Part shown: one piece after another, positions 1-64,000 of the stretch
How positions within the stretch are numbered: the first letter of the stretch is position 1
Layout: every line of letters starts with the position of its first letter
Source: Hysterium pulicare CBS 123377
Taxonomy: Eukaryota > Ascomycota > Dothideomycetes > Hysteriales > Hysteriaceae
DNA: 64,000 bases
Assembly (NCBI GenBank): GCA_000467715.1
Contig: AJFK01000423.1
Coordinates: forward strand, 22,184-86,183
Direction of reading: 5' to 3'
Notes under the pieces: generated by a model
Told to the model about the DNA's origin: nothing
Databases searched by the model: none
Seen by the model: only the letters and a program-made list of their open reading frames with translations
Position numbers and translations under genes: made by a program

Positions 1-1123
1 TATTAGTGAAAATTCCGATGAACGCTCCAATCTTTACCGACTACATACCGTGTCAGCATTACCAGCGGCAGCGACGGGAACAACGTTCTTCAACTTAATA
101 ATCTCGTTGATCAAGTAATCGATCTTGTTGTACACTGCCTTGTTGTAGTTGTCGTCGGTATAGGTTTTCGTGCCCCATGACATGTTGATGACCACGTTAT
201 CTTTCTTGTGGTGGTCTAAAATATCATCGTAGGTTTGTACGAGAGCGTCGATTGAGTGCTCATTATCCCAAACATTCTCTAGGGATCCTCTAGCTGTAGT
301 TCCGCAACGGACCACGGTGATATGGGCGTTTTTTGCGATGCCAGTCTTTGCCCCAGCTATCTTGCCTAGAACGCCACTTCCGTGACCTAAAAACTCGTCG
401 TCTTTGTCCTTGTTAGGAAGGAATGGGCCGGCGAATAGCCATTTTTCAATCTTGATATCTTTGAGTTCCTATGAGACGTCAATATCATGTTCGAATAATT
501 TTTTCAGGAATGAAAGTAGTCTCACTGCTTCATTACCTGCACCTGTATCTAAGAGGTAAATGTGGGTCCCGTCACCAGCGGACTTATCGTAATAATAGTA
601 GTTGGGTAGGTCTTTCCATGCCACACCTGGAGGCTGGGAATACATCCTCACATCGTCGTATGGGTCTTTCTGCGGTACAATAGAGTCTGCTCTTGTGGTT
701 ATACCTGCCCCTGTGGTTGTGACATCCCTTGGCAAGACTGATAATCCAGCCTTTTGGTTGGGATCTTTTTCATGCATGTCAGTCGCTTTCCCGCAGAAGT
801 CCACCTATTTGATGTAAGTTCAGAGTAAACAGATTGGCGAAATAGATGCTTACCTTGCCCCTGTAATTGTTGTTTATTTCGTCGCATGGGTTCTTGGAGT
901 CATCAATATCAACAACCCACATCATCGTCCCGATGGTTTTACTGTTCGACACCCAATATGACTTCTTATCGGAAGCCATACTCTCGAGCGTTTTCCCTAA
1001 ATCTGTATTCACAACTTTGTTTGCTGGATCAGTCGGGAAAACATGGAATTCTTCGACCTTTGCCTGGGCCAAATGCCCGGCCAGCGCCAGCGCCATGTAG
1101 GCAGCGTATTGCAGTCGGAGCAT
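1..1123 (-). CDS. Secreted subtilisin-like serine protease (S8), 3' end beyond left edge
   Basis: Only the first three exons (854-1123, 526-804, 49-468) lie in the window; a fourth intron starts at 48 and runs off the edge. The first ~20 residues form a signal peptide (MLRLQYAAYMALALAGHLAQA). The catalytic Asp is in YLLDTGAG, the catalytic His in GHGSGVLGKIAG, and the oxyanion-Asn region is VVPVAAAGNAD; the Ser exon is not visible. Intron 2 (469-525, 57 nt, GTGAGA...TAG, phase 0) contains an in-frame TAG, so reading straight through gives a false stop. Intron 1 is 805-853. The Met at 1123 was chosen over an upstream in-frame Met at 1234 because it begins the signal peptide. The family is secreted endopeptidases; the substrate is unknown. 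Family call is firm, exact specificity is not. Confidence 0.88.
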
Positions 1124-2605
1124 TGTGTGTGGTTTAAATGGAACGTTATCTGAAGGCTTGCAAACAGATGGTGTGATTGTTCGATTGATGTATAACTGTG
1201 AATCTGCAGCTTTAGGGTGAGGTGGCGAGGACATTTTATATCTAACAAATTTGTGAGTGTACTAAAGACTAATGACTTGAAAGTACAGATCATAACTCCT
1301 CTGAAATGGTGAGAACAATTTTGCAAGATCAGATGATCCTGACGCCTTCGATAATCCTCAAGTCCTTCCGTAAACCACCTGTCCATCTCATAGGTGTTAT
1401 GGTTCTCCGGGTCTAGCTGGGAAAGACTTCGACGTGGCGGCTAGATTGAGAGAGATGAAGATGAATGCATCCCTGCTGGAATAAGGGTTTGAAATGAAAT
1501 CTATGGACTCCTCTGGGGCTGTATTCACATTCCATTGTATATACACAATCCGATCCGGCAATATTGTCTATCTCGGTCAGATCTGCGCGTAAGGCTTTGG
1601 AGTTGAAAGGAAGGGGGAGTTTGGATTTCAGGCAGGCAGAGGGATGACATGAAGTGAGATTTTTACCCATTGATGTTGTGTGACGTGGAGAGAGCTGAGA
1701 TGCAGAAGTTGCGTCAGTGGCACTGCTGAGCTGACTTCACGTCCCGTATTGCTTAAGTGAGGACTTTAATGGTCCAAACTGAAACCAAGTTAAGCAGGAA
1801 GTGGGCCTCCGGCTTTTGAGGATCGGGCAGACCATATGGATCAATAGTTGGGCTTCTAGTGAGTGCCAGAAGGTGGGTGGGTGGATTGAGATCCACCGTC
1901 CTTCGCCTTCCACACACTGAGCCATCTGGTGGTATGTCGAAATGGCGTTGGGCATAGCGTCATCCTCGATTGAACAGGAAAGATAATAGTACTTGCTGTT
2001 TCACGCGTGGAAAGGCATATTCTGACGGCATCAAGTTTCTTTCCCTTCCGCGGATTGTGAGGAGATGAACGAGTTAGATATCACGGACGTATCTCAGTGA
2101 ACATCCAGAGATACTTCATAGAATAGGTGAGATATATTCGGCCTCTGAAGTTCTTTGACCGGATGAGATATTTCAGATGTCGGGTACTGGTTTGTGACTC
2201 GTGAGACAAGGAATCGGAAACTGAGATGGGCCTTAAAACGGGCCTTAAGTGGGCCTTAAAACGGGTTCCAACACGAAAGACAAGCCCAAGAATAGTCCTG
2301 ACAGCAAGTGGCGTAAACCAAGGGGTGACTGAGATGAGGCATGGTTAGAAGGCGGTGCTGGACCAATGAAAACTCAACGCAAAATCAAAGCAACACCGTT
2401 ACATCATTCAATGAAATCAACCATGAATGAGAGCTTTAAATATAATAACCTCTTACGCGTGGTTGAGCTTTACCAAACTCTTCTTCAAGGCGGTGCTGGC
2501 GCTTACGTGACCCGACCCCACTCTAACCATAAATAGAAACGTCCACCTGCCATCTTCCAACTTTGAAGCTGCTCATCTATTACAACACCAAGATACATTC
2601 ACAAC
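1124..2605. other. Intergenic region, no gene recognised
   Basis: Short open frames on the minus strand (85 aa at 1413-1670, 72 aa at 1737-1955) have no recognisable domain and no convincing splice or start context. A small direct repeat lies at 2228-2263 (separate entry). The last ~200 bases before 2606 probably hold the promoter of the next gene, with an A/T-rich element around 2436-2450 and an ATAAATA sequence near 2530. Confidence 0.5.
2228..2263. repeat. Three short direct repeats GGGCCTTAA
   Basis: The 9-mer GGGCCTTAA occurs at 2228, 2240 and 2251; the first and third copies extend to GGGCCTTAAAACGGG. Unit spacing is 11-12 bp. It is an imperfect minisatellite-like repeat in the intergenic region upstream of the 2EXR-like gene. 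No function can be assigned. Confidence 0.7.
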
Positions 2606-3371
2606 ATGCCACGCTTCCTTTTATGGAATGATGAGGATATGGACGCTGATGATCCCGAGACGGGTGAGAATTGGCCACGACCTGAAGCGACCGAACTTTG
2701 GCAAAGCAGGCTGATCGACAAGCGAATAACCACCAACAGCATCGACATAATATGCCCCGAATGGGCAGAAAAGAAGTCTACATGCGAACGGTTGCGCGGA
2801 CGGAACGCTGGCTCGCGGGCTTTTGTCAGCGAGCAAGCGTCCCAAGGGCTTGAGAAAGACATCAGCTATGAGCCTCAGGCCTCACCATTGTTGCGACTTC
2901 CTTCGGAATTGCGTCTTCAGATTCTAGAGTACGCTCTTCAACCTCAGAAAGGGACGGCAGAACACAATGTCACCCAAATTGGACGCAGACCATCATGGAT
3001 CAAGATACCTGATAAAGACGGCAAAGTTCGGTGGGTAAAAAACCCCGAAAAAGAACCCCAGGTTCCGAGCGATGCTCCACACCAGCATCTGTGGATTAGG
3101 ACGTCTTCAATCATCTTTGCGTGCAAGCAATTGTATATCGAAGGCCGCCCTATCGCATTGAAAGCACATACCTTTAATTTAGATTCTCGACCATATCAGT
3201 TTTTGGGTCCTCGCCGAGAACTCAAAGGGGGACCAAACCTTTCAAATGTGTATGTGATCGTTATTCAGCTTGTGTCTTTACTGATTCTCATACAGGCTTT
3301 ACCTCAAATGTGACTCGACGTCTGTCGTAACATCTTTATGTTTCGGAGTACCTTTCGATCGTAATTTGTAA
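2606..3371 (+). CDS. 2EXR/F-box-like domain protein
   Basis: Two exons, 2606-3249 and 3296-3371, joined by a 46-nt intron (GTATGT, branch ACTGAT, acceptor ACAG, phase 2), give 239 aa. From about residue 92 the sequence SPLLRLPSELRLQILEYAL matches the start of the fungal 2EXR (F-box-like) domain, and IIFACKQLYIEGRPIALKAHTFNLD is its usual second block. The N-terminal ~90 residues are acidic and not recognised. Such proteins are common and expanded in Pezizomycotina; their roles are mostly unknown and no catalytic residues are visible. The C-terminal exon adds only ~24 residues, so the protein ends soon after the domain and may be short for the family. Domain call is good, cellular role unknown. 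Confidence 0.72.
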
Positions 3372-3905
3372 AGTCGATTAATCAACGTTGTCGCTCGTGG
3401 AACAGATTATTTGATTATATTTGAAACTAAGGGCCGTTTCCTTGATTGGCAATTGACTTTGAGAGTTATTGCGAAGAGTGCTTGATTGCGGTCAAAAAAC
3501 AGCGAGTTTAGTGAGTTGACTTTTATCCTTTGAAGGTAGTCGGAGCCTGACATGCTACCAATTCGGACACAACGTTGAACAATTTCTGGAGAAATGAATA
3601 TCCTGCGTTGGCGGAGGGAAAGCCATCCTATGGCGCAAAATATACCCAGGGTTCTTGTGTCTTGTCATGGCGTTGGGCGCTTCACCTCAGGCATTCATGG
3701 TAGGTGCTGCATTACCAGATACCGAATTTCAAAGCGACGTTCGGCCGTTGCTGAGCTGGTCGTTGCTGAGGAAATGATGGTTTAAGGGCCCATTGGTACT
3801 TGGAAGGCCGTTCCTGTGGCATTAATTGCCCGCCTGGTGGTTGTGGCAGCTGTGGTTGATGCTGGGGGAGCCCAGAGGCACGCGGAAGCGATACTGCTCT
3901 CAGTT
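3372..3905. other. Intergenic region, nothing recognised
   Basis: About 530 bases between a convergent pair of loci. One 63-codon plus-strand frame (3594-3785) has no recognisable features and is not supported as a gene. Confidence 0.5.
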
Positions 3906-6386
3906 CTATGATCTCATCGTATCGATGTCGAGTGCTTGCTTCAATGCGTCCTGATCAAATGTAAACAACATCTTGCGAGCCTCTTCTTTCCGAATCTTCC
4001 ATTCTGCAACTTGCTTCTCGAACCCACGCGTCATTTTGGTGACCACTAGAGTCTGAGGGCTGCCTCTGTGCTCCGTCTCATGCGTGCAGTCGCTACGGCC
4101 ACCGTCCAGTTGTCGATGAAGATGCTGCCTGCGAGCCTTGGCCACTGGAAATCGTCCGGTCCTCATGGAAGGACTTACGAGGAAGGCGTTGAGCTTTGAG
4201 CAGACGCCACAGCTACAATTGACCCTGTGACGGACCCAGTCGCGAGAAGGGGAAGGTTCCATTCGAACGAAGTTCAGAAGGTACACATCCAATACCGTGT
4301 TGGACATGCTTTGGTAGCGTTCGTCGGAAAGTTAGACATTCCATTTAGGTATTAGCGAGATGAGTTCTTTCAAAAGGGGAACGAAAAGGGTTGGAAGATC
4401 CGTAGGATCGGCCAAATGAGATCCAGATTCAAACTTTGCGAGAATTTGGTGGACCTCCTCCGTAAGTCCCAGTGAATGACAATGATCAAGGAACACACCG
4501 AGAGCTTTGGGGTCTATTCCAGGGATCCGCTCTTTTTCTCGCGAAGAGTGACTGAGATGTGATAACCGGGATTATCTTGGCGTCTGAACTGCTTGGACAA
4601 TAAACCTTACCCATTGTTCTACGGAGAAATGTTGGCTTATTTCAGGGACAAGCTCCTTGAATATCGCGGTCATGGTAGTCTTTCCAACCTTTTCTCGAGG
4701 AGACTCTCAGAGATGGTTCAGAAAATTGATCGCAAAAGGTCCTCTCTTTGCATGCCGTCTAACGATCGGAATGATACTGTACGAAGCTTTTAGTATGTGA
4801 ATTTGAAGATACAATGCGAGCCCGTACCTTTGTAGAAGATATTGCTCACCTCCTTCTATCGTGAAAATTTCCATAAGGGCAACTGAATCCTGTTGAAAGA
4901 GCTCCTGCGCTGACTGTAACAATTCTCTAAGCTTCTGCATGACCCAATCACTTAGTCCAGATTCTTTCTCCCTGTCTAAGGTGCACTTATTGATTCCATC
5001 TCGGAGTAGGCTACAAAGCGCGTCATAACGATTTCTTACAATTCTCAAGGCTAATATTTTCGTCAGTCAACGTCTCAAACGCGATGTTAGTTGTACTTGC
5101 CAAGGTTGCAAATTGGCGAATCCTATTCTATCCATGGATGCACCAATATCTTCGAATAGGCTGCAAGGGGCATGACTTAACATCTTTTTAACGCGCTCGA
5201 AAAGTTCTAAAACTGCCAATACTAATGTACCAACGGCTACCCCAATAAGTGTTTCGTCGGAGAACATGCCATAGCCGCGAGAGGGAATCTCTGCCAGCCG
5301 TTTGGTGTTATGAACAATGACTTGCTGGCAAAGGTCGCGTAATGCATGTATTTGGAACTTTTCCGCAGTGGGCTCGTTGGTTCGGTGCGAGAAATAGTCG
5401 AGAAGAACGTTGGCTTTCCTATTCTCCTCAGAAGAGACGTATTCCGCTTTCAAAGAAGCTGTGCCCAAGAACGACCCAACATCAGCCTTTGATATCAGCA
5501 CGAATGCCTTCGCGATCTGGTTAGATTGCTTAAAGATATAATATTAGGGATGCTTACTGCTCTGCGATAAAAATGTGTTGCAGTGTCTCCTTCATTACCA
5601 GTGAGCCCTTCGAAGTCTTCCTCGTCTGGACTTTCGCCGTCAAATGGATCGATCTGAACCAAGTCATCATCCAATATTTTGATCTTTTCGGTGATTATTC
5701 TTCCATCAGTATCGAACACGGTGTCAAGGGTGTATACATTATTAATGATGTCAACCAAATCGTGAGGGCCTTCGTCATTGTGATAACGGTTATATCTGTG
5801 GCCGTAAAAGTCCTCATCTTCTGCAGAACCGTGTAATCTTCGTTCTAATGTTGCAAGATAAAGACAAAACCCTGTGGCATCACAAGCCTGCTCAAGAACA
5901 CGAGCTTGGTCTAAGTTCTGACCTTTCAACGACTGTAGTTTAAGACTCGCTTATGTATATTGATGATTTAATATGTATACCAATCCGCTCTTTGTTGGAA
6001 CGAGACCGACCCACGATTTGCTTTCGCCAACAGTCCCTGATCTTCTGAAGAGCAGCTGAGTCGCAGCGCATGCTCGTTTCAGTTAAAGATACGTCTGGGT
6101 TATCTCGCACAAGGTTGTATGTCAATACCCATCGATATCCCAACTCTATAGGAAGAACCTATATGAAGTCAGTGACATTCTTCTAGAAGTTGAGGATCAG
6201 TAACTTCAGTCAATCTGCAAATTCTGCCACACGTCCAGAACCGGATGCTCCAGAATCTTCCGACTTGTTCCCAATTTGCGCCAATTGGTTGTCAAGCTCT
6301 TCCATCACGTCGAAGCAAGTCTCATCGTCAGATCCCTCTCTAAGGTAGACCTGCGGGATGGGTCGTCGCCCTTGCACCGTACTCAT
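3906..6386 (-). pseudogene. Degenerate fungal 2OG-Fe(II) oxygenase-family gene
   Basis: Blocks of coding-like sequence run down the minus strand in the order seen in a large fungal 2OG-Fe(II)/prolyl-4-hydroxylase-like family: GYRWVLTYNLV (about 6145-6110), LNHQYT..ASLKLQSLKG (about 5980-5920), FCLYLATLERRLHG, THFYRRA, FVLISKADVGSFL, and a C-terminal block with NCSCGVC, HLHRQLDGG and SPQTLVVTKM, ending at TAG 3906-3908. Lesions: a frame change between the first two blocks near 5985-5990; TAA in the second block, between QYT and ASLKL (about 5953); in-frame TAA at 4332-4334 between KWNV and SDERYQSM; and unmatched splice phases near 5048-5090. The catalytic N-terminal half is missing: the 5' segment (6386 to about 6210) encodes only ~58 residues before the GYRW block. 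A plausible intron with GTAAGC...CCAG lies around 5500-5545. Family assignment rests on remembered block patterns; the stops and frame changes are seen directly. Confidence 0.68.
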
Positions 6387-6694
6387 CTTAGATGAACGTG
6401 GAAAGTTTGTATTGGAATATGCAGTAAGATAATTTCATATGGGCTTTGCGTGGATATAGGAAAAGGATTTTCGTGGAACGATTGGATGATACAGAAATAT
6501 TGCCTATTAGACGCCCTGGAGTTGACGACACGCTGACACACTTATCATCACTAGCGCCTTGGCAATTCACTACAAGGATCATAGACGGTATTATCACATC
6601 AGCCTCCACAATGCATTCGATGACTTTAAGCTTCTATGATAGGTAGAAAGGTTCCCTATACAAAAAGAACACTACTATATCCCTTTAACCTCCC
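6387..6694. other. Short intergenic region, nothing recognised
   Basis: About 300 bases between the pseudogene 5' end and the Ctf18 stop codon. Small overlapping frames on both strands show no recognisable protein. Confidence 0.5.
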
Positions 6695-9600
6695 TTATAG
6701 ACCTCTCATTAACTCATCAAGCGTAACAGGTTTCCTAACTGCATTCGAGAACCCCTCATGAAAACTGACCCAGACTCTACCCACATCATCAGGGTCCTTC
6801 TCATTCTTCCTCTTCTTCTTCGTGACCTCAACCCCGACAACAGGCTCCAGCTGAGTAGCCACAACTCTCCCAAAGAAATCCCGCTTAACCCCTTTTTCCT
6901 TTTCCCTTGCTTTCTTCGTTTCCTCGTTATCTACTCTCGTGTCTTCCACCTCTTCGGCATCAACTTGACCACCACGCTTCTTTCGAGCTTCTGCATTCAG
7001 CTTCGCACTCTCACGCTTCCATTCCATTTCCAGCACTTGCCTGACTGCAAATCTGACCTTTTCTTCTTTCTTTCCGGCCATCGTTTCAAAAACGCCGATT
7101 TGATCAAGTGGTGGTTCCATTCTGAACACCCATCCACCGCTTCTGCTATTCGGGTCATCAAACTCGACTTTACTTCTTTCAAAACGTACTCCAGTTGCAG
7201 CCATAGCGTCCACTGCCCTCTTTACAAGCAACTTTTCACTTGCTTTCCTGACCGAGGCTGTTGCCGCTGTCCTATTGCTAGTCGTGCCAGTGTTGACGAT
7301 TACAGGTTTAACGTCAGGAGAGAGCAGGCGTAGGATATAAGGGAGAAAGTCCGTAGCAAGGTCTTCAGGAGACCGGAATAAGCGAGTAAGTGGTAAACTT
7401 AATGTCGAATGCAGCCCTGTCAGCTGAGCACGGTTTGATTTCTGCAGTTCAGATGCTGTGTATGGGGCGCTAGAACCAGAGAATGGGGCAGCAACATCAG
7501 CGGTCTGGTCGGCTTTTGTGGAAGCAGAACTACGCATATTTCCGGGTGATGCGAAGAGGTGATGAAAGGCAAGAACGGATTGTGATAGATAGGGAGCAAG
7601 TTCCCACTCTTGGGAACCATGTACAGCTGATGAGAGCGTATCATGAAAGTGTAGCCAGTCGTACGCTGAGGTCGGCTTGCTGAGAAGCGTGTCGTCTTGG
7701 AAACGTTGGCTTGGATAGGATGTGAAGCAGTCTATACGGGATGTGAGCATGTTCCAAAGTATTGATAATAGGTTGGAGCCTTACCCGTTACAATTCTGTC
7801 GCAGTCTCCGCTGGTGTCGACCATTTCTCTCAATCTGTCCATAGCTCGTCGTTTACTCGCTTCAGCTACGCCAACTGCTCCTTTCGTGTCTGAGCGTCCC
7901 GTCTGTTGATAAGTAAAGTTTCCACTCTTAGGGAATCCCGCGCCCTCCTTAAACACACGTTCAACAACTTCTTTCGCTCCTCCTCGACCAAGACTCCTGG
8001 CAGCTCCACCTCCGTGCGATAGATCGCTGAGAATGTTCTCCTCGATCCATCCTCTTGTCAACCTCATAGTGCCAGGAGCGGAGTGCATGGAAGCTCGAAG
8101 TTTCCCTGCAACCCATTCGCCTACCACCATTACACCACGTATGTCGCCCTCGCCGGTCCCACTGCCAGTACCGCCTTCTTTCTTCGTGCTGACACCCCAG
8201 GTAGCCTCGCATAGGCGACGCACGCCGTCGGAATTGCAAGGAATTCCCTCCTTTTCGAAAATTGAATGCATCCGAGACACTATCATGTTGAGCGGCGGCT
8301 TGCGAATATGGATTATTTCTGCAATAGATGTTTGGCGTAAGGGTCGTAAGGAGGGGTGATAGACATCGTTGCAGATTAGAATCAAGGGTCGGAGTAGCCG
8401 AAATCTATCCCCTTTGCGCTTCTTCTTCGTAGGTGCTGCAGAACTTTGTGGCCCAATAGAGCGGGAGTTCTTTTCGTCAAGGTTGATTAGATCAATCAAG
8501 GCTTTGATAAAGCCACCTTCACCACCACCTCCGCTTCCACCAACGACTCCATCTACTTCATCCACCACAACGCACACGGGTTTACCAGCCTTACGAACTT
8601 TGCCAGATGCTGTATTAGTATTTACACCCTTGACGTTCTCAGTGCCGACCATATCTCGGATTCGACCTTTCACAACTTCTCGACTACGTTCATCACTGGC
8701 ATTGATCTCTTGGACCTCGTAACCGGCTTGTCTTGCGCACACGTGCGCCAATGTAGTTTTCCCCAGACCAGGAGGGCCTGTAAGGAGAAGAATTTTGCGG
8801 TGCTTTTGCTCTTCACCATCATCTTGTCCGTGTTTTCCAGGCTTCGCTTTCGGCTTGCTTGAACCGGGGAATACAATTGGGTCCCAGTTCTTCAGCCAAC
8901 GCAGCACTGATCGATGTGTTCGTTCGTCGCCGACTAGGTCTGTAAATTTCCGTGCGCGGTACTTCTCAGTCCACATGAGAGTCCTGTTACTTTTGTTACT
9001 CTGACAGTGGCCTGCAGGTTGCTCAATACTTTCTCTTGCAGTCTCGTTGCTCGCTTCGCGCTCAGCGTTCTTCGCTTCTTTTACCTTCGCAGCATCATCT
9101 ATCAGTTGGTGGATATCGATACCATAATAGCTCTTTCTCGCGTGGCCAGGTTCCGCGACTGATCGGGATGCGATCAACTGCTCGTAGGGGACAGCAGGCT
9201 TCTCGAGTTTCCGTGCAATATACGTGGACTTCCCAGAAGCGGTCACAGCCATCAACGGACGCCTGTTGGTGGCCGAGTAGACTTCTGGCGGGGTCTGGAT
9301 GGGCTTTACTGGCGAGGGAGACTCGAAATAGTGGTCTAAGTCCGCGACTGGTACAGTTTCTGGGTCCACGTCCGTGTCGTCTTGACTTGCTGGTGGAGTA
9401 GTATTGTCCACGGGATTAGGAAAGGACGGGACCTCCTTGATGCTAGTAAACGCCCTCCTCTTGGTGTTGGCAGCCTTCAACGCAGCCAGCTCGTCCTCAT
9501 CATCCGATTCATCCAGAAACCCTCCTATTATCCTCGTTGACTGGTTCGGGCCGACATCTTTCAAGGGGCTCCGAACAACGTCAGGCCTCTTCCTTTTCTT

Positions 9601-10045
9601 TGGTGTTGTTGCATTTGGAGAGGAGCTGGGTGGGTATGTGACCGGCGAAGAGATCATCGGCATGGTGAGACTGGGTGGGGAGGATGGTGGGATTTGGAAA
9701 TCTAGAAAGGTCCTCGAATATGCGTTGGTGGTGCAAGATTTAGAACCTTTTACAGGAGTGTCTATTCCTAATAAGCTTCTGTTCAAATATTCATTCGACG
9801 CGCAGTCTGTAATTACCGATCGCGTAGTCCTCTTCACTCCTAAAAACCTCGGGAATATGCCAGGCCCTATGTTGAATGACTACACCAAGCTCGTTCTTTC
9901 GCACTGTCGCTTCCTCGACCTGCAATTGTAGTGCTTCTAGTTCGTCCGAATGAGAGACAAACGCGTCCTGCAGCTGATCGAGTTCAGAGTGGAGGTGTAT
10001 TGCAGGGTCGAAAGAAGAAGGTAACCTAGGAGATGAGTTGAACAT
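6695..10045 (-). CDS. ctf18: Ctf18, large subunit of the alternative RFC clamp loader
   Basis: Three exons, 9886-10045, 7785-9839 and 6695-7731, give 1083 aa; both introns (9840-9885, 46 nt; 7732-7784, 53 nt) are phase 1 and keep the frame. The AAA+ core begins at LMWTEKYRARKFTDLVGDE, the RFC-like entry motif, near residue 342. Walker A is GPPGLGKTT (about 408-416) and Walker B is VVVDEVDG (about 477-484). A sensor-1-like segment LILICNDVYHPSLRPLR follows. The N-terminal ~330 residues are low complexity, acidic and basic, with a PKKRKRPD stretch that may be a nuclear signal. The C-terminal third (basic, KKKRKN) resembles the Ctf18 tail that binds Dcc1/Ctf8. In other fungi Ctf18-RFC loads or unloads PCNA and supports sister-chromatid cohesion and the replication checkpoint. 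Strong match; exact start less certain. Confidence 0.93.
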
Positions 10046-10628
10046 AAGTCTAGCGTATATGGGAAGAAGTTGTCTTCATCATTGTGAATTCAATGTCGTG
10101 TTAAAGAGTTTCACGGCAGAGTCGCGAACGCGACTTGGAAGCTCGACGCGCAGCTTGTCCGTGCACTGCCAAGCTTCGAGCCCCGGTCACGTGAATACTG
10201 TCTTTGGACCACATCAGTCTTCATGTACCAGCTCAGCCTAAGTAATACATACTAAAAAAGCCTTTTCCACTATTCTTGATTAGACTAAATTGCGCCGGTA
10301 CATCCGGGATCTTGCAGTGTACGACAAAGCCATTAACATTCTTTGCTGGAGCTCAAACCTGTTCGGTAAACAGGGTCAACCCTCTGGGCACATCCCAAAG
10401 CATCAGAATTAACCAGGCCTGTTTATGAGGATTAGCATTAGAAGTAGGTTTGTGTCCTTTATCTTCTGTTGTTGGGTCATAGTCACATGCAATTCTCCAC
10501 TCTGTGGGGCTGAAAAACTGAGGTGTTGGGTAGCTTTGGGCTGAAATTCTGCCCCACCCAAATCGAGTGTTTCTCTGTCTTATTATGTCACTATATTTTA
10601 GTTTTAAAATTTGTCTTTTCCAAATCAA
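10046..10628. other. Intergenic region upstream of ctf18 and of the tRNA gene
   Basis: It holds the ctf18 promoter on the minus strand and the upstream flank of the tRNA on the plus strand. A TATA-like stretch CTATATTTTAGTTTTAAAAT lies about 40 bases before the tRNA; TATA elements at such positions are known for fungal Pol III genes. A 91-codon minus frame (10353-10628) is not supported as a gene. Confidence 0.45.
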
Positions 10629-10653
10629 AGCTGAATGGCGCAGCGGAAGCGCG

Positions 10654-10707
10654 GTAAGTTCATACAGCCTTCGACATAATTAAACGCATGCTGATTGCCT
10701 ACGGCAG
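10654..10707 (+). other. GT-AG intervening sequence in tRNA-iMet, after position 26
   Basis: This 54-nt insert starts with GTAAGT, the best nuclear donor consensus, and ends CTACGGCAG. CTGAT, with its A at 10694, lies 13 nt before the end, in the usual fungal branch-point window. It separates the D-arm from the anticodon stem, between G26 and C27. Removing it restores the standard spacing. It has no run of four T's that would stop Pol III. Confidence 0.75.
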
Positions 10708-10718
10708 CCGGGCTCATA

Positions 10719-10739
10719 GGGACGAAAAAGACACTATAA
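10719..10739 (+). other. Standard tRNA intron at position 37/38
   Basis: A 21-nt insert (GGGACGAAAAAGACACTATAA) sits one base 3' of the CAT anticodon. This is the site used by nuclear tRNA introns cut by the tRNA splicing endonuclease. It lacks GT-AG ends, unlike the two flanking inserts. Confidence 0.8.
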
Positions 10740-10748
10740 ACCCGGAGG

Positions 10749-10806
10749 GTAGGTTCTCATGATATTCTAAGTGTGCACAATTCGTTTAGTTACTAATTTC
10801 GTATAG
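10749..10806 (+). other. GT-AG intervening sequence in tRNA-iMet, variable loop
   Basis: This 58-nt insert starts GTAGGT and ends CGTATAG. It contains TTACTAAT, close to the optimal fungal branch site, with the branch A at 10796, ten bases before the acceptor. It interrupts the variable loop after position 46. After removal the loop reads AGGAC. No T-run of four or more is present. Confidence 0.75.
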
Positions 10807-10837
10807 ACAGCGGATCGAAACCGCTTTCAGCTAATCG

Positions 10838-10844
10838 TTTTTTT
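10838..10844 (+). terminator. Pol III terminator, seven T's
   Basis: A run of seven T's begins four bases after the tRNA discriminator base (10833); a second run of five follows at 10847-10851. The tRNA region 10629-10837 contains no run of four T's, so the full intron-bearing precursor could be made by Pol III. Confidence 0.85.
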
Positions 10845-10851
10845 CCTTTTT

Positions 10852-12977
10852 GCTGGTGCGTTGCTGGAAGTTTGGACATATAGTATTTCTACTTCAGGTG
10901 CTCATGTTCGAGCCGTCGTCGAAGCATTATTTCCCGAAGCGAGAGCTTTTACAGCAGCCAAAACTACCGCCCAGGCATCTTACATTCATTAAAATTATAA
11001 CAAAAGTGGTAACGGTATTATTTTGAGACTCTTTGGCTCATATATCTAGCAACCTTTAAATAAGGACACTATTTCGGAAAGAGCTCCCAATTTTGGATGA
11101 AAGCCGCCGCATACAAGAATACCGGGGAACATCTGCACCGCATCCGAACCGCCATATTGAGCTTTAAGTCCTACTTCATGATGCCGTTTAGAGTTTTCAC
11201 CATGCCTGGGAACAAAAGGTGAGAAAACTTGCCCAAATAATACGCAGTCAAGAGAGATTCCACTAATTCAGTCATCATAAGTCAAACTTGAGGCCGGAAG
11301 GAACATACTCCGCTCTAACTTAGGTACCAAGTAAGAATAATTCGATGTTTTCTATCAAATTAGTAGGCTCGGTGTCAATATAGCCCATGGCCCCCGGGCC
11401 ATGCGCATAACTTGCCATACCAAGGTTACCTTGGTATCCTAAGTCTATTCGAGCTTCGCGATAAGTCACAAACGGATTTTCCCCCTCAAAGAACATCCTC
11501 CAAGTCTAAATCGTCGTTACTTATGTTTTAGGGCGGCAGGAATTAGGTTCAAGTGGAAAGTAGCTAATCATTCTATCCCGTTAGACATATGTGACCCTCC
11601 ATCATACATTCCAATGTCATCGAGCAACTCGATAGACTGCGAAACCGCCTCTTTCAGCTTTTATGGCCGGCAAAGGGCTCAGCTGCGGCAAGAAGAAGGC
11701 AGCAACGACAGGTCTTCAACCTCCTTGAGAGCTCTGGCACGAATTCGACGCAACTTCTGATGATGAAGACTCAATGTGGGGGTATCGCATAAGGGTATCC
11801 GGACCTCTACCCACCCGTACTGGATTCGTTTCCGCCCGTCTGCATAGATACTCCGGACTCTGTGAAAGACATCAAATCAAGTTGATTTCATAGGACCCAT
11901 CCGAAATATATGATAATAAGTACATCCTGATCTAGGATAGATAAGAAAAGAAAAATTTAGAATAAAATATGCTTACTAGCCTTTTACTTAGCCTAGATTC
12001 CGCTACTGCGATTGCCGCAACTTCAATTTCACACTGCGATGCCCAGCTTTGCGAAAGCCGTCAGATAATGGAGCCACAATAGACCATCGTCGGACGGATG
12101 AAAACCGCAGAGTCGTCGAGGAGAGAATCGCTGAAGACTTGGTGAAATTTGCCGTAAGGGAAAAGAGCATCTACTCTATGAGCGGTTGAAGTGAACGAAT
12201 TGGACAAAGTCAAAGGAACAGCAATAAGAGTTATTACATCTGCTTATTCACCCACATGCTCAAATCCAGACATTTGATTCTGAAACAAATCGGCTAAGCT
12301 TCCAGAAGGATATTGCTTTGAGGCCTTCGTACAGAACGTAGGCTGGCGATAAACCTCTCAGCATCAGCTTTCCAAATCCAATGTGAAGCTTGTGAATGAT
12401 TGAGAGTGTGTTGCTGTCGAAGAGCAGGAGATCTCGACGCAGGCAGCTATCAGGAGCACTGTTCAAAATGAGGCCTGAGCGCAGTGTAACGGATCCCTCC
12501 AGTCCATGACCCTCCGAAAATCTCAAACATGCAGAGATTTTCAAACTAACAGCTTTGCTACCAACATAAAGGGGGTTATATTGTATATCCCTCGAGGATG
12601 CGTATACCCGTCCTTATGGAGGCGATTGTTGTGTCCGGGGCTCGATCGACCTTTGCTAAGGGTCTCAATACTACTTGCTCTGGGTGTGGGCATTCTTAAT
12701 AATGACCATCTTGTGGTTTTGCATGGTTAGAGGTGGGCAGGAAAAGGGTTTCATGGGAAAATACAAACTATAGCGGCCTCCAGACTGCTGCCTGATCGTC
12801 CACCTTCTGATTGGAGGTCTCCAGGATGATCTTATGCCCACAGCCTCAAAACCTGCATGTTGCTAAAAATGCGCCTTTATGTACGTGGCCCACGGCGATA
12901 TGTAATAGCACAAAGACACCGCACCATCTGTCTCTCACTTATTTCATTAATAACGGAAACGGTTATTACACTTTAGC
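10852..12977. other. 2.1-kb region with no recognised gene
   Basis: No open frame above ~95 codons and no domain is seen. Frames at 12260-12544 (-) and 12506-12730 (+) overlap antiparallel and neither looks conserved. Two notable inverted repeats lie at 11387-11402 and 11417-11437 (separate entry). The stretch may be a decayed element or simply spacer; no terminal repeats, transposase or reverse transcriptase motifs were found by eye. The end of the stretch should contain the promoter of the DUF6594 gene. Confidence 0.45.
11387..11437. repeat. Two adjacent short inverted repeats
   Basis: ATGGCCC-CC-GGGCCAT at 11387-11402 is a perfect 7-bp stem with a 2-base loop. ATACCAAGGT-T-ACCTTGGTAT at 11417-11437 is a perfect 10-bp inverted repeat around a single T. 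They are only 14 bp apart in an otherwise featureless region. They could be binding sites for dimeric factors or cruciform-forming sequence; function is unknown. Confidence 0.75.
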
Positions 12978-14367
12978 ATGGCGGAACCGTGCGCATTTGT
13001 AGAACTAAGAGCTTTACCATCGGATCTTCGATCCGGGGCCAATAGGCCGCAACCTTCCCTCTCCTATCTGATGGAACCACAGAATTCCGTCGGAGATGAA
13101 TCTGCACCAAAGCGACAATCCGATTCCTACACCAGCACGTTTACGGCGTCCAAAGTACCATCCCGGGAGAAGAAGCGACGAAGGTTCAATTTCGCGAGAA
13201 AGAGGAAAAGCACGCCTAAGTATCCCTGGGAAAACGAAACGATCATTCGCCGATGTAAGTCTATACATCGATAATCGGACCTTTGTGTTGATTGAATATA
13301 GTGGAAGAGTGTGTAAATGGATATCCACGCCTCGCTGCTTTTCTAGACAGCGACGAGAACTTCATGATCTTTCGTCGATTTGGATATTTGCAGACTCGAC
13401 TGCTCTTAGAGAAACAAGCCCAACTCGTTGAATTGGAGAGAGAACTTGACGAGAAGGATCAGGACGAGGCAGAACGCGACGAACAACTTCTAAAAACGGT
13501 AGAGAGGGCTGAACCGGAAGCTACTCAGCGTCGAATCTTGCTAGGCAGAATCGAACAATGTTTTAGAGAATACTGTAAGTCATTATGATCCATCTTTCTT
13601 CTACGGTAAATCAATCTAAATGTCGCTCCAGCCACCCTCTTGACTGCTGTTCAACAGATGCGATGCTTTGAAAGGCCCACAGAGCGCGACTATCAAAGTA
13701 TTGTGACTTACAACTGGAACAGCAAACCCGTCGTCGCCACAGAGGACACTTGGATTCGCTCAAAGGAAGATCTCGTCGCGCTTAGGCCACCGAAGGAGCC
13801 CGACTGGCTTGAAGTGAAGACAGAAAATTTGCTACGACGGTTCAGTTCTCGCTTTCTTACAGTAAGTGTTTTGACTCAATCCTAACGTATTATATCAGTT
13901 ACTAAGTGTACACAAGAATATATTTACAGATAACGTATGTATGCACCCACGCTTCCATCCGAACCCGAGTGATTCTCATTGCCTACTCAGACGACTCGAT
14001 TGAAAACAGCCGATACGCACATTCATCTCTACAGCGCAGCAAAAATCCAACGTGTAGGAACTACCATTGTAGCACTCATCGTGGCCATCTTGCTCGTGCT
14101 TCCCATTCTCCTCTGCTACATTTTGGTCTCAAACATTGGGGGAAGCAAAGGATACTGGGGATGCATCGGCGTACTTTTCTTCTTCACCATGGTTTTCTCA
14201 TGTGCCATGGCCTCTTACTCCAATGCGAGGAGGCATGAGGTGATAAGTGCAACTGCGGCGTGAGTCTCACTAATACTACAACCCGCATTCCGGAAATTGA
14301 TGCTGACCATCATTCTAGATACTGCGCCGTCCTGGTCGTCTTCCTGGGCAATGCTGCCAAACAATGA
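12978..14367 (+). CDS. DUF6594 family membrane protein
   Basis: Six exons (12978-13254, 13302-13574, 13632-13861, 13899-13934, 13991-14259, 14319-14367) give 377 aa in frame. The block GYPRLAAFLDSDENFMIFRRFGYLQTRLLLEKQ after a basic N-terminus is the DUF6594 signature, followed by a Glu-rich helical stretch and ERPTERDYQSI. The C-terminus has two clear hydrophobic segments (TTIVALIVAILLVLPILLCYILV and YWGCIGVLFFFTMVFSCAMA), then a third in AAYCAVLVVFLGNAAKQ. The family is abundant in filamentous fungi and is thought to be membrane-bound; its function is unknown. Exon 4 is only 36 nt, and the intron before it is only 37 nt (13862-13898). A single 129-nt intron would also keep the frame but would lose 12 residues that fit the family pattern. 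All splice sites are GT-AG. Confidence 0.85.
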
Positions 14368-15798
14368 GGGTTCTACAGAGAACATCCGGGATAATTTCAG
14401 GAACGCTACTTGTTCCCTTTTTCTCGTCAATTACAACATCCATCCCAGACTCTGCGGTTGTCGCATGCGCAGTCCCCCTCAGTCACTCTTTATCCCCCAA
14501 TGGACCTCCCGGAGCCCCCACTCTTTTCAGAAGAACGACCGCCATCCACCAGACTAGACCAATTCCCCGCTCTCCCCATCTCCTATTCCCTGCCTCGACC
14601 CTCCCACCCTTTATCACCTCAATCAAAACACCTTTCAGAAATAACCACCCAACTCCCGATTTCCAACAACCGGACCCACATTGACCGACAGCGTTTCCCG
14701 TACATCCACTTCCGATATACAACTCGCAAAATGAATGCCGCTGTGCCACCGTGGAAGAAGTCATGGCATTCGTCGTTGCTCCAGAGCGATTCCTTCGACG
14801 TATTGCTATGCGTCGCAGTTTTGGCCACAGAAGCAAGTTGAAGTGTTTGGTTTGAATGTTGAAGTAAAGAGAAGGAGGGAGACCAAGGTAGCTGTGGGCG
14901 TGGGTGCGAGATGCATTCTTGATGAGGTGGAATGTTGCTGGGGAGCAGTAATGAGTGTTTGGATTTGGGCGTATCTTGACTCAACAAGCGTCCAAGAAGC
15001 CGGAGTCTCAAGGTTGTGAAGATTGCATGTGGTATTTTCCATATCCCACATAATCAAACCCGGACTTCTTCTCAATACTTATTCCTTCACTTATTTCTTA
15101 CCTCTGTCAACGGTTTAACACTAATTAATTCGGATAGACCTTTGTAAATTATTTTCAAGGCCTTAAATGCGCGTAGCATCAAGTCTCTTCGGACTACAGC
15201 CTCGATCTCCAGTACGAATAATCGTAGGCTGAGAAACATCTGAATGGATGAAGGCGGAGCGAATCAACATTCTCCGCCCTCCGAGAACCGTTCTACAGGT
15301 ATTGAGCTCACGATGCTGATGCTTAAGGTTTCTGCGTACTACCCGAACAATTATGATCATTCAATTTTCACGACAGATTCTACATGTAGTAACCAGCATC
15401 ACTGCCAAGATCTAGTGGAAGTACATTATCTGTGAATGTTGCTGTTACTAGTGATGACTTATCTACTTCGATAATGTGAGCAGTCACGTTGGAATAATAT
15501 TGCAATTAAGACAGGGCATGACTATCGATTTGCGCTAGCTACCCTAATGAAAATAGAGACCACGAAGTGGATAGAGAGGCAAAGAGAATTGGGGAGATCT
15601 ATTTCTTTAGGTTGGTATGGAGCATTCGACTCGGCAACGGAAGTAATGTCAAATCTTTGTAAATGAAAGTGAATGAAAATACCTAGAAGAACATGCAGAG
15701 CCACCATGAAGCAATTGGAAGGGGACATAGTATCGTCGTGTGCTCAAAGACCACTCCAGGTACTATGAGTATCGTATTTCTGCAATCCTAAAATGTGG
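14368..15798. other. 1.4-kb region without a confirmed gene
   Basis: The plus strand is pyrimidine-rich from about 14480 to 14700 and open in more than one frame (143 codons at 14410-14841; 106 at 14364-14684), without a domain. On the minus strand a signal-peptide-like start lies at 14937 (see separate entry). 15100-15790 contains only short frames, including a 68-codon minus frame at 15522-15728 with a hydrophobic start. Confidence 0.4.
14640..14937 (-). CDS. Possible small secreted cysteine-containing protein (weak)
   Basis: ATG at 14935-14937 follows a favourable context (CATCAAGA) and starts a sequence that looks like a signal peptide (MHLAPTPTATLVSLLLFTS), then CFCGQNCDA and a TAG near 14829. 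Another minus-strand frame just downstream reads FCELYIGSGCTGNAV and GQCGSGCWKSG, with four further cysteines. Joining the two needs an intron for which no good donor is visible, or a frame change. It could be a small secreted protein, a decayed one, or chance. Only the first block is a clean open frame. Confidence 0.25.
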
Positions 15799-18054
15799 CT
15801 ACTCAAGGCACTTGGCATACTTGAGCATCATTCGGGATATTGCGAGGCTAATATCCCAAGTCTTCCGACAGTCGCACTCGCAAGGCCCGTCATCGTAGAG
15901 TTTACGACCCTTCATTTCGCTCGTCATGACCTCCTCAAGCTTCTTAACATGTGCCAATCGCTGTTCTGGCCTGCCGGTCCCTTTATAAATAGCATCTCTG
16001 GGACGTGGCTCGTCAATGGTCAGCTTGAATTTAACTTTCTTGCCATGAAACCGAGCCACATGCTGAAGGAAACTTCTTTTCATCCTATCTTCGTCGTCAG
16101 AGTCATACTCCTGGTCGTAGTAGGAATATCCAGACCCCCCTGGATTTTGGAGGACATTGTAGGGACCCCGGTTAAATATGGCCTTCGTCCATATTACCGA
16201 GTTCACGGAGAGATGTACGCTTTCGATGTTGGGACAGTTGTGCACCAGCGTGTTGAGAAGCCGACGCCACTGTGACATTGCGGTAGGGGGGACGAAGACG
16301 AGTTTGCGGTCGCCATCACGACTTGGAATGTATACCAAAAAGGGGCACTTGCCTTGATACCCTTCATCTTCCATTCGGAAGAATAATTCGATGTGTTTCA
16401 AGTTGGCAAATTGAGTAGTACGATCATGAAGAAATGCGCGAGCACTTTGAGGACTTCCGAGGAATCGAATCTTCCTTGAATATAGGATTTCCGAGAAATC
16501 CTGATAGACTGCCTGGTTGACGTACATGATATCGAGATTGCGGGCATAGAAGGTATCGTTATCAATCCATGCGTAATACGTCGATAGGATAGCCCTTTCG
16601 AAATTCTCGAACTTCATGTCGAAGCAAGTTGAATTTTCCCTTGCCCCCGTTATGTCATAGCATGTCTCGGATGAGGAATTCCTGGGATGATCCACAACTG
16701 TCAGATCGCCCTTCGGAGAAAGGTAGCGAAGAACCATTTTGCGCGGTTTTCTGTAAAAAGAATAATTTGAAGTCCAGAAGTAATGCAGAACAGATTTTTC
16801 CGAATCCTCGGTGGTCCTTTTGTGCTCATGTCTTGGAAGAGCAAGAGACTTTGGCTCTTTGGGCAACGGCTCCAATTTCTTTTCCCAATACCTTAGGGTC
16901 CTTGGCCTCGCATCTGAGATCACTGAGCTTTGGGGTTGGTTTAGAAATGGGAACGGTCTAGGTGGAACTTCATGCTGCTCTTTCATCGACGTCGACGACA
17001 TCGCGAGGGTGGTTTCTTCAGTTTCCGAGTCCTCTTCATCCGAGTCTATGTCTTCATCATCCGTCCAATCCAGATCCATTCCTTCATGCATACGGAGCTG
17101 CCACATCCGATTCACATGGTGGAATTTCGAAGTTTGATACTTGACAATTTTGATGTTGTCTACGTTCCAGTATCCACGGTCGTAAACTCGATGGCCAAAT
17201 GTGCTTTTAGCAATGTCTCTGTCCTCGATGTTCCCCTTTCGAATAGTGATATCAATGAAATTGAGATTCGAGAACTTAGTATTTTTGATTTTGACTTTTT
17301 CGAAATGAGTATTCTTGAACAGACAGTTCTCGAAGGTAACGTTGGTAAACTTCACGCGGCTCCAAGTGCTTCCTGTTATGACGGTCATTTTTGAGTCGAC
17401 ATTTCGGCATTTGAGATCGGAGATGGCAGAGAAAGATACAGTGAACCGCCCATTTCCAAGGTTCAAAGCGCTGTTGGTCATCAGCGAATCGTCTCATCAT
17501 TTGCGGCTTCAAGCTTACCATTTGCAAGGCGAATCCACATCGAACACGGCCGCCTTCGCATCATTGATCCTTGGGCTCAAGCTCACTGGGATGCAATCCC
17601 TCGGATATCCATGAAACAGCTTTGAGCACTGAGCGAGAGCAACCCGCCAATCATTCAACCACACATTGAAATGCTCTTCGTTATACCGGTCCAACGCCCG
17701 CAAAATCTGCCACGCCATTTCCGGTTTCTCCTTCAGCTCTTCAACGGCGAATGCAGGTACCGATCTCGCCACATCAAGCGCCAAGAAACCTTCAACGGCA
17801 GCTTTGTAGAATTGTTCGATATGTATTGGTGAGTGAGTTCTGAGAGTTTCACCCGTGGGCAATGCTTGAGGGCCGTACAGGCTAAGCACCTCCTCGATCC
17901 AATTTCCGATGGACGGATCGTGGACTCTCCGAGGTGCCTCGGCCCATCTTTCTGGTGATCCTTTCGACCATGAATGGGTTGGGCTGGGCAGGAAACATAG
18001 TCCTCCCTCATCAAGGCATACGTACTCGTCTGCCAGAGGGGTTGCGATGGGCAT
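15799..18054 (-). CDS. Hypothetical protein with pentapeptide-like repeat region
   Basis: Two exons, 17519-18054 and 15799-17470, joined by a 48-nt intron (GTAAGC...CAACAG, phase 2), encode 735 aa. Residues ~195-245 show a run of alternating hydrophobic/polar five-residue steps (FTNVTFENCLFKNTHFEK, IKNTKFSNLNFIDI) like a right-handed beta-helix. A very acidic stretch (DDEDIDSDEEDSETEE) follows, then a long region with F-box-protein-like content (SARAFLHDRTTQFANLKHIELFF). No catalytic motif is recognised. The C-terminus contains CECDC. Such architectures occur in fungal F-box/leucine-rich-repeat-like hypotheticals, but that link is only suggestive. The gene is intact, with phase and length consistent. 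Confidence 0.72.
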
Positions 18055-18366
18055 GTCGTTAGCGAGTCGTGTCTTGCGTAGTAAGAATGAGAGGCATGAA
18101 GGTAGACAAGTAGAGGGTATAGGTGAAGTAAAGGAAGGGAGATAGACAAATTAGTAAGCGAAGAGAAGTGAAGGCACAGAGAAAGTGAAATGAAAGCATG
18201 GCGCGGAAGTAGCAATACCTAGACACGTGAGACGACCTACTATCAGATGACGATATAAGACAGGATTGGGAGAGGAAAATTTAAGATATTCCAACACTGA
18301 GATATGTAATCAACCATCCCAATGCAGATGCGCGTCCATCTATCTAAAAAGTACAAACACACATCT
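18055..18366. other. Short intergenic region
   Basis: About 310 bases separating the 5' end of the pentapeptide-like gene (-) from the Spf1 stop codon (-). It should hold the promoter of the former and the Spf1 3' UTR. Nothing else is recognised. Confidence 0.5.
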
Positions 18367-21300
18367 CTACGCTCTAATCCCCTCCAACCTCTTCTCCGCC
18401 TCCTCGATCCTCTTCTCCTCCGCCTCCGCCTCTTCCTCGGCCTTCCTCTTCTCCTCCCTCTCCAATTGATCCGGCCTTCTAATCGCAATATCCTTAGGTC
18501 TATAATCACTAAACATATACTTCAAGACCTTCTCAATAATCCAACAAGCGCCATAATCAAGAATCATAACCCCGGTCAGCATTGTCTTGAAGTCACTCGT
18601 GAACGGCACGAGCTTCAACCTCTGGTTGATTTCGGGAATGAATTCGGTAGCGCAAGAGAAGGCGACGCCGCTGACGACGATCAGACCCCAATACATGCCT
18701 CTGTTTTCGCGGATGGATTCACGGAATGGACGGCCCTGGTAGTTTATAGCGAAGGTGGAGATTTGTTGGATAAGTTGAAGTAGGTAGACGGCGCTGTTGA
18801 GAAGCGATGGCTCGAATTCGCCTTCGAGGTCGATCTCGGCTTTCTTCCTACGAAGACAATTAGCGCTTGATCCATTCAAGATAGTCCATGTATACTTACG
18901 GTTCGATCCTTTGCACAAACCGAGAAACATAAATTAGAGTTGCAATATGAACAGCAAATTGGCCGAGAACCGATCCAACGATGTAGAAGTTGAAGATATT
19001 ATGTTGTGGTCGCTCTTTAGAGAGTTGTTCAACGGGCTAATATACCAAGTCAGTTGGGATGTTCAATAAATTGTGGTTGAAAGCGACATACCTTTGCACG
19101 AGAAATTGAAAGAAAGCAAACACTCATCATCATCCCACTGATGGTGACTTGACCATCTCCAAATTTGATGCCATCAAGGTATAAAACACTCAAACTGTAC
19201 GCGCTGATGAGACAGTTCAATGCAAGAATTTTATACATCTGAATAGTAGCGACTAGAGTACATCTTCCTTGACGGATGATGTTGGGAATTGCAATGACAT
19301 TGGCCAGCTTGCTAGTGAAGGGGGCAGCAACTGAAGCGTCACCAAGTTTAATTGTCGGAGGTTCGCTATCATCAAGCTCTTGCTCCATCATTGTTTGCGT
19401 TAGCTTATCTGCTAATCCAGCAGCAGCTTGTTGAGGATTCTTTGGTGCCTCAGGTTGCTGTTGACTCGGTATTGCAAGGGCAGTCGATCCGTTGGCAGCA
19501 GTTCCATTTGGCAAGGCACCAGCCGGCCCTGCTTTCCTCTCCGCTTGCGCAGCCATGGCTTTTTCGTAATGCGGATTCTGTGGACCAGGAGGATAGAGGT
19601 GCGCAATCATGGGCGGGACAGGTGGAGATGGCTGGTTAAAGCGTTGCATGAGTTGGCATTGCTTTTCGTAGACTTCCTTCATCTTAGTGTTTCTGTAGTG
19701 CTCCGCGATCTTGTCCAGATCCTCTCTTGATCCATTGAGGAGGGCGACACCGATATGAGCTTGCTTAAGGGCACCCACATCATTGGTACCATCGCCGCAC
19801 ATCAGCGTAGTGTAACCGCAGTCTTTCAGGCCGAGCAAGATCTCTTCTTTTTGCTTGGGTGATACACGGGCATAGACCCAGGTATAGCGGAGTAGCTGGC
19901 TCAAAGCTTTTTGACCCTTGAACTTTCCAAGGGCGTATCCAGTCACGCAGATATCCTTTGTCTCTAATAGTTTAGAGTCCAGTAGCTGGGTCGGGTCAAC
20001 AGGAATATTGACCTTGTCATCGACACTTCGCCAGACAAGATTTTTTCCGGAATCATCATTCTCGGGAGCATCAAGGATGAGGCAGTCTCGATCAACGATT
20101 TCCACCTGTCGGGCGACATGTACAGCGGTCAAAGGGTTGTCGCCAGTGATCATGACAACGCGATGGCTACTCTCGTTGAGCATGCGCACAGCTTGGATAG
20201 CATCGTCCTTCAGTGGGCACTGGAGGACAAGGAAACCTGCAAAGTGTAGGTCGCATTCAACTTCCTCTCGCTTCAAATTGTTGATGCGATTCTGGCCCAG
20301 TTCAGAGTCCTGGCTAAGATACTTATATGCGAGGGCGAGAACTCGACCTCCGTTCCTGGTGAAGTATTTGAAAGTCTCCTCATATTTAGGTGGAGTGTCC
20401 ACCATCATCTTTCGGATGGTTTCAGGAGCACCTTTGACACCCACAAAAGTGCTCTTGACCTTTTTCTGAGCTTTCTTATTCGTGACTAGTACGGTTGCAA
20501 CGGAGCTCTGACGCTTAAGTGCCGAAGAGAATTGGAATCGTCGGCGGATCTGAACCAGATCAGGGTGACTGGAACTCGAGGCGCCTTTTGTTAAGGACTG
20601 CGATTTGTTCATTAGAGTGTTGTGAGCACCCAAAGACCAACCAAGGGATGATAGCGTGGCCTTCTCCATAGGCTCACCAACAGTCTCGCCTTCATCCAAT
20701 TTCACCAAGGCGTGCGCAGTGGCCAAGACAAGCGTTGTTTCAGTTCCAACATCACTGACAGCACTGACTTGAGTGTGGGCGCCATCCGGTCCCGTTTTTA
20801 TCCCTTGCTGACCAAGGGATAGACCAGCAATGCCATCAACAACGAGATCTTCGCCGGTTAGAGTCCCAGTCTTATCAAAGCACGCGACATCAACTCGACC
20901 GGCGAATGGAATACGGAACGGTTCTGTACAGAAAATGGCGTATCGGCTGAGCGCTGCGAGAGATGTGTTGACAGCCAGACTCAATTCCATGGGAAGTTCT
21001 GGAGGAACGACACTTGTGATGATCAAAACGCAATCAAGCATCAACTTCGATCGCTTTCGGTCTCTGGCAACGCCCTCCTGCCAGACATACCAGGAAGCAG
21101 CAATAGCGAATAGACACAGGAAAAGGATGAAAAACAATGCCTCAACGTTGTTCGCGGAGACACGCTCGGTCGAGTAGATCATGGTACGGACAAGACTTCC
21201 CTGGCTAGTCTCGAACCCGGTCTTCATAACGACAGCTATCGCGCCCTTATCCGGAGGTGGTGGAAGTCCGGAGGATAATTTACTAACAGCGCCGATGTCG

Positions 21301-22376
21301 TCCTCGCTTGATGTCCCATGGCTGACCTGAAGAACCTTCGTACCCCCGTAGAGGAAGGCGATTTTATCCAGTCCTTCCGGTTCTATCGGAGCTTCTCCAG
21401 GTCGAAGTTGAATGGATTCCTTGAGCACTGGTGTACTTTCTCCAGACAGCATAGCCTCGTTCACGATAGCTGATCCCTCGATTAAGACCATATCGCATGC
21501 TACTCCAGAGTCCTCCTTGGTTCTTCCAACGGAAACCACATCTCCGGGTAGCAACTTATCACTCTGTATCTCCTGCCATTTGTTCTGTCTGTATACGAGA
21601 AGGTCGTAGGGCTTGATGCTCATTCCGCGAAACTCGTTCAATGTCCGTTGTCGCTGCCAGACTACCGTGCTTTCGAATGCAACCAGCATGAAGAGTGTGA
21701 AGAGGGAGTAATACCAGTAGTCATCCAGCATCCAAAGGCCGACGCAGAAAATTTGGAAAACAAAGAATGGGGCGACGGCGTGCTCTTTGAAGAGCTCGGT
21801 GAACGTAGGGACGGGTATATCAAATGAGTTATCGCCATAATGCTGCTGTAGGCGCTCGATTTCAGCTGGAGAAGTAAGACCACGCGATTGCTGGAAGGTC
21901 TTGAGAGGGGGCTTCGGATCGGCATCGAGCGCGTAAGAGAGGGGTGAGAAGGATTTCTTCTCAGGATCGTAGAGGAATCGGCGTTTCTGGAAGAGGAATG
22001 ATAGATTATGCTTCCCTCCTACATTATCACGCTTCAACGGACATATCTCCGCTGAACCTGCGTTCGCCACGGGGATAACCTTGACGAGCTGCGCTGTCCG
22101 GACATCGCTGGCCGTTGTTGAAGTGAACAGAGATTTCAAGTTGACATTCCAATGGGTGGTAAGCCAAATGAGAGCCTGAATCGTGATTATGCCTCCGCTC
22201 CAAACAAATGTCCACTCCTGAGATCCCAGGTGCTTCTCGTATCTTTCGGGGGAAAGATAGAACGCGAAGAAGGCAGGCCAAATTACGAGGAAAGGCCAGA
22301 CGTAAGTATGGAGTGTTAACGGTAATGGATTGTGAAGGCTCGCAGACTGTACCTGCGGATTGTCGACGAGCGGCAT
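18367..22376 (-). CDS. spf1: P5A-type ATPase Spf1, ER membrane helix dislocase
   Basis: Three exons, 19092-22376, 18900-19036 and 18367-18847, give 1300 aa; introns 19037-19091 and 18848-18899 are GT-AG and in phase. The P5A signature PPELPMELS lies at about 458-466, the phosphorylation site CFDKTGTLTGE at 499-509 (Asp501), the actuator loop MLSGEST at ~309, and the hinge CGDGTNDVGALKQAHIGVALL later. Three hydrophobic segments precede the actuator domain (residues ~22-40, 58-75, 200-235). A long Ala/Pro/Gln-rich insert sits in the C-terminal cytoplasmic loop, and the C-terminus is a Glu/Arg-rich helix. In yeast Spf1 removes mis-targeted tail-anchored and signal-anchored helices from the ER membrane. 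Length is slightly above the yeast protein because of the tail. Very secure. Confidence 0.96.
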
Positions 22377-22766
22377 GGTGTTGATGTTGTTTAACGCTGG
22401 TCAACGTCAGGTTTGTACAAATCTGGCCCTGGTCATGTCTTGGAGATTCGCGATTCCGCCACGTTTTTCCGATCCGATGGCGATTTTCCATTCACTAATT
22501 CTTAGAGCCGAAATCTCCCCGTTTACATTCTGAGACTGGTGATGATGCTAATAATAATCCACATAAAATTAAAGCTAGAAGACTTGTTAGTGATACTCGT
22601 CATATTATTATTATGTAAGCTATTCTATCCCTAAAGTTACTGTAGCTAGTAAACTAAAAGCATTTGAAGAGAACAGCATATATCTGATATCAGGAGAAAT
22701 GTTATATTCATCGGTGCATCAGCCATCATTGCAATCTATTATGTTTAAGTCAAGCCCAAGTACCAT
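22377..22766. other. AT-rich intergenic region
   Basis: About 390 bases between the Spf1 start codon and the stop codon of the next minus-strand gene. It is A/T-rich around 22540-22690. No open frame or motif of note. Confidence 0.5.
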
Positions 22767-25008
22767 TCAAGTATACCATCCCTTCATCTTCCACCTATCT
22801 CCCCCAAACTCAATACCCTTCCCAACCTCCAAGTCCTTTAAGAGCATGGGCAATTCAACCTCCTCATTGCTGATTTGGTCAGAATCTAGAGTCCCGTAAT
22901 CCACCTCTTCCTCGATCATTTCATTGATAAGCTGATCTATAGTCCCGTTTTGCTCTTCCAAAATCATAACAATCTCCAGCCAAATGCCATCAATGATGCC
23001 TTCGAAGAAGATATCGGTCCATGCAATTCCCTTCAACGTATTCCTCAGCGCTTCTCGCTCACGAAGGTTCAGTTCATGAATAACTTCAACCATTTTGCCA
23101 ATCCACCATTCTCGTCCACCCCAATGAGGCGCAACAGCTGCGCCGACCACTAATGCCCATAGCAGGGTATTCAGGTTCCGTTCCTTCTTCCAAATAGCAA
23201 TGGTTTTCACATCGGGCCTATCCAGGGCAGCCCTCAACCGATTCAAAAGAAGGTCATAAATCTTCGCTCTAGGAGGCACTTCTCTTAGCGCTGCATACAG
23301 GAAGATCTGTCCTGCAGCCACGAGTGCCTCGATGACACTCGCTGCATCCGCGGCTGCACCGCCTTCTTCATCGTTTTCGCCATCTCTGCATCTCATATCT
23401 CTGTCCCATTCCGTGAAGTCACATGTGCGGTCTGGGATGGATAGCATCGCATATTCAGTCTCGTAAAGCATTTCGCTAATGGCCAGTCGGTTGACTGTTA
23501 GACTCCAGTAAGAAGAGGTAGCCAGACCAAGGCGATGAAGGCGGTAGAAGACATTGAAGCATTCTACTGAGGCAAGGGAAAGGTGTAGAAGACTTGTCGG
23601 TGAGGAGCATGCTGCCTCTTCAAGGAATGCGTCTGGGAGTGGTGCAATATTTGGGTCCGATGATAGTTGATGGAAGGTTGGTGGAGTTCGAAAGGCAGCC
23701 GCGGTGTGGAAATCGACCCTTGCATATCTATTAGTAGACTGTAGTAGACTGTAGTAGAGGGTAAGTGAGGTTTGGATGAAGTGAATATTAAATGCAGTTG
23801 TTCGGATGAAGTCGAGACATTGGAACACTGAATAAAGGTGTACGAACCAGATGATCCCTCTCATCAGCCCATCGTTGTGTCCGAATGCAGTTATGCCACC
23901 CCGTGCATTCAGCATACGCTTTAGGGCGGTAATATGCAGCTGTGCCGAATCATAAGCGCCGGAGAGATTCTTTACATGATCAGTGCATGTCATGCATTTT
24001 CGGCTGATTCAACTAAGTGGCTAGGAAACACTCACTTCAAAGCTAGCGAGGGTGGTGACTGCGCCTACCAACTCGTCCGAGATACCTTCAATTGGGCTGT
24101 TCAACTTCGCATTTATGCCCTTTATTGCTTCATTCTTATGCTTCAAAGTCTCGATACGCATTTCCACAAGATTTCTAGTCAGGATACCATACAGTGCCAC
24201 TGATGCCAGGGTTGCATGGAGCAACGCAGCATCGCGAGATATGAATGGCCACCACGTATTCCGTGCATTCACAGCCAAGGAGTTGATACGGAACCCAGAC
24301 TTGTCTGCGCGCTGTCAGTGGTTGCTTGGACTCGAGAAACCTACCCTTTCTGGGAATTCTTGGAGTAGGGCGCACACGGAGGCGCAAAACTATGCGGATA
24401 TGGGGCCACTTACATAACCTGAATAACATGTCCAGCTTGGAACTTCCTGGTACGGGCAACGCATCGAAGGGATCGAACCGGTGGGCGTTGGGGTTCCGTT
24501 TCAGGAGGGGACATGGGCGTAAGCTCACCTCGGCGGGAAACCCACAATCTGACGATGTCCTATTTTGGGCATTTGTGATACTCCCATCCATGTTGCCGGT
24601 AATGGGTGGCCTGCTAGATTGCTTTTGAGCCGTTTTAGGGGCCCTCGGCCGAACATTCTCCTTGAACTGCTGTTTCTCTGACCTTTTCGGCGGACCTTTA
24701 GGCTTCTCCGGGGCGATTGGCTGTCCTGGCTTAGGCAGTCTGAAACGACCCTTGAGTTTGCTACCAGCTTCAACCGTTGAACTCGAGCTGATCTCAGCAA
24801 CGGGTTTGGTCGAACAAATAGCAGCCTGATTCTCAAAGAAGTTTCGCATCACCAATCGACGAATCAGAACTCTAGACGCCCCTTCTGGCTGGCTGGACTG
24901 TCCCGTGCTCACAAAAAACTCATACTCCTGGCCTCCTTGGTTTGAGACAGCTTGCTTGAGCTGCTTGGATACCAGTGATTCATCGTTGGCTACGTTGACG
25001 ACTGGCAT
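22767..25008 (-). CDS. Tachykinin-type / fungal transcription-factor-domain protein without zinc cluster
   Basis: Three exons, 24414-25008, 24036-24304 and 22767-23969, give 688 aa in frame; introns are 24305-24413 (109 nt) and 23970-24035 (66 nt, acceptor AAG). The N-terminus (EYEFFVSTGQ...RVLIRRLVMRNFFENQ) followed by a Lys/Pro-rich linker matches proteins named tachykinin family in fungi. FDPFDALPVP, the block NTWWPFISRDAALLHATLASVALYG and LHITALKRMLNARGG are typical of their fungal-specific transcription-factor-like middle domain. There is no Zn2Cys6 cluster, so DNA binding is doubtful. Within exon 3 an open stretch around 23715-23830 could instead be a further intron, because CTACTAATAG and a small repeat lie there. 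Function is unknown; nuclear regulation is inferred. Confidence 0.78.
23735..23760. repeat. Short tandem repeat TAGTAGACTG
   Basis: The unit TAGTAGACTG occurs twice in a row followed by TAGTAGAG, inside the third exon of the tachykinin-type gene. On the coding strand it reads CTACTACAGTCTACTACAGT and includes CTACAG and CTACTAAT sequences that resemble acceptor and branch sites. Confidence 0.6.
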
Positions 25009-26006
25009 GTGTGGCTAAAGAGTTGGGATTATTAAGCAGCTACGTGGATTAGATGTCGAGTATCCGCTTCTTTCAGGGTACTGCGCAGGATGGATGTCAG
25101 TAATTTTGAGAGCAAGGCAGAGCATAAGTAATGCAGAAGTGGTGGTTGAAAAGATTACCACATTCGGGCAATGGTTTACTCATCAGCCAAGATACAGGGG
25201 TCAAAACCAACCTGCACCGGTATGAATAGCATTTTAATCGGGACGGATGTGGAGTAAGGATTCGAGTGAAAGAAAAGCAATGCAGCTGAAGGGAACAATT
25301 AGACTGTACATACCAATCTCGCCAGCTTAATATTTTATTTCAGCCATGCCAAGCCTGGTCCTTCACTAAAGTATATGATGATTGTTTCATCCATTATCAC
25401 AATGCCATGGCATCTCACTCGAGTTTCTCAGAATCTATTGCTCAAATCAGTCTGCGATACCAAATTTTGGGGAGGCGAGATAGTCCAACTTACGACGATT
25501 CGGGGGAAGAAATCCAGGTACGTATGCATCCAGCGGCACTGTTAGATATCTAGGATTTCGGACAACTAGGCTTTATATCAAGTCAAGCCTGACAATAGAG
25601 AATCCTGAAGGTCAACGGATCCGTTGTACAGCTAGTTGGTTATTCATGGCTTATAAAGCAGGAGGCCTGGCAGATTGGGCACTCGGAGTTTAGGTACAAC
25701 CTGTTCCGAGGTCATCGCACTATTCCCATTGCACAGGATATCTAACTATCTAATACCCAAAACAGAAAGGAACACAATCTCATCAACGCCCGAAATGCCG
25801 AATGTACTCCAGACACCATTTAGCGGCCAAAGTATGTTTGGACAGACCCAATCTTCAGCCTACCTACCCGAGATACGCTAGTATTTGTTGGAATGTATGG
25901 GTCTTCGTAAAATGTACTGAGGCGGTTCTCTAGGACCTTCGATTGTATTGAAAGCGTCACCAAAATGAGCTGTCTGGCGACACATCCTGAGGCTGATGAG
26001 GGCCAG
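25009..26006. other. 1-kb intergenic region, nothing recognised
   Basis: Contains the promoter of the tachykinin-type gene (left side, minus strand) and the 3' flank of GlnRS (right side). A 68-codon plus frame at 25675-25881 is not supported. Confidence 0.5.
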
Positions 26007-28127
26007 CTATTTTGCTTTATCCTCCCTCAAACTTACGATCTGATTAAGGATGATTTTATCCTCCTTCGTATCTACAGGATCGATGCAGAAATAGGCGGTG
26101 CGCAGTGCTTGGAAGCGGACGAAATCATCAGATGCCCCACTTGGATGCAGGGAATGTTCTTTAATCAACCCCTCGAGGCCCTTCTCGATGACTGCGTTCT
26201 CGAAGATAACCTCACTATGTGGGTTGAGGTCGTTGGCCCAGCCTCCGTTCTTCCAATCAAGTGCGTTGGGAGAGTCGGTCTTGAATAGCGAGTAGTATTG
26301 GCGAGCAACGACCCGAATGGCGGAAGAAACATCCACCCACTGAATGTATGTTTTGGGCTTCTCCCCTGGAGCTTTGGTAGCCCGGATCTCGGTAACGCGG
26401 CCATCTGCATCCTTCGAGAAAGACGTGGCGCGGATAGGGAAAGGAGTATTATAAAGCCCGACAACCTTGTTAGGCGCCAGCCGGAAATAGTCCGGATTAT
26501 CCTCTTCTCTGAAATCGCTTGAGTCGATGTAGACTTCCCGCGTAAATTTAACCTTGCGTTCTCCGGGGATCATGCCTTTGGGATCATAAGGAACCACAAT
26601 GTCCTGGGCATCATCATCCGTAGCGTCTTCGATGACAACTTTCACGGGATCGAGGACTAGCATCTGGCGGGAAACAGTTCTTTCGAGATGTTTACGAATA
26701 GATGATTCAAGTCTGAGAGTCTGAATTTCCGTAAGAGCATCGGTCACACCAAGTTCCTCTACGAACTTGAGCAGTGCCTGAGCTGGAATGCCACGACGTC
26801 GCAAAGCCACCAAAGTATATAGGCGAGGGTCGTCCCAACCTCGGACGCTCGGCGGGATCACTTTAGTCTCGACTGTTCCGTCCGCATTTGTCTTCTCCAC
26901 CGAGGTGCCTTCGACTAACATCTGGATTCGTCGTTTTGAGAGGATAGTGCCTGTGACATTTAGACGTCCGTACCTATGCAAAACACGTTAGTAAGCGGCT
27001 GTCTCCATTGCATAGGGCACTTACTCTCGTTGCATTGGGCCCTTCTCGTCTGACTTTGGATCCTTGAAATCCAATGCTTCAAGCAGCCAATCGTATGATA
27101 TACGGGATTGCTGGAATTCAGTTGTGCACATCGAATGGGATATTTCTTCGAATGCATCACATAGACAATGCGTGAAATCGTATGTTGGGTAGATTCTCCA
27201 CTTATCACCCGTCCGATGGTGGTGATTCTTCTCGACAATACGATATGCTGGGAGATCCCACATCTGCGGGTTGCCCTCATTGGGATCCGTTAAGCTTTGC
27301 TTCATGCGTAGGTATGCCTCCCCAGGTTTGTATTTGCCGTCACGCATCGCTCGAAACTCAGCTAGTGATTCATCGACAGGTCTCGTGCGGTGTTCGCAGC
27401 CATATCGAGGGCCACGGTTGTCTGGCCCACCTCGCTGGCGATTTACTTCTTCTCCTAGGTTGATTGTTAGCCAAAGTCATTGAATAACCTCACCTGTTTA
27501 CTTACTCGAGCAATGGCAGACGTAAGCCTTGTCCCGACTGATCAGCTCCTCCGCAAGCTCATACAAGCGGTCGAAATGATCGCTACTATAAGTAATCTTG
27601 TATGGCTCAAAGCCTAACCACTTTACTATTTCCAGTATTGAAGTGAAGAATATTTCGTCCTCCTTTGCCGGATTGGTGTCATCGTAGCGTAGAAAGCAGA
27701 CGCCGTCGTGGTGTTTGGCGAATCCAAAGTTCACGGCAATAGCTTTACAGTGACCAATGTGTAAGAAGCCATTGGGCTCGGGAGGGAACCGTGAGCGAAC
27801 CTGCTTGACTGGCTTTTCTTCGTACACGCGTTTGAGCCATCCTTCTGCGAAGACGTTGGCAGGAGTGGAGGTTGCAGGTGTTGGGACAGCATTCTCTTTA
27901 GGTCGAATGGCATATTCTGCTTTTTTGGCAGCCTTTTCGGCCTTCTTTCTTGCTTTCTCAAGGGCTCGCTTTGAAGGGCCCTTATCCTCGGTCGCAGGAT
28001 CGGGAGCGGGTGTGGCCATGGTGTCGTGTGTGAGTCTGAAGAATTTCGGCGGGGAGATGATCGAGGGGTTGTTGTTTGAACATGACTCAATTCGAGTCTC
28101 ACTAGCCACTGTGGCTGTGCCCGCCAT
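26007..28127 (-). CDS. gln4: Cytosolic glutaminyl-tRNA synthetase (GlnRS)
   Basis: Three exons, 27506-28127, 27025-27454 and 26007-26973, give 672 aa; introns 27455-27505 and 26974-27024 are both 51 nt and keep phase. [25 protein letters not shown] contains the class I HIGH motif, and [13 protein letters not shown] is the KMSKS equivalent. [10 protein letters not shown] and the [23 protein letters not shown] block are GlnRS/GluRS hallmarks; [14 protein letters not shown] favours GlnRS. The anticodon-binding beta-barrels fill the last exon. A Lys/Ala-rich appended helix ([14 protein letters not shown]) precedes the catalytic core. Two starts are possible: Met at 28127, or Met at 28019 (636 aa, [14 protein letters not shown]), which looks more like a normal eukaryotic N-terminus. 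It charges tRNA-Gln in the cytosol. Very secure. Confidence 0.95.
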
Positions 28128-28640
28128 TATCTAAGCCACAGAGTTATCGATAGATGAAACCTCATTTTCTCTCGGCACTTTCACTTAATCTCTCTGCAAG
28201 CTTGTTATATTACACATCTTATCAAGGAAATGTACTGGCCGTGATGAGTCTAACTTAGCTACTAAAGGATCTCTGGCTAGGTATCGGGGCATGCACTTGA
28301 TGCTGAATATCATTACCAAATTTAAGATTCCTTTGCAAGATTCTTGCTGTCATTCATTCTGAACAAAACTATTTCTGTTTGCACACTGTTTCATCTGATC
28401 TCTGCAAGGACTCGCCGCTGTGCGCGGTACCACCATTGTCCAAGCTCAACCCAGCTTTGCCGAAGACACAACCTGTGTGCCCGGACATGGACCTGCTCGC
28501 TGATCCATACTGACAAGAGCCGGAGCCCAAGGCCAGTGTACAGTCCGAACATACCAGTCGGACGATATACATCATATGCCTACGTTCAACACCACAGTCC
28601 CCCATACGCATGCGATTGCCCGGCCGAATTGCAAAGTAGC
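28128..28640. other. Intergenic region, nothing recognised
   Basis: About 510 bases between the GlnRS start and the stop of the SesA-like gene, both on the minus strand. Small overlapping frames on both strands show no domain. Confidence 0.5.
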
Positions 28641-29868
28641 TCATCGCCGCGTTAATATCAGCATTGCCAAGTTCGAATCGTACAGGTTGCCGTTTATCTG
28701 TAAGCTATTCTCACTAGCGATACCGCCATCGTAACGATAATAACCTTGCACAGAGCTTTCGGGCAATCCAATAGCCCCATTGATTTGCATGGCATTGTCA
28801 GTTGCTTGCTGATTTATATAAGCTGTTTCTACCAATGGTGAAGCACAGCTGCATTTTCCATTGATGCGGGATGCTACATGGTCGTCTATTAGTTCCAGAT
28901 TGTCTTCGTCTTCGCTGGCCGTCGTTTCTAGGAAATCTGCTAAGCCATCTGCTCGCGGTGTGAGGCTGGTAGATGTTGGATTAGTTCCATTCTCTCTTCG
29001 ATATGGAAAGGCTGTCGCGGGTGTGCTTCTCAATTGCTTCGGTGAATAGTTGCTCTGCTCTCTTTGCCGGTGATTGGAGAGGTGACCGGGGCGATAAAAG
29101 TTCGGAGATATTTCAGTGGGACTTCCGGCCTCCGAAGTGGGCGCAAGAGTAGTTGATCTGGAGATTGAGGGCTACATATTCTCGTCAGTAAGTTGAGCGC
29201 GAGGACTTGATAGGATCTCTCAAGAAGCGTCTAAGTCTTACCGAAGTAGAGGCAATAATACCTCCGTCTCGAGCAAGAACATCAGACACCCTTAACGGAG
29301 CGCCTGTGTTTTTAAATGATTCCGTTGTCTCTGCTAATAATATTCTGGTCTGACGGACTTCCGACAAGATTTCGGGATGTTCTTCCAATGCTCGTTCAAT
29401 GTTCTTGACTCTACTGGCTGTTTCATGTAGTATTGGAAGCTGGATATTGACCAGGAGCTGGCCGTATTGGCTCAGGATGCAGAGTGTAAGCGAGCTCTTG
29501 TTCTCTTCGAGAGCCACAAAACCCCTGGAGATTTCTGAGTTATGCCCAGTTTGATACCAGAGCTCCTTTAGAAACCTCTTCCAGAATTTTGGGCTCCGAT
29601 CCTTTAGCGTAGTATCGATTGACTTGCTCAGATTCATTGCGGAATCTCGAATAGCCACTAAGTGATCTGCAACTAATGCTGTCTGCAACGGCTCCATAGA
29701 CGCAATGAGCTCTGCAATTTGGATCATCTGTTTAATTTTATCCCGCTGATCCATGGGATGCTTCGGCGAGTCTTGAGCCCGTTCGTACGCCTCGTTAAGG
29801 CAACTGATTATCTTGACGCCGTAGTGCAGAATCTGCGTGATGCTTGCCAGCGCACCAACTACCTCCAT
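28641..29868 (-). CDS. SesA-like domain protein with two C-terminal amyloid-type motifs
   Basis: Two exons, 29242-29868 and 28641-29171, with a 70-nt phase-0 intron give 385 aa. The N-terminal ~150 residues (MEVVGALASITQILHYGVKI, ISCLNEAYERA, then helices to ISRGFVALEENKSSL) resemble SesA, a helical domain found at the N-terminus of fungal NACHT-type receptors. A Ser/Thr/Pro-rich linker follows, and the last ~55 residues hold two related motifs: ATDNAMQINGAIG (about 332-344) and ASENSLQINGNLYDSNLAML (361-380), separated by a Tyr/Gly-rich spacer. This two-repeat C-terminal layout is that of HET-S-type cell-death effectors, whose prion-forming region has two such repeats. A second nearby gene carries one copy of the same motif near its N-terminus. 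The domain order is seen; amyloid function is inference. Alternative: an unrelated low-complexity tail. Confidence 0.72.
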
Positions 29869-30750
29869 GTTAGATATTCAAGATCGCAAACGGAAAAAGA
29901 GAGAAAGTCGGTCGGAGGCTCTGCGCAACGAATCAGAATGCATTGATAATGCCGGGGACTTTCAGCTCAAAAATAAGTTGGCAAGCTTCTGGGTTAAGAA
30001 AGGAATGTGGTGGCGGGAATATCTTCAGTTTTAAGTCGGTAAGCGATGCATGAGACCCTTGCGGTACGTGGCACCAGTGCAATACCACCCGAGGCACACC
30101 AGTCGTGAAGAAACGGGCGTGAATATTACTACTGGTGATGAGTCCGAATGTTTTGCCTTGTTGCCACGTCGTGGCAGGCAAACCTTTGTTCGTATCACCG
30201 CACATATTCTCGCCGCCCGATCTGTTGCCTTCTTTTGCCTTGACACAAATTCCCTTCGCCCCGCAGAGAAATCATACTGACCCCAGTTCAAAACGTCCTT
30301 CATGTTATGCTCAAGTGGACGTGGCCATCTCACAATGGTAGATGTTGTTGTAACACAAGTCGCTGCAATGGTGTTCACAAAACTCTCACTCCTTGGGTGT
30401 GAGAGAGACTTCGAGCTCTGGAGAACTATAAATGGATGGTCGAAACGGGAGAGCTCGCAGAATTCGAGAAAGATAAGAAGTCCCATCCTCTAAGACGGAG
30501 CTTTTTGGTAGTTGCCAGTGAACCTCCAGCGATATCATCCTTTGGGCATCTGTCCGACTGTCGTGCGCGTTTCCTTCCGAAACCAGCCACCACAGCATCC
30601 AGGCCTCTGCATACGTGCTCCAGAGCCTTACACAGAACGAGCAAGCTGCTTCTCAGAGCATATTAGGATTCATCGTAAGTCATTGACGCAGTTGAGCGTG
30701 TGAGAATGTTGACTAGATAGGTCAGCTTATCTCATCAACACTCCAACGTT
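29869..30750. other. Intergenic region, nothing firmly recognised
   Basis: About 880 bases forming the divergent spacer between the SesA-like gene (-) and the small plus-strand gene. Overlapping frames on both strands (151 codons at 30031-30486 minus; 76 at 30436-30666 plus) are not supported by domains or splice signals. Confidence 0.45.
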
Positions 30751-31191
30751 ATGACCGTCCCTGGTCAGGATCCAAAGACTTTAACCGAGGATATGGTAGT
30801 GTCGAGCCGCACTGTACAATTTACCCAATCAGAGCACGTGATCCGCGGTGTTCCTTCCAATCCCGACCTCTCTTCACCGGCTGCAATGCCGCAAAATCCG
30901 ACGACTGGATCGCCATACCAGGCTGATCCTGCTTCTGGACCAGATATGGGTGATGGGCGCGACCATTTTAACAAGGCTGAGGCTGAGGGCCGTGCCACGG
31001 CACAGCATAATGGTCCTATATTGGAGACTTTGCCGGCCGGTGGACTTAGGGCGGTGAAACACGACGAACCCAAGGCTAAGGGAGGCGCTTTTCAATTGAA
31101 TGGTGCATATGCCCATTCAAAGGCACAAGAATATATGAATATTCAGGCTAGCAAGACGAAAGCGGAGGGGCCTCAGCAGAGTGACAAGTGA
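30751..31191 (+). CDS. Small hypothetical protein, 146 aa
   Basis: An intronless 146-residue frame with acceptable codon use and a start in good context (CCAACGTTATGAC). It is hydrophilic and probably disordered, rich in Pro, Gly, Ala and charged residues, with the conserved-looking segments HFNKAEAEGRATAQHNGP and ILETLPAGGLRAVKHDEPK. There is no signal peptide, membrane segment or known domain. It lies between two genes that share an amyloid-type motif, and its own C-terminal region contains AFQLNGAYAHS, which weakly resembles that motif; this may be chance. I do not recognise a function. Confidence 0.55.
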   Translation: MTVPGQDPKTLTEDMVVSSRTVQFTQSEHVIRGVPSNPDLSSPAAMPQNPTTGSPYQADPASGPDMGDGRDHFNKAEAEGRATAQHNGPILETLPAGGLRAVKHDEPKAKGGAFQLNGAYAHSKAQEYMNIQASKTKAEGPQQSDK

Positions 31192-31909
31192 GGCTCTGGT
31201 GCGGGGCGAAGGGAGGCACGGGGTGTTTATAGAGCTGCGACTGTGGATCGTCAACTGGGTGTCATTCATAGATAGGAGTAGTCAATCTCACTGCCTGAGT
31301 ATCCACAATATTGGCGGTTGAATCATGGCGTTAAATCTTTGTGCTGTAAGATCTAATATTAGGGAGTTTTTGACGGGATTGAAAAGCAATTCCTAAACCT
31401 GTGACCTTGGTTATGGACTCCGTTTCGTGAGTCTCGTCAGGGAGCCTGCTGGTGTTAAGAAATCTCGCTCCATGATTGCCACCAAAGTAATCAAGTCGCA
31501 GAGTGAGGGCCGTGGGGCGTGTCGATCAGAGTGTAAATCATGTCCATTGGGTATCGTCTGAGATAGTGCAAGGACTAAGGCTGAAAACCCCTTTCACCGG
31601 TCCGTGCACAGCCCCGTCCTACCGAGATGCCCTCCTATTTAATAATCAGCTCAATAACCCTAATAAGCCAGCGTTTTTAATCATTGCCATTCTGGAAGAC
31701 CTCTTTGGGACGGACGGCAACTTCCTCCTTCTCGCTGTTCTTTCCTAGATGCTTCTTTCGCTTCGGACTGCACTGTTGGTTTGCATCTTCTTTATGTACA
31801 GCGTGGCTTCTTTGCGTATTGTTGTCATCATCTTTATGCTAATTTATCGTCAGAGGCTGAATTCAGTCTACCAACCCTAGTTGGCAGTTGCTTAAACGAA
31901 AGGGTCATT
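31192..31909. other. Intergenic region, nothing recognised
   Basis: About 720 bases between convergent loci. Only short frames (81 codons at 31503-31748) are seen. Confidence 0.45.
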
Positions 31910-32706
31910 TCAACTCACTGTTTGTTGATTCTCAATACAGATTTCCCACCCTCGTTCCATCAGTCTGATTTTAAGAGCTTGGAATGGAAAAGAAATCCTG
32001 CGCTTTTGGCTTTCTATAGTAATCATCATGACTTTCAGATGACTGGTCTTGTCTTTTTCAGGCGGCATCGTCGGCGACGTTGACTCGGGACCTTGGCTAC
32101 AAGCATACGGAGCTCCGCATGGACCGATCAATGTGCACGTAAAAATGCTGGGTTCAGTATGACCCAGGCTGAAAAGATCTCTTTGACCAGCGACTCCAAG
32201 CAAAAGGAAGGGGATCAAATGGGAGGCCATGATCAAAAATGCGAACAGTAGCCAAGATCGATATGCTCTTGATGGTTTTTTGGGGGGGATAATGAAGTCT
32301 GTCGGAGGGTTGGAAGTGAAGACAGTTTTGGAGTATCGGGGATGCAGGCCCAACGGCGGGGAGGTAAGAGAGCAGTTCGGACTGTGAAGCTGGGAGGTTT
32401 TCTGGCCTATCAGATGAAGTATTTCCGGGGGAAGACGACTCGGGAGGTCCTCTGCGTCTTTTGTATTTCCATTGCTCGAACGTTGGCCGCGGCGAGGGCT
32501 CATCTCCGGCAGAAAGATGAGTGTCGGCTCGATGATGTTACTAACTGCTCTTAGCAAACTGCTGGGGAAAGGTAGGTGGTAAGATCTTACCCATTGATTT
32601 GCAAAGCTTGTTCACTAGCGGTAGGGGTGCGGTAGCTGTTTTCGCCCAAGAAGAATTTGCTAGACGTTGAAGCACGTCTTGGGGGGAGACTAGAGCTCCG
32701 TTTCAT
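31910..32706 (-). CDS. Hypothetical protein with one N-terminal amyloid-type motif and a membrane segment
   Basis: Exons 32591-32706 and 31910-32540, joined by a 50-nt GT-AG intron (GTAAGA, branch GCTAAG, acceptor TTAG, phase 2), give 248 aa in frame. Residues 29-49 read TASEQALQINGNIIEPTLIFL. They align without gaps to the last motif of the SesA-like protein 3 kb away (11 identities in 20). The intron falls inside the motif, after two bases of the GGT codon, and the motif only appears after splicing, which supports the model. The rest is basic and Ser/Pro-rich, with one hydrophobic stretch (SWLLFAFLIMASHLIPFLLLG, about 140-160). No NACHT, STAND or other receptor domain follows, so if this was an NLR-type partner it is truncated or rebuilt. 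The start at 32706 was chosen because an upstream in-frame extension has no features. Moderate-to-low confidence. Confidence 0.45.
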
Positions 32707-35700
32707 TTGAAGAACCCAAACGAAAGGGTTGCGATGCCTGGATGTAAAGCTTCCACCTGTATGTATGATCAAGTAAGAACAAGCTCCTGCAAACTCTACT
32801 TGCCGAGGGCAATAACGGAAGGGAATGAAGAAGAAGCTTGTAAAGTTTGGTCCAATGAATCCTCCGAAGTTATATGCAGCTGATTGATGCGAGGAAATGT
32901 GAACAAGGCTGAACAGATTGAGAAAGCGAATCAATAGATAGGCCAAACTATTGGAGAACAACTAAAACACGCGTGCTCTTGACCTCTCATACCAAAGCCC
33001 ATTTGGAGAGGCAGTGCATGTTAATGGGCCGGTCAGCGGAGTCATTGTTGCTGATGAAAAGGTCGCTTTTTGAGCGTTGGCAACAATCCTATTGAAGGGT
33101 AGCCTAGTGAAAGACTAACGGCGGGGCCACTGTCAAGGGCTGGAGTTTCATCAGTCCTCTATCCCGTGAACATCAACACGAGAGAAAAAATAGCGGTACA
33201 ACAGGCTTAGTAGTTCCAGTGAATGCTAATCTCCCCAGAAACAGCTCTAGTCTTCACCGGACCAAAGGCTTTCTGGTTGAGCCCAATATTATTCGATATT
33301 CATGCCTCAGTCATTCAAAAAGAGGACTGAATGCCCTAAACAGCAAAAATTGTTGCTGCCTAGACTTTAATCAGACAGTGAGATCTGGAGGGACTCTGCC
33401 TCGCTAATCAAGTATTTGCCATAAGGCACACCCCTTGTCTCACTTTCCTATAGACCCACGAGTGGCGCAGCCAATCTCTGGGAAATTAGCGCCGTTCTTT
33501 ACCTGGCACAGCGGTATAATTCGAACTGGTGTGCCAGTGAACCATGAAACTGGCATGAGATATTGGTGGAGGACTGTAAAGCCTGGGGGACCACGTCCGG
33601 TGAAAGTAATATCATTACCGGTCGAGGATAGATGATAAGAGACAATGATATAAAGACTCACATATATTATTAGCCTTATAGCCTGATACGTAGGTGAATT
33701 ATTGTTCACATGTTCTTTTGTACACCAAATCGGGTTGATTCTTGGAACATGACGCGGAAATCCAAGGCAATTGAGAACGATTCACCTTCAGCTAGGTCGT
33801 ATGGTCAAAGGCATTGAAAAGAGGCTTGTGATTCAGTGTGGTCTTTGTGATCAATCTCACTGAAAGGTGCCACCGTAGTCGTTCAAGTTCTTTTCCAATT
33901 TTTCACATTGTGGGAAGTGTATAAATTTATCTTATGGAGAGGCGCTCCACCATGTGTAGCAAGTTCCGCTTTTGTTAACCATGTTGGAGACCTTAACCTT
34001 GAGGTTAAAGTAGGAGAGACTACTGAGTGGAGTTGGGTTTTGACTTCTCCTTGCACAACGGGGCAAATACTACGACAGCTATAGATCCAAAGCCTTGCTC
34101 TCATCAACGGAATAGAAAAGGAACCGGGAAGGATAAGCATTGCCGCACAATCCCTAACCAAAAATATAGCAAAAGAAACACTTTGGTCACCAATTGAGGT
34201 ACCGAGAAACTAGGCTTGCGCCGTTTGCTCTTGTTTCGTCTTCTTTACAGAATGACTAATACACCACTACTTGTGGGAGTCAAACTCGATGCTTTTAGAG
34301 AGATTGTTGATTGGCGATTGTTGATGATTGATTGAAAAGTTGTCGAGATTACCTCCGAACCTACACCACATTAGTTGAAAACATTTCAGTGCAGGAAATG
34401 GAGGAGCAAGTGAGTGGTGAAGGAAAGCTGAATTATCGATTGGGAAATGGCACTAAGAGAAATGATGGGGAACACCACCTTTAGACAGTAATGGGCAATT
34501 ATCAGTCATGCCCTTCACTATCACTGCTGTCCATCTCGCATCTATCCCTCTAATCTCTATCCGCCAACTTCAACCTCTTGATCCATCCAGGCTAGCGCAA
34601 TCTCATGGCATTAGGATATTGCACAATATGGACCCACCAGCCGCTCACTCACGTCCAAGTCTTCCAACATGTTGTTGATCATTCGGTCGCCCGGCACTCA
34701 CGTCCCATATTATCGAATGGGAACGGGATTGTGAGACTTCATGGACCTTTGAGGACGACTCACTGGGAGGGACGCCACACCATGGTTTGGTGGAGGCTAC
34801 GGCAATGAATGTAAGTCATGAACATGGCAACGGAGGATGGGAACAAAGAGAGAAGAGAGGTTTTTATAGGCGATTTAGAAGGAGTGAGAATTTGATTTCA
34901 GCGCGTGAGGCTTTGAGAGGTGACAAAAACGATAGTACTAACATGACGGCTGCCCGAGAGAGAAGAAAGAAGGTTAAGAGTGCACAGTACCATAGCATCC
35001 GCCACACTGCCCAACATCATTCCTTCTCATTGATATCCGTCACCATCACCATCGTAACTCTCTATCGTTCTCTTCTCGAAGTTCACGTTCTTTAAACCAC
35101 ACTCAACTCCCTCTGATAAAAGCATCCATTCTATTTGGTTGGATTCAAACCATCCCACCACCCAGAACTTAAATCATTTCCCGTAAATTTTTTGATCCTG
35201 GAACTCTCCAAGACGTAACCTCGCACATGTACCAAGCGAGATGGCGGTTATAGCCTTATCGTATTAAAATTGTCATGGATGGGTGGCGGGGACACACACC
35301 AGCCCATAAGTTGATAGAAGCTGCTTTCAAGGCCGTTGATGTGAGGAAAAGCGAGGGATATGGAAGAGATTGGCGCTTTAATAGACCTCGCAGAAGGAAC
35401 GGAAGAAGGATATGAGTAAGCCGGGCACGTGAACTCTTTAGAAGATAGGACCGCATTAAGTATTAATGTCCTTATCCACGTCGATGGTAAAGCCCTCTGT
35501 TCGAAAATGAATACAATAGCATTATGATTGATGCATGAAAGGTATCCACACGTAAGCAACTGAACGTACAACATCAACAATAGTAACCCGTCCATCAATC
35601 GTCCGCTAGAACACTAGTGAAGCCGTCACCGTAATGCAGTCGTAAAGAAACAGAATGCAGGATTGTCGTGGATAAACAGAATGCACGAAAAGCCATGATA

Positions 35701-35806
35701 TCAGAGTAAGAAAGAAAAAAAAACAGGAAACATGCAGTCCATATCGATATCTCGTATACTCGAGCAACAAACAACCGTGAACCAAGTACAGCAGTGAGCC
35801 TAGAAC
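32707..35806. other. 3.1-kb region without a supported gene
   Basis: Only short frames below 120 codons are seen, without domains. A TATA box on the minus strand (TATAAAA, 34862-34868) is followed by a C/T-rich stretch and an ATG, the same layout as the 42-45 kb array. No transposon or repeat ends were recognised. Confidence 0.4.
34862..34868 (-). promoter_or_regulatory. Strong TATA-box core promoter (minus)
   Basis: On the minus strand the sequence reads CCTATAAAAACCTCTCTTCT, then more pyrimidines, and ATGTTCATG some 40 bases on. The pattern TATAAAA-ACCTC-(CT-rich)-ATG matches the elements at 43563 and 44059. No long frame follows, so any product would be a short peptide or a non-coding RNA. 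Confidence 0.45.
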
Positions 35807-38588
35807 TCAAGGAAGTCCGGAATATCTCTGCGACGGTGGGAGAGTGGTAAGCTGGTAAGGGAAGGCAACATTCATCGGCATCCCATCAACCTTGCGCAGG
35901 AATTCCCGAACTCTTCCGACCTCGACCTCGCCCACAGGCACGGGTTCGCTCTCCAGCGCCTGCACAAGCCCGTCTAAGACCTCGTCGACTTTCGTTTCAT
36001 CCACGCTCGTACAAAGACTAACGACTTTTCTGTACATGGTCTCCAACTCCCCATCTTTCTGCTTCAATGCCTTACTCCTGGTCGCGAGCGCAACATTGTT
36101 CTTGACGTAACTCTCTAGTCTTTGTCTCAGCACAACAGGAGATGGCAGATGCGACAGATACTGCTGGTTCTGTGGGGAGAGTGAAGATAGGTCGAGGGAG
36201 GCGGACGAAGAGGATGAGAAAGTCAGGAAATCACGACCAGACGATGAAGGAGGGATGTGGTGCATCCTCTGTCTTGCGGAATCGGGAAGTTCTTCAGGGC
36301 GTACGATGACACCAGCACCATCTCTATCTGCGTCACCAAGTCTTACTTTGCCTGCCCCATGCAAAGAACTGGGATCTGTGACGCTGAGAGCGCGCCTTTG
36401 AGTATCGAGCCAGCGACGGAGATTTGTAATGCGTTGGGCACGGTCCGTACGAGCGCGGAGACGAGTGCGTAGGGTGTCTAGACGTGCAGACTCACTTTTC
36501 TGGAGGGCAGAGAGTTGAGCGATGGATTCGTTGATGCGGTCGATGGTATCTTGTTTCAGGCGTGCTTCTTGGGTGTATTGCACCGTCACTGATTGGAGAA
36601 AGGAGGATAAGACTAGATCGAGAACGTTAGAACTTCGAAAGCAAGATTTGAAACTGGAGCCCACTTACGTGGTTGAATCTCTCTACTGGTCTCATCAACC
36701 TTGCTTAACGGTGCTTTACTCTTGCTGGGTGAACTCATCTGCGTCGCTGGGAGCACTTCAGCCCCCTCCAAGTCATTTCCGACGCCGAAATCTATCGGCC
36801 GCATGCCCTTGTGGTTCGGTATTGTTGGATCGGCTTGCACTTCCATCAACTGAGAGATGATGTTCCGGTTCCCGATTCTGGCTGCGAGATTTAGAGCTGT
36901 ATTGCCAGCCTTGTCCCTGGCGTTGACCATCTCTTGCATGAACCTCATCAGGCCTATTGGCTTAGGTATATTGCCATTGCCCTCGAATGAGCTCGATTGA
37001 CTGCTACTGCTATTGCTTCGAACGAGGTATTCGAGAAGAGCTTCCAAGTAATATTTACTGGAAGCAGCACGACCTTTGATAGCGCAAGTTACTGCAATGT
37101 GATGCAGAATAGTACGGCCCTGCGCATCTCTCAGTTCAATAAGGGGTGCTAATATTTCCAAGGTCTCTGGGAAACAGCTGTGATCCAAGCTGTTGTTTAC
37201 TGAAACGGCGCTCATAAGTGGCGTTTGCCCAGCGGCATTTCCTCGGAACATGTTTGCTCCTTTTGAGACAAGTAACCGCATCAGCGAAACGCGTGCAAGG
37301 GTAGCCGCCCAATGCAATGCGGTGTTAGCCGTGTTGTCGATTGGCATGTCTAGATCGGAACCGGAGAGATGGACTATTGCTGGGTGGTTGCTGAAGTCTG
37401 TTCGAGATTGATCGGCGAAGAGATCAGTCAACATGGCTTGTTTCTCTTCAGCAACTTTCTCACTAGGTGGAGGAAGGGGTGCGAAAGCAGTTGGAACATC
37501 GCCATCAGCAGTTGAAAAGTTGTGGCCCGTTTGGTAGAAGGATTCATTTGGCTCTGTTGGCGACCCATCACGCATGGATATGTCCAGTCCGTTGGGCTGA
37601 GAGAAGGAGTCTTCCTGGGACGGTCTCATTCGCTTCCTTGGGGGTTCTTGTGAATCGGCTGCACCATCCATATTTTCGCTAAATTGCCCAGTACCATATG
37701 CAGAATCGGTAGCGCCGTTCGCTCCGAAGCTGCGCTCGGATGCAAGGCTTGGAATACTTTGTTGGCTGCTTGCTCGGAAAGATTCTTGGCTTCCAATGGG
37801 TCCTTGGGATGGTCGTCCCATCGATCGCCTTTGAGAAGAGCTTCCCGGCCGAGGTGCTGGGGAGTTCATCCGGGCGACTTTGTTCATAGCAGCAAGAGCA
37901 TTGGTGGCTGTGGAGGATATATTGGAGAAGAAGGTTCCACCAACATTCTGGTTTGTGTTTCGACCATCCATACTTTGCGTATAGAACCTTTTTCTGTTTG
38001 CCGCCATGGCTTGCTCCTTGGTAGGGGTCTCAATTCCTTGTCCAGAGTTCCCATCATTGCTCACGTCATAGTCCAACAGAGGTCTGAGAATATCCTCCAC
38101 GCCATATTGGCGACAGAACTCCCTTCCTCGGCGATAATTTATCCAGGTGCCTTGGTATTTTCCGTAGCCGCCTTGAACCTTCTCGTGCTCTCCGGTCAAT
38201 ATCTCTTTCTCCAGCACCTTTGTGCGTTTGCCTTTATCGACACCGGCGACCTTGAGGATTTGGGTAGCATTCAGCCAGGAGTCGGAACGTCTTCTCATGA
38301 CAGCGATACGGTTGACTTCCATTTCGTAGACGGAGACGCCCGAATAAACAGCCTTGGCGAAGCCATGTCAGTAATGTGGGGTTTCAGAGAGCGCATGTGT
38401 CCGCGCAAACATACAGTATAGATCTGAGGCTTCTCCATAGGATGCGGAGTGTAGCCATTGACGTCTGAAAAACTCCTGTTGAAGGACGACGGGGCCATCA
38501 TGCCGTGTGACGAATTGCCGTACATGGCGGGCTGGGACGAAGCACCAGAAGGGAATGAGGATGCTAGGGACGAGCGCGCGACTTGCAT
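35807..38588 (-). CDS. mbp1: APSES/ankyrin cell-cycle transcription factor Mbp1
   Basis: Three exons, 38415-38588, 36669-38352 and 35807-36612, give 887 aa; introns 38353-38414 and 36613-36668 keep phase. The KilA-N/APSES DNA-binding domain spans about residues 55-150: VYEMEVNRIAVMRRRSDSWLNATQI, then LEKEILTGEHEKVQGGYGKYQGTWI and a GREFCRQYGVEDILRPLLDYD end. A PPRKRMRP sequence near residue 297 may be a nuclear signal. Two ankyrin blocks follow (NTALHWAATLARVSLMRLLV, about 400; GNTALNLAARIGNRNII, about 565), then a C-terminal coiled-coil region that in yeast pairs with Swi6. Mbp1-type factors drive G1/S transcription through MCB (ACGCGT) sites. It is divergently arranged with the LYR gene at 39020. 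Secure family, Mbp1 rather than Swi4 inferred from the DNA-binding domain. Confidence 0.93.
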
Positions 38589-39019
38589 ACTGTCGAGCGA
38601 CTGGGAATATCTCGATAGCCTGGAGCGGGGAATTTGGTGTTCCTCAAGCGGCTCCAGGCATGGCGAGCCTTCGCGAGGGGTGAAGGGGAATGTGAAGGGG
38701 CGATCGGAGCGCTACTGAACAAGCACGCAGCAGAATCTAATCACAGAAGAAAGTTGAAAACGAAAGACGCTGGTGGTCAATGAGTGAATGCCCGTGAAGA
38801 GTGAGAATATGGCGGGAAAGTCGGGAGGTTGGCGCGTTTTCGTGTGGCAGATGCGCGTCTCCGCCCGCTAAACTCGGACTTCTTTTGGGTTTAGCTCGAC
38901 CTCTTCCAATTAGAGTCCCAGTTTACCCTTTCACCCTTCAATTGGCTGTTGCATCGCTCTCATTCACTTGTTCACTCGTTTCACTCTCTTTGGCACCCCG
39001 TACACTCCCTATCCACCGC
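38589..39019. promoter_or_regulatory. Divergent promoter between mbp1 and the LYR gene
   Basis: About 430 bases drive mbp1 leftwards and the LYR/CUP1-like gene rightwards. GGCGCGTTTTCGTG at 38831-38844 contains, on the minus strand, CACGAAAACGCGCC: a perfect SCB core (CACGAAAA) overlapping an MCB-like CGCG. These are the binding sites of SBF/MBF factors, so the mbp1 gene may regulate itself. Based on sequence match only. Confidence 0.5.
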
Positions 39020-40231
39020 ATGTCACCCATCCATGAAGGTGCTGCACAGACAATATCAAACCTCCATTCTATCCACCTCCTTCGTGCCCTTCTAAGAGAG
39101 ACGAGCTATCTACCCGATGCTGCTTCGCGAAAGTACTTCCACAACCATATTTTATCCCGCTTCAAGGCCCAGCAGCCCATCACAAAAGCAATAGAGACAC
39201 CATGGCGGGACCAGCGGGAATATGGCATGGAGAAATACCACCGGAGACGTCACGTCTCCATGATAGAGCAAAGGACCGTACAACAGCAGAGAGCTGGTCG
39301 TAAAGCGCTCTCTGTCCTTCGTCGAGCGAACTTTGGTTATCTACCGTGCCTTGAGAAAGTGCTTCTCCATACCTATGGTCGCGTGGGTCGGAGAAGACAT
39401 CAGCTTCTAAACGACCTGCTAAAACCAGAAGTACTTGACGACGCAGACGCACTTGAAGCTTCAATGGAAACAGAAGCTCACCTCACTTCACCGCTTCAAA
39501 GCCTGTACTATAGCGAACGACGGTTTCTTTCATACTTTGACACCCCTGGAAAGAAGTCAGAATCCGAGATCGAGATACGAATATCTGACCGATTCCCCAG
39601 ACTGAAAGAAGTAGTCTCAAGCCAGAGCAACACTCAGCCAGACGACGAAAAAATAAAAGATAGAATCCTTGCCCCAAGCAAGAATATCTGGGAACGTCCC
39701 ATGCCAATACGGCGAGCTCGCAATATTGTTAAGCGATGGTACAAGAATAACATGGAGAAACTGTTACCCCCTCTTCCCGAACATGAGTGGGACAGGCTCA
39801 AGGGATTATCTACCGGATCTATCAAATGGGAAGGATTAGTACCGCGTCGCTCTTCTGGACTGGGACATCATGAGGAGCCTCAATCGCCTGTTGACGTGCA
39901 AAAGTCAAAGATCCTCCAAGGTCTCCAGTTAAAGATGCCTTCCCTACTCGAGAGACCCGTGGGAAAGGATAAGCCGCATAGCTTTACCCCACGCTTCATG
40001 AGACGGCTATATGCGCAGGTCTTTGCGCAAAGTTGCAAACTTAACTGGGATCCGGTCTATGGCAAATGGCGTGCTGAATGGGGCTCAAAAACTGAGTGGA
40101 AGCCTCCGACTCTGTCTAATGCCATCAACGATGCATTGTTTGCGGGCGTTATGGACAAGGAAAGAGTCCCAAGCGGAAAATCACAAGGGGTAAAGAAGTC
40201 AAAGCCACGACGCAACCAGTCGCAGGTTTGA
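39020..40231 (+). CDS. LYR-motif (CUP1-like) mitochondrial-type protein
   Basis: An intronless 403-aa frame. The start at 39020 (MSPIHEGAAQTI) is preferred over an upstream in-frame Met at 38801, whose extension overlaps the divergent promoter and looks non-coding. The N-terminal HSIHLLRALLRETSYLPDAASRKYFHNHILSRFKAQ matches the LYR-like domain of fungal CUP1-like proteins, with L-R-x-x-L-R in place of L-Y-R. LYR proteins are small adaptors in mitochondrial Fe-S and respiratory-complex assembly; this long fungal branch is uncharacterised. Later blocks (RRARNIVKRWYKNNMEKLLPPLP; FTPRFMRRLYAQVFAQSC) look conserved, and WGSKTEWKPPTLSNAI precedes a basic tail. No obvious targeting peptide. Good family match, role inferred. 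Confidence 0.8.
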   Translation: MSPIHEGAAQTISNLHSIHLLRALLRETSYLPDAASRKYFHNHILSRFKAQQPITKAIETPWRDQREYGMEKYHRRRHVSMIEQRTVQQQRAGRKALSVLRRANFGYLPCLEKVLLHTYGRVGRRRHQLLNDLLKPEVLDDADALEASMETEAHLTSPLQSLYYSERRFLSYFDTPGKKSESEIEIRISDRFPRLKEVVSSQSNTQPDDEKIKDRILAPSKNIWERPMPIRRARNIVKRWYKNNMEKLLPPLPEHEWDRLKGLSTGSIKWEGLVPRRSSGLGHHEEPQSPVDVQKSKILQGLQLKMPSLLERPVGKDKPHSFTPRFMRRLYAQVFAQSCKLNWDPVYGKWRAEWGSKTEWKPPTLSNAINDALFAGVMDKERVPSGKSQGVKKSKPRRNQSQV

Positions 40232-40713
40232 TAGGTGACGACTAAATGAGACACACCCAACCCTTCGAGAGGACGGGTTCTCGAGGCTTACTCGAACCAA
40301 ACTCATGATCACCACAACATTCCCCGGCTAATCATATGGGATCTTTTGCTAGGGTGAGTATAATCATTCCTCTAGAAGTATACGAACTCCGCGGAGCATT
40401 TAAAGATTCTTACCTCTTGTCCGAAGTTGCCACTCAATCTCAATCGGAATGGTAACAAGGTGCAACGATCTGTGTTCCATCAACTATGGTCAGATACAAA
40501 CGACATGTTGCAATTCCTTTCTCTCGCGACTAAAGGAGGATTTCCTGGAATGCTTGTAACCAATCGGCAAATTCCGGCGGTAAGTAACTCTCCCGCACCT
40601 CATGATCATCACTTCCACATGGTTTTTTTGGGCAGAAGGGCGTGCCTAGCACAATCTCCACCAAAAAGCTCTACTCCCTCAAATCCCTAATTCCTCTATT
40701 CTTCCTACCAACA
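40232..40713. other. Intergenic region, nothing recognised
   Basis: About 480 bases between two plus-strand genes. The last ~60 bases hold the putative 5' leader of the acetyltransferase gene. Confidence 0.5.
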
Positions 40714-41290
40714 ATGGCTTCTGAAGCGTCAATTCGCCACGCAACGCGCGAAGGTTCCTCAACGGCTCCAAATTTCGTCTTCCGTACTAACAGTCTCCGT
40801 AGACGTCCAGATCATCCTCGGCCTCATCCACGAGCTTGCTTCCTACGAAAACGCCACATCCTCTGTCCTTGCAACCGAAGAAACTCTCGCGGCAACCTTG
40901 ACCTTCGCTCCGTCACCCAACACCGCACCTCCAGCCTCTGCACCGGGTTTTGCAAAAACACTGCTCATAACGGCGCCCGAAGGCGAAGTTGCGGGTATGG
41001 CACTCTACTTCAACAACTACAGTACGTGGCGCGCGGCGCCGGGAATATACTTGGAAGATCTGTTCGTAAAACCTAAGTACCGGAAGAGGGGTTATGGTAC
41101 AGCGATGATTAGGGAATTGGCGAAGGAGGTATTGAGTATTAAAGGTGGAAGGCTGGAGTGGAGCTGCTTGGATTGGAATACACCTAGTCTGGAGTTCTAT
41201 GAGAGTCTTGGGGCGAAGAGGATGAGCGAGTGGGTTGGGCTGAGGGTAGATGGCGATGCGCTTGTGAAGTTAGCTGAGGGCAAGAAATAG
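40714..41290 (+). CDS. GNAT-family N-acetyltransferase
   Basis: Two exons, 40714-40753 and 40803-41290, give 175 aa. The 49-nt intron has an unusual donor (GTTCCT) but a perfect branch site (TACTAAC) and acceptor CGTAG; phase 1 joins ATRE to DVQIILGLIHELASYE, the normal GNAT alpha1 region. The acetyl-CoA loop is LEDLFVKPKYRKRGYGTAMIRELAKEV, containing R-x-x-G-Y-G. SCLDWNTPSLEFYESLGAKRMSEWVGLRV is the typical end of the diamine/thialysine N-acetyltransferase branch. Likely reaction: acetyl-CoA-dependent acetylation of a small amine such as spermidine or a lysine analogue. Substrate is inferred from family; protein length is typical. Confidence 0.9.
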
Positions 41291-44200
41291 ACATGGTGTA
41301 AAGACCTTACGAAGAGCAATGGGGCTTTTCAACCCCTTGGATCCTCCTAGGCTGTTCTTGGGAGCGTGCGAGCAGAGTGGATATCGGGTAACATCTAGTT
41401 TCCAGGATACCCAAGAATGACCGCAGCTTATCTCAAGCTCTGAATGAAGTTCATACAGCAACTAGATCACTTGCCAAAAGCTTGTTTTCCTAATACGCTG
41501 TCTCCAATCCATCGTCTATCTCTCATTGAATCCTTCTTTGTCAACGTTCCCTACTAACTTATACTTTTGCTTATATTCTAATGAGTCATAGCTCGGGATA
41601 ATCCCTTTCACACCCACCACATCCGTTCGAATCCCTCAACGCCTTCTAGCCGGAGCAACGATCCTCCGTTCTCCGAAAAACTCCCTCCATTGTCTCTTGA
41701 CTATAAGAGCCTCATGCTCCTAAACGAACTTGTTCTCTCTTCTTCACCAACTACGAGTTGTTGTAAGGTTTCCAAAAATCGACCCTCGGGGAGTCCGTAT
41801 GGAAAGAGAGACTGTCTCTCCAGAACAAACGCTGTGGCAGAGCCATGTTCTGTGGATTAAAAGGCGAGCACGAAAATGCTGCATGGGCGGGCCGGGTCCT
41901 GTGGGGTGATCAACATATGAAAGCTCAGGGGCGTTATGATCCAGAGTGATTTTGTGGAGTCTACCGATGTGGGAGAGAGCGTGAAATAGCGAGGGGATAA
42001 TGGAGCTGCATGCTCAGCCGTTAGATCATGCCGATGATCACTGAAGGTTAGCAATGGTATTGAGCATCATAACCTCAGTTCATATTATCGTCTTTCTTTT
42101 TGCTATTCTGGAGCCCTGATACTGATGGCAATGTAGAAAGCCACTCTTGACCGCCTCTTTTTCTGTGTCTTCCTTGATCCATGACCTATATAAACCTCGA
42201 GACCCACGGCACTTGTTTCTTTTTCTTCACACAGTGCACTTTGTGCATACAGTCCAAATGATATCGCTAAAGCCTTCCATGAAGCAACGGCTGCTTTCAC
42301 GTCAAGTGCGTATGCTGGGGCTATAATACATGGGAAATGGTGCTCCATGGGAGCATCGGCCTGGGAGGATTGGGTGTTGAAATCAAAACTGGAGTCCCGA
42401 AATGGTGGACTGGGACCACGAGAGTCAAATCGGTCCGCAATAGGAGTCCCGTGAGAAAGCCTGGCGCCGCTGAATATGAGAATGATGATCAGGAGCAGCG
42501 ACCGTTGATAAACATTCTACAGCCCACAAGCCATATCGGTACCTCCTAGATAATCTTGTGATCGCTGACCGCTTAGTTCCTACATGTGTTACCTAGCTCT
42601 ACGCCTATATAGACCCTACGCTCCAGGACATTCCTCCCTCCTACATCATCCGCAGTCCAGCTTGAGACTACAAAGATAAGCGAAGTCATATGATGAGTGG
42701 AGACTGCTTGTATAAAGTAACACATATCACCTTAGAATGCCGTGGAACAAAGTATTTGGAGATGGCGCTTGATCGATTGGTTGTGGGGATGGAGTGGTCA
42801 AATGGTTTTATTTACACACATATGCTAGGTGCGCCGCTAGAGGATGGTGAGAGTTGGAGATGACTCAGATGAGGAGAAGGCCGGAGAGTCATAGGCGGTA
42901 TGAGTAGATTATGGGATATGAAGATCATCATCACTAACATGGTCAGATACTCAGCATCGAGCTTATTGGTTCTCAAGGAGAAATTGTTTTCCTTCACGAA
43001 CTTCTGCAGAAGTCCCGAGAAGCCACGTGAGAAGAAGCCTGAGATATCAATCATTCTCCCTGACCGTCATTTGCTATTGTGGCTTACCTAAGCTTAGAAA
43101 AAGTATCTTTCTATATAAACCCATTGACCCGGACTTTTCTTCCTCTCTCTCCACTTCGTGTTCTGGTACTGGCACTCCAATTCTATGAAGACCCCCTCGC
43201 GCATGGAGTGGGTATTGCTTCGCTTTGGGAGGAGAGCGACCATGTGGCCTGGGGAATCAATCCTGCAATCACCAGAGTTTCATGGGGTTTGGGGATGATT
43301 GTGGTGGGAGGACCAAAAGTCCAATCACATAATATGTTGGGTCCAGGATGGGTGGGGCAGAGTTGGGCTTCGGAGGTGATGATATAGAATAGTAATTGAT
43401 GAGGGCCACAATCAACATATTGTAAGACGTTGAGCATCCTTATTCTTCTATCTTCCTCATACGCGTCTCTAGTACTTCACATTTCAAAGCCATTGCCTAG
43501 ACCGCTTAAGGAGGAACATCCGTCCCTTGATGATCACCTGATACTTCATTCCCCTATCGAGATATAAAAACCTCACTCCCTTCAATCTTCCTTTATCTTC
43601 ACAAACTGTGCTTCTTGCAGACGGCTCACCACAATATATCAGTAATACCCTTAATGGACTTCCGGCACCGGCGTCCATCACTGTAATGTAAGACCAGATC
43701 TGGCGCCCGCCAAAATCTTCCACGAGACCAATCAAATGTCTTCGCTGGTGGCGTTGGCAGCGAGATGTTCAGGAAATTGAGAAGGGTGGACTTATGGGCC
43801 GTCGAAATTGGGAGTGGTGATCGAGGAGCGGAGATCAGTCATGGTCGGATACGTCAGAATCGTGATAACGATCACCATTTATATTTGATGATAACCAGCC
43901 AGAGATATTTGGACTCCGGTGGAGAATAATTTGAAGACCCTTTCCCACGGTTTCTCCAACAAAACCGTTGGAAACCTACGATCAGCCTATAGATCATCGT
44001 TCCTATTCTTACCTTGGATGACTACGTCCTCACGTGGTCTCCTAGTCACTCTCATCTCTATAAAAGCCCCCAATCTCCAGCTCTCCGTTCTCTTTCTCAC
44101 AGCCAATATGTTTCTGCATGCATTCCAGAATGTCATTCCATCAACGATCCATGGAGTGAGGGGTTGCTCTTCCAAAAAAATATTGGAGACATCCCCCATG

Positions 44201-46352
44201 GCTCATCAGAGATGCAGAAAAATACGGATATGCGGGTTTTGGTGACCGTACTATAACGCATGAATGGGTATACGAATTTTCATCAAGCCTTATGAGGAAA
44301 ACCTATGATATCAAGCTTTTCAAAAATCATATGAGAAGAGCTTGCGGGTATATGCGGTCCTGGAGCTAGAACTTCCGGCGAATTAGCACGGCTAATGTAT
44401 GCAGTACTTCCCATGTCATCAGTAACGAAGCTCTTCGTCAGTAAGAACAAACAGGCTTCATCAATCTAGTCTAAAGCAATCTATCATGTTTCTTTTCCGA
44501 CCTGCAATATACTCGAAGTCACACATGAGACGCTTAGATTTCTTGGTTCGAAGTTTCCGTGGCATTGGATGGCTACGCAAGCCTTGCTGTTGCTTCTCCA
44601 TACTGCATGAACTGTTCCACTGTTTGGAAAGTTATAGAAGTGCGAGAGCAGCCATTGTCCCGTGAACTTGAGAGGAGGATCCTATGCGTCAATAGAGGGC
44701 GAGCAGCAGTGGGAGCTTTTATACCCCTCACGGACCGCCGAATCGTTCTGCAGTGGTCCAAAGCAGGCCACGTTTCCACATTTGGGACGTGGAAAAGTAC
44801 CTATAAGACTCTTCTATTCTCGTACTTACTCAGTACAAAAACCTTTGAACCTCTCCAAAGAGAACGAGTCTCAGCCATAATGTGCTACTCTTGGCCCAAC
44901 GCAAATCATTGAAGACGCATGTGGTGGTGCTCCAGAGCAAACGCGGAAAAGAGGTATCTTTGTGAGTTATTCTGCCCAAAGCAGAATAAGGTAAATGATG
45001 GTAGCTGATGATGATCAGCACGATATAACTCGAACAGTGAGCACATACGTTTCCGGAGATTGAAGTCAACCCAGACGGAGGTGCAGAGAACACTGGGTTC
45101 CCATAGGTCGAGCGCAGCACTGGTTTGGACGCTTGAACGCCATTTTCCAAGCTCCGGAATTTTTTAAGGGTTTCAACTGTTGCCGAATCCCACATGTATA
45201 GTTCCCCCGACTCCGTATGGTGTTCTCGCACCAGGGTGGTGATCATGAGGAAACCAAAGTTTTCAGGTAGTTCTGGAATACGTGACAGAAGGAGTTTATA
45301 TAGATAAGAGGGAGAGGTACTTCTACTCAGGCGCTTAGTCATTAAGCCCACGCTAGACTTATACCATCAATATAAAACCTTGTGAGGCTCTCCTTCGAGT
45401 TCTAACTCACGTCCGAAACCAGTTTCTGAGGCCAAAATTAAAATGCCAAGTCACACATCGCTATGTGGAGTTAAAAGCTTTCTGGCTTCAAGTCTAGAAC
45501 TATGGACGATTGACTGGCATGGCTTGGTGGAGTGGAAAGGTCCGCACGGACGAGATATCGGGGAAGGATTAAGCAGCTAAGGAATGATGAGCAGCTGTAG
45601 TAGTTCAAAATGCTTGGGATCAGAATCTGAGCACCAAGTTCCAGCGCTATTCTCGTCTGACGTTCCATGGTCTGCGCCTCCGCGGCTTTCGAGGAATCTA
45701 GGACCGGAAATTCCCCTCCAGCTATGAACCGGTTAACGATTTTTCCTGGCGGAGAACAAGCACCATGTATCGTTCCCATTTGACCATTCTGGACCATCAA
45801 AGGACATGAATCACTGTTTCACAACCCATGTATTGGAAAGTGGCTTGATGTTTGGATCAATGCCCACTGTGGGTTGGTGTGGCAATGGAGAAGGGGAGTA
45901 TTTTCTAAGGAGAGCAGAGTGGGAGATTTTAGATGCAGCTTGAAAAAAATTACGTCGACTGGAGCTTTTGATAGAGGGTGGTTGAAGGAGACAGGGAGCC
46001 TAGACTTCAGGAGAAAAGAAAAGTGTAGCCGTTCATCAGTCATTGCCTGACTTTTAATGTCTTGTGCGTATTTGAATTCGAGGAGTAACTGAAGGTCATA
46101 TGATCTAAGAGGAAAAGAGAAAATTGTCATTACCTAGATATCTGTTCTCCTTTTCTAGGGTATCGGTATCCAGAAACCCGACCCCTTTCTGAACGAAATC
46201 TTTCCCATCATCTACTCAGGTGAGCTTACCTCCAGCAACAAGATGAGACATTTCTTTCCTCGATCAGTATTCCGACGCGTAAAAAAGAATAAAATTTTAG
46301 GGGTATAATGCAACTCAATCTACGGGGACAGATATCCAACGTCCAATGTCGT
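41291..46352. other. 5-kb region lacking ordinary genes
   Basis: No frame above ~175 codons and no known domain. It contains the TATA array described separately. Frames at 44830-45351 (-), 45471-45800 (-) and 45819-46130 (-) are open but unrecognised. TTCGAATCC at about 41625 looks like a tRNA B box, but no cloverleaf can be built around it. Confidence 0.45.
42000..45360. repeat. Array of TATA-box units with diverged repeat sequence
   Basis: TATA boxes lie at 42187 (TATATAA), 42606 (TATATAG), 43112 (TATATAA), 43563 (TATAAAA) and 44059 (TATAAAA) on the plus strand, spaced 419, 506, 451 and 496 bp; two more on the minus strand are at 44717-44723 and 45295-45302. Most are followed by CC(T/C) and a C/T-rich tract. 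Units share other sequence: TTGAGCATC at 42060 and 43430, about 130 bp before the TATA; (T)TTATCTTCACA or TTTTCTTCACA about 30 bp after; and ATGGTCAGATACTCAGCATCG (42939) against ATGGTCGGATACGTCAGAATCG (43841). Short frames share A-K-x-F-H-E (42270 region and 43710 region). It resembles old tandem duplications of a short transcription unit. Product unknown. Confidence 0.5.
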
Positions 46353-48971
46353 TCAACTGAAGTGATCGCCGTGATCATCTTCTCCAATTCTCCTTCCCAC
46401 AATCCCCATTCTTAGCTTCCATTGCCGTCTTCTGCTCTTCTCCTCCTTCTCCCACTCTAGTCTCTTCGCCTTCTTGCGCTCATACACGGCTCTAACAGTC
46501 CTCTTTGTCTGCTCTGCCCCTTCGTGGAAGTTGGTCCTGGCGAGCTCGACGACGCTGTCGATTTGGTCGGGGGAGTAAACGAAGTTCCATGTTGACATGA
46601 AGTCCGAAGTCTTTGGGTCTACGCCTTCAACCTTGGGGTTGGCCATGAAAGGGAAGTAAATGACGGCAATGCCATCCGCCTGCATAAGCTCCCAGTCTTC
46701 TTCGACAAGTTTAGACGGAGGCGGTTCATCGTCGCTCGTACGTTCTTCCGTTGTTCCTACCCAGACGTTGCAGTAGCCCAACTCTTTTGGTTTCGGCTTT
46801 CCCTTCATTATTGACTGTTGTTGTTCCTTCTGTTGTTCCCTCCGCGCTTGGTGCATCTTCGCAGTAGCCTCCTCTTCCGTGCTTGCTTGTGCCGCTTCCA
46901 GCTCCTCTGCGATCTCTTCCTGTGACGCGTCTTCTGAAGGCCATCCGGCTCCGATCGGCCATCCCTTGATACCCCGTTGCCTTGTGTATCCATCTGCGAC
47001 TTTCAACCAGTTATCCGTTTGCACGTCTGCGGATGCATCAAACGCAATCAGGATATCCACGTTTCGTCCGGGTCGAAGTAATGGATAAATAGGTAAATTG
47101 TTACTCATCCCCGCATCCATTAACTGTAGGTTTGTGTCCTTCAATATGTTTTCCGGACACGTAGGCGGAAGCGCGTCCTTCATGCCCAACGCAAAGTTTG
47201 GGATGGCGGCTGGCTCGATAGGATGCATTTTGACAAGGTCGTTGTCTCTTTCAGAAATCAAATCGTCGATGCCGGCGAATCCCGTAATCCCCTTCAATAT
47301 GGGTTGGATTTCTTTGTAGTAGTGGGATAGAGTTGCGCAGAATGCGCTACCCCAAATACCCATGAGTAGAGGTGTACGAAGCTCTGGGAGGGAAAGCCCA
47401 TTTTCTCGCCATACGGTGCGCCCGTTTTCGAATTTGCGACCTACAGCCCATGTTGGAATGCCGGCTTCGATTTCTTCGCACCAGAATTCATAGGGTGTGA
47501 ATCTCGTGGGTGTCAGTACAGGTTTGGGCCGGATTCACTGTGTAACACTGCAAGAAATGATGTACTCACTCAAACCACTGAAACCATGCCTCCCTTCTTG
47601 CCTTTTCCCTCGCTGCAATAGGATCTTGCATATCAGTCTGCTGCTCGATCGGAATCTCATGACGAACAGCAGTGTAGATTGGAAGGGGGTGCGATCCGTT
47701 GTCCATGTATCGACGTTGGTTCGAGATTTTGAAATCGTATTCGTCAACGGATAATTCACCCTTTGGCACAAGAAGTCGAGCTGCGAGTAGCAGTCCATAA
47801 GCGTCCACGATTCCGAAATCTGCATCTGGGATGCCCTTTGCTTTCTCGACCAAGCCACTCAAGAGGTATTTATTAGTGGGTGCGTTGATTAGTAAAGGTA
47901 ACGCAGCCGGAGGGAAGGCGATATGGACGCCAAGCCTGTTTTTTAGGTGTCCGATGAGTCTCCTGTGATTCTGGCCACTTAATGAAGAGTAATACAGAGT
48001 CTGAAGCCAGCAGCTTCCACTGACTCCGGCGGTGTAGGTAACACAATCGAACAATCCAGCTTCCTGCGCGGACAGATACGATGAGGTTCCAGCGACGAGT
48101 GCGCGCAGTCCACCTCCAGATCCACACATAGCAATTATCGGAATATCGTCGGGGTGAATCTCCGCCTCGGGTATGTCGAGATACTTTGCTAGGCTACGTT
48201 TCGTGAAGGCTTGTCTTTTCCTCAAAAAAGCTTTCTCTTCATCGCACAGCTCGTTTGAAACACGCACCGCAGCCTCCCAGGTGATCTCAGGGTTGATTTC
48301 AGGATCATTAGCTTCGTACCAGATTTCCTCGGCAAGAGAGCCCGGTGCCATTGAAAGCTCATTCTGCAGCTTGTTGATGAACCCTGGCAATAACTTCATC
48401 CAATCCGGGACTATGTAGTTTGTGATTGTGTCTCCTATTGATGATACACCGGACGCAACATTGCTCGCCTTACCGAGCCACGAATCACTGTCAGCCGTTC
48501 CCTTATCCTCATCGGCCGGCGTCTGCGGTGGTGGAGGTTGTTTTCCGGACTTGGTGTTCGCCCCATCGAAGTCATCCATATACTCTTTGGCGCTCACTTG
48601 CTTCTGCGCTTGGTCCCGTGGCAGTATGTATGTAGCAAAGCTAGACCATGTTGAAGGAGTTTCGGGGCTATCCGCTCTCAGACACTGTGGAAATGTGCCT
48701 TCTTTTTTATTTCGAAGTCCTTGAAACGAGGAGAAAGCGCCGACTGCAACAGCTGCGAAAACAACTGGTGGGGCATATCGACCAGCCGTAGTAGACTGTG
48801 GGCGTTTAGTACGAGGGCTTGTTCGAGTGAATAGCCTGAATAGCGAGTTAGTGTCTGCTCTGTTCTACTCTTTCTAATTCCAACTTGCCTTCGCCGCGTA
48901 GCACCAAGCCACAGCGGATGCAAATGTCGCCCTCTTCTCAATCCAGCCATAGAGAAAAAAGACCAAAACAA
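46353..48971 (-). CDS. Cytosolic phospholipase A2-type lipase with N-terminal targeting region
   Basis: Three exons, 48889-48971, 47570-48835 and 46353-47502, give 832 aa. Intron 1 (48836-48888) is GC-AG: GCAAGT donor, branch ACTAAC, TTCAG acceptor; only the GC site keeps the frame. Intron 2 (47503-47569) is GTGAGT...GAG. The fold is group IV PLA2 (patatin-like): oxyanion loop CGSGGGLRA (about 265), nucleophile GVSGS (Ser near 300), and catalytic Asp in LMDAGMSNNLPIYPLLRPG. The N-terminus is Arg-rich (LRRGRHLHPLWLGATRRR) and followed by a hydrophobic stretch (APPVVFAAVAVGAFSSF, about 49-63), suggesting mitochondrial targeting with one membrane span. A Glu/Gln-rich insert (EEELEAAQASTEEEATAKM) and a basic C-terminus are present. 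It would hydrolyse the sn-2 bond of phospholipids. Related fungal enzymes exist in aspergilli. Confidence 0.9.
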
Positions 48972-49583
48972 ATGATAGAGTAGGAGCTGCGAGGGCGGTT
49001 CAGCCGCTATGAGAGCCCAATTGGGCTTATAGGAGACGTGTCGGCATGGTATTTTGAAGCAACACCCGCAAAGGCGAATGCAGGTTTTCGGAAAATACTT
49101 AGGATGACGCGGGAGCTAACTGCCAAGATATCTAATCAATCTCGATCTCAGGTACCGATCCCCCTTGCAGTATACCAGTTAGAATAGAAAGGGGTGAGCT
49201 TAACATCATGTCCTATTATGCACTTCGTCCTGAGTTTTCTTCTTTGGAAAGCTTTGTTTCATCCCAATTAATCGTGAAATTATTTAACTCCGTCTCATGC
49301 CCACGCGTAGCTCCGCGTCCTACTAACCATAGCTCCCGCGAATTGGCCAGCGGACGTGCTGCATCACCACTCCGCATAACCTTACAACACATGCATAACA
49401 CCTCTTTCAGCCATTCTATTTCCTACATCCCAACCAACTTTATCTTGTATAATTCTATGCTATGTTGATTCTAGAGTCGACGCTTGCTCTACTCTCTTGT
49501 TATTTTATCTATACGTAGTTTATTCCTTCCTCCGGCACTCACTACACCAAGAGCTCCTAAGGAGCTCTCACCTGGAAGGCACC
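48972..49583. other. Divergent spacer between the phospholipase and exo70
   Basis: About 610 bases. It should hold both promoters. No feature beyond generic A/T-rich stretches is seen. Confidence 0.45.
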
Positions 49584-51638
49584 ATGGTCGGCCCACGCAA
49601 AGCTGCTTTTGCCGAGGAGAGTGCGGAAGTCGAGGTTCTATTCGCAAACATGGAGAAGATGAAGAGCTTGACCAAGAAGATTCAAGGCTCGTTGAATCGA
49701 CTGGAGACCAGCGGAAAGAGCGTGCAGGATGCAATAGGTCCCATCTACGGCAACACCCAGAAGCTCCAGACAACCAACTCAAGCAAGTATCCCCACATCG
49801 AATGCCATGGAATGGTCACTAACTGCATGCCTCAGACGTCGACGGAATTATCGATGCAATCAGTCGGATCCAAGAGCCTCTTGACCAAAGGAATAGAGAG
49901 GAGCGCATTATTCGGGAAGGGTATACTTTGCTCTCTTTGATCATTCTAGTCAAGTATACTGACGCTTGGCAGCCCCAGAAAGATACCTCTCCAGGATTAC
50001 CTGGCGTCGCTCGACCGCACCACTCTCGCTCTCAGTGACCTCAAGCGTTCCAATCTACGATCGAACCAGCAAGCCGTTGTTGAGTTGAGTTCACTGCTGA
50101 AACTTGGAACAAAACAATTGGAGGACGTGTTTCGGGAGATACTACGCGACGGATCCCGGCAAGCGGTGGAGCCTTTAGAATACGTTGCTAAGCGTAAGTA
50201 AGCATGCTGTTAGCAACTTTGGTCCTCGCTGACTGTCACAGAAAAACCGTTTCCTCTTATATCTCAGGACGATCTGTCTACTTTGAGGCTCATCAACAGC
50301 CATGTGTCAGCATCATTCGCACAGATATCTCAGACCGACGTTCGAGAAACACCTACGCATAGGATATACAAGGAAATCCGGGGAGAATATCTTGATAGCT
50401 CGTTACGCAATTTGGCTGCCGCCTCTGTCGCTACCGCGAGAAAAGTCTCGGCGGATGCAATCTACAAACAAGGAACAAATGGTATTGGGACTTACGCTCA
50501 AGGCATGGAAGGACTATTTCGGGCCGAGTACGAGAACGTATGCCCTATCTTCGCCCGAGATGAATGGGGAATTGTATATGCATCTACGTGTCAAGGCGCA
50601 CTTGATGAGTTCACGAGAACACTGCGCGAACTCAACACGCATATCCAGAGGAATCTTATGACAGACTGCTTCCTTGGATACGAGATCATCGACATTGTAT
50701 CAAATTTATCAATCCGACTGGAAAGCAAAACCGGAGAACTCAAACGTCCTATTGTCGACTCCCTGATACCCATTCGTGAGACGTCAAAATTATCGCTTTC
50801 GAAACTTTTAGAAGATACGAGGTCACGTATCCAAACATTGGTCGCGCTCCCTCCAGATGGCGCGACTGTTCCTGTCACGAATGACTGTATGACCAAATTA
50901 CAAACTATGACCAGCTATCTCTCTCCGCTGTCATCTATCATGACATCTATGGGCGATGGAGGATGGTCTTCCAACTCGGCCGCAGCTTCCTCGACATCAT
51001 TGCCGTCGCTGAAGTCATTTGACGTGGGCGCAGATGGCAAACTTTTGTTCGCACATTACGCCTCAGATATACTAGAGACACTGCTATTCAACCTGGAGAC
51101 AAAAGCTCGTGTGCTTCTGAAGGGCAAGAACTTACAGGGCGTTTTCATCGCGAACAATGTGGCCGTCATTGATAGAGGGATCCGGTCGTCGGAGCTTCAG
51201 CCTCTGATGGCCAGTTATTCAAACAAACTTGAAAATTGGCGCAAGAAGGGTACGGCAATGTATCTCGAAGCATGGCGAGAACCATCCGGCCATCTGCTTG
51301 ATGTACAGTACACCAATCGCAGCGGAAGGCCTCAGAGCGGCAGCACAAACACGACAGACTCTACAGCCATTGTCAAAAGCCTGAATTCGAAAGACAAAGA
51401 TGCGATCAAAGAGAAGTACAAGAACTTCAACCTGAGCTTCGACGACCTTGTTGCGCGACACAAGTCGTACAAAATGGAACGAGAAGTACGATCGCAACTG
51501 GCACGAGAGGTGCAGACCATCATCGAGCCCTTATATGGCCGATTCTGGGACCGGTATCATGAGATTGACAAAGGGAAGGGTAAATATGTCAAGTACGACA
51601 AGAGCCAGTTGGGGGCGTCGCTGGCCAGTCTGGCATAA
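49584..51638 (+). CDS. exo70: Exocyst subunit Exo70
   Basis: Four exons, 49584-49782, 49836-49920, 49973-50193 and 50242-51638, give 633 aa. Intron 1 (49783-49835) is GC-AG (GCAAGT, branch ACTAAC, CTCAG); GT at the next possible site breaks the frame. Introns 2 and 3 are GT-AG. The N-terminus is helical ([20 protein letters not shown]) and the rest is the helical-rod Exo70 fold. Hallmarks are [20 protein letters not shown], the C-terminal [18 protein letters not shown] and the lipid-binding end [17 protein letters not shown]. Exo70 tethers secretory vesicles to the plasma membrane with Exo84/Sec6/Sec8 and binds PI(4,5)P2 and Rho GTPases; in hyphae it acts at tips and septa. Length is typical. 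Very secure. Confidence 0.95.
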
Positions 51639-52618
51639 TTCGTTGTTGGTTTCGCAGAATACCCATTAGACTTGTTTCAGGCGGGATTATTGGCGTGGTA
51701 AATGCAGGTTCTACTTGGTGATTGGGCAGATGCGACGGAATTTCGACCTGCTTTTTCTGCATTTCCGCTTGGCAGTGTCAGGCGTTGCAGCTGTGGTGTG
51801 CCGAGTCTTTCAAGGTTGTTGGGCCTCCTTATGGTGCCACGCATGCGCATCTAAGTCATTGTAGCAGCGGATGCAGTTGATACCTTGAAATACAAGATAG
51901 TTGGATGTGATGAAGGAATTTTGAATGTCTATCGATGGATTTATGAGTTCCAGTTCCATGTTCCACCTCAACGCTGTAGATGCCAGGGGAGGGCGAAATT
52001 AATGGGTCCCCTCTAGCAAGGTGACACAAAGCGAAATGGTCCGCTACGCGAAATATGGCGCTGCAGCTGCTGCGAGAAGGGATACACAAGGTCTCCTGCA
52101 GCGCGCACAAGAAGCTTTTGATTGCGGCCTGAGCTCAGCGATCCTTCACTTCTGCTGAGTTGGAAGTGAATCTTCATATTCCATCGTGCGATTTAAGCTT
52201 GCTCGGCAGCCCAATCTGGCCTAGCCCCGAACAGCAAGGTTGCTCCCCATCCCGGCGCGGACCCCTTTCCTCCAACGAGTTTCTGAAGCACACCACGCTT
52301 TCCTCCGCCAACATCGCAACCTCCCATCTACACGGCGCTGTCTGAGCCTGCTGTTGCTATCGAACCACCTGTTATCAACACACGAGCGCCATCATCTCTC
52401 GCACCAGCATCCCTAGACTGACTGGTAAGCTTCCCCCGTCACCCTGCAGCGCATGCCACGACTTTCGGCTTCTGCCCTCGTGTCGTAACTCAATTCCGTT
52501 CGGCACCCACAAATGCAGCTATCTCTGTTCGCCTACCAGCTTCGCTAACGGCCTCGTTCTTCACAGCAGTCTCTCCTTTCACGGCTTTCCGTCTGCGTCT
52601 GCGTCTATTTACACGCCA
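51639..52618. promoter_or_regulatory. Septin 5' region with a probable 5'-UTR intron
   Basis: A likely untranslated intron spans 52425-52567 (donor GTAAGC after GACTG, branch GCTAACGG, acceptor TTCACAG), followed by a short pyrimidine-rich exon ending in CGCCATG. Long leader introns are common in fungal housekeeping genes. No other feature is recognised in 51639-52400 apart from a short 3' flank of exo70. Confidence 0.5.
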
Positions 52619-54340
52619 TGGGTAAGGACCACATCCCACGAACTCCCAATCCAAAAACCATTCCGCTGTGATCTTTCGACCAACGGGGCTTGGATCAAAT
52701 AATACGGAGTCTCCTACACTCTATCAGCCAGCTCTGTTGGCGATGAGAAGATTTGCCAGGATGCTGGCAACGGCTGTCTTTTTTTCACGATTAGACTTCT
52801 GGATCCGAGGCTGACTGCATCTGATAGCATCTAACGGCGCCACCCCTGCTGCGCCTACTCGTGCGTCTCCAGCTCCAAACCCGCAAGCAGCAATACCAAA
52901 TGGGAAGCCGGCATCACCCTACGTTGAACGTAGCAATCCAATGGGTAATGGTCAAGGCTCCGCACCTCAAACAGTCTCCTCCAAGGACCCCAAGGCTGCT
53001 GCACAAGCAGCGAGTGACATGCGGAACATTGTTCGCAGGAAATTGACAGGCTATGTCGGATTTGCAAACCTGCCAAACCAGTGGCACCGCAAAAGTGTGC
53101 GCAAGGGGTTCAATTTCAACGTCATGGTAGTTGGTACGTGAAACCCAACAGTCTGATATTTACCACCTCTAAATCATCACTACTATAGGCGAGTCTGGTC
53201 TCGGTAAATCCACCCTTGTGAATACACTATTCAACACCTCCCTATATCCTCCCAAGGAGCGCAAGCCGCCAAGTCTCGATATCTCCAAGACCGTTTCCAT
53301 ACAATCAATCAGCGCCGACATTGAAGAGAATGGCGTTCGCCTTCGATTAACTGTTGTGGATACCCCTGGCTTCGGTGACTTCATCAACAACGACGAGTCA
53401 TGGGATCCTATTGTGAAGAATATTGAACAGCGCTTTGATGCTTATCTCGATGCCGAGAACAAGGTGAACCGAATGAACATCGTAGACAACCGCATCCATG
53501 CTTGCGTATATTTCATTCAACCCACCGGCCACTCTTTGAAGCCATTGGATGTAGAAGTGATGCGGAAACTTCACACCAAGGTCAACTTGATCCCTGTTAT
53601 TGCCAAGGCAGATACCTTGACGGACGAGGAGATCAACGCTTTCAAGCAGAGAGTATGTACAGTACACGAAACCCTCCCGGTGTATTTTCTGACAGGTGTT
53701 TTAGATCCTTGCCGACATTCACTTCCACAAAATCCAGATATTCGAAGGCCCTCGTTATGAGCTTGATGATGAGGAGACAATCGCCGAAAATAACGAAATC
53801 ATGTCCAAGGTTCCTTTCGCCGTTGTCGGAGCCAACACCGAGGTCGCCTCTGCCGATGGTCGTAGGGTTCGCGGACGTCGTTACCCTTGGGGTGTTATTG
53901 AAGTCGACAATGAGGAACATTGCGACTTTGTGAAGCTGCGACAAATGCTCATCCGCACACACATGGAAGAACTCAAGGAGAATACTAACAACTTCTTGTA
54001 TGAGAACTACCGCTCCGACAAGCTCACCGCAATGGGTGTACAACAGGACTCGAGCGTGTTCAAGGAGGTCAACCCTGCAGTCAAGCAGGAGGAAGAGCGT
54101 TCACTGCACGAGGCCAAACTCCAGAAGATGGAGATGGAGATGAAGATGGTCTTCCAGCAAAAGGTGGCGGAAAAGGAGAGCAAGCTCCGACAGAGCGAAG
54201 AAGAGCTATACGCACGACACAGGGAGATGAAGGAGCAGCTGGACAGACAGCGGCAAGAACTCGAAGAGAAGAAGGCGAGGATCGAAAGCGGGAGACCCCT
54301 CGAAGAGAAGGGCAAGAGAAAGGGATTTTCTCTTCGTTAA
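52619..54340 (+). CDS. cdc3: Septin, Cdc3/AspB group
   Basis: Exons 52828-53133, 53189-53652 and 53705-54340, with short GT-AG introns (53134-53188, 53653-53704), encode the body. [21 protein letters not shown] is diagnostic of the Cdc3/AspB/SEPT7 type. G1 is [10 protein letters not shown]3 DTPGFGD, G4 AKAD, with the septin-unique element [22 protein letters not shown]; the C-terminus is a long coiled coil ([20 protein letters not shown]..., to residue ~460). The start is uncertain: ATG at 52619 is followed at once by GTAAGG, but acceptor 52827 begins the next exon with two bases of a split codon (CA TCT AAC), so a phase-0 join fails by one base. A 49-nt first exon with a weak GTGATC donor at 52668 would fit; otherwise a base error or later start is possible. 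Septins form filaments at septa and hyphal tips. Confidence 0.92.
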
Positions 54341-55384
54341 GAACTTCATCCTGGCGTCGCATGGTATTATGGACATCATGGTTACGGCGAACAAAAGCCG
54401 AAGCAGAAAAGCTCTTCAACTCTTCTCCTTTTTTCTCTTCTCAAAGATCCTGTTTAATTCCGATGTCTTCTTTCCGACAACACTGGGTGCTTGCCGGGCA
54501 GAAGGGTTAATACATTACGACGGAGGAGCAGCAACGAGTTTGCAGGGGTTTGAGCGCGGTGTCCTTCTTCATTGGTTTAGCTTGCTTAGGTTGTTGTTTG
54601 ATACCAGCAGCATCATTGCACTCCTTCTCTTCTCCTTTTCGCGGAATCTATTTTATAAAGTAGATGGCAGTTCTAGTGGTCGGGGTGGTTGGCGGAGGTG
54701 GACGGTGGAGGCATATGGTCTGCAGATTGCTTCCTCTCGTGTATTCTACAGATTATCCTAGTATTCAAGCTGGTTTCTTTTGTCTAGAATCAGTGTGCAA
54801 GCATTCAAGACAGCGAAGAAAGTGAGTGACTTGGTAGAAGTCCTTGCCGGTGGAGTTCCTGTGGAGCTATCTGATAGTCCCATCCTCGTTGGCGTTTTTG
54901 GATGGCCGTCATTGAGTCCGTGCGGCGTTAGTCTCTCGGGGTGACGCATGTCGTCACTCACTCTCTAGGCCACTGAAATTCTGGTTTCGTTTCCAAGGCC
55001 TTGATAACAAAAGCAGTCTCCTCACCACCATTCCTCCAAATTCGAGCTCACTTTTATCAATTTGCGCCTGCGAAATATCCATCGACTCGTGGTCAAATCG
55101 TTTCTGTAAGTGATTTGAGACCGGAATCGCTGTTCATCGTCATCAAACAACCCTGGCCAGGCGCCCGCAAACGCGAGCGAAGCCCCAGCCACCGCACCTT
55201 CAGTTGGCCAGGTGTTCTTGAGAGCCTCTTCACTTCATCCTACAATCCCCCTCTTGTGCACCATTTCAATTCCTAAAATTCTGCTCGACTCTCTAATTGG
55301 ATTTCCTATATCTACCTTGTTTACTCAACTAACGTCTTCAGCCCGCACTTTGGTAGCCCACACGACCAACCCAAACCCACCACT
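54341..55384. other. Intergenic region, nothing recognised
   Basis: About 1 kb between two plus-strand genes. Frames such as 54369-54761 (+) show no domain, and pyrimidine-rich sequence lies near the pom33 start. Confidence 0.5.
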
Positions 55385-56284
55385 ATGGCCCCTCCACCAC
55401 CGGCATCATTGCCTCTAACGCAGAGGCTCACCCACCTTGCTCAAACACTACAGTTTGCCTGGTTCTGCGGACATGTCACTCTTCTGATATCTATCTTCCG
55501 CTACAGCTTATCCTACATCACCTTCCATGCCAATTCAAAATGGGCCGGGTTCTCATATCGCACTGCGTTCCTCTCTGCTGCTGTTACCTACGGTATTGTT
55601 GTATACAAGGCATATCGAGCCCGCATGAGGCAGGGTAGGCAAGGCGGTATTCTTGCAATGGCAACAGATGAGAATGTTCAGTACTTAGGTAGGCATCGTG
55701 ACTCCCCCCACTTATAGAGCAGCTATATTGACATTGGCATGTCAGGCATGGCGCTTGTATGGCTTTTCTCCCGCCAGGTACCTCTCGCTATCCTCCCATT
55801 CGCTGTCTACTCGATCTTCCACGTAGCAACCTACACCCGAGCCAACCTGCTCCCAACTCTTCAGCCTCCCCAGACCTCAGCCACGCCTGGCGCCAAGCCC
55901 AAGGCATCAGGTCTTTCCGATACGATCGGCAAGTTCGTCAAGGAATACTACGATGGCAGCATGACCCTCGTGGCCATCTTGGAAATTGCTCTATGGTTCC
56001 GCGTCCTTGGTTCTGCTCTCTTGTTCCAGAAGGGCTCCTGGATCTTGTTGGGCATCTATACCGTCTTCTTCAGGGCTCGCGCCGCTCAGAGCACCTTCGT
56101 GCAGGGTGCTATCTCACAACTGACTGCCCGCGCTGATGCGCACTTGGCTAACCAGAGCACTCCTCCCGTTGTTCGACAAGGCTGGGAGACGTTCAAGAAC
56201 GTGATCAGGCAAGCCGCCGATGCCACAGATATTCGAAAGTACGTTGGCGGAAGCCAAAATACTGCGCCCAAGAAAGCGCAGTAA
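55385..56284 (+). CDS. pom33: Pom33/Per33 (TMEM33-like) nuclear pore and ER membrane protein
   Basis: Two exons, 55385-55688 and 55746-56284, joined by a 57-nt phase-1 intron (GTAGGC...GTCAG), give 280 aa. The order of hydrophobic segments fits the TMEM33 fold: FAWFCGHVTLLISIFRYSLSYI, FLSAAVTYGIVVYKAY, GMALVWLFSRQVPLAILPFAVYSIFHVATY and LVAILEIALWFRVLGSALLF with GSWILLGIYTVFFRARAAQS. The hydrophilic C-terminus is a helix with NVIRQAADATDIRKYVGG. In yeast Pom33 aids nuclear pore insertion and distribution; Per33 is its paralogue. Start ATG at 55385 follows a good leader (CCACCACTATGGC). Length is normal. Confidence 0.92.
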
Positions 56285-57785
56285 GTGCGTTCTATAAGTG
56301 CAGCGCTGCGGTTCCGTTCCGTTCTTCCCGACTCCTCCCAGTACTACTACGATAATGACATGAATCGGGAGCTATTTTTGCGGAAGAACGATCGGCGGAG
56401 CTATAGCTATTGATAGAAGCAGTGACGAATTGTCAATCGGAAAGCGGTCACTATTCAATACTACTACTGCAAGGGATTTCAGCAGAGCCCCACTGCAGGA
56501 ATTCTGGAATACGAGCGATGATGATGGTGAGCGGAAAAGCTGTACTGGACTGGCGGCGAGTCGGACGGCGTTGGTATGAATTGTGCTAGTTATAGTGGGG
56601 ATTCACTGCATTGCAAACACAAATTACGCGAGGGAAATCGGAGGAGGGGAGAGTTTTTCTAGGTTCTCGACCTCATATGGAGGGAGTGTTTGTGTATGCA
56701 ATTTTTTCTCCAAGCGTTTTGGTGTGTGTTTGTTTCCTTTTACTCTATTCTTCTTAAATAGATGCTGGATGATTAAAACTGCAATTAAAGAAACGGCTTT
56801 TCGTTGTGGACGGCGGTCAAATATGCTGAGCGCCCAGACTCCCAAGGCCAGCTCATGAATCACAATCTTCCCCACATCGGAATCAAGCCACAGCTCGTTC
56901 GCTTGCCTTTGTCTTCTCCTGAAAGGTAACCCTTCCACAGCATGCGGCGTGCTGGTGGCTCGCCTGACGGTGTCGTGGAGCGGTGAGCACTGCGAAAAGA
57001 GGAACTACTCGGGAGATCGGCTCATCCGAAGCAACTTTGCTCGATGCTTACAAGAATTAGTGACATATGCGAACGAGGGGAAAAAGGAGGCTCTATGGTA
57101 CAGCTTCCAAGTTCCAGAGAGAATGGCATCCGCTCTTCCAAGGTTCTTTGCGTCGGTCCAAGCATCCCCGAGCCACAATGTATCGTAGAAGCTGGAGAAT
57201 CTGGAGATCGATATTGACCCCGAAGAAATCTTCCGGGGAGCATATTGGGCGGTAGATGAACCCGCGCACGTCTTTCAGAACTCCCTCTGGTCCGATTCAT
57301 ACAAGACTTCCAAGCTCAAAGCTTCTGCAATTACGATTGTTTGGTAGCGGGAGCTATTGCACATTCGAAAGGAAGCAGTTGTCATGATTCGGCCGGGCAT
57401 GAGGCCGAACGACTCGCAGATGCCTTTACTTCACACTTTGACTACTTTGGGCCACTCTTGCGACTGTTTTCGTGGTTAGCAGGCACGACCAGCCGCACAC
57501 TACCGAATACGAGGCGCGTGCTGTGCATGAAATTTCCCGTGCCCTCCTGCAACCCCCTTGGCACACCGCTGACATGCACCTTAAAGGAAGTGCTGGCAGC
57601 TGGCGCGTTCCTGCAAGGTGTGGGAGTTTGGGAAATCACGTCAGCTGGTTTATTCTAGGGTTCCGCTTTGGGGTTTTCTAGGGCCCTTTCTAGGGACGAG
57701 GTGGACTAGACCTTGGATGGTATATATCCCTAATAACGCGCACTCTCTGCTTCGACGACTATAAACTGCGACGGTTCTCCTGCGT
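56285..57785. other. 1.5-kb region with fragments only
   Basis: On the plus strand a frame near 57024-57185 reads LQELVTYANEGKKEALWYSFQVPE, and another near 57200-57346 reads LEIDIDPEEIFRGAYWAVDEPAH, ending at TAG 57344-57346. These look like protein-coding pieces; the first resembles the start of ABM-type monooxygenase domains (YANE...LWYSFQV). The pieces are in different frames with no convincing intron between them, so this may be a decayed gene or a gene whose splice sites I cannot see. TATATATCC near 57720 is the likely TATA of the next gene. Confidence 0.35.
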
Positions 57786-58945
57786 TTGGTGGGCTTTTCT
57801 AACAGCGTTCGTTCACTACTGCGAAGGAGTTCGGAGAAACACTTGGAGTTTTTTGAAGGGAATTTTGCATCGCATTGGGCTTTGGGGGTTCCACTGGCGG
57901 GAAGGATGAATTCGCCGGCTCTTTCGATAACGTCGCTCAGTGATGAGGAATTGGATGCGTATTTTGCAAATCAATATGTTCCGCTTTCGAACTTGCCCAC
58001 GCCGCCGCCGACAATGACGAAGAAAGAGGCGGGGATGAGTGTCACGGTTACGGAGTTGAGAGATGGGGATGAGGATGAGGACCTTGGTTTGGTTGGTGAG
58101 TACCTAATTCACTTCTCCTTTCTCCTCCCCCCCCGCAATACGCCCCGGCCAGGCTCCCCGCTCTCCCTGTGGATTCTATGGGTGGGTTGGGTATGTGTGA
58201 TATCAAGACTTGCTTTCAGCTCTCTCACATCCTCATGGACGTACCCGTTGTTGATCCTCTTGTATTCCCTTCCGTGTCATCTGTCAACAAACTTGACGGC
58301 TGTGACATATGACAAATGCTTACTCTACTAGATGCCGCGACCCACCTCGCCAATCTCGTCCCATCGAACATCTGCAAACGACGTCCATCCATAGAAACCA
58401 TTCACGGCTTTCTCCTAAACGCCCATCTCCCTTACGAGACCCTCGGACTCGCCGCATGTATTCTCGACTCCCTGAGTCCGCAATTTGCCTCATCATGGCG
58501 GACTTTATGTGTGCCCGAGCCTTTCTCAAAACGCTCTTGCTGGAGATTAGTCACGCACTCGAAATCCGACAAAGCCTCCATCTCCCCAGAGATCATCGTC
58601 CTTTCCGCTCTGGCGTTATCTCTAGATTTCCTGGAAGACTGTCCCACGCCGTCGGCGTGGTGGGTCCACGAAGTATGCGGTGCTCTATTCACCTCTAAAC
58701 AGATCAACGCGACGAGGTTGGCGATTCTGCAAGACATCGACTATCGTCTCCACCGATTCTCGTCGGATATGATTGAGGGCGCGATGGAGGATATGCGTCG
58801 AGCAAGTCAGGACGTCGTCTGTCATTTCTCCGAAAGTGTAGAGTGTGATACCAAGAACGCCAGATGGCCGCCGAAACTATCAATCAGCTTCCCAGGGACA
58901 ACTCTCCTTGAGAACGGCCTCCATACGCCTGTACCGAGCCCTTGA
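57786..58945 (+). CDS. Cyclin-like protein
   Basis: Exons 57786-58095 and 58332-58945 with a long 236-nt intron (GTGAGT...TACTAG, phase 1) give 308 aa. An inner Met at 57906 (MNSPALSITSLSDEEL) would give 268 aa and is a better start if the transcript begins late; the TATA near 57720 fits either. The second exon holds a cyclin-type helical block: ATHLANLVPSNICKRRPSIETIHGFLLNAHLPYETLGLAACILDSLSP, with ALALSLDFLEDCPTPSAWWVHEVCGALFTSKQINATRLAILQDIDYRLHRFS later. This is the pattern of Pho80/Pcl-type or meiotic cyclins of fungi. The partner kinase cannot be named. The long intron is atypical for the window and may hide a second donor/acceptor pair. Confidence 0.72.
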
Positions 58946-60119
58946 ATTGAAGAGGAAGGGAGGTGGCGAAGTCCGTTTCAAAGCAAGTCATTCCTTCGTG
59001 GCTGGGGCAAAGCCAGGCGTTTCGCACTTTGCATTCGGTGCTCTTCTCGAGATATCCAATGTTGTTTCGTTCTATTTTAGCATTATCACAGGCGTGAATT
59101 CTGGGGACTGGTTCAGCATTTCGTGTTGTGGCGAGCTTGTTTTCAGTGAGCTGATGGGACGGGGGCTGACATTTCAGCTTGCCGCGGCATGTTTCGGGTT
59201 GTGGCTGAGATGATTACATGATACCCTTTTTGCACATTGTTGGGCTGGGCTGTTTTATTGTGTTGTTGTAGTGGTGGAGTGATATTCTTCTCAACAGCGG
59301 ATTATTAAATTGGTGGGAGATGAGTGATGGTGGAGAACTCTTTAGGTAAACCGTTGACGAATCAAAAGGATTCAGTTATTATGCAGCCCATTCATGTTTT
59401 CTACGATTGGCTAAGCCAGCTTAAAACATGGATTACTCTGCTTGGGGGCATCTTTATCATCCTTCATTACTGCACCGGCCTCGTTCGTCGTAACGGTCTG
59501 ACTGCAGTGTGGAGGGGCTGCTCAACGCTCGGATGAGCCCGGGGTCCCAGCTTCGTGGAGGAAAGGTCTTTGCTCCTGTTGGCTACGTAAGGATGCACGG
59601 TCAGGGTGAATAGATGCATTGTTCTCAACGCTCTCGAGCTCTTAGCCCTACCGCTACACATGCAGAGCGACTCTTGAGGGCATCAAGGCACAGAGCGACC
59701 CCAGCTCCTTAGTGATTGCGGCTTGTCAACGCTAACTGCTATGTGGACGCGCCTACCCCACTTGTATCAGCAAGATGCAGCAGATAACCCCTCTACGCTG
59801 CTGTCAGTGGCATAACGCGCCATAGCAACAATTGGCAGCCCGCTTACTTCTTCCTTCGCAGCCTTTCCCCTCTGCGCCCTCTCCCACAGACTACATCATT
59901 CCACTCTCACCCGTGTTGTTTCTCGCAAGGCACCGCCCGCAGCTTGTTGATCCTCCTCCTCCAGCAGCCAGCAGTGTTGCGGCGTTGTGAAGCCCATCTC
60001 AGCCTCGTCCTTCCGTAGATATAATGTTTGTCCCCCTTCCTCTACTGTCTTCAGCTTCCTTCGCCAGCTTACCATCTCAGCCTTTCCAATTGAACCGTCA
60101 ATTGCCCAACCGCGAAATC
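58946..60119. other. 1.2-kb intergenic region
   Basis: Contains the 3' flank of the cyclin-like gene and the promoter and leader of glycogen phosphorylase. A/C/T-rich sequence fills 59850-60020. No gene recognised. Confidence 0.5.
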
Positions 60120-63100
60120 ATGGCGAACGCAGCGGCCCCTCCTAGGGAACGCAAACCCTCCATGAGTGCCCCGCTCGGCGATCTTCAGGGCCCTGTTGGA
60201 CCTGCTTTCACCAGACCCAAACATAAGAGAACCGTTACGGGCTTTGGACCTGGTGAGATTAAGAGCGTTGAGGCTAGTATTCCGGAACCGCAGCGTGCCG
60301 CGTAAGTACTGTGACGTCCGCTCAATAGCTTGGTGCTGACTTTATCTTGCAGATGGAAGAAATTTGTGAGTTGACCTTTGAATTGGTATAGCAATAAGGA
60401 TGATGAGCTGATGTGCGTTGGGGAACTGTAGACGCCGAAGCCCTTCACGACTGAGGATGAATTCCAGGTATGACCAAAGAGGCTGTTTCAGTGAGTTGTG
60501 GAAGCTGATATGATAACAGAAAGAGTGTGTCAAGCACATCGAGACCACCCTTGCGCGTTCCCTTTACAACTGCGATGAATTGTGAGACGCCCGTTCGAAT
60601 GCTCTTGCTCACATTCTCTGTCTTGCCTCTCATCTTGGCTCAATTTTTCCCTTTCACCACGATATCCTCGCCCTCGTATACAGATAGAATCTTGGGACTA
60701 ATACTTGTGATAGTGCTACCTATGCTGGAACTGCTCTTGCCTTCCGGGACCGTCTCATTCTGGACTGGAACAAGACACAGCAGAACCAGACCTTTGCAGA
60801 CCAGAAACGTGTATACTGTAAGAGCAACAGATAGCTTCGAGGGGTGGATTTGAAGCTGACCTACATGCAGATCTTTCCCTCGAATTCTTGATGGGTCGAG
60901 CATTGGACAACGCTATGCTGAACGTGGGCCAAAAAGATATTGCTGCAAGTACGTTTAATTTTTCTGAAACAATGACTAGTCCTGACTATCTTTTGCAGAG
61001 GGCCTTTCTGAGCTTGGCTTCCGTATGGAGGATGTTATCCAGCAAGAGCACGATGCAGCTCTTGGAAACGGAGGTCTCGGTCGCCTCGCTGCCTGCTTCC
61101 TTGACAGTCTTGCTTCCCTCAATTACCCTGCCTGGGGTTATGGCCTGAGATACAGATATGGTATCTTCAAGCAAGAAATCATTGATGGATACCAGGTTGA
61201 AGTTCCAGACTACTGGCTTGACTTCAACCCTTGGGAGTTCGCCAGACATGACATTACTGTGGATATACAGTTTTACGGACATGTCTCCAGATATCAGTAG
61301 GTTATTCTTCGGTCACAAAAATCCAGAATCAGCACTTATTTCAGATAGGGATGATGATGGCAAACAAGTCGCGATCTGGGAAGGAGGCGAAATCGTCCAG
61401 GCCATTGCCTTTGACGTTCCAGGTAACTCCATTTGACCTATCCACGTCGAAACGCCACTGACAATGTAGTCCCGGGATATTCAACCTCAACTGTTAACAA
61501 TCTGAGATTGTGGGGCAGCAAGGCCGCAAGTGGTGAATTTGATTTCCAGAAGTTCAACTCTGGCGAGTATGAAAGCTCCGTTGCGGACCAGCAGAGAGCC
61601 GAAACTATCAGTGCTGTTCTCTACCCTAACGACAAGTGAGTCCGAACGGTCCATCTTCCCCAATAAATGCTAAGAAGAATCAGTCTTGAGAGAGGAAAAG
61701 AGCTTCGCCTGAAGCAGCAGTACTTTTGGTGCGCTGCGTCATTGTATGACATCGTCCGACGATTCAAGAAGACGAAGAGGGCTTGGAAGGAATTCCCCAA
61801 TCAGGTCGCCATCCAATTGAACGATACCCACCCGACGCTTGCTATCCCAGAACTCCAACGTATTCTTATCGACCAGGAGGGTCTTGAGTGGGATGAGGCA
61901 TGGAGCAGTAAGCAAGCTTGACACCTTTAGTAGATGATAAACTGACCTTATGCAGTCGTCACGAAGACTTTCGGATACACCAATCACACCGTTCTCCCAG
62001 AAGCACTCGAGAAGTGGTCTGTTCCTCTGATGCAACATCTCCTCCCTCGTCATCTACAAATCATCTATGACATCAATCTCAACTTCCTTCAATTTGTTGA
62101 GCGCACATTCCCCAACGAACGAGAAATGCTGTCTCGTGTCTCCATCATTGAGGAATCAAACCCGAAGTCGGTCCGCATGGCCTATCTCGCACTGATCGGT
62201 TCTCATAAAGTCAACGGAGTCGCCGAGCTTCACTCTGACCTGATCAAGACCACCATCTTCAAGGATTTCGTTAAGATCTATGGACCTGATAAGTTCACAA
62301 ATGTCACAAACGGCATCACTCCACGTAGATGGTTGCACCAGGCTAACCCCAGACTTTCGGAGCTCATTGCATCGAAGGTTGGGTCGTATGATTTCTTGAA
62401 AGATCTGACATTACTTGCCAAACTCGAAAATTATCTAGACGACAAGGAGTTCCGAAAGGAGTTCCAGGAGATCAAGTATGCCAACAAAGTCAGGTTGGCC
62501 AAATATATCAAGGAGGCCAATGGCGTCAGCGTTAACCCTTCAGCACTGTTCGATGTCCAAGTCAAGCGTATGCACGAGTATAAGCGACAGCAGCTCAATA
62601 TCTTTGGTGTCATTCACCGTTACCTTCAGATTAAGTCTATGTCTGAGGAAGACAGGAAGAAGCTCGCCCCCCGTGTGTCTATCTTCGGTGGTAAAGCAGC
62701 TCCCGGATATTGGATGGCCAAGACCGTTATCCATCTCATCAACGAAGTTGGCAGAGTCGTCAACAGTGATAAGGACATTGGTGATCTTCTCAAGGTTATC
62801 TTCCTTGAAGACTACAACGTTAGCAAGGCTGAGATCATCTGCCCGGCATCTGATATTAGTGAGCACATCTCAACAGCCGGTACGGAGGCTAGTGGTACCA
62901 GTAACATGAAGTTCTGTCTTAATGGCGGTCTCATCATTGGTACCTGCGATGGTGCTAACGTAAGTTCCTCCACTTCTTTTTAAAATGTGACCAAGAACTA
63001 ACCGTGATGTCCGTTTCATAGATCGAAATCACTCGCGAAATCGGCGAAAACAACATCTTCCTCTTCGGCAACCTCGCCGAAGATGTCGAAGACCTCCGCC

Positions 63101-63438
63101 ACTCCCACCTCTACGGCCACTACAACCTCGACCCGTCCCTCAGCGCCGTCTTCGATACAATCCACAAGGGCACTTTCGGAGACGCGAACGTCTTCACCGG
63201 CTTACTCAACGGTATCGTCGAGCACGGCGACTACTACCTCGTCTCCGACGACTTTGCCTCGTACATCAAGACTCAGGAACTCATTGACGAGGCTTACAAG
63301 AACCAAGAAGAGTGGGTTACTAAGTGCATCACGACGGTCGCTAGGATGGGTTTCTTTAGCTCGGATAGATGTATTGATGAGTATGCGGAGATGATCTGGA
63401 ATGTGGAGCCTTTGCCTCCGGTTAAAGAGGAGGCGTAG
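60120..63438 (+). CDS. gph1: Glycogen phosphorylase
   Basis: Twelve exons (60120-60301, 60353-60365, 60432-60467, 60520-60581, 60714-60817, 60871-60948, 60999-61296, 61349-61422, 61470-61635, 61684-61907, 61956-62959, 63022-63438) give 885 aa, a normal fungal length. Exon 2 is only 13 nt. Hallmarks: [32 protein letters not shown], the active-site and PLP block [25 protein letters not shown] (Lys in SNMKF binds PLP), and [13 protein letters not shown]. The N-terminal tail ([32 protein letters not shown]) carries Ser/Thr candidates for phosphorylation control, as in yeast. It cleaves alpha-1,4 glycosidic bonds with phosphate to release glucose-1-phosphate. Start at 60120 (MANAAAP) preferred; Met at 60024 would add 32 residues. 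Many small 5' exons are typical of fungal gph1. Confidence 0.95.
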
Positions 63439-64000
63439 ACGTCGAAAAGTGGCTTGCTGATGATGTGGTCGGGGTTTCTTGTGAAGGAGGGGATGGATGC
63501 ATAATTGACGATTTGATGATTCAAGACTAGATCGTGGTGGGCTCTAGATTAAGAAGTCTGATATACACTTTCTCATGTGTCTAGATTCAATTTGCAAGAC
63601 CTTGTTCTCCTCTAAATTTTTCTCCTCCACGTGATTGTTTGTCTTGATATACTTCGCTGCTTTGGAAGAGACATAGACTTTTGACTGCTAATTCCTTGAA
63701 GCTGTGGTTAGAGAGAATGTAAATATGACTCTAAACGAGGAGATTTGGGAAGGCGAGAACGTTATGATGCCATTTGACCCTCTCTATGCTTGCGCTTTAC
63801 TTTGCGGGTATAACAATACCAATACAACTAAAAAAACAATCCCACCCCCCACACCACTCAACCCTCCCACCTCCATCCCCTCTCCAGCAGCAGAGAAAGC
63901 CTCCCCCTTCTCTTCCCCCTCACAACCCTAACCCCATCCTGACAGCCCTCTCCCCTCCGGCTCCCTTCCCACCACCATCAGCACCCTTCGCAACGGGACT
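63439..64000. other. 3' flank of gph1 and start of next region
   Basis: About 560 bases. From ~63840 the plus strand is very C-rich and low-complexity. Its minus strand reads SPVAKGADGGGKGAGG and MGLGL before a stop, which might be the 3' end of a minus-strand gene entering from the right, but the repeat-like composition makes this uncertain. Confidence 0.3.

Follow-up and report, generated by a model that had tools for sequence, protein, structure and literature searches.

Introns in tRNA and U6 genes

Eukaryotic tRNA genes are held to be limited to one intron (PMC8450103). The exceptions in algae and nucleomorphs are of another type. PMC4090602 describes Cyanidioschyzon merolae, nucleomorphs and the Thermoproteales as having several introns per tRNA gene, D and T arms included, and in archaea and C. 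merolae these introns rest on the bulge-helix-bulge motif and the tRNA endonuclease. An mRNA-type intron is found in another short gene: fission yeast has a spliced one in its U6 snRNA gene (PMC10484740). A sequence-only reading of the present DNA had also pointed to mRNA-type introns in some fungal U6 genes, which are Pol III products as well. The reference list of the same paper names a study on impaired splicing of the U6 precursor in pre-mRNA splicing mutants.

The split tRNA genes of Hysterium pulicare described here resemble the fission yeast U6 gene in that a short non-coding RNA gene of Pol III type contains an intron that is presumably spliceosomal. For so short an RNA, the U6 intron can be considered a precedent. 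U6, however, is part of the spliceosome, whereas the hosts here are tRNAs with up to two GT-AG introns each plus a tRNA intron at 37/38. Several introns per gene, D and T arms included, are also what these genes share with C. merolae, nucleomorphs and Thermoproteales; their outer inserts, in contrast, show GT-AG ends and a branch motif and no full bulge-helix-bulge. The canonical eukaryotic tRNA intron at 37/38 is present in all six genes, with 14-34 nt, and differs from the outer inserts in having neither GT-AG ends nor a branch motif. Koehrer and others reportedly described, in the EMBO J in 1990, a yeast test construct in which a pre-mRNA intron was spliced out of a tRNA precursor by the spliceosome. 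From that construct it would follow that the spliceosome can accept a tRNA body as substrate; it was artificial, while the genes here are natural.

A search of the open literature by title and start of abstract yielded, among the matches listed, no report on spliceosomal introns in tRNA genes, and the accessible parts of PMC4090602, PMC4033280 and PMC8450103 contain no word beginning with "spliceosom". An earlier report may exist elsewhere, in subscription papers or preprints.

The initiator tRNA gene and its three inserts

The 64-kb stretch of DNA analysed here, the window, contains on its plus strand an intact initiator tRNA-Met(CAU) gene of four exons and three inserts (10629..10833), as judged from sequence, ARAGORN and stem pairing. 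Exon 1 (10629..10653, positions 1-26) is followed, directly after position 26, by the 54-nt GT-AG intron A (10654..10707; GTAAGT...CTGAT...GGCAG). Exon 2 (10708..10718, positions 27-37) contains the anticodon CAT and ends at a tRNA intron of 21 nt at the 37/38 site (10719..10739), which lacks GT-AG. Exon 3 (10740..10748, positions 38-46) leads into the 58-nt GT-AG intron B in the variable loop (10749..10806; GTAGGT...CTAAT...TATAG), and exon 4 (10807..10833) supplies the end of the variable loop, the T arm and the 3' strand of the acceptor stem. A motif search located the branch-like words CTGAT in intron A (10691..10695) and CTAAT in intron B (10793..10797), with the A 13 and 10 nt from the respective intron end. 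What we take to be the A box (10636..10646, positions 8-19) is unbroken in this gene, and the presumed B box (10812..10822, positions 52-62) reads GGATCGAAACC, a word that was also followed through the genome (see below). A run of seven T, resembling a Pol III terminator, stands at 10838..10844, and TATAT is found 37 nt upstream of the gene (10592..10596).

The sequence-only reading had claimed a perfect cloverleaf for this gene, and its coordinates proved exact to the base: excision of 10654-10707, 10719-10739 and 10749-10806 leaves 72 nt, which ARAGORN, a tRNA finder of the kind it had proposed for the purpose, calls tRNA-Met(CAT); the unspliced gene is called tRNA-Lys. Its placing of the middle insert at 37/38, the GT starts, AG ends and branch-like words of the outer ones, and the fit to Pol III (TTTT is absent from introns and exons, the latter inspected by eye) likewise held. 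As to the sites of the outer inserts, the one after position 26 stands and so does the one in the variable loop, but the exact ends of intron B rest on the GT-AG match, because the cloverleaf permits 13 registers there. Both initiator genes of this genome (the second is described below) show A1:U72, the A54/A60 T loop, the CAU anticodon and a full cloverleaf, the first three of which we take to be identity elements of eukaryotic initiator tRNA. In the window gene A1:T72 and A54/A60 can be read off the sequence; the acceptor stem has seven pairs and the T stem five.

A scan of both strands of the window for split tRNAs (acceptor pairing, D arm, T loop, span of at most 420 nt) matched the initiator gene only; ten shuffled windows gave four matches. 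ARAGORN with bacterial settings and Rfam at gathering thresholds found no match in the window, which is to be expected of a split gene and is no counter-evidence. The joined 72-mer, used as a query, found no match and missed even the split gene itself, so that the empty answer of this search is uninformative. The architecture is not a product of chance, because the cloverleaf restricts the registers of intron A (one mature sequence and two registers are permitted, one of them GT..AG) and because this layout recurs in another copy in the genome. The observation as such, an initiator gene with two GT-AG inserts and one at 37/38, is confirmed.

Pfam identifies as neighbours in the window an AAA ATPase with a Rad17-like P loop (7732-9879), a P5A ATPase (19050-22400), part of a Glu/Gln tRNA synthetase (26007-26987), a KilA-N ankyrin protein (36613-38367) and Exo70 (50214-51638).

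A second initiator gene, and none without inserts

The genome is available as a draft assembly of 37.2 Mb in 596 contigs. A search for other initiator genes, as proposed in the sequence-only reading, revealed one more, on contig C41 (L009), with three inserts in places identical to those of the window gene. Hence, the site after position 26 and the one in the variable loop are common to both initiators; the former is also used in a tRNA-Thr(UGU) gene.

The exons of the two initiator genes agree at 24/25, 11/11, 9/9 and 22/27 positions, and their differences keep the pairing, both in the acceptor stem (AGCTGAA/TTCAGCT versus AGCTGAG/CTCAGCT) and in the T stem (AGCGG/CCGCT versus CTCGG/CCGAG). 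The 37/38 intron is nearly unchanged: 21 of 22 positions agree and one A is different. Over their full length, the first and the third insert, both GT-AG, agree at 41/58 and 35/58 positions, with shuffled means of 33.1 and 33.2. Without the first 6 and the last 16 nt the figures are 22/36 and 19/36 versus shuffled means of 20.5 and 19.6. The interiors are thus about at the level of shuffled sequence, and conservation in the GT-AG introns of the initiators therefore resides mainly at the splice and branch ends.

An uninterrupted initiator gene was not found in the draft assembly by means of the GGATCGAAACC places, the D-arm pattern or the exon joints, one joint match (C488:48486) being left unread. 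All 21 genomic places of GGATCGAAACC were fetched and scanned, and a cloverleaf emerged only at the two known initiator genes. The D-arm pattern with up to two mismatches occurs at 139 places (control 101), of which 100 were listed and 30 retrieved; it is matched without any mismatch at two places, the two initiator genes. The spliced joint of exons 3 and 4 has no match in the genome within three mismatches. The joint of exons 1 and 2 has two at three mismatches (control 1), the exon-intron border of the window gene itself and C488:48486.

Could the split genes then be decaying extra copies, with the mature tRNAs coming from intact genes that are absent from the draft or were missed by the searches? 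The assembly is indeed a draft in 596 contigs, and the tRNA set found in it is incomplete. Yet both initiator genes found have the inserts, the scan of the 21 GGATCGAAACC places led to these two only, and an intact joint of exons 3 and 4 did not turn up. Moreover, the cloverleaves of all six split genes are intact, stem changes are compensated, and intron ends are kept while the interiors diverge. We consider this explanation quite improbable, and the same holds for the nonfunctional extra copy that the sequence-only reading had offered as its second option: the only other initiator found has the same three inserts and compensated stems.

GT-AG inserts in elongator tRNA genes

Reading of Rfam tRNA matches, A-box places and B-box places revealed four more genes of this kind. 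A tRNA-Gly(UCC) gene on C578 has a GT-AG insert of 48 nt in the variable loop. The tRNA-Thr(UGU) gene on C19 has two, one of 47 nt after position 26 and one of 50 nt inside the T stem. In a tRNA-Ile(UAU) gene on C433 an insert of 52 nt lies in the T loop and splits the B box. A tRNA-Val(CAC) gene on C160 has one of 51 nt that interrupts the A box within the D stem and one of 57 nt between positions 24 and 25. Together with the two initiators this makes ten GT-AG inserts of 47-58 nt in six genes. All six also have the insert at 37/38; in five of them the cloverleaf alone would permit other places in the loop as well. The feature is present in several genes and is conserved between the two initiator copies.

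ARAGORN called all six spliced forms tRNAs with the expected anticodons. Of the unspliced forms it missed three, misnamed both initiators and named one rightly; with only the GT-AG introns removed, three were named rightly and three wrongly. Broken stems and lost invariant bases, by which tRNA pseudogenes are recognised, were not seen: all six spliced forms pass, and the stem changes of the initiators are compensated.

GT-AG introns are found in 6 of the 26 tRNA genes or matches that were fully read (20 Rfam matches, the two initiators, Thr, Ile, Val and a Glu gene in L090 parsed by eye), a biased sample because the Rfam search scored 63 of 1229 candidates and favours uninterrupted genes. The B-box pattern occurs at 84 places versus 145 in the control; all of them were read at least in part, 39 by 81-91 nt only. 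These counts, like those of the D-arm pattern, are uninformative by themselves, and the genes were recognised by reading. An A box combined with GTRNGT occurs at 12 places, no excess over the 12 of the reversed control; three are known genes and nine were left unread. GGTTCAANYCC is found at 138 places (control 122), the known Thr gene among them.

Several further loci were left out of the counts: L162, L161, L140 and L163, of which 81-91 nt each were read, as well as L089 and the family L050, L120, L153 and L164. At L162 (C478:63420-63510, minus strand, parsed by eye) the 3' part of a tRNA-Ile(AAT) stands directly behind ..CACTAACAAGTCTCGCAG, with CTAAC..AG; this gene is probably the seventh of its kind, and its GT-AG intron would end near position 21/22. 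L161 (C478:22515-22600, plus) shows the 3' part of a Gln-like tRNA, with the acceptor strand CACGACC and then a T-run, behind ..CACTAACGGTTCCAG, and CTAAC..AG precedes it. L140 (C244:935-1020, plus) and L163 (C493:31490-31575, minus) have T arms with five pairs and are perhaps tRNAs with a long variable arm. About 100 nt behind the tRNA-Thr(UGU) gene there is a second 3' end (L022, C19 ~17880-17999, minus), consisting of CTAAC..TTTAG, GGTTCGATTCC and, later, a T-run. The last exon, with the end of its intron, may have been duplicated here and then have decayed. The family L050, L120, L153 and L164 (on C129, C63, C387 and C497) is tRNA-like and shares GAGACCCAGGTTCRATTCCTGYGCGCCG, with differing anticodon-loop sequences and lengths; the short stretches read behind its members contain no T-run, and L050 is among the 20 Rfam matches. 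L089 (C493:13828, minus) is tRNA-like, too, with a good acceptor and D arm, a T stem in which only three of five pairs form and, near the anticodon, a long insert. GT-AG introns do not explain this sequence.

Splice signals, registers and the bulge-helix-bulge

All ten outer inserts start with GT and end with AG. The 5' end reads GTRNGT in nine and GTAAGA in one; the branch motif is CTRAY in nine and CTAAG in one, and its A lies 9-13 nt before the intron end. For comparison, 21 mRNA introns were predicted in the window by a purpose-written gene finder (GT, AG, length, codon usage), several of them probably wrong. A 5' splice site matrix was derived from these 21, which had been chosen without regard to 5' context beyond GT or to any branch motif. 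With this matrix the ten inserts score 5.3-8.6 and the predicted host introns -0.1 to 8.6; 13 of the latter have CTRAY at 8-20 nt. The claimed likeness to the mRNA introns of neighbouring genes is thereby supported, since 5' scores and branch distances fall within the range of the predicted window introns. The six 37/38 inserts all score negative and have neither GTRNGT nor the branch motif. CTRAY is found in 5.9% of 5367 random GT..AG stretches taken from the window with a length of 47-58 nt, and CTRAY plus GTRNGT in 0.41%.

In a register test each insert was slid by up to 12 nt, GT-AG being ignored, and excisions were kept if their cloverleaf score at least equalled that of the chosen one. 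The numbers of registers so allowed were 2, 13, 2, 11, 15, 2, 2, 3, 3 and 2. Nine inserts had one GT..AG register among them, and one had two. The chance that all ten sets hold GT..AG is ~5e-19 at 1/256 per register, a figure to be read with the proviso that the choice of exons took GT-AG into account. The ends of the three variable-loop inserts are left unfixed by the cloverleaf alone, and for both Val inserts the crude cloverleaf score favours other registers by 1-2 points.

Alternatively, GT-AG might be incidental, and a relaxed tRNA splicing endonuclease might excise the outer inserts as ectopic tRNA introns of the sort found in C. merolae and nucleomorphs. Inserts in D and T arms are known from these organisms, according to PMC4090602, and intron 1 of Val has a complete central helix of four pairs, with 1/3 and 2/3 flanking pairs. 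The fold of the inserts, which the sequence-only reading had wished to see checked, speaks against it. A full bulge-helix-bulge (a central helix of 4 pairs, 3-nt bulges and flanking helices at both cuts) was found in 0/10 GT-AG inserts; nine have scores that are ordinary compared with shuffles (0.21 to 0.99), and one reached P = 0.015, uncorrected. This test covers the archaeal-type motif only, since the six 37/38 introns lack it too. Nor would the ectopic introns account for GT, AG and branch signals in all ten inserts. We regard this alternative as very unlikely, and the other excision route that had been the third option of the sequence-only reading is unsupported. Spliceosomal origin is, on these features, by far the best fit for the GT-AG inserts. 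Transposition of an intron from one tRNA gene to another was considered and rejected: words of 9 or more bases do not recur among the ten introns, and the three 8-mers that do are splice or branch signals.

Transcription of the split genes

The genes show the features of Pol III tRNA genes, i.e., A and B boxes and a T-run terminator. T-runs of 5-9 start within 14 nt behind all six split genes, and a run of at least four is found in each of the 14 ordinary tRNA genes used for comparison. TATA-like words precede 6/6 split and 10/14 ordinary genes (16/20 in total) at a distance of up to 60 nt. TTTT occurs in one of the ten GT-AG introns and TTTTT in none; compared with 5/13 mRNA introns (13 of the 21 predicted ones, picked by eye) the difference is in the direction expected for avoidance of T-runs, but not significant (P = 0.18). 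The promoter boxes are whole in four genes, while an insert splits the A box of Val(CAC) and the B box of Ile(UAU).

Splicing by the spliceosome normally goes together with transcription by Pol II. Alternatively, Pol II could make capped transcripts that are spliced as mRNA, the tRNA then being processed from the spliced RNA, and the two split promoter boxes would suit such a pathway as well. The T-runs and upstream TATA-like words of the split genes, which largely resemble those of the 14 ordinary ones, argue against it and make it most unlikely. Transcription by Pol III would be the reading in line with these signals.

A tRNA that probably needs two splicing machines

Very probably, these are working Pol III tRNA genes from which the spliceosome removes the GT-AG introns, and tRNA endonuclease and ligase the 37/38 intron. 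Pol III would transcribe them from their internal promoters to the T-run. The major spliceosome would excise the GT-AG introns of 47-58 nt, anywhere from D stem to T loop, via a branch-site lariat, and tRNA splicing endonuclease and ligase would take out the short 37/38 intron. The full cloverleaf would form only after both removals and then be trimmed, modified and charged; initiator tRNA supply and cytosolic translation would accordingly depend on both machines. On the view given in PMC4033280, the tRNA endonuclease takes its measurements from the mature fold. As the full cloverleaf is impossible before the outer introns are gone, the spliceosome is most likely the first to act. Gene anatomy, the agreement between the two initiator copies and the splice and branch signals are seen in the sequence; transcription by Pol III, removal of the GT-AG introns by the spliceosome and of the 37/38 intron by endonuclease and ligase are inferred from known pathways, and so is the order of the steps from the folding argument. 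The first option of the sequence-only reading, a tRNA in need of both spliceosome and tRNA endonuclease, fits the features, and five more genes follow the same pattern.

Some observations do not favour this proposal. Apart from the split promoter boxes of Val and Ile, U6 in the same genome is represented by five full-length matches of 97-107 nt (C383, C300, C342, C6, C411), none of which points to an intron. The non-significant scarcity of T-runs in the GT-AG introns, the choice of exons with GT-AG in view, the Val registers, the 3/6 wrong names by ARAGORN after removal of the GT-AG introns alone and the unread joint match on C488 also have to be listed here.

It is likely, all the same, that all initiator tRNA of this fungus and, probably through their sole genes, several elongator tRNAs need both spliceosome and tRNA endonuclease, that spliceosomal introns have spread through its tRNA gene set, even into promoter boxes, and that general translation depends directly on the capacity for pre-mRNA splicing. 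A practical consequence is that tRNA finders may miss or misname such genes, as ARAGORN did. If the proposal is true, spliceosome-dependent tRNA genes would break the division of labour between two RNA splicing systems, and spliceosomal introns would be able to invade very short, structured Pol III-type genes. The supply of initiator tRNA would then depend on splicing capacity.
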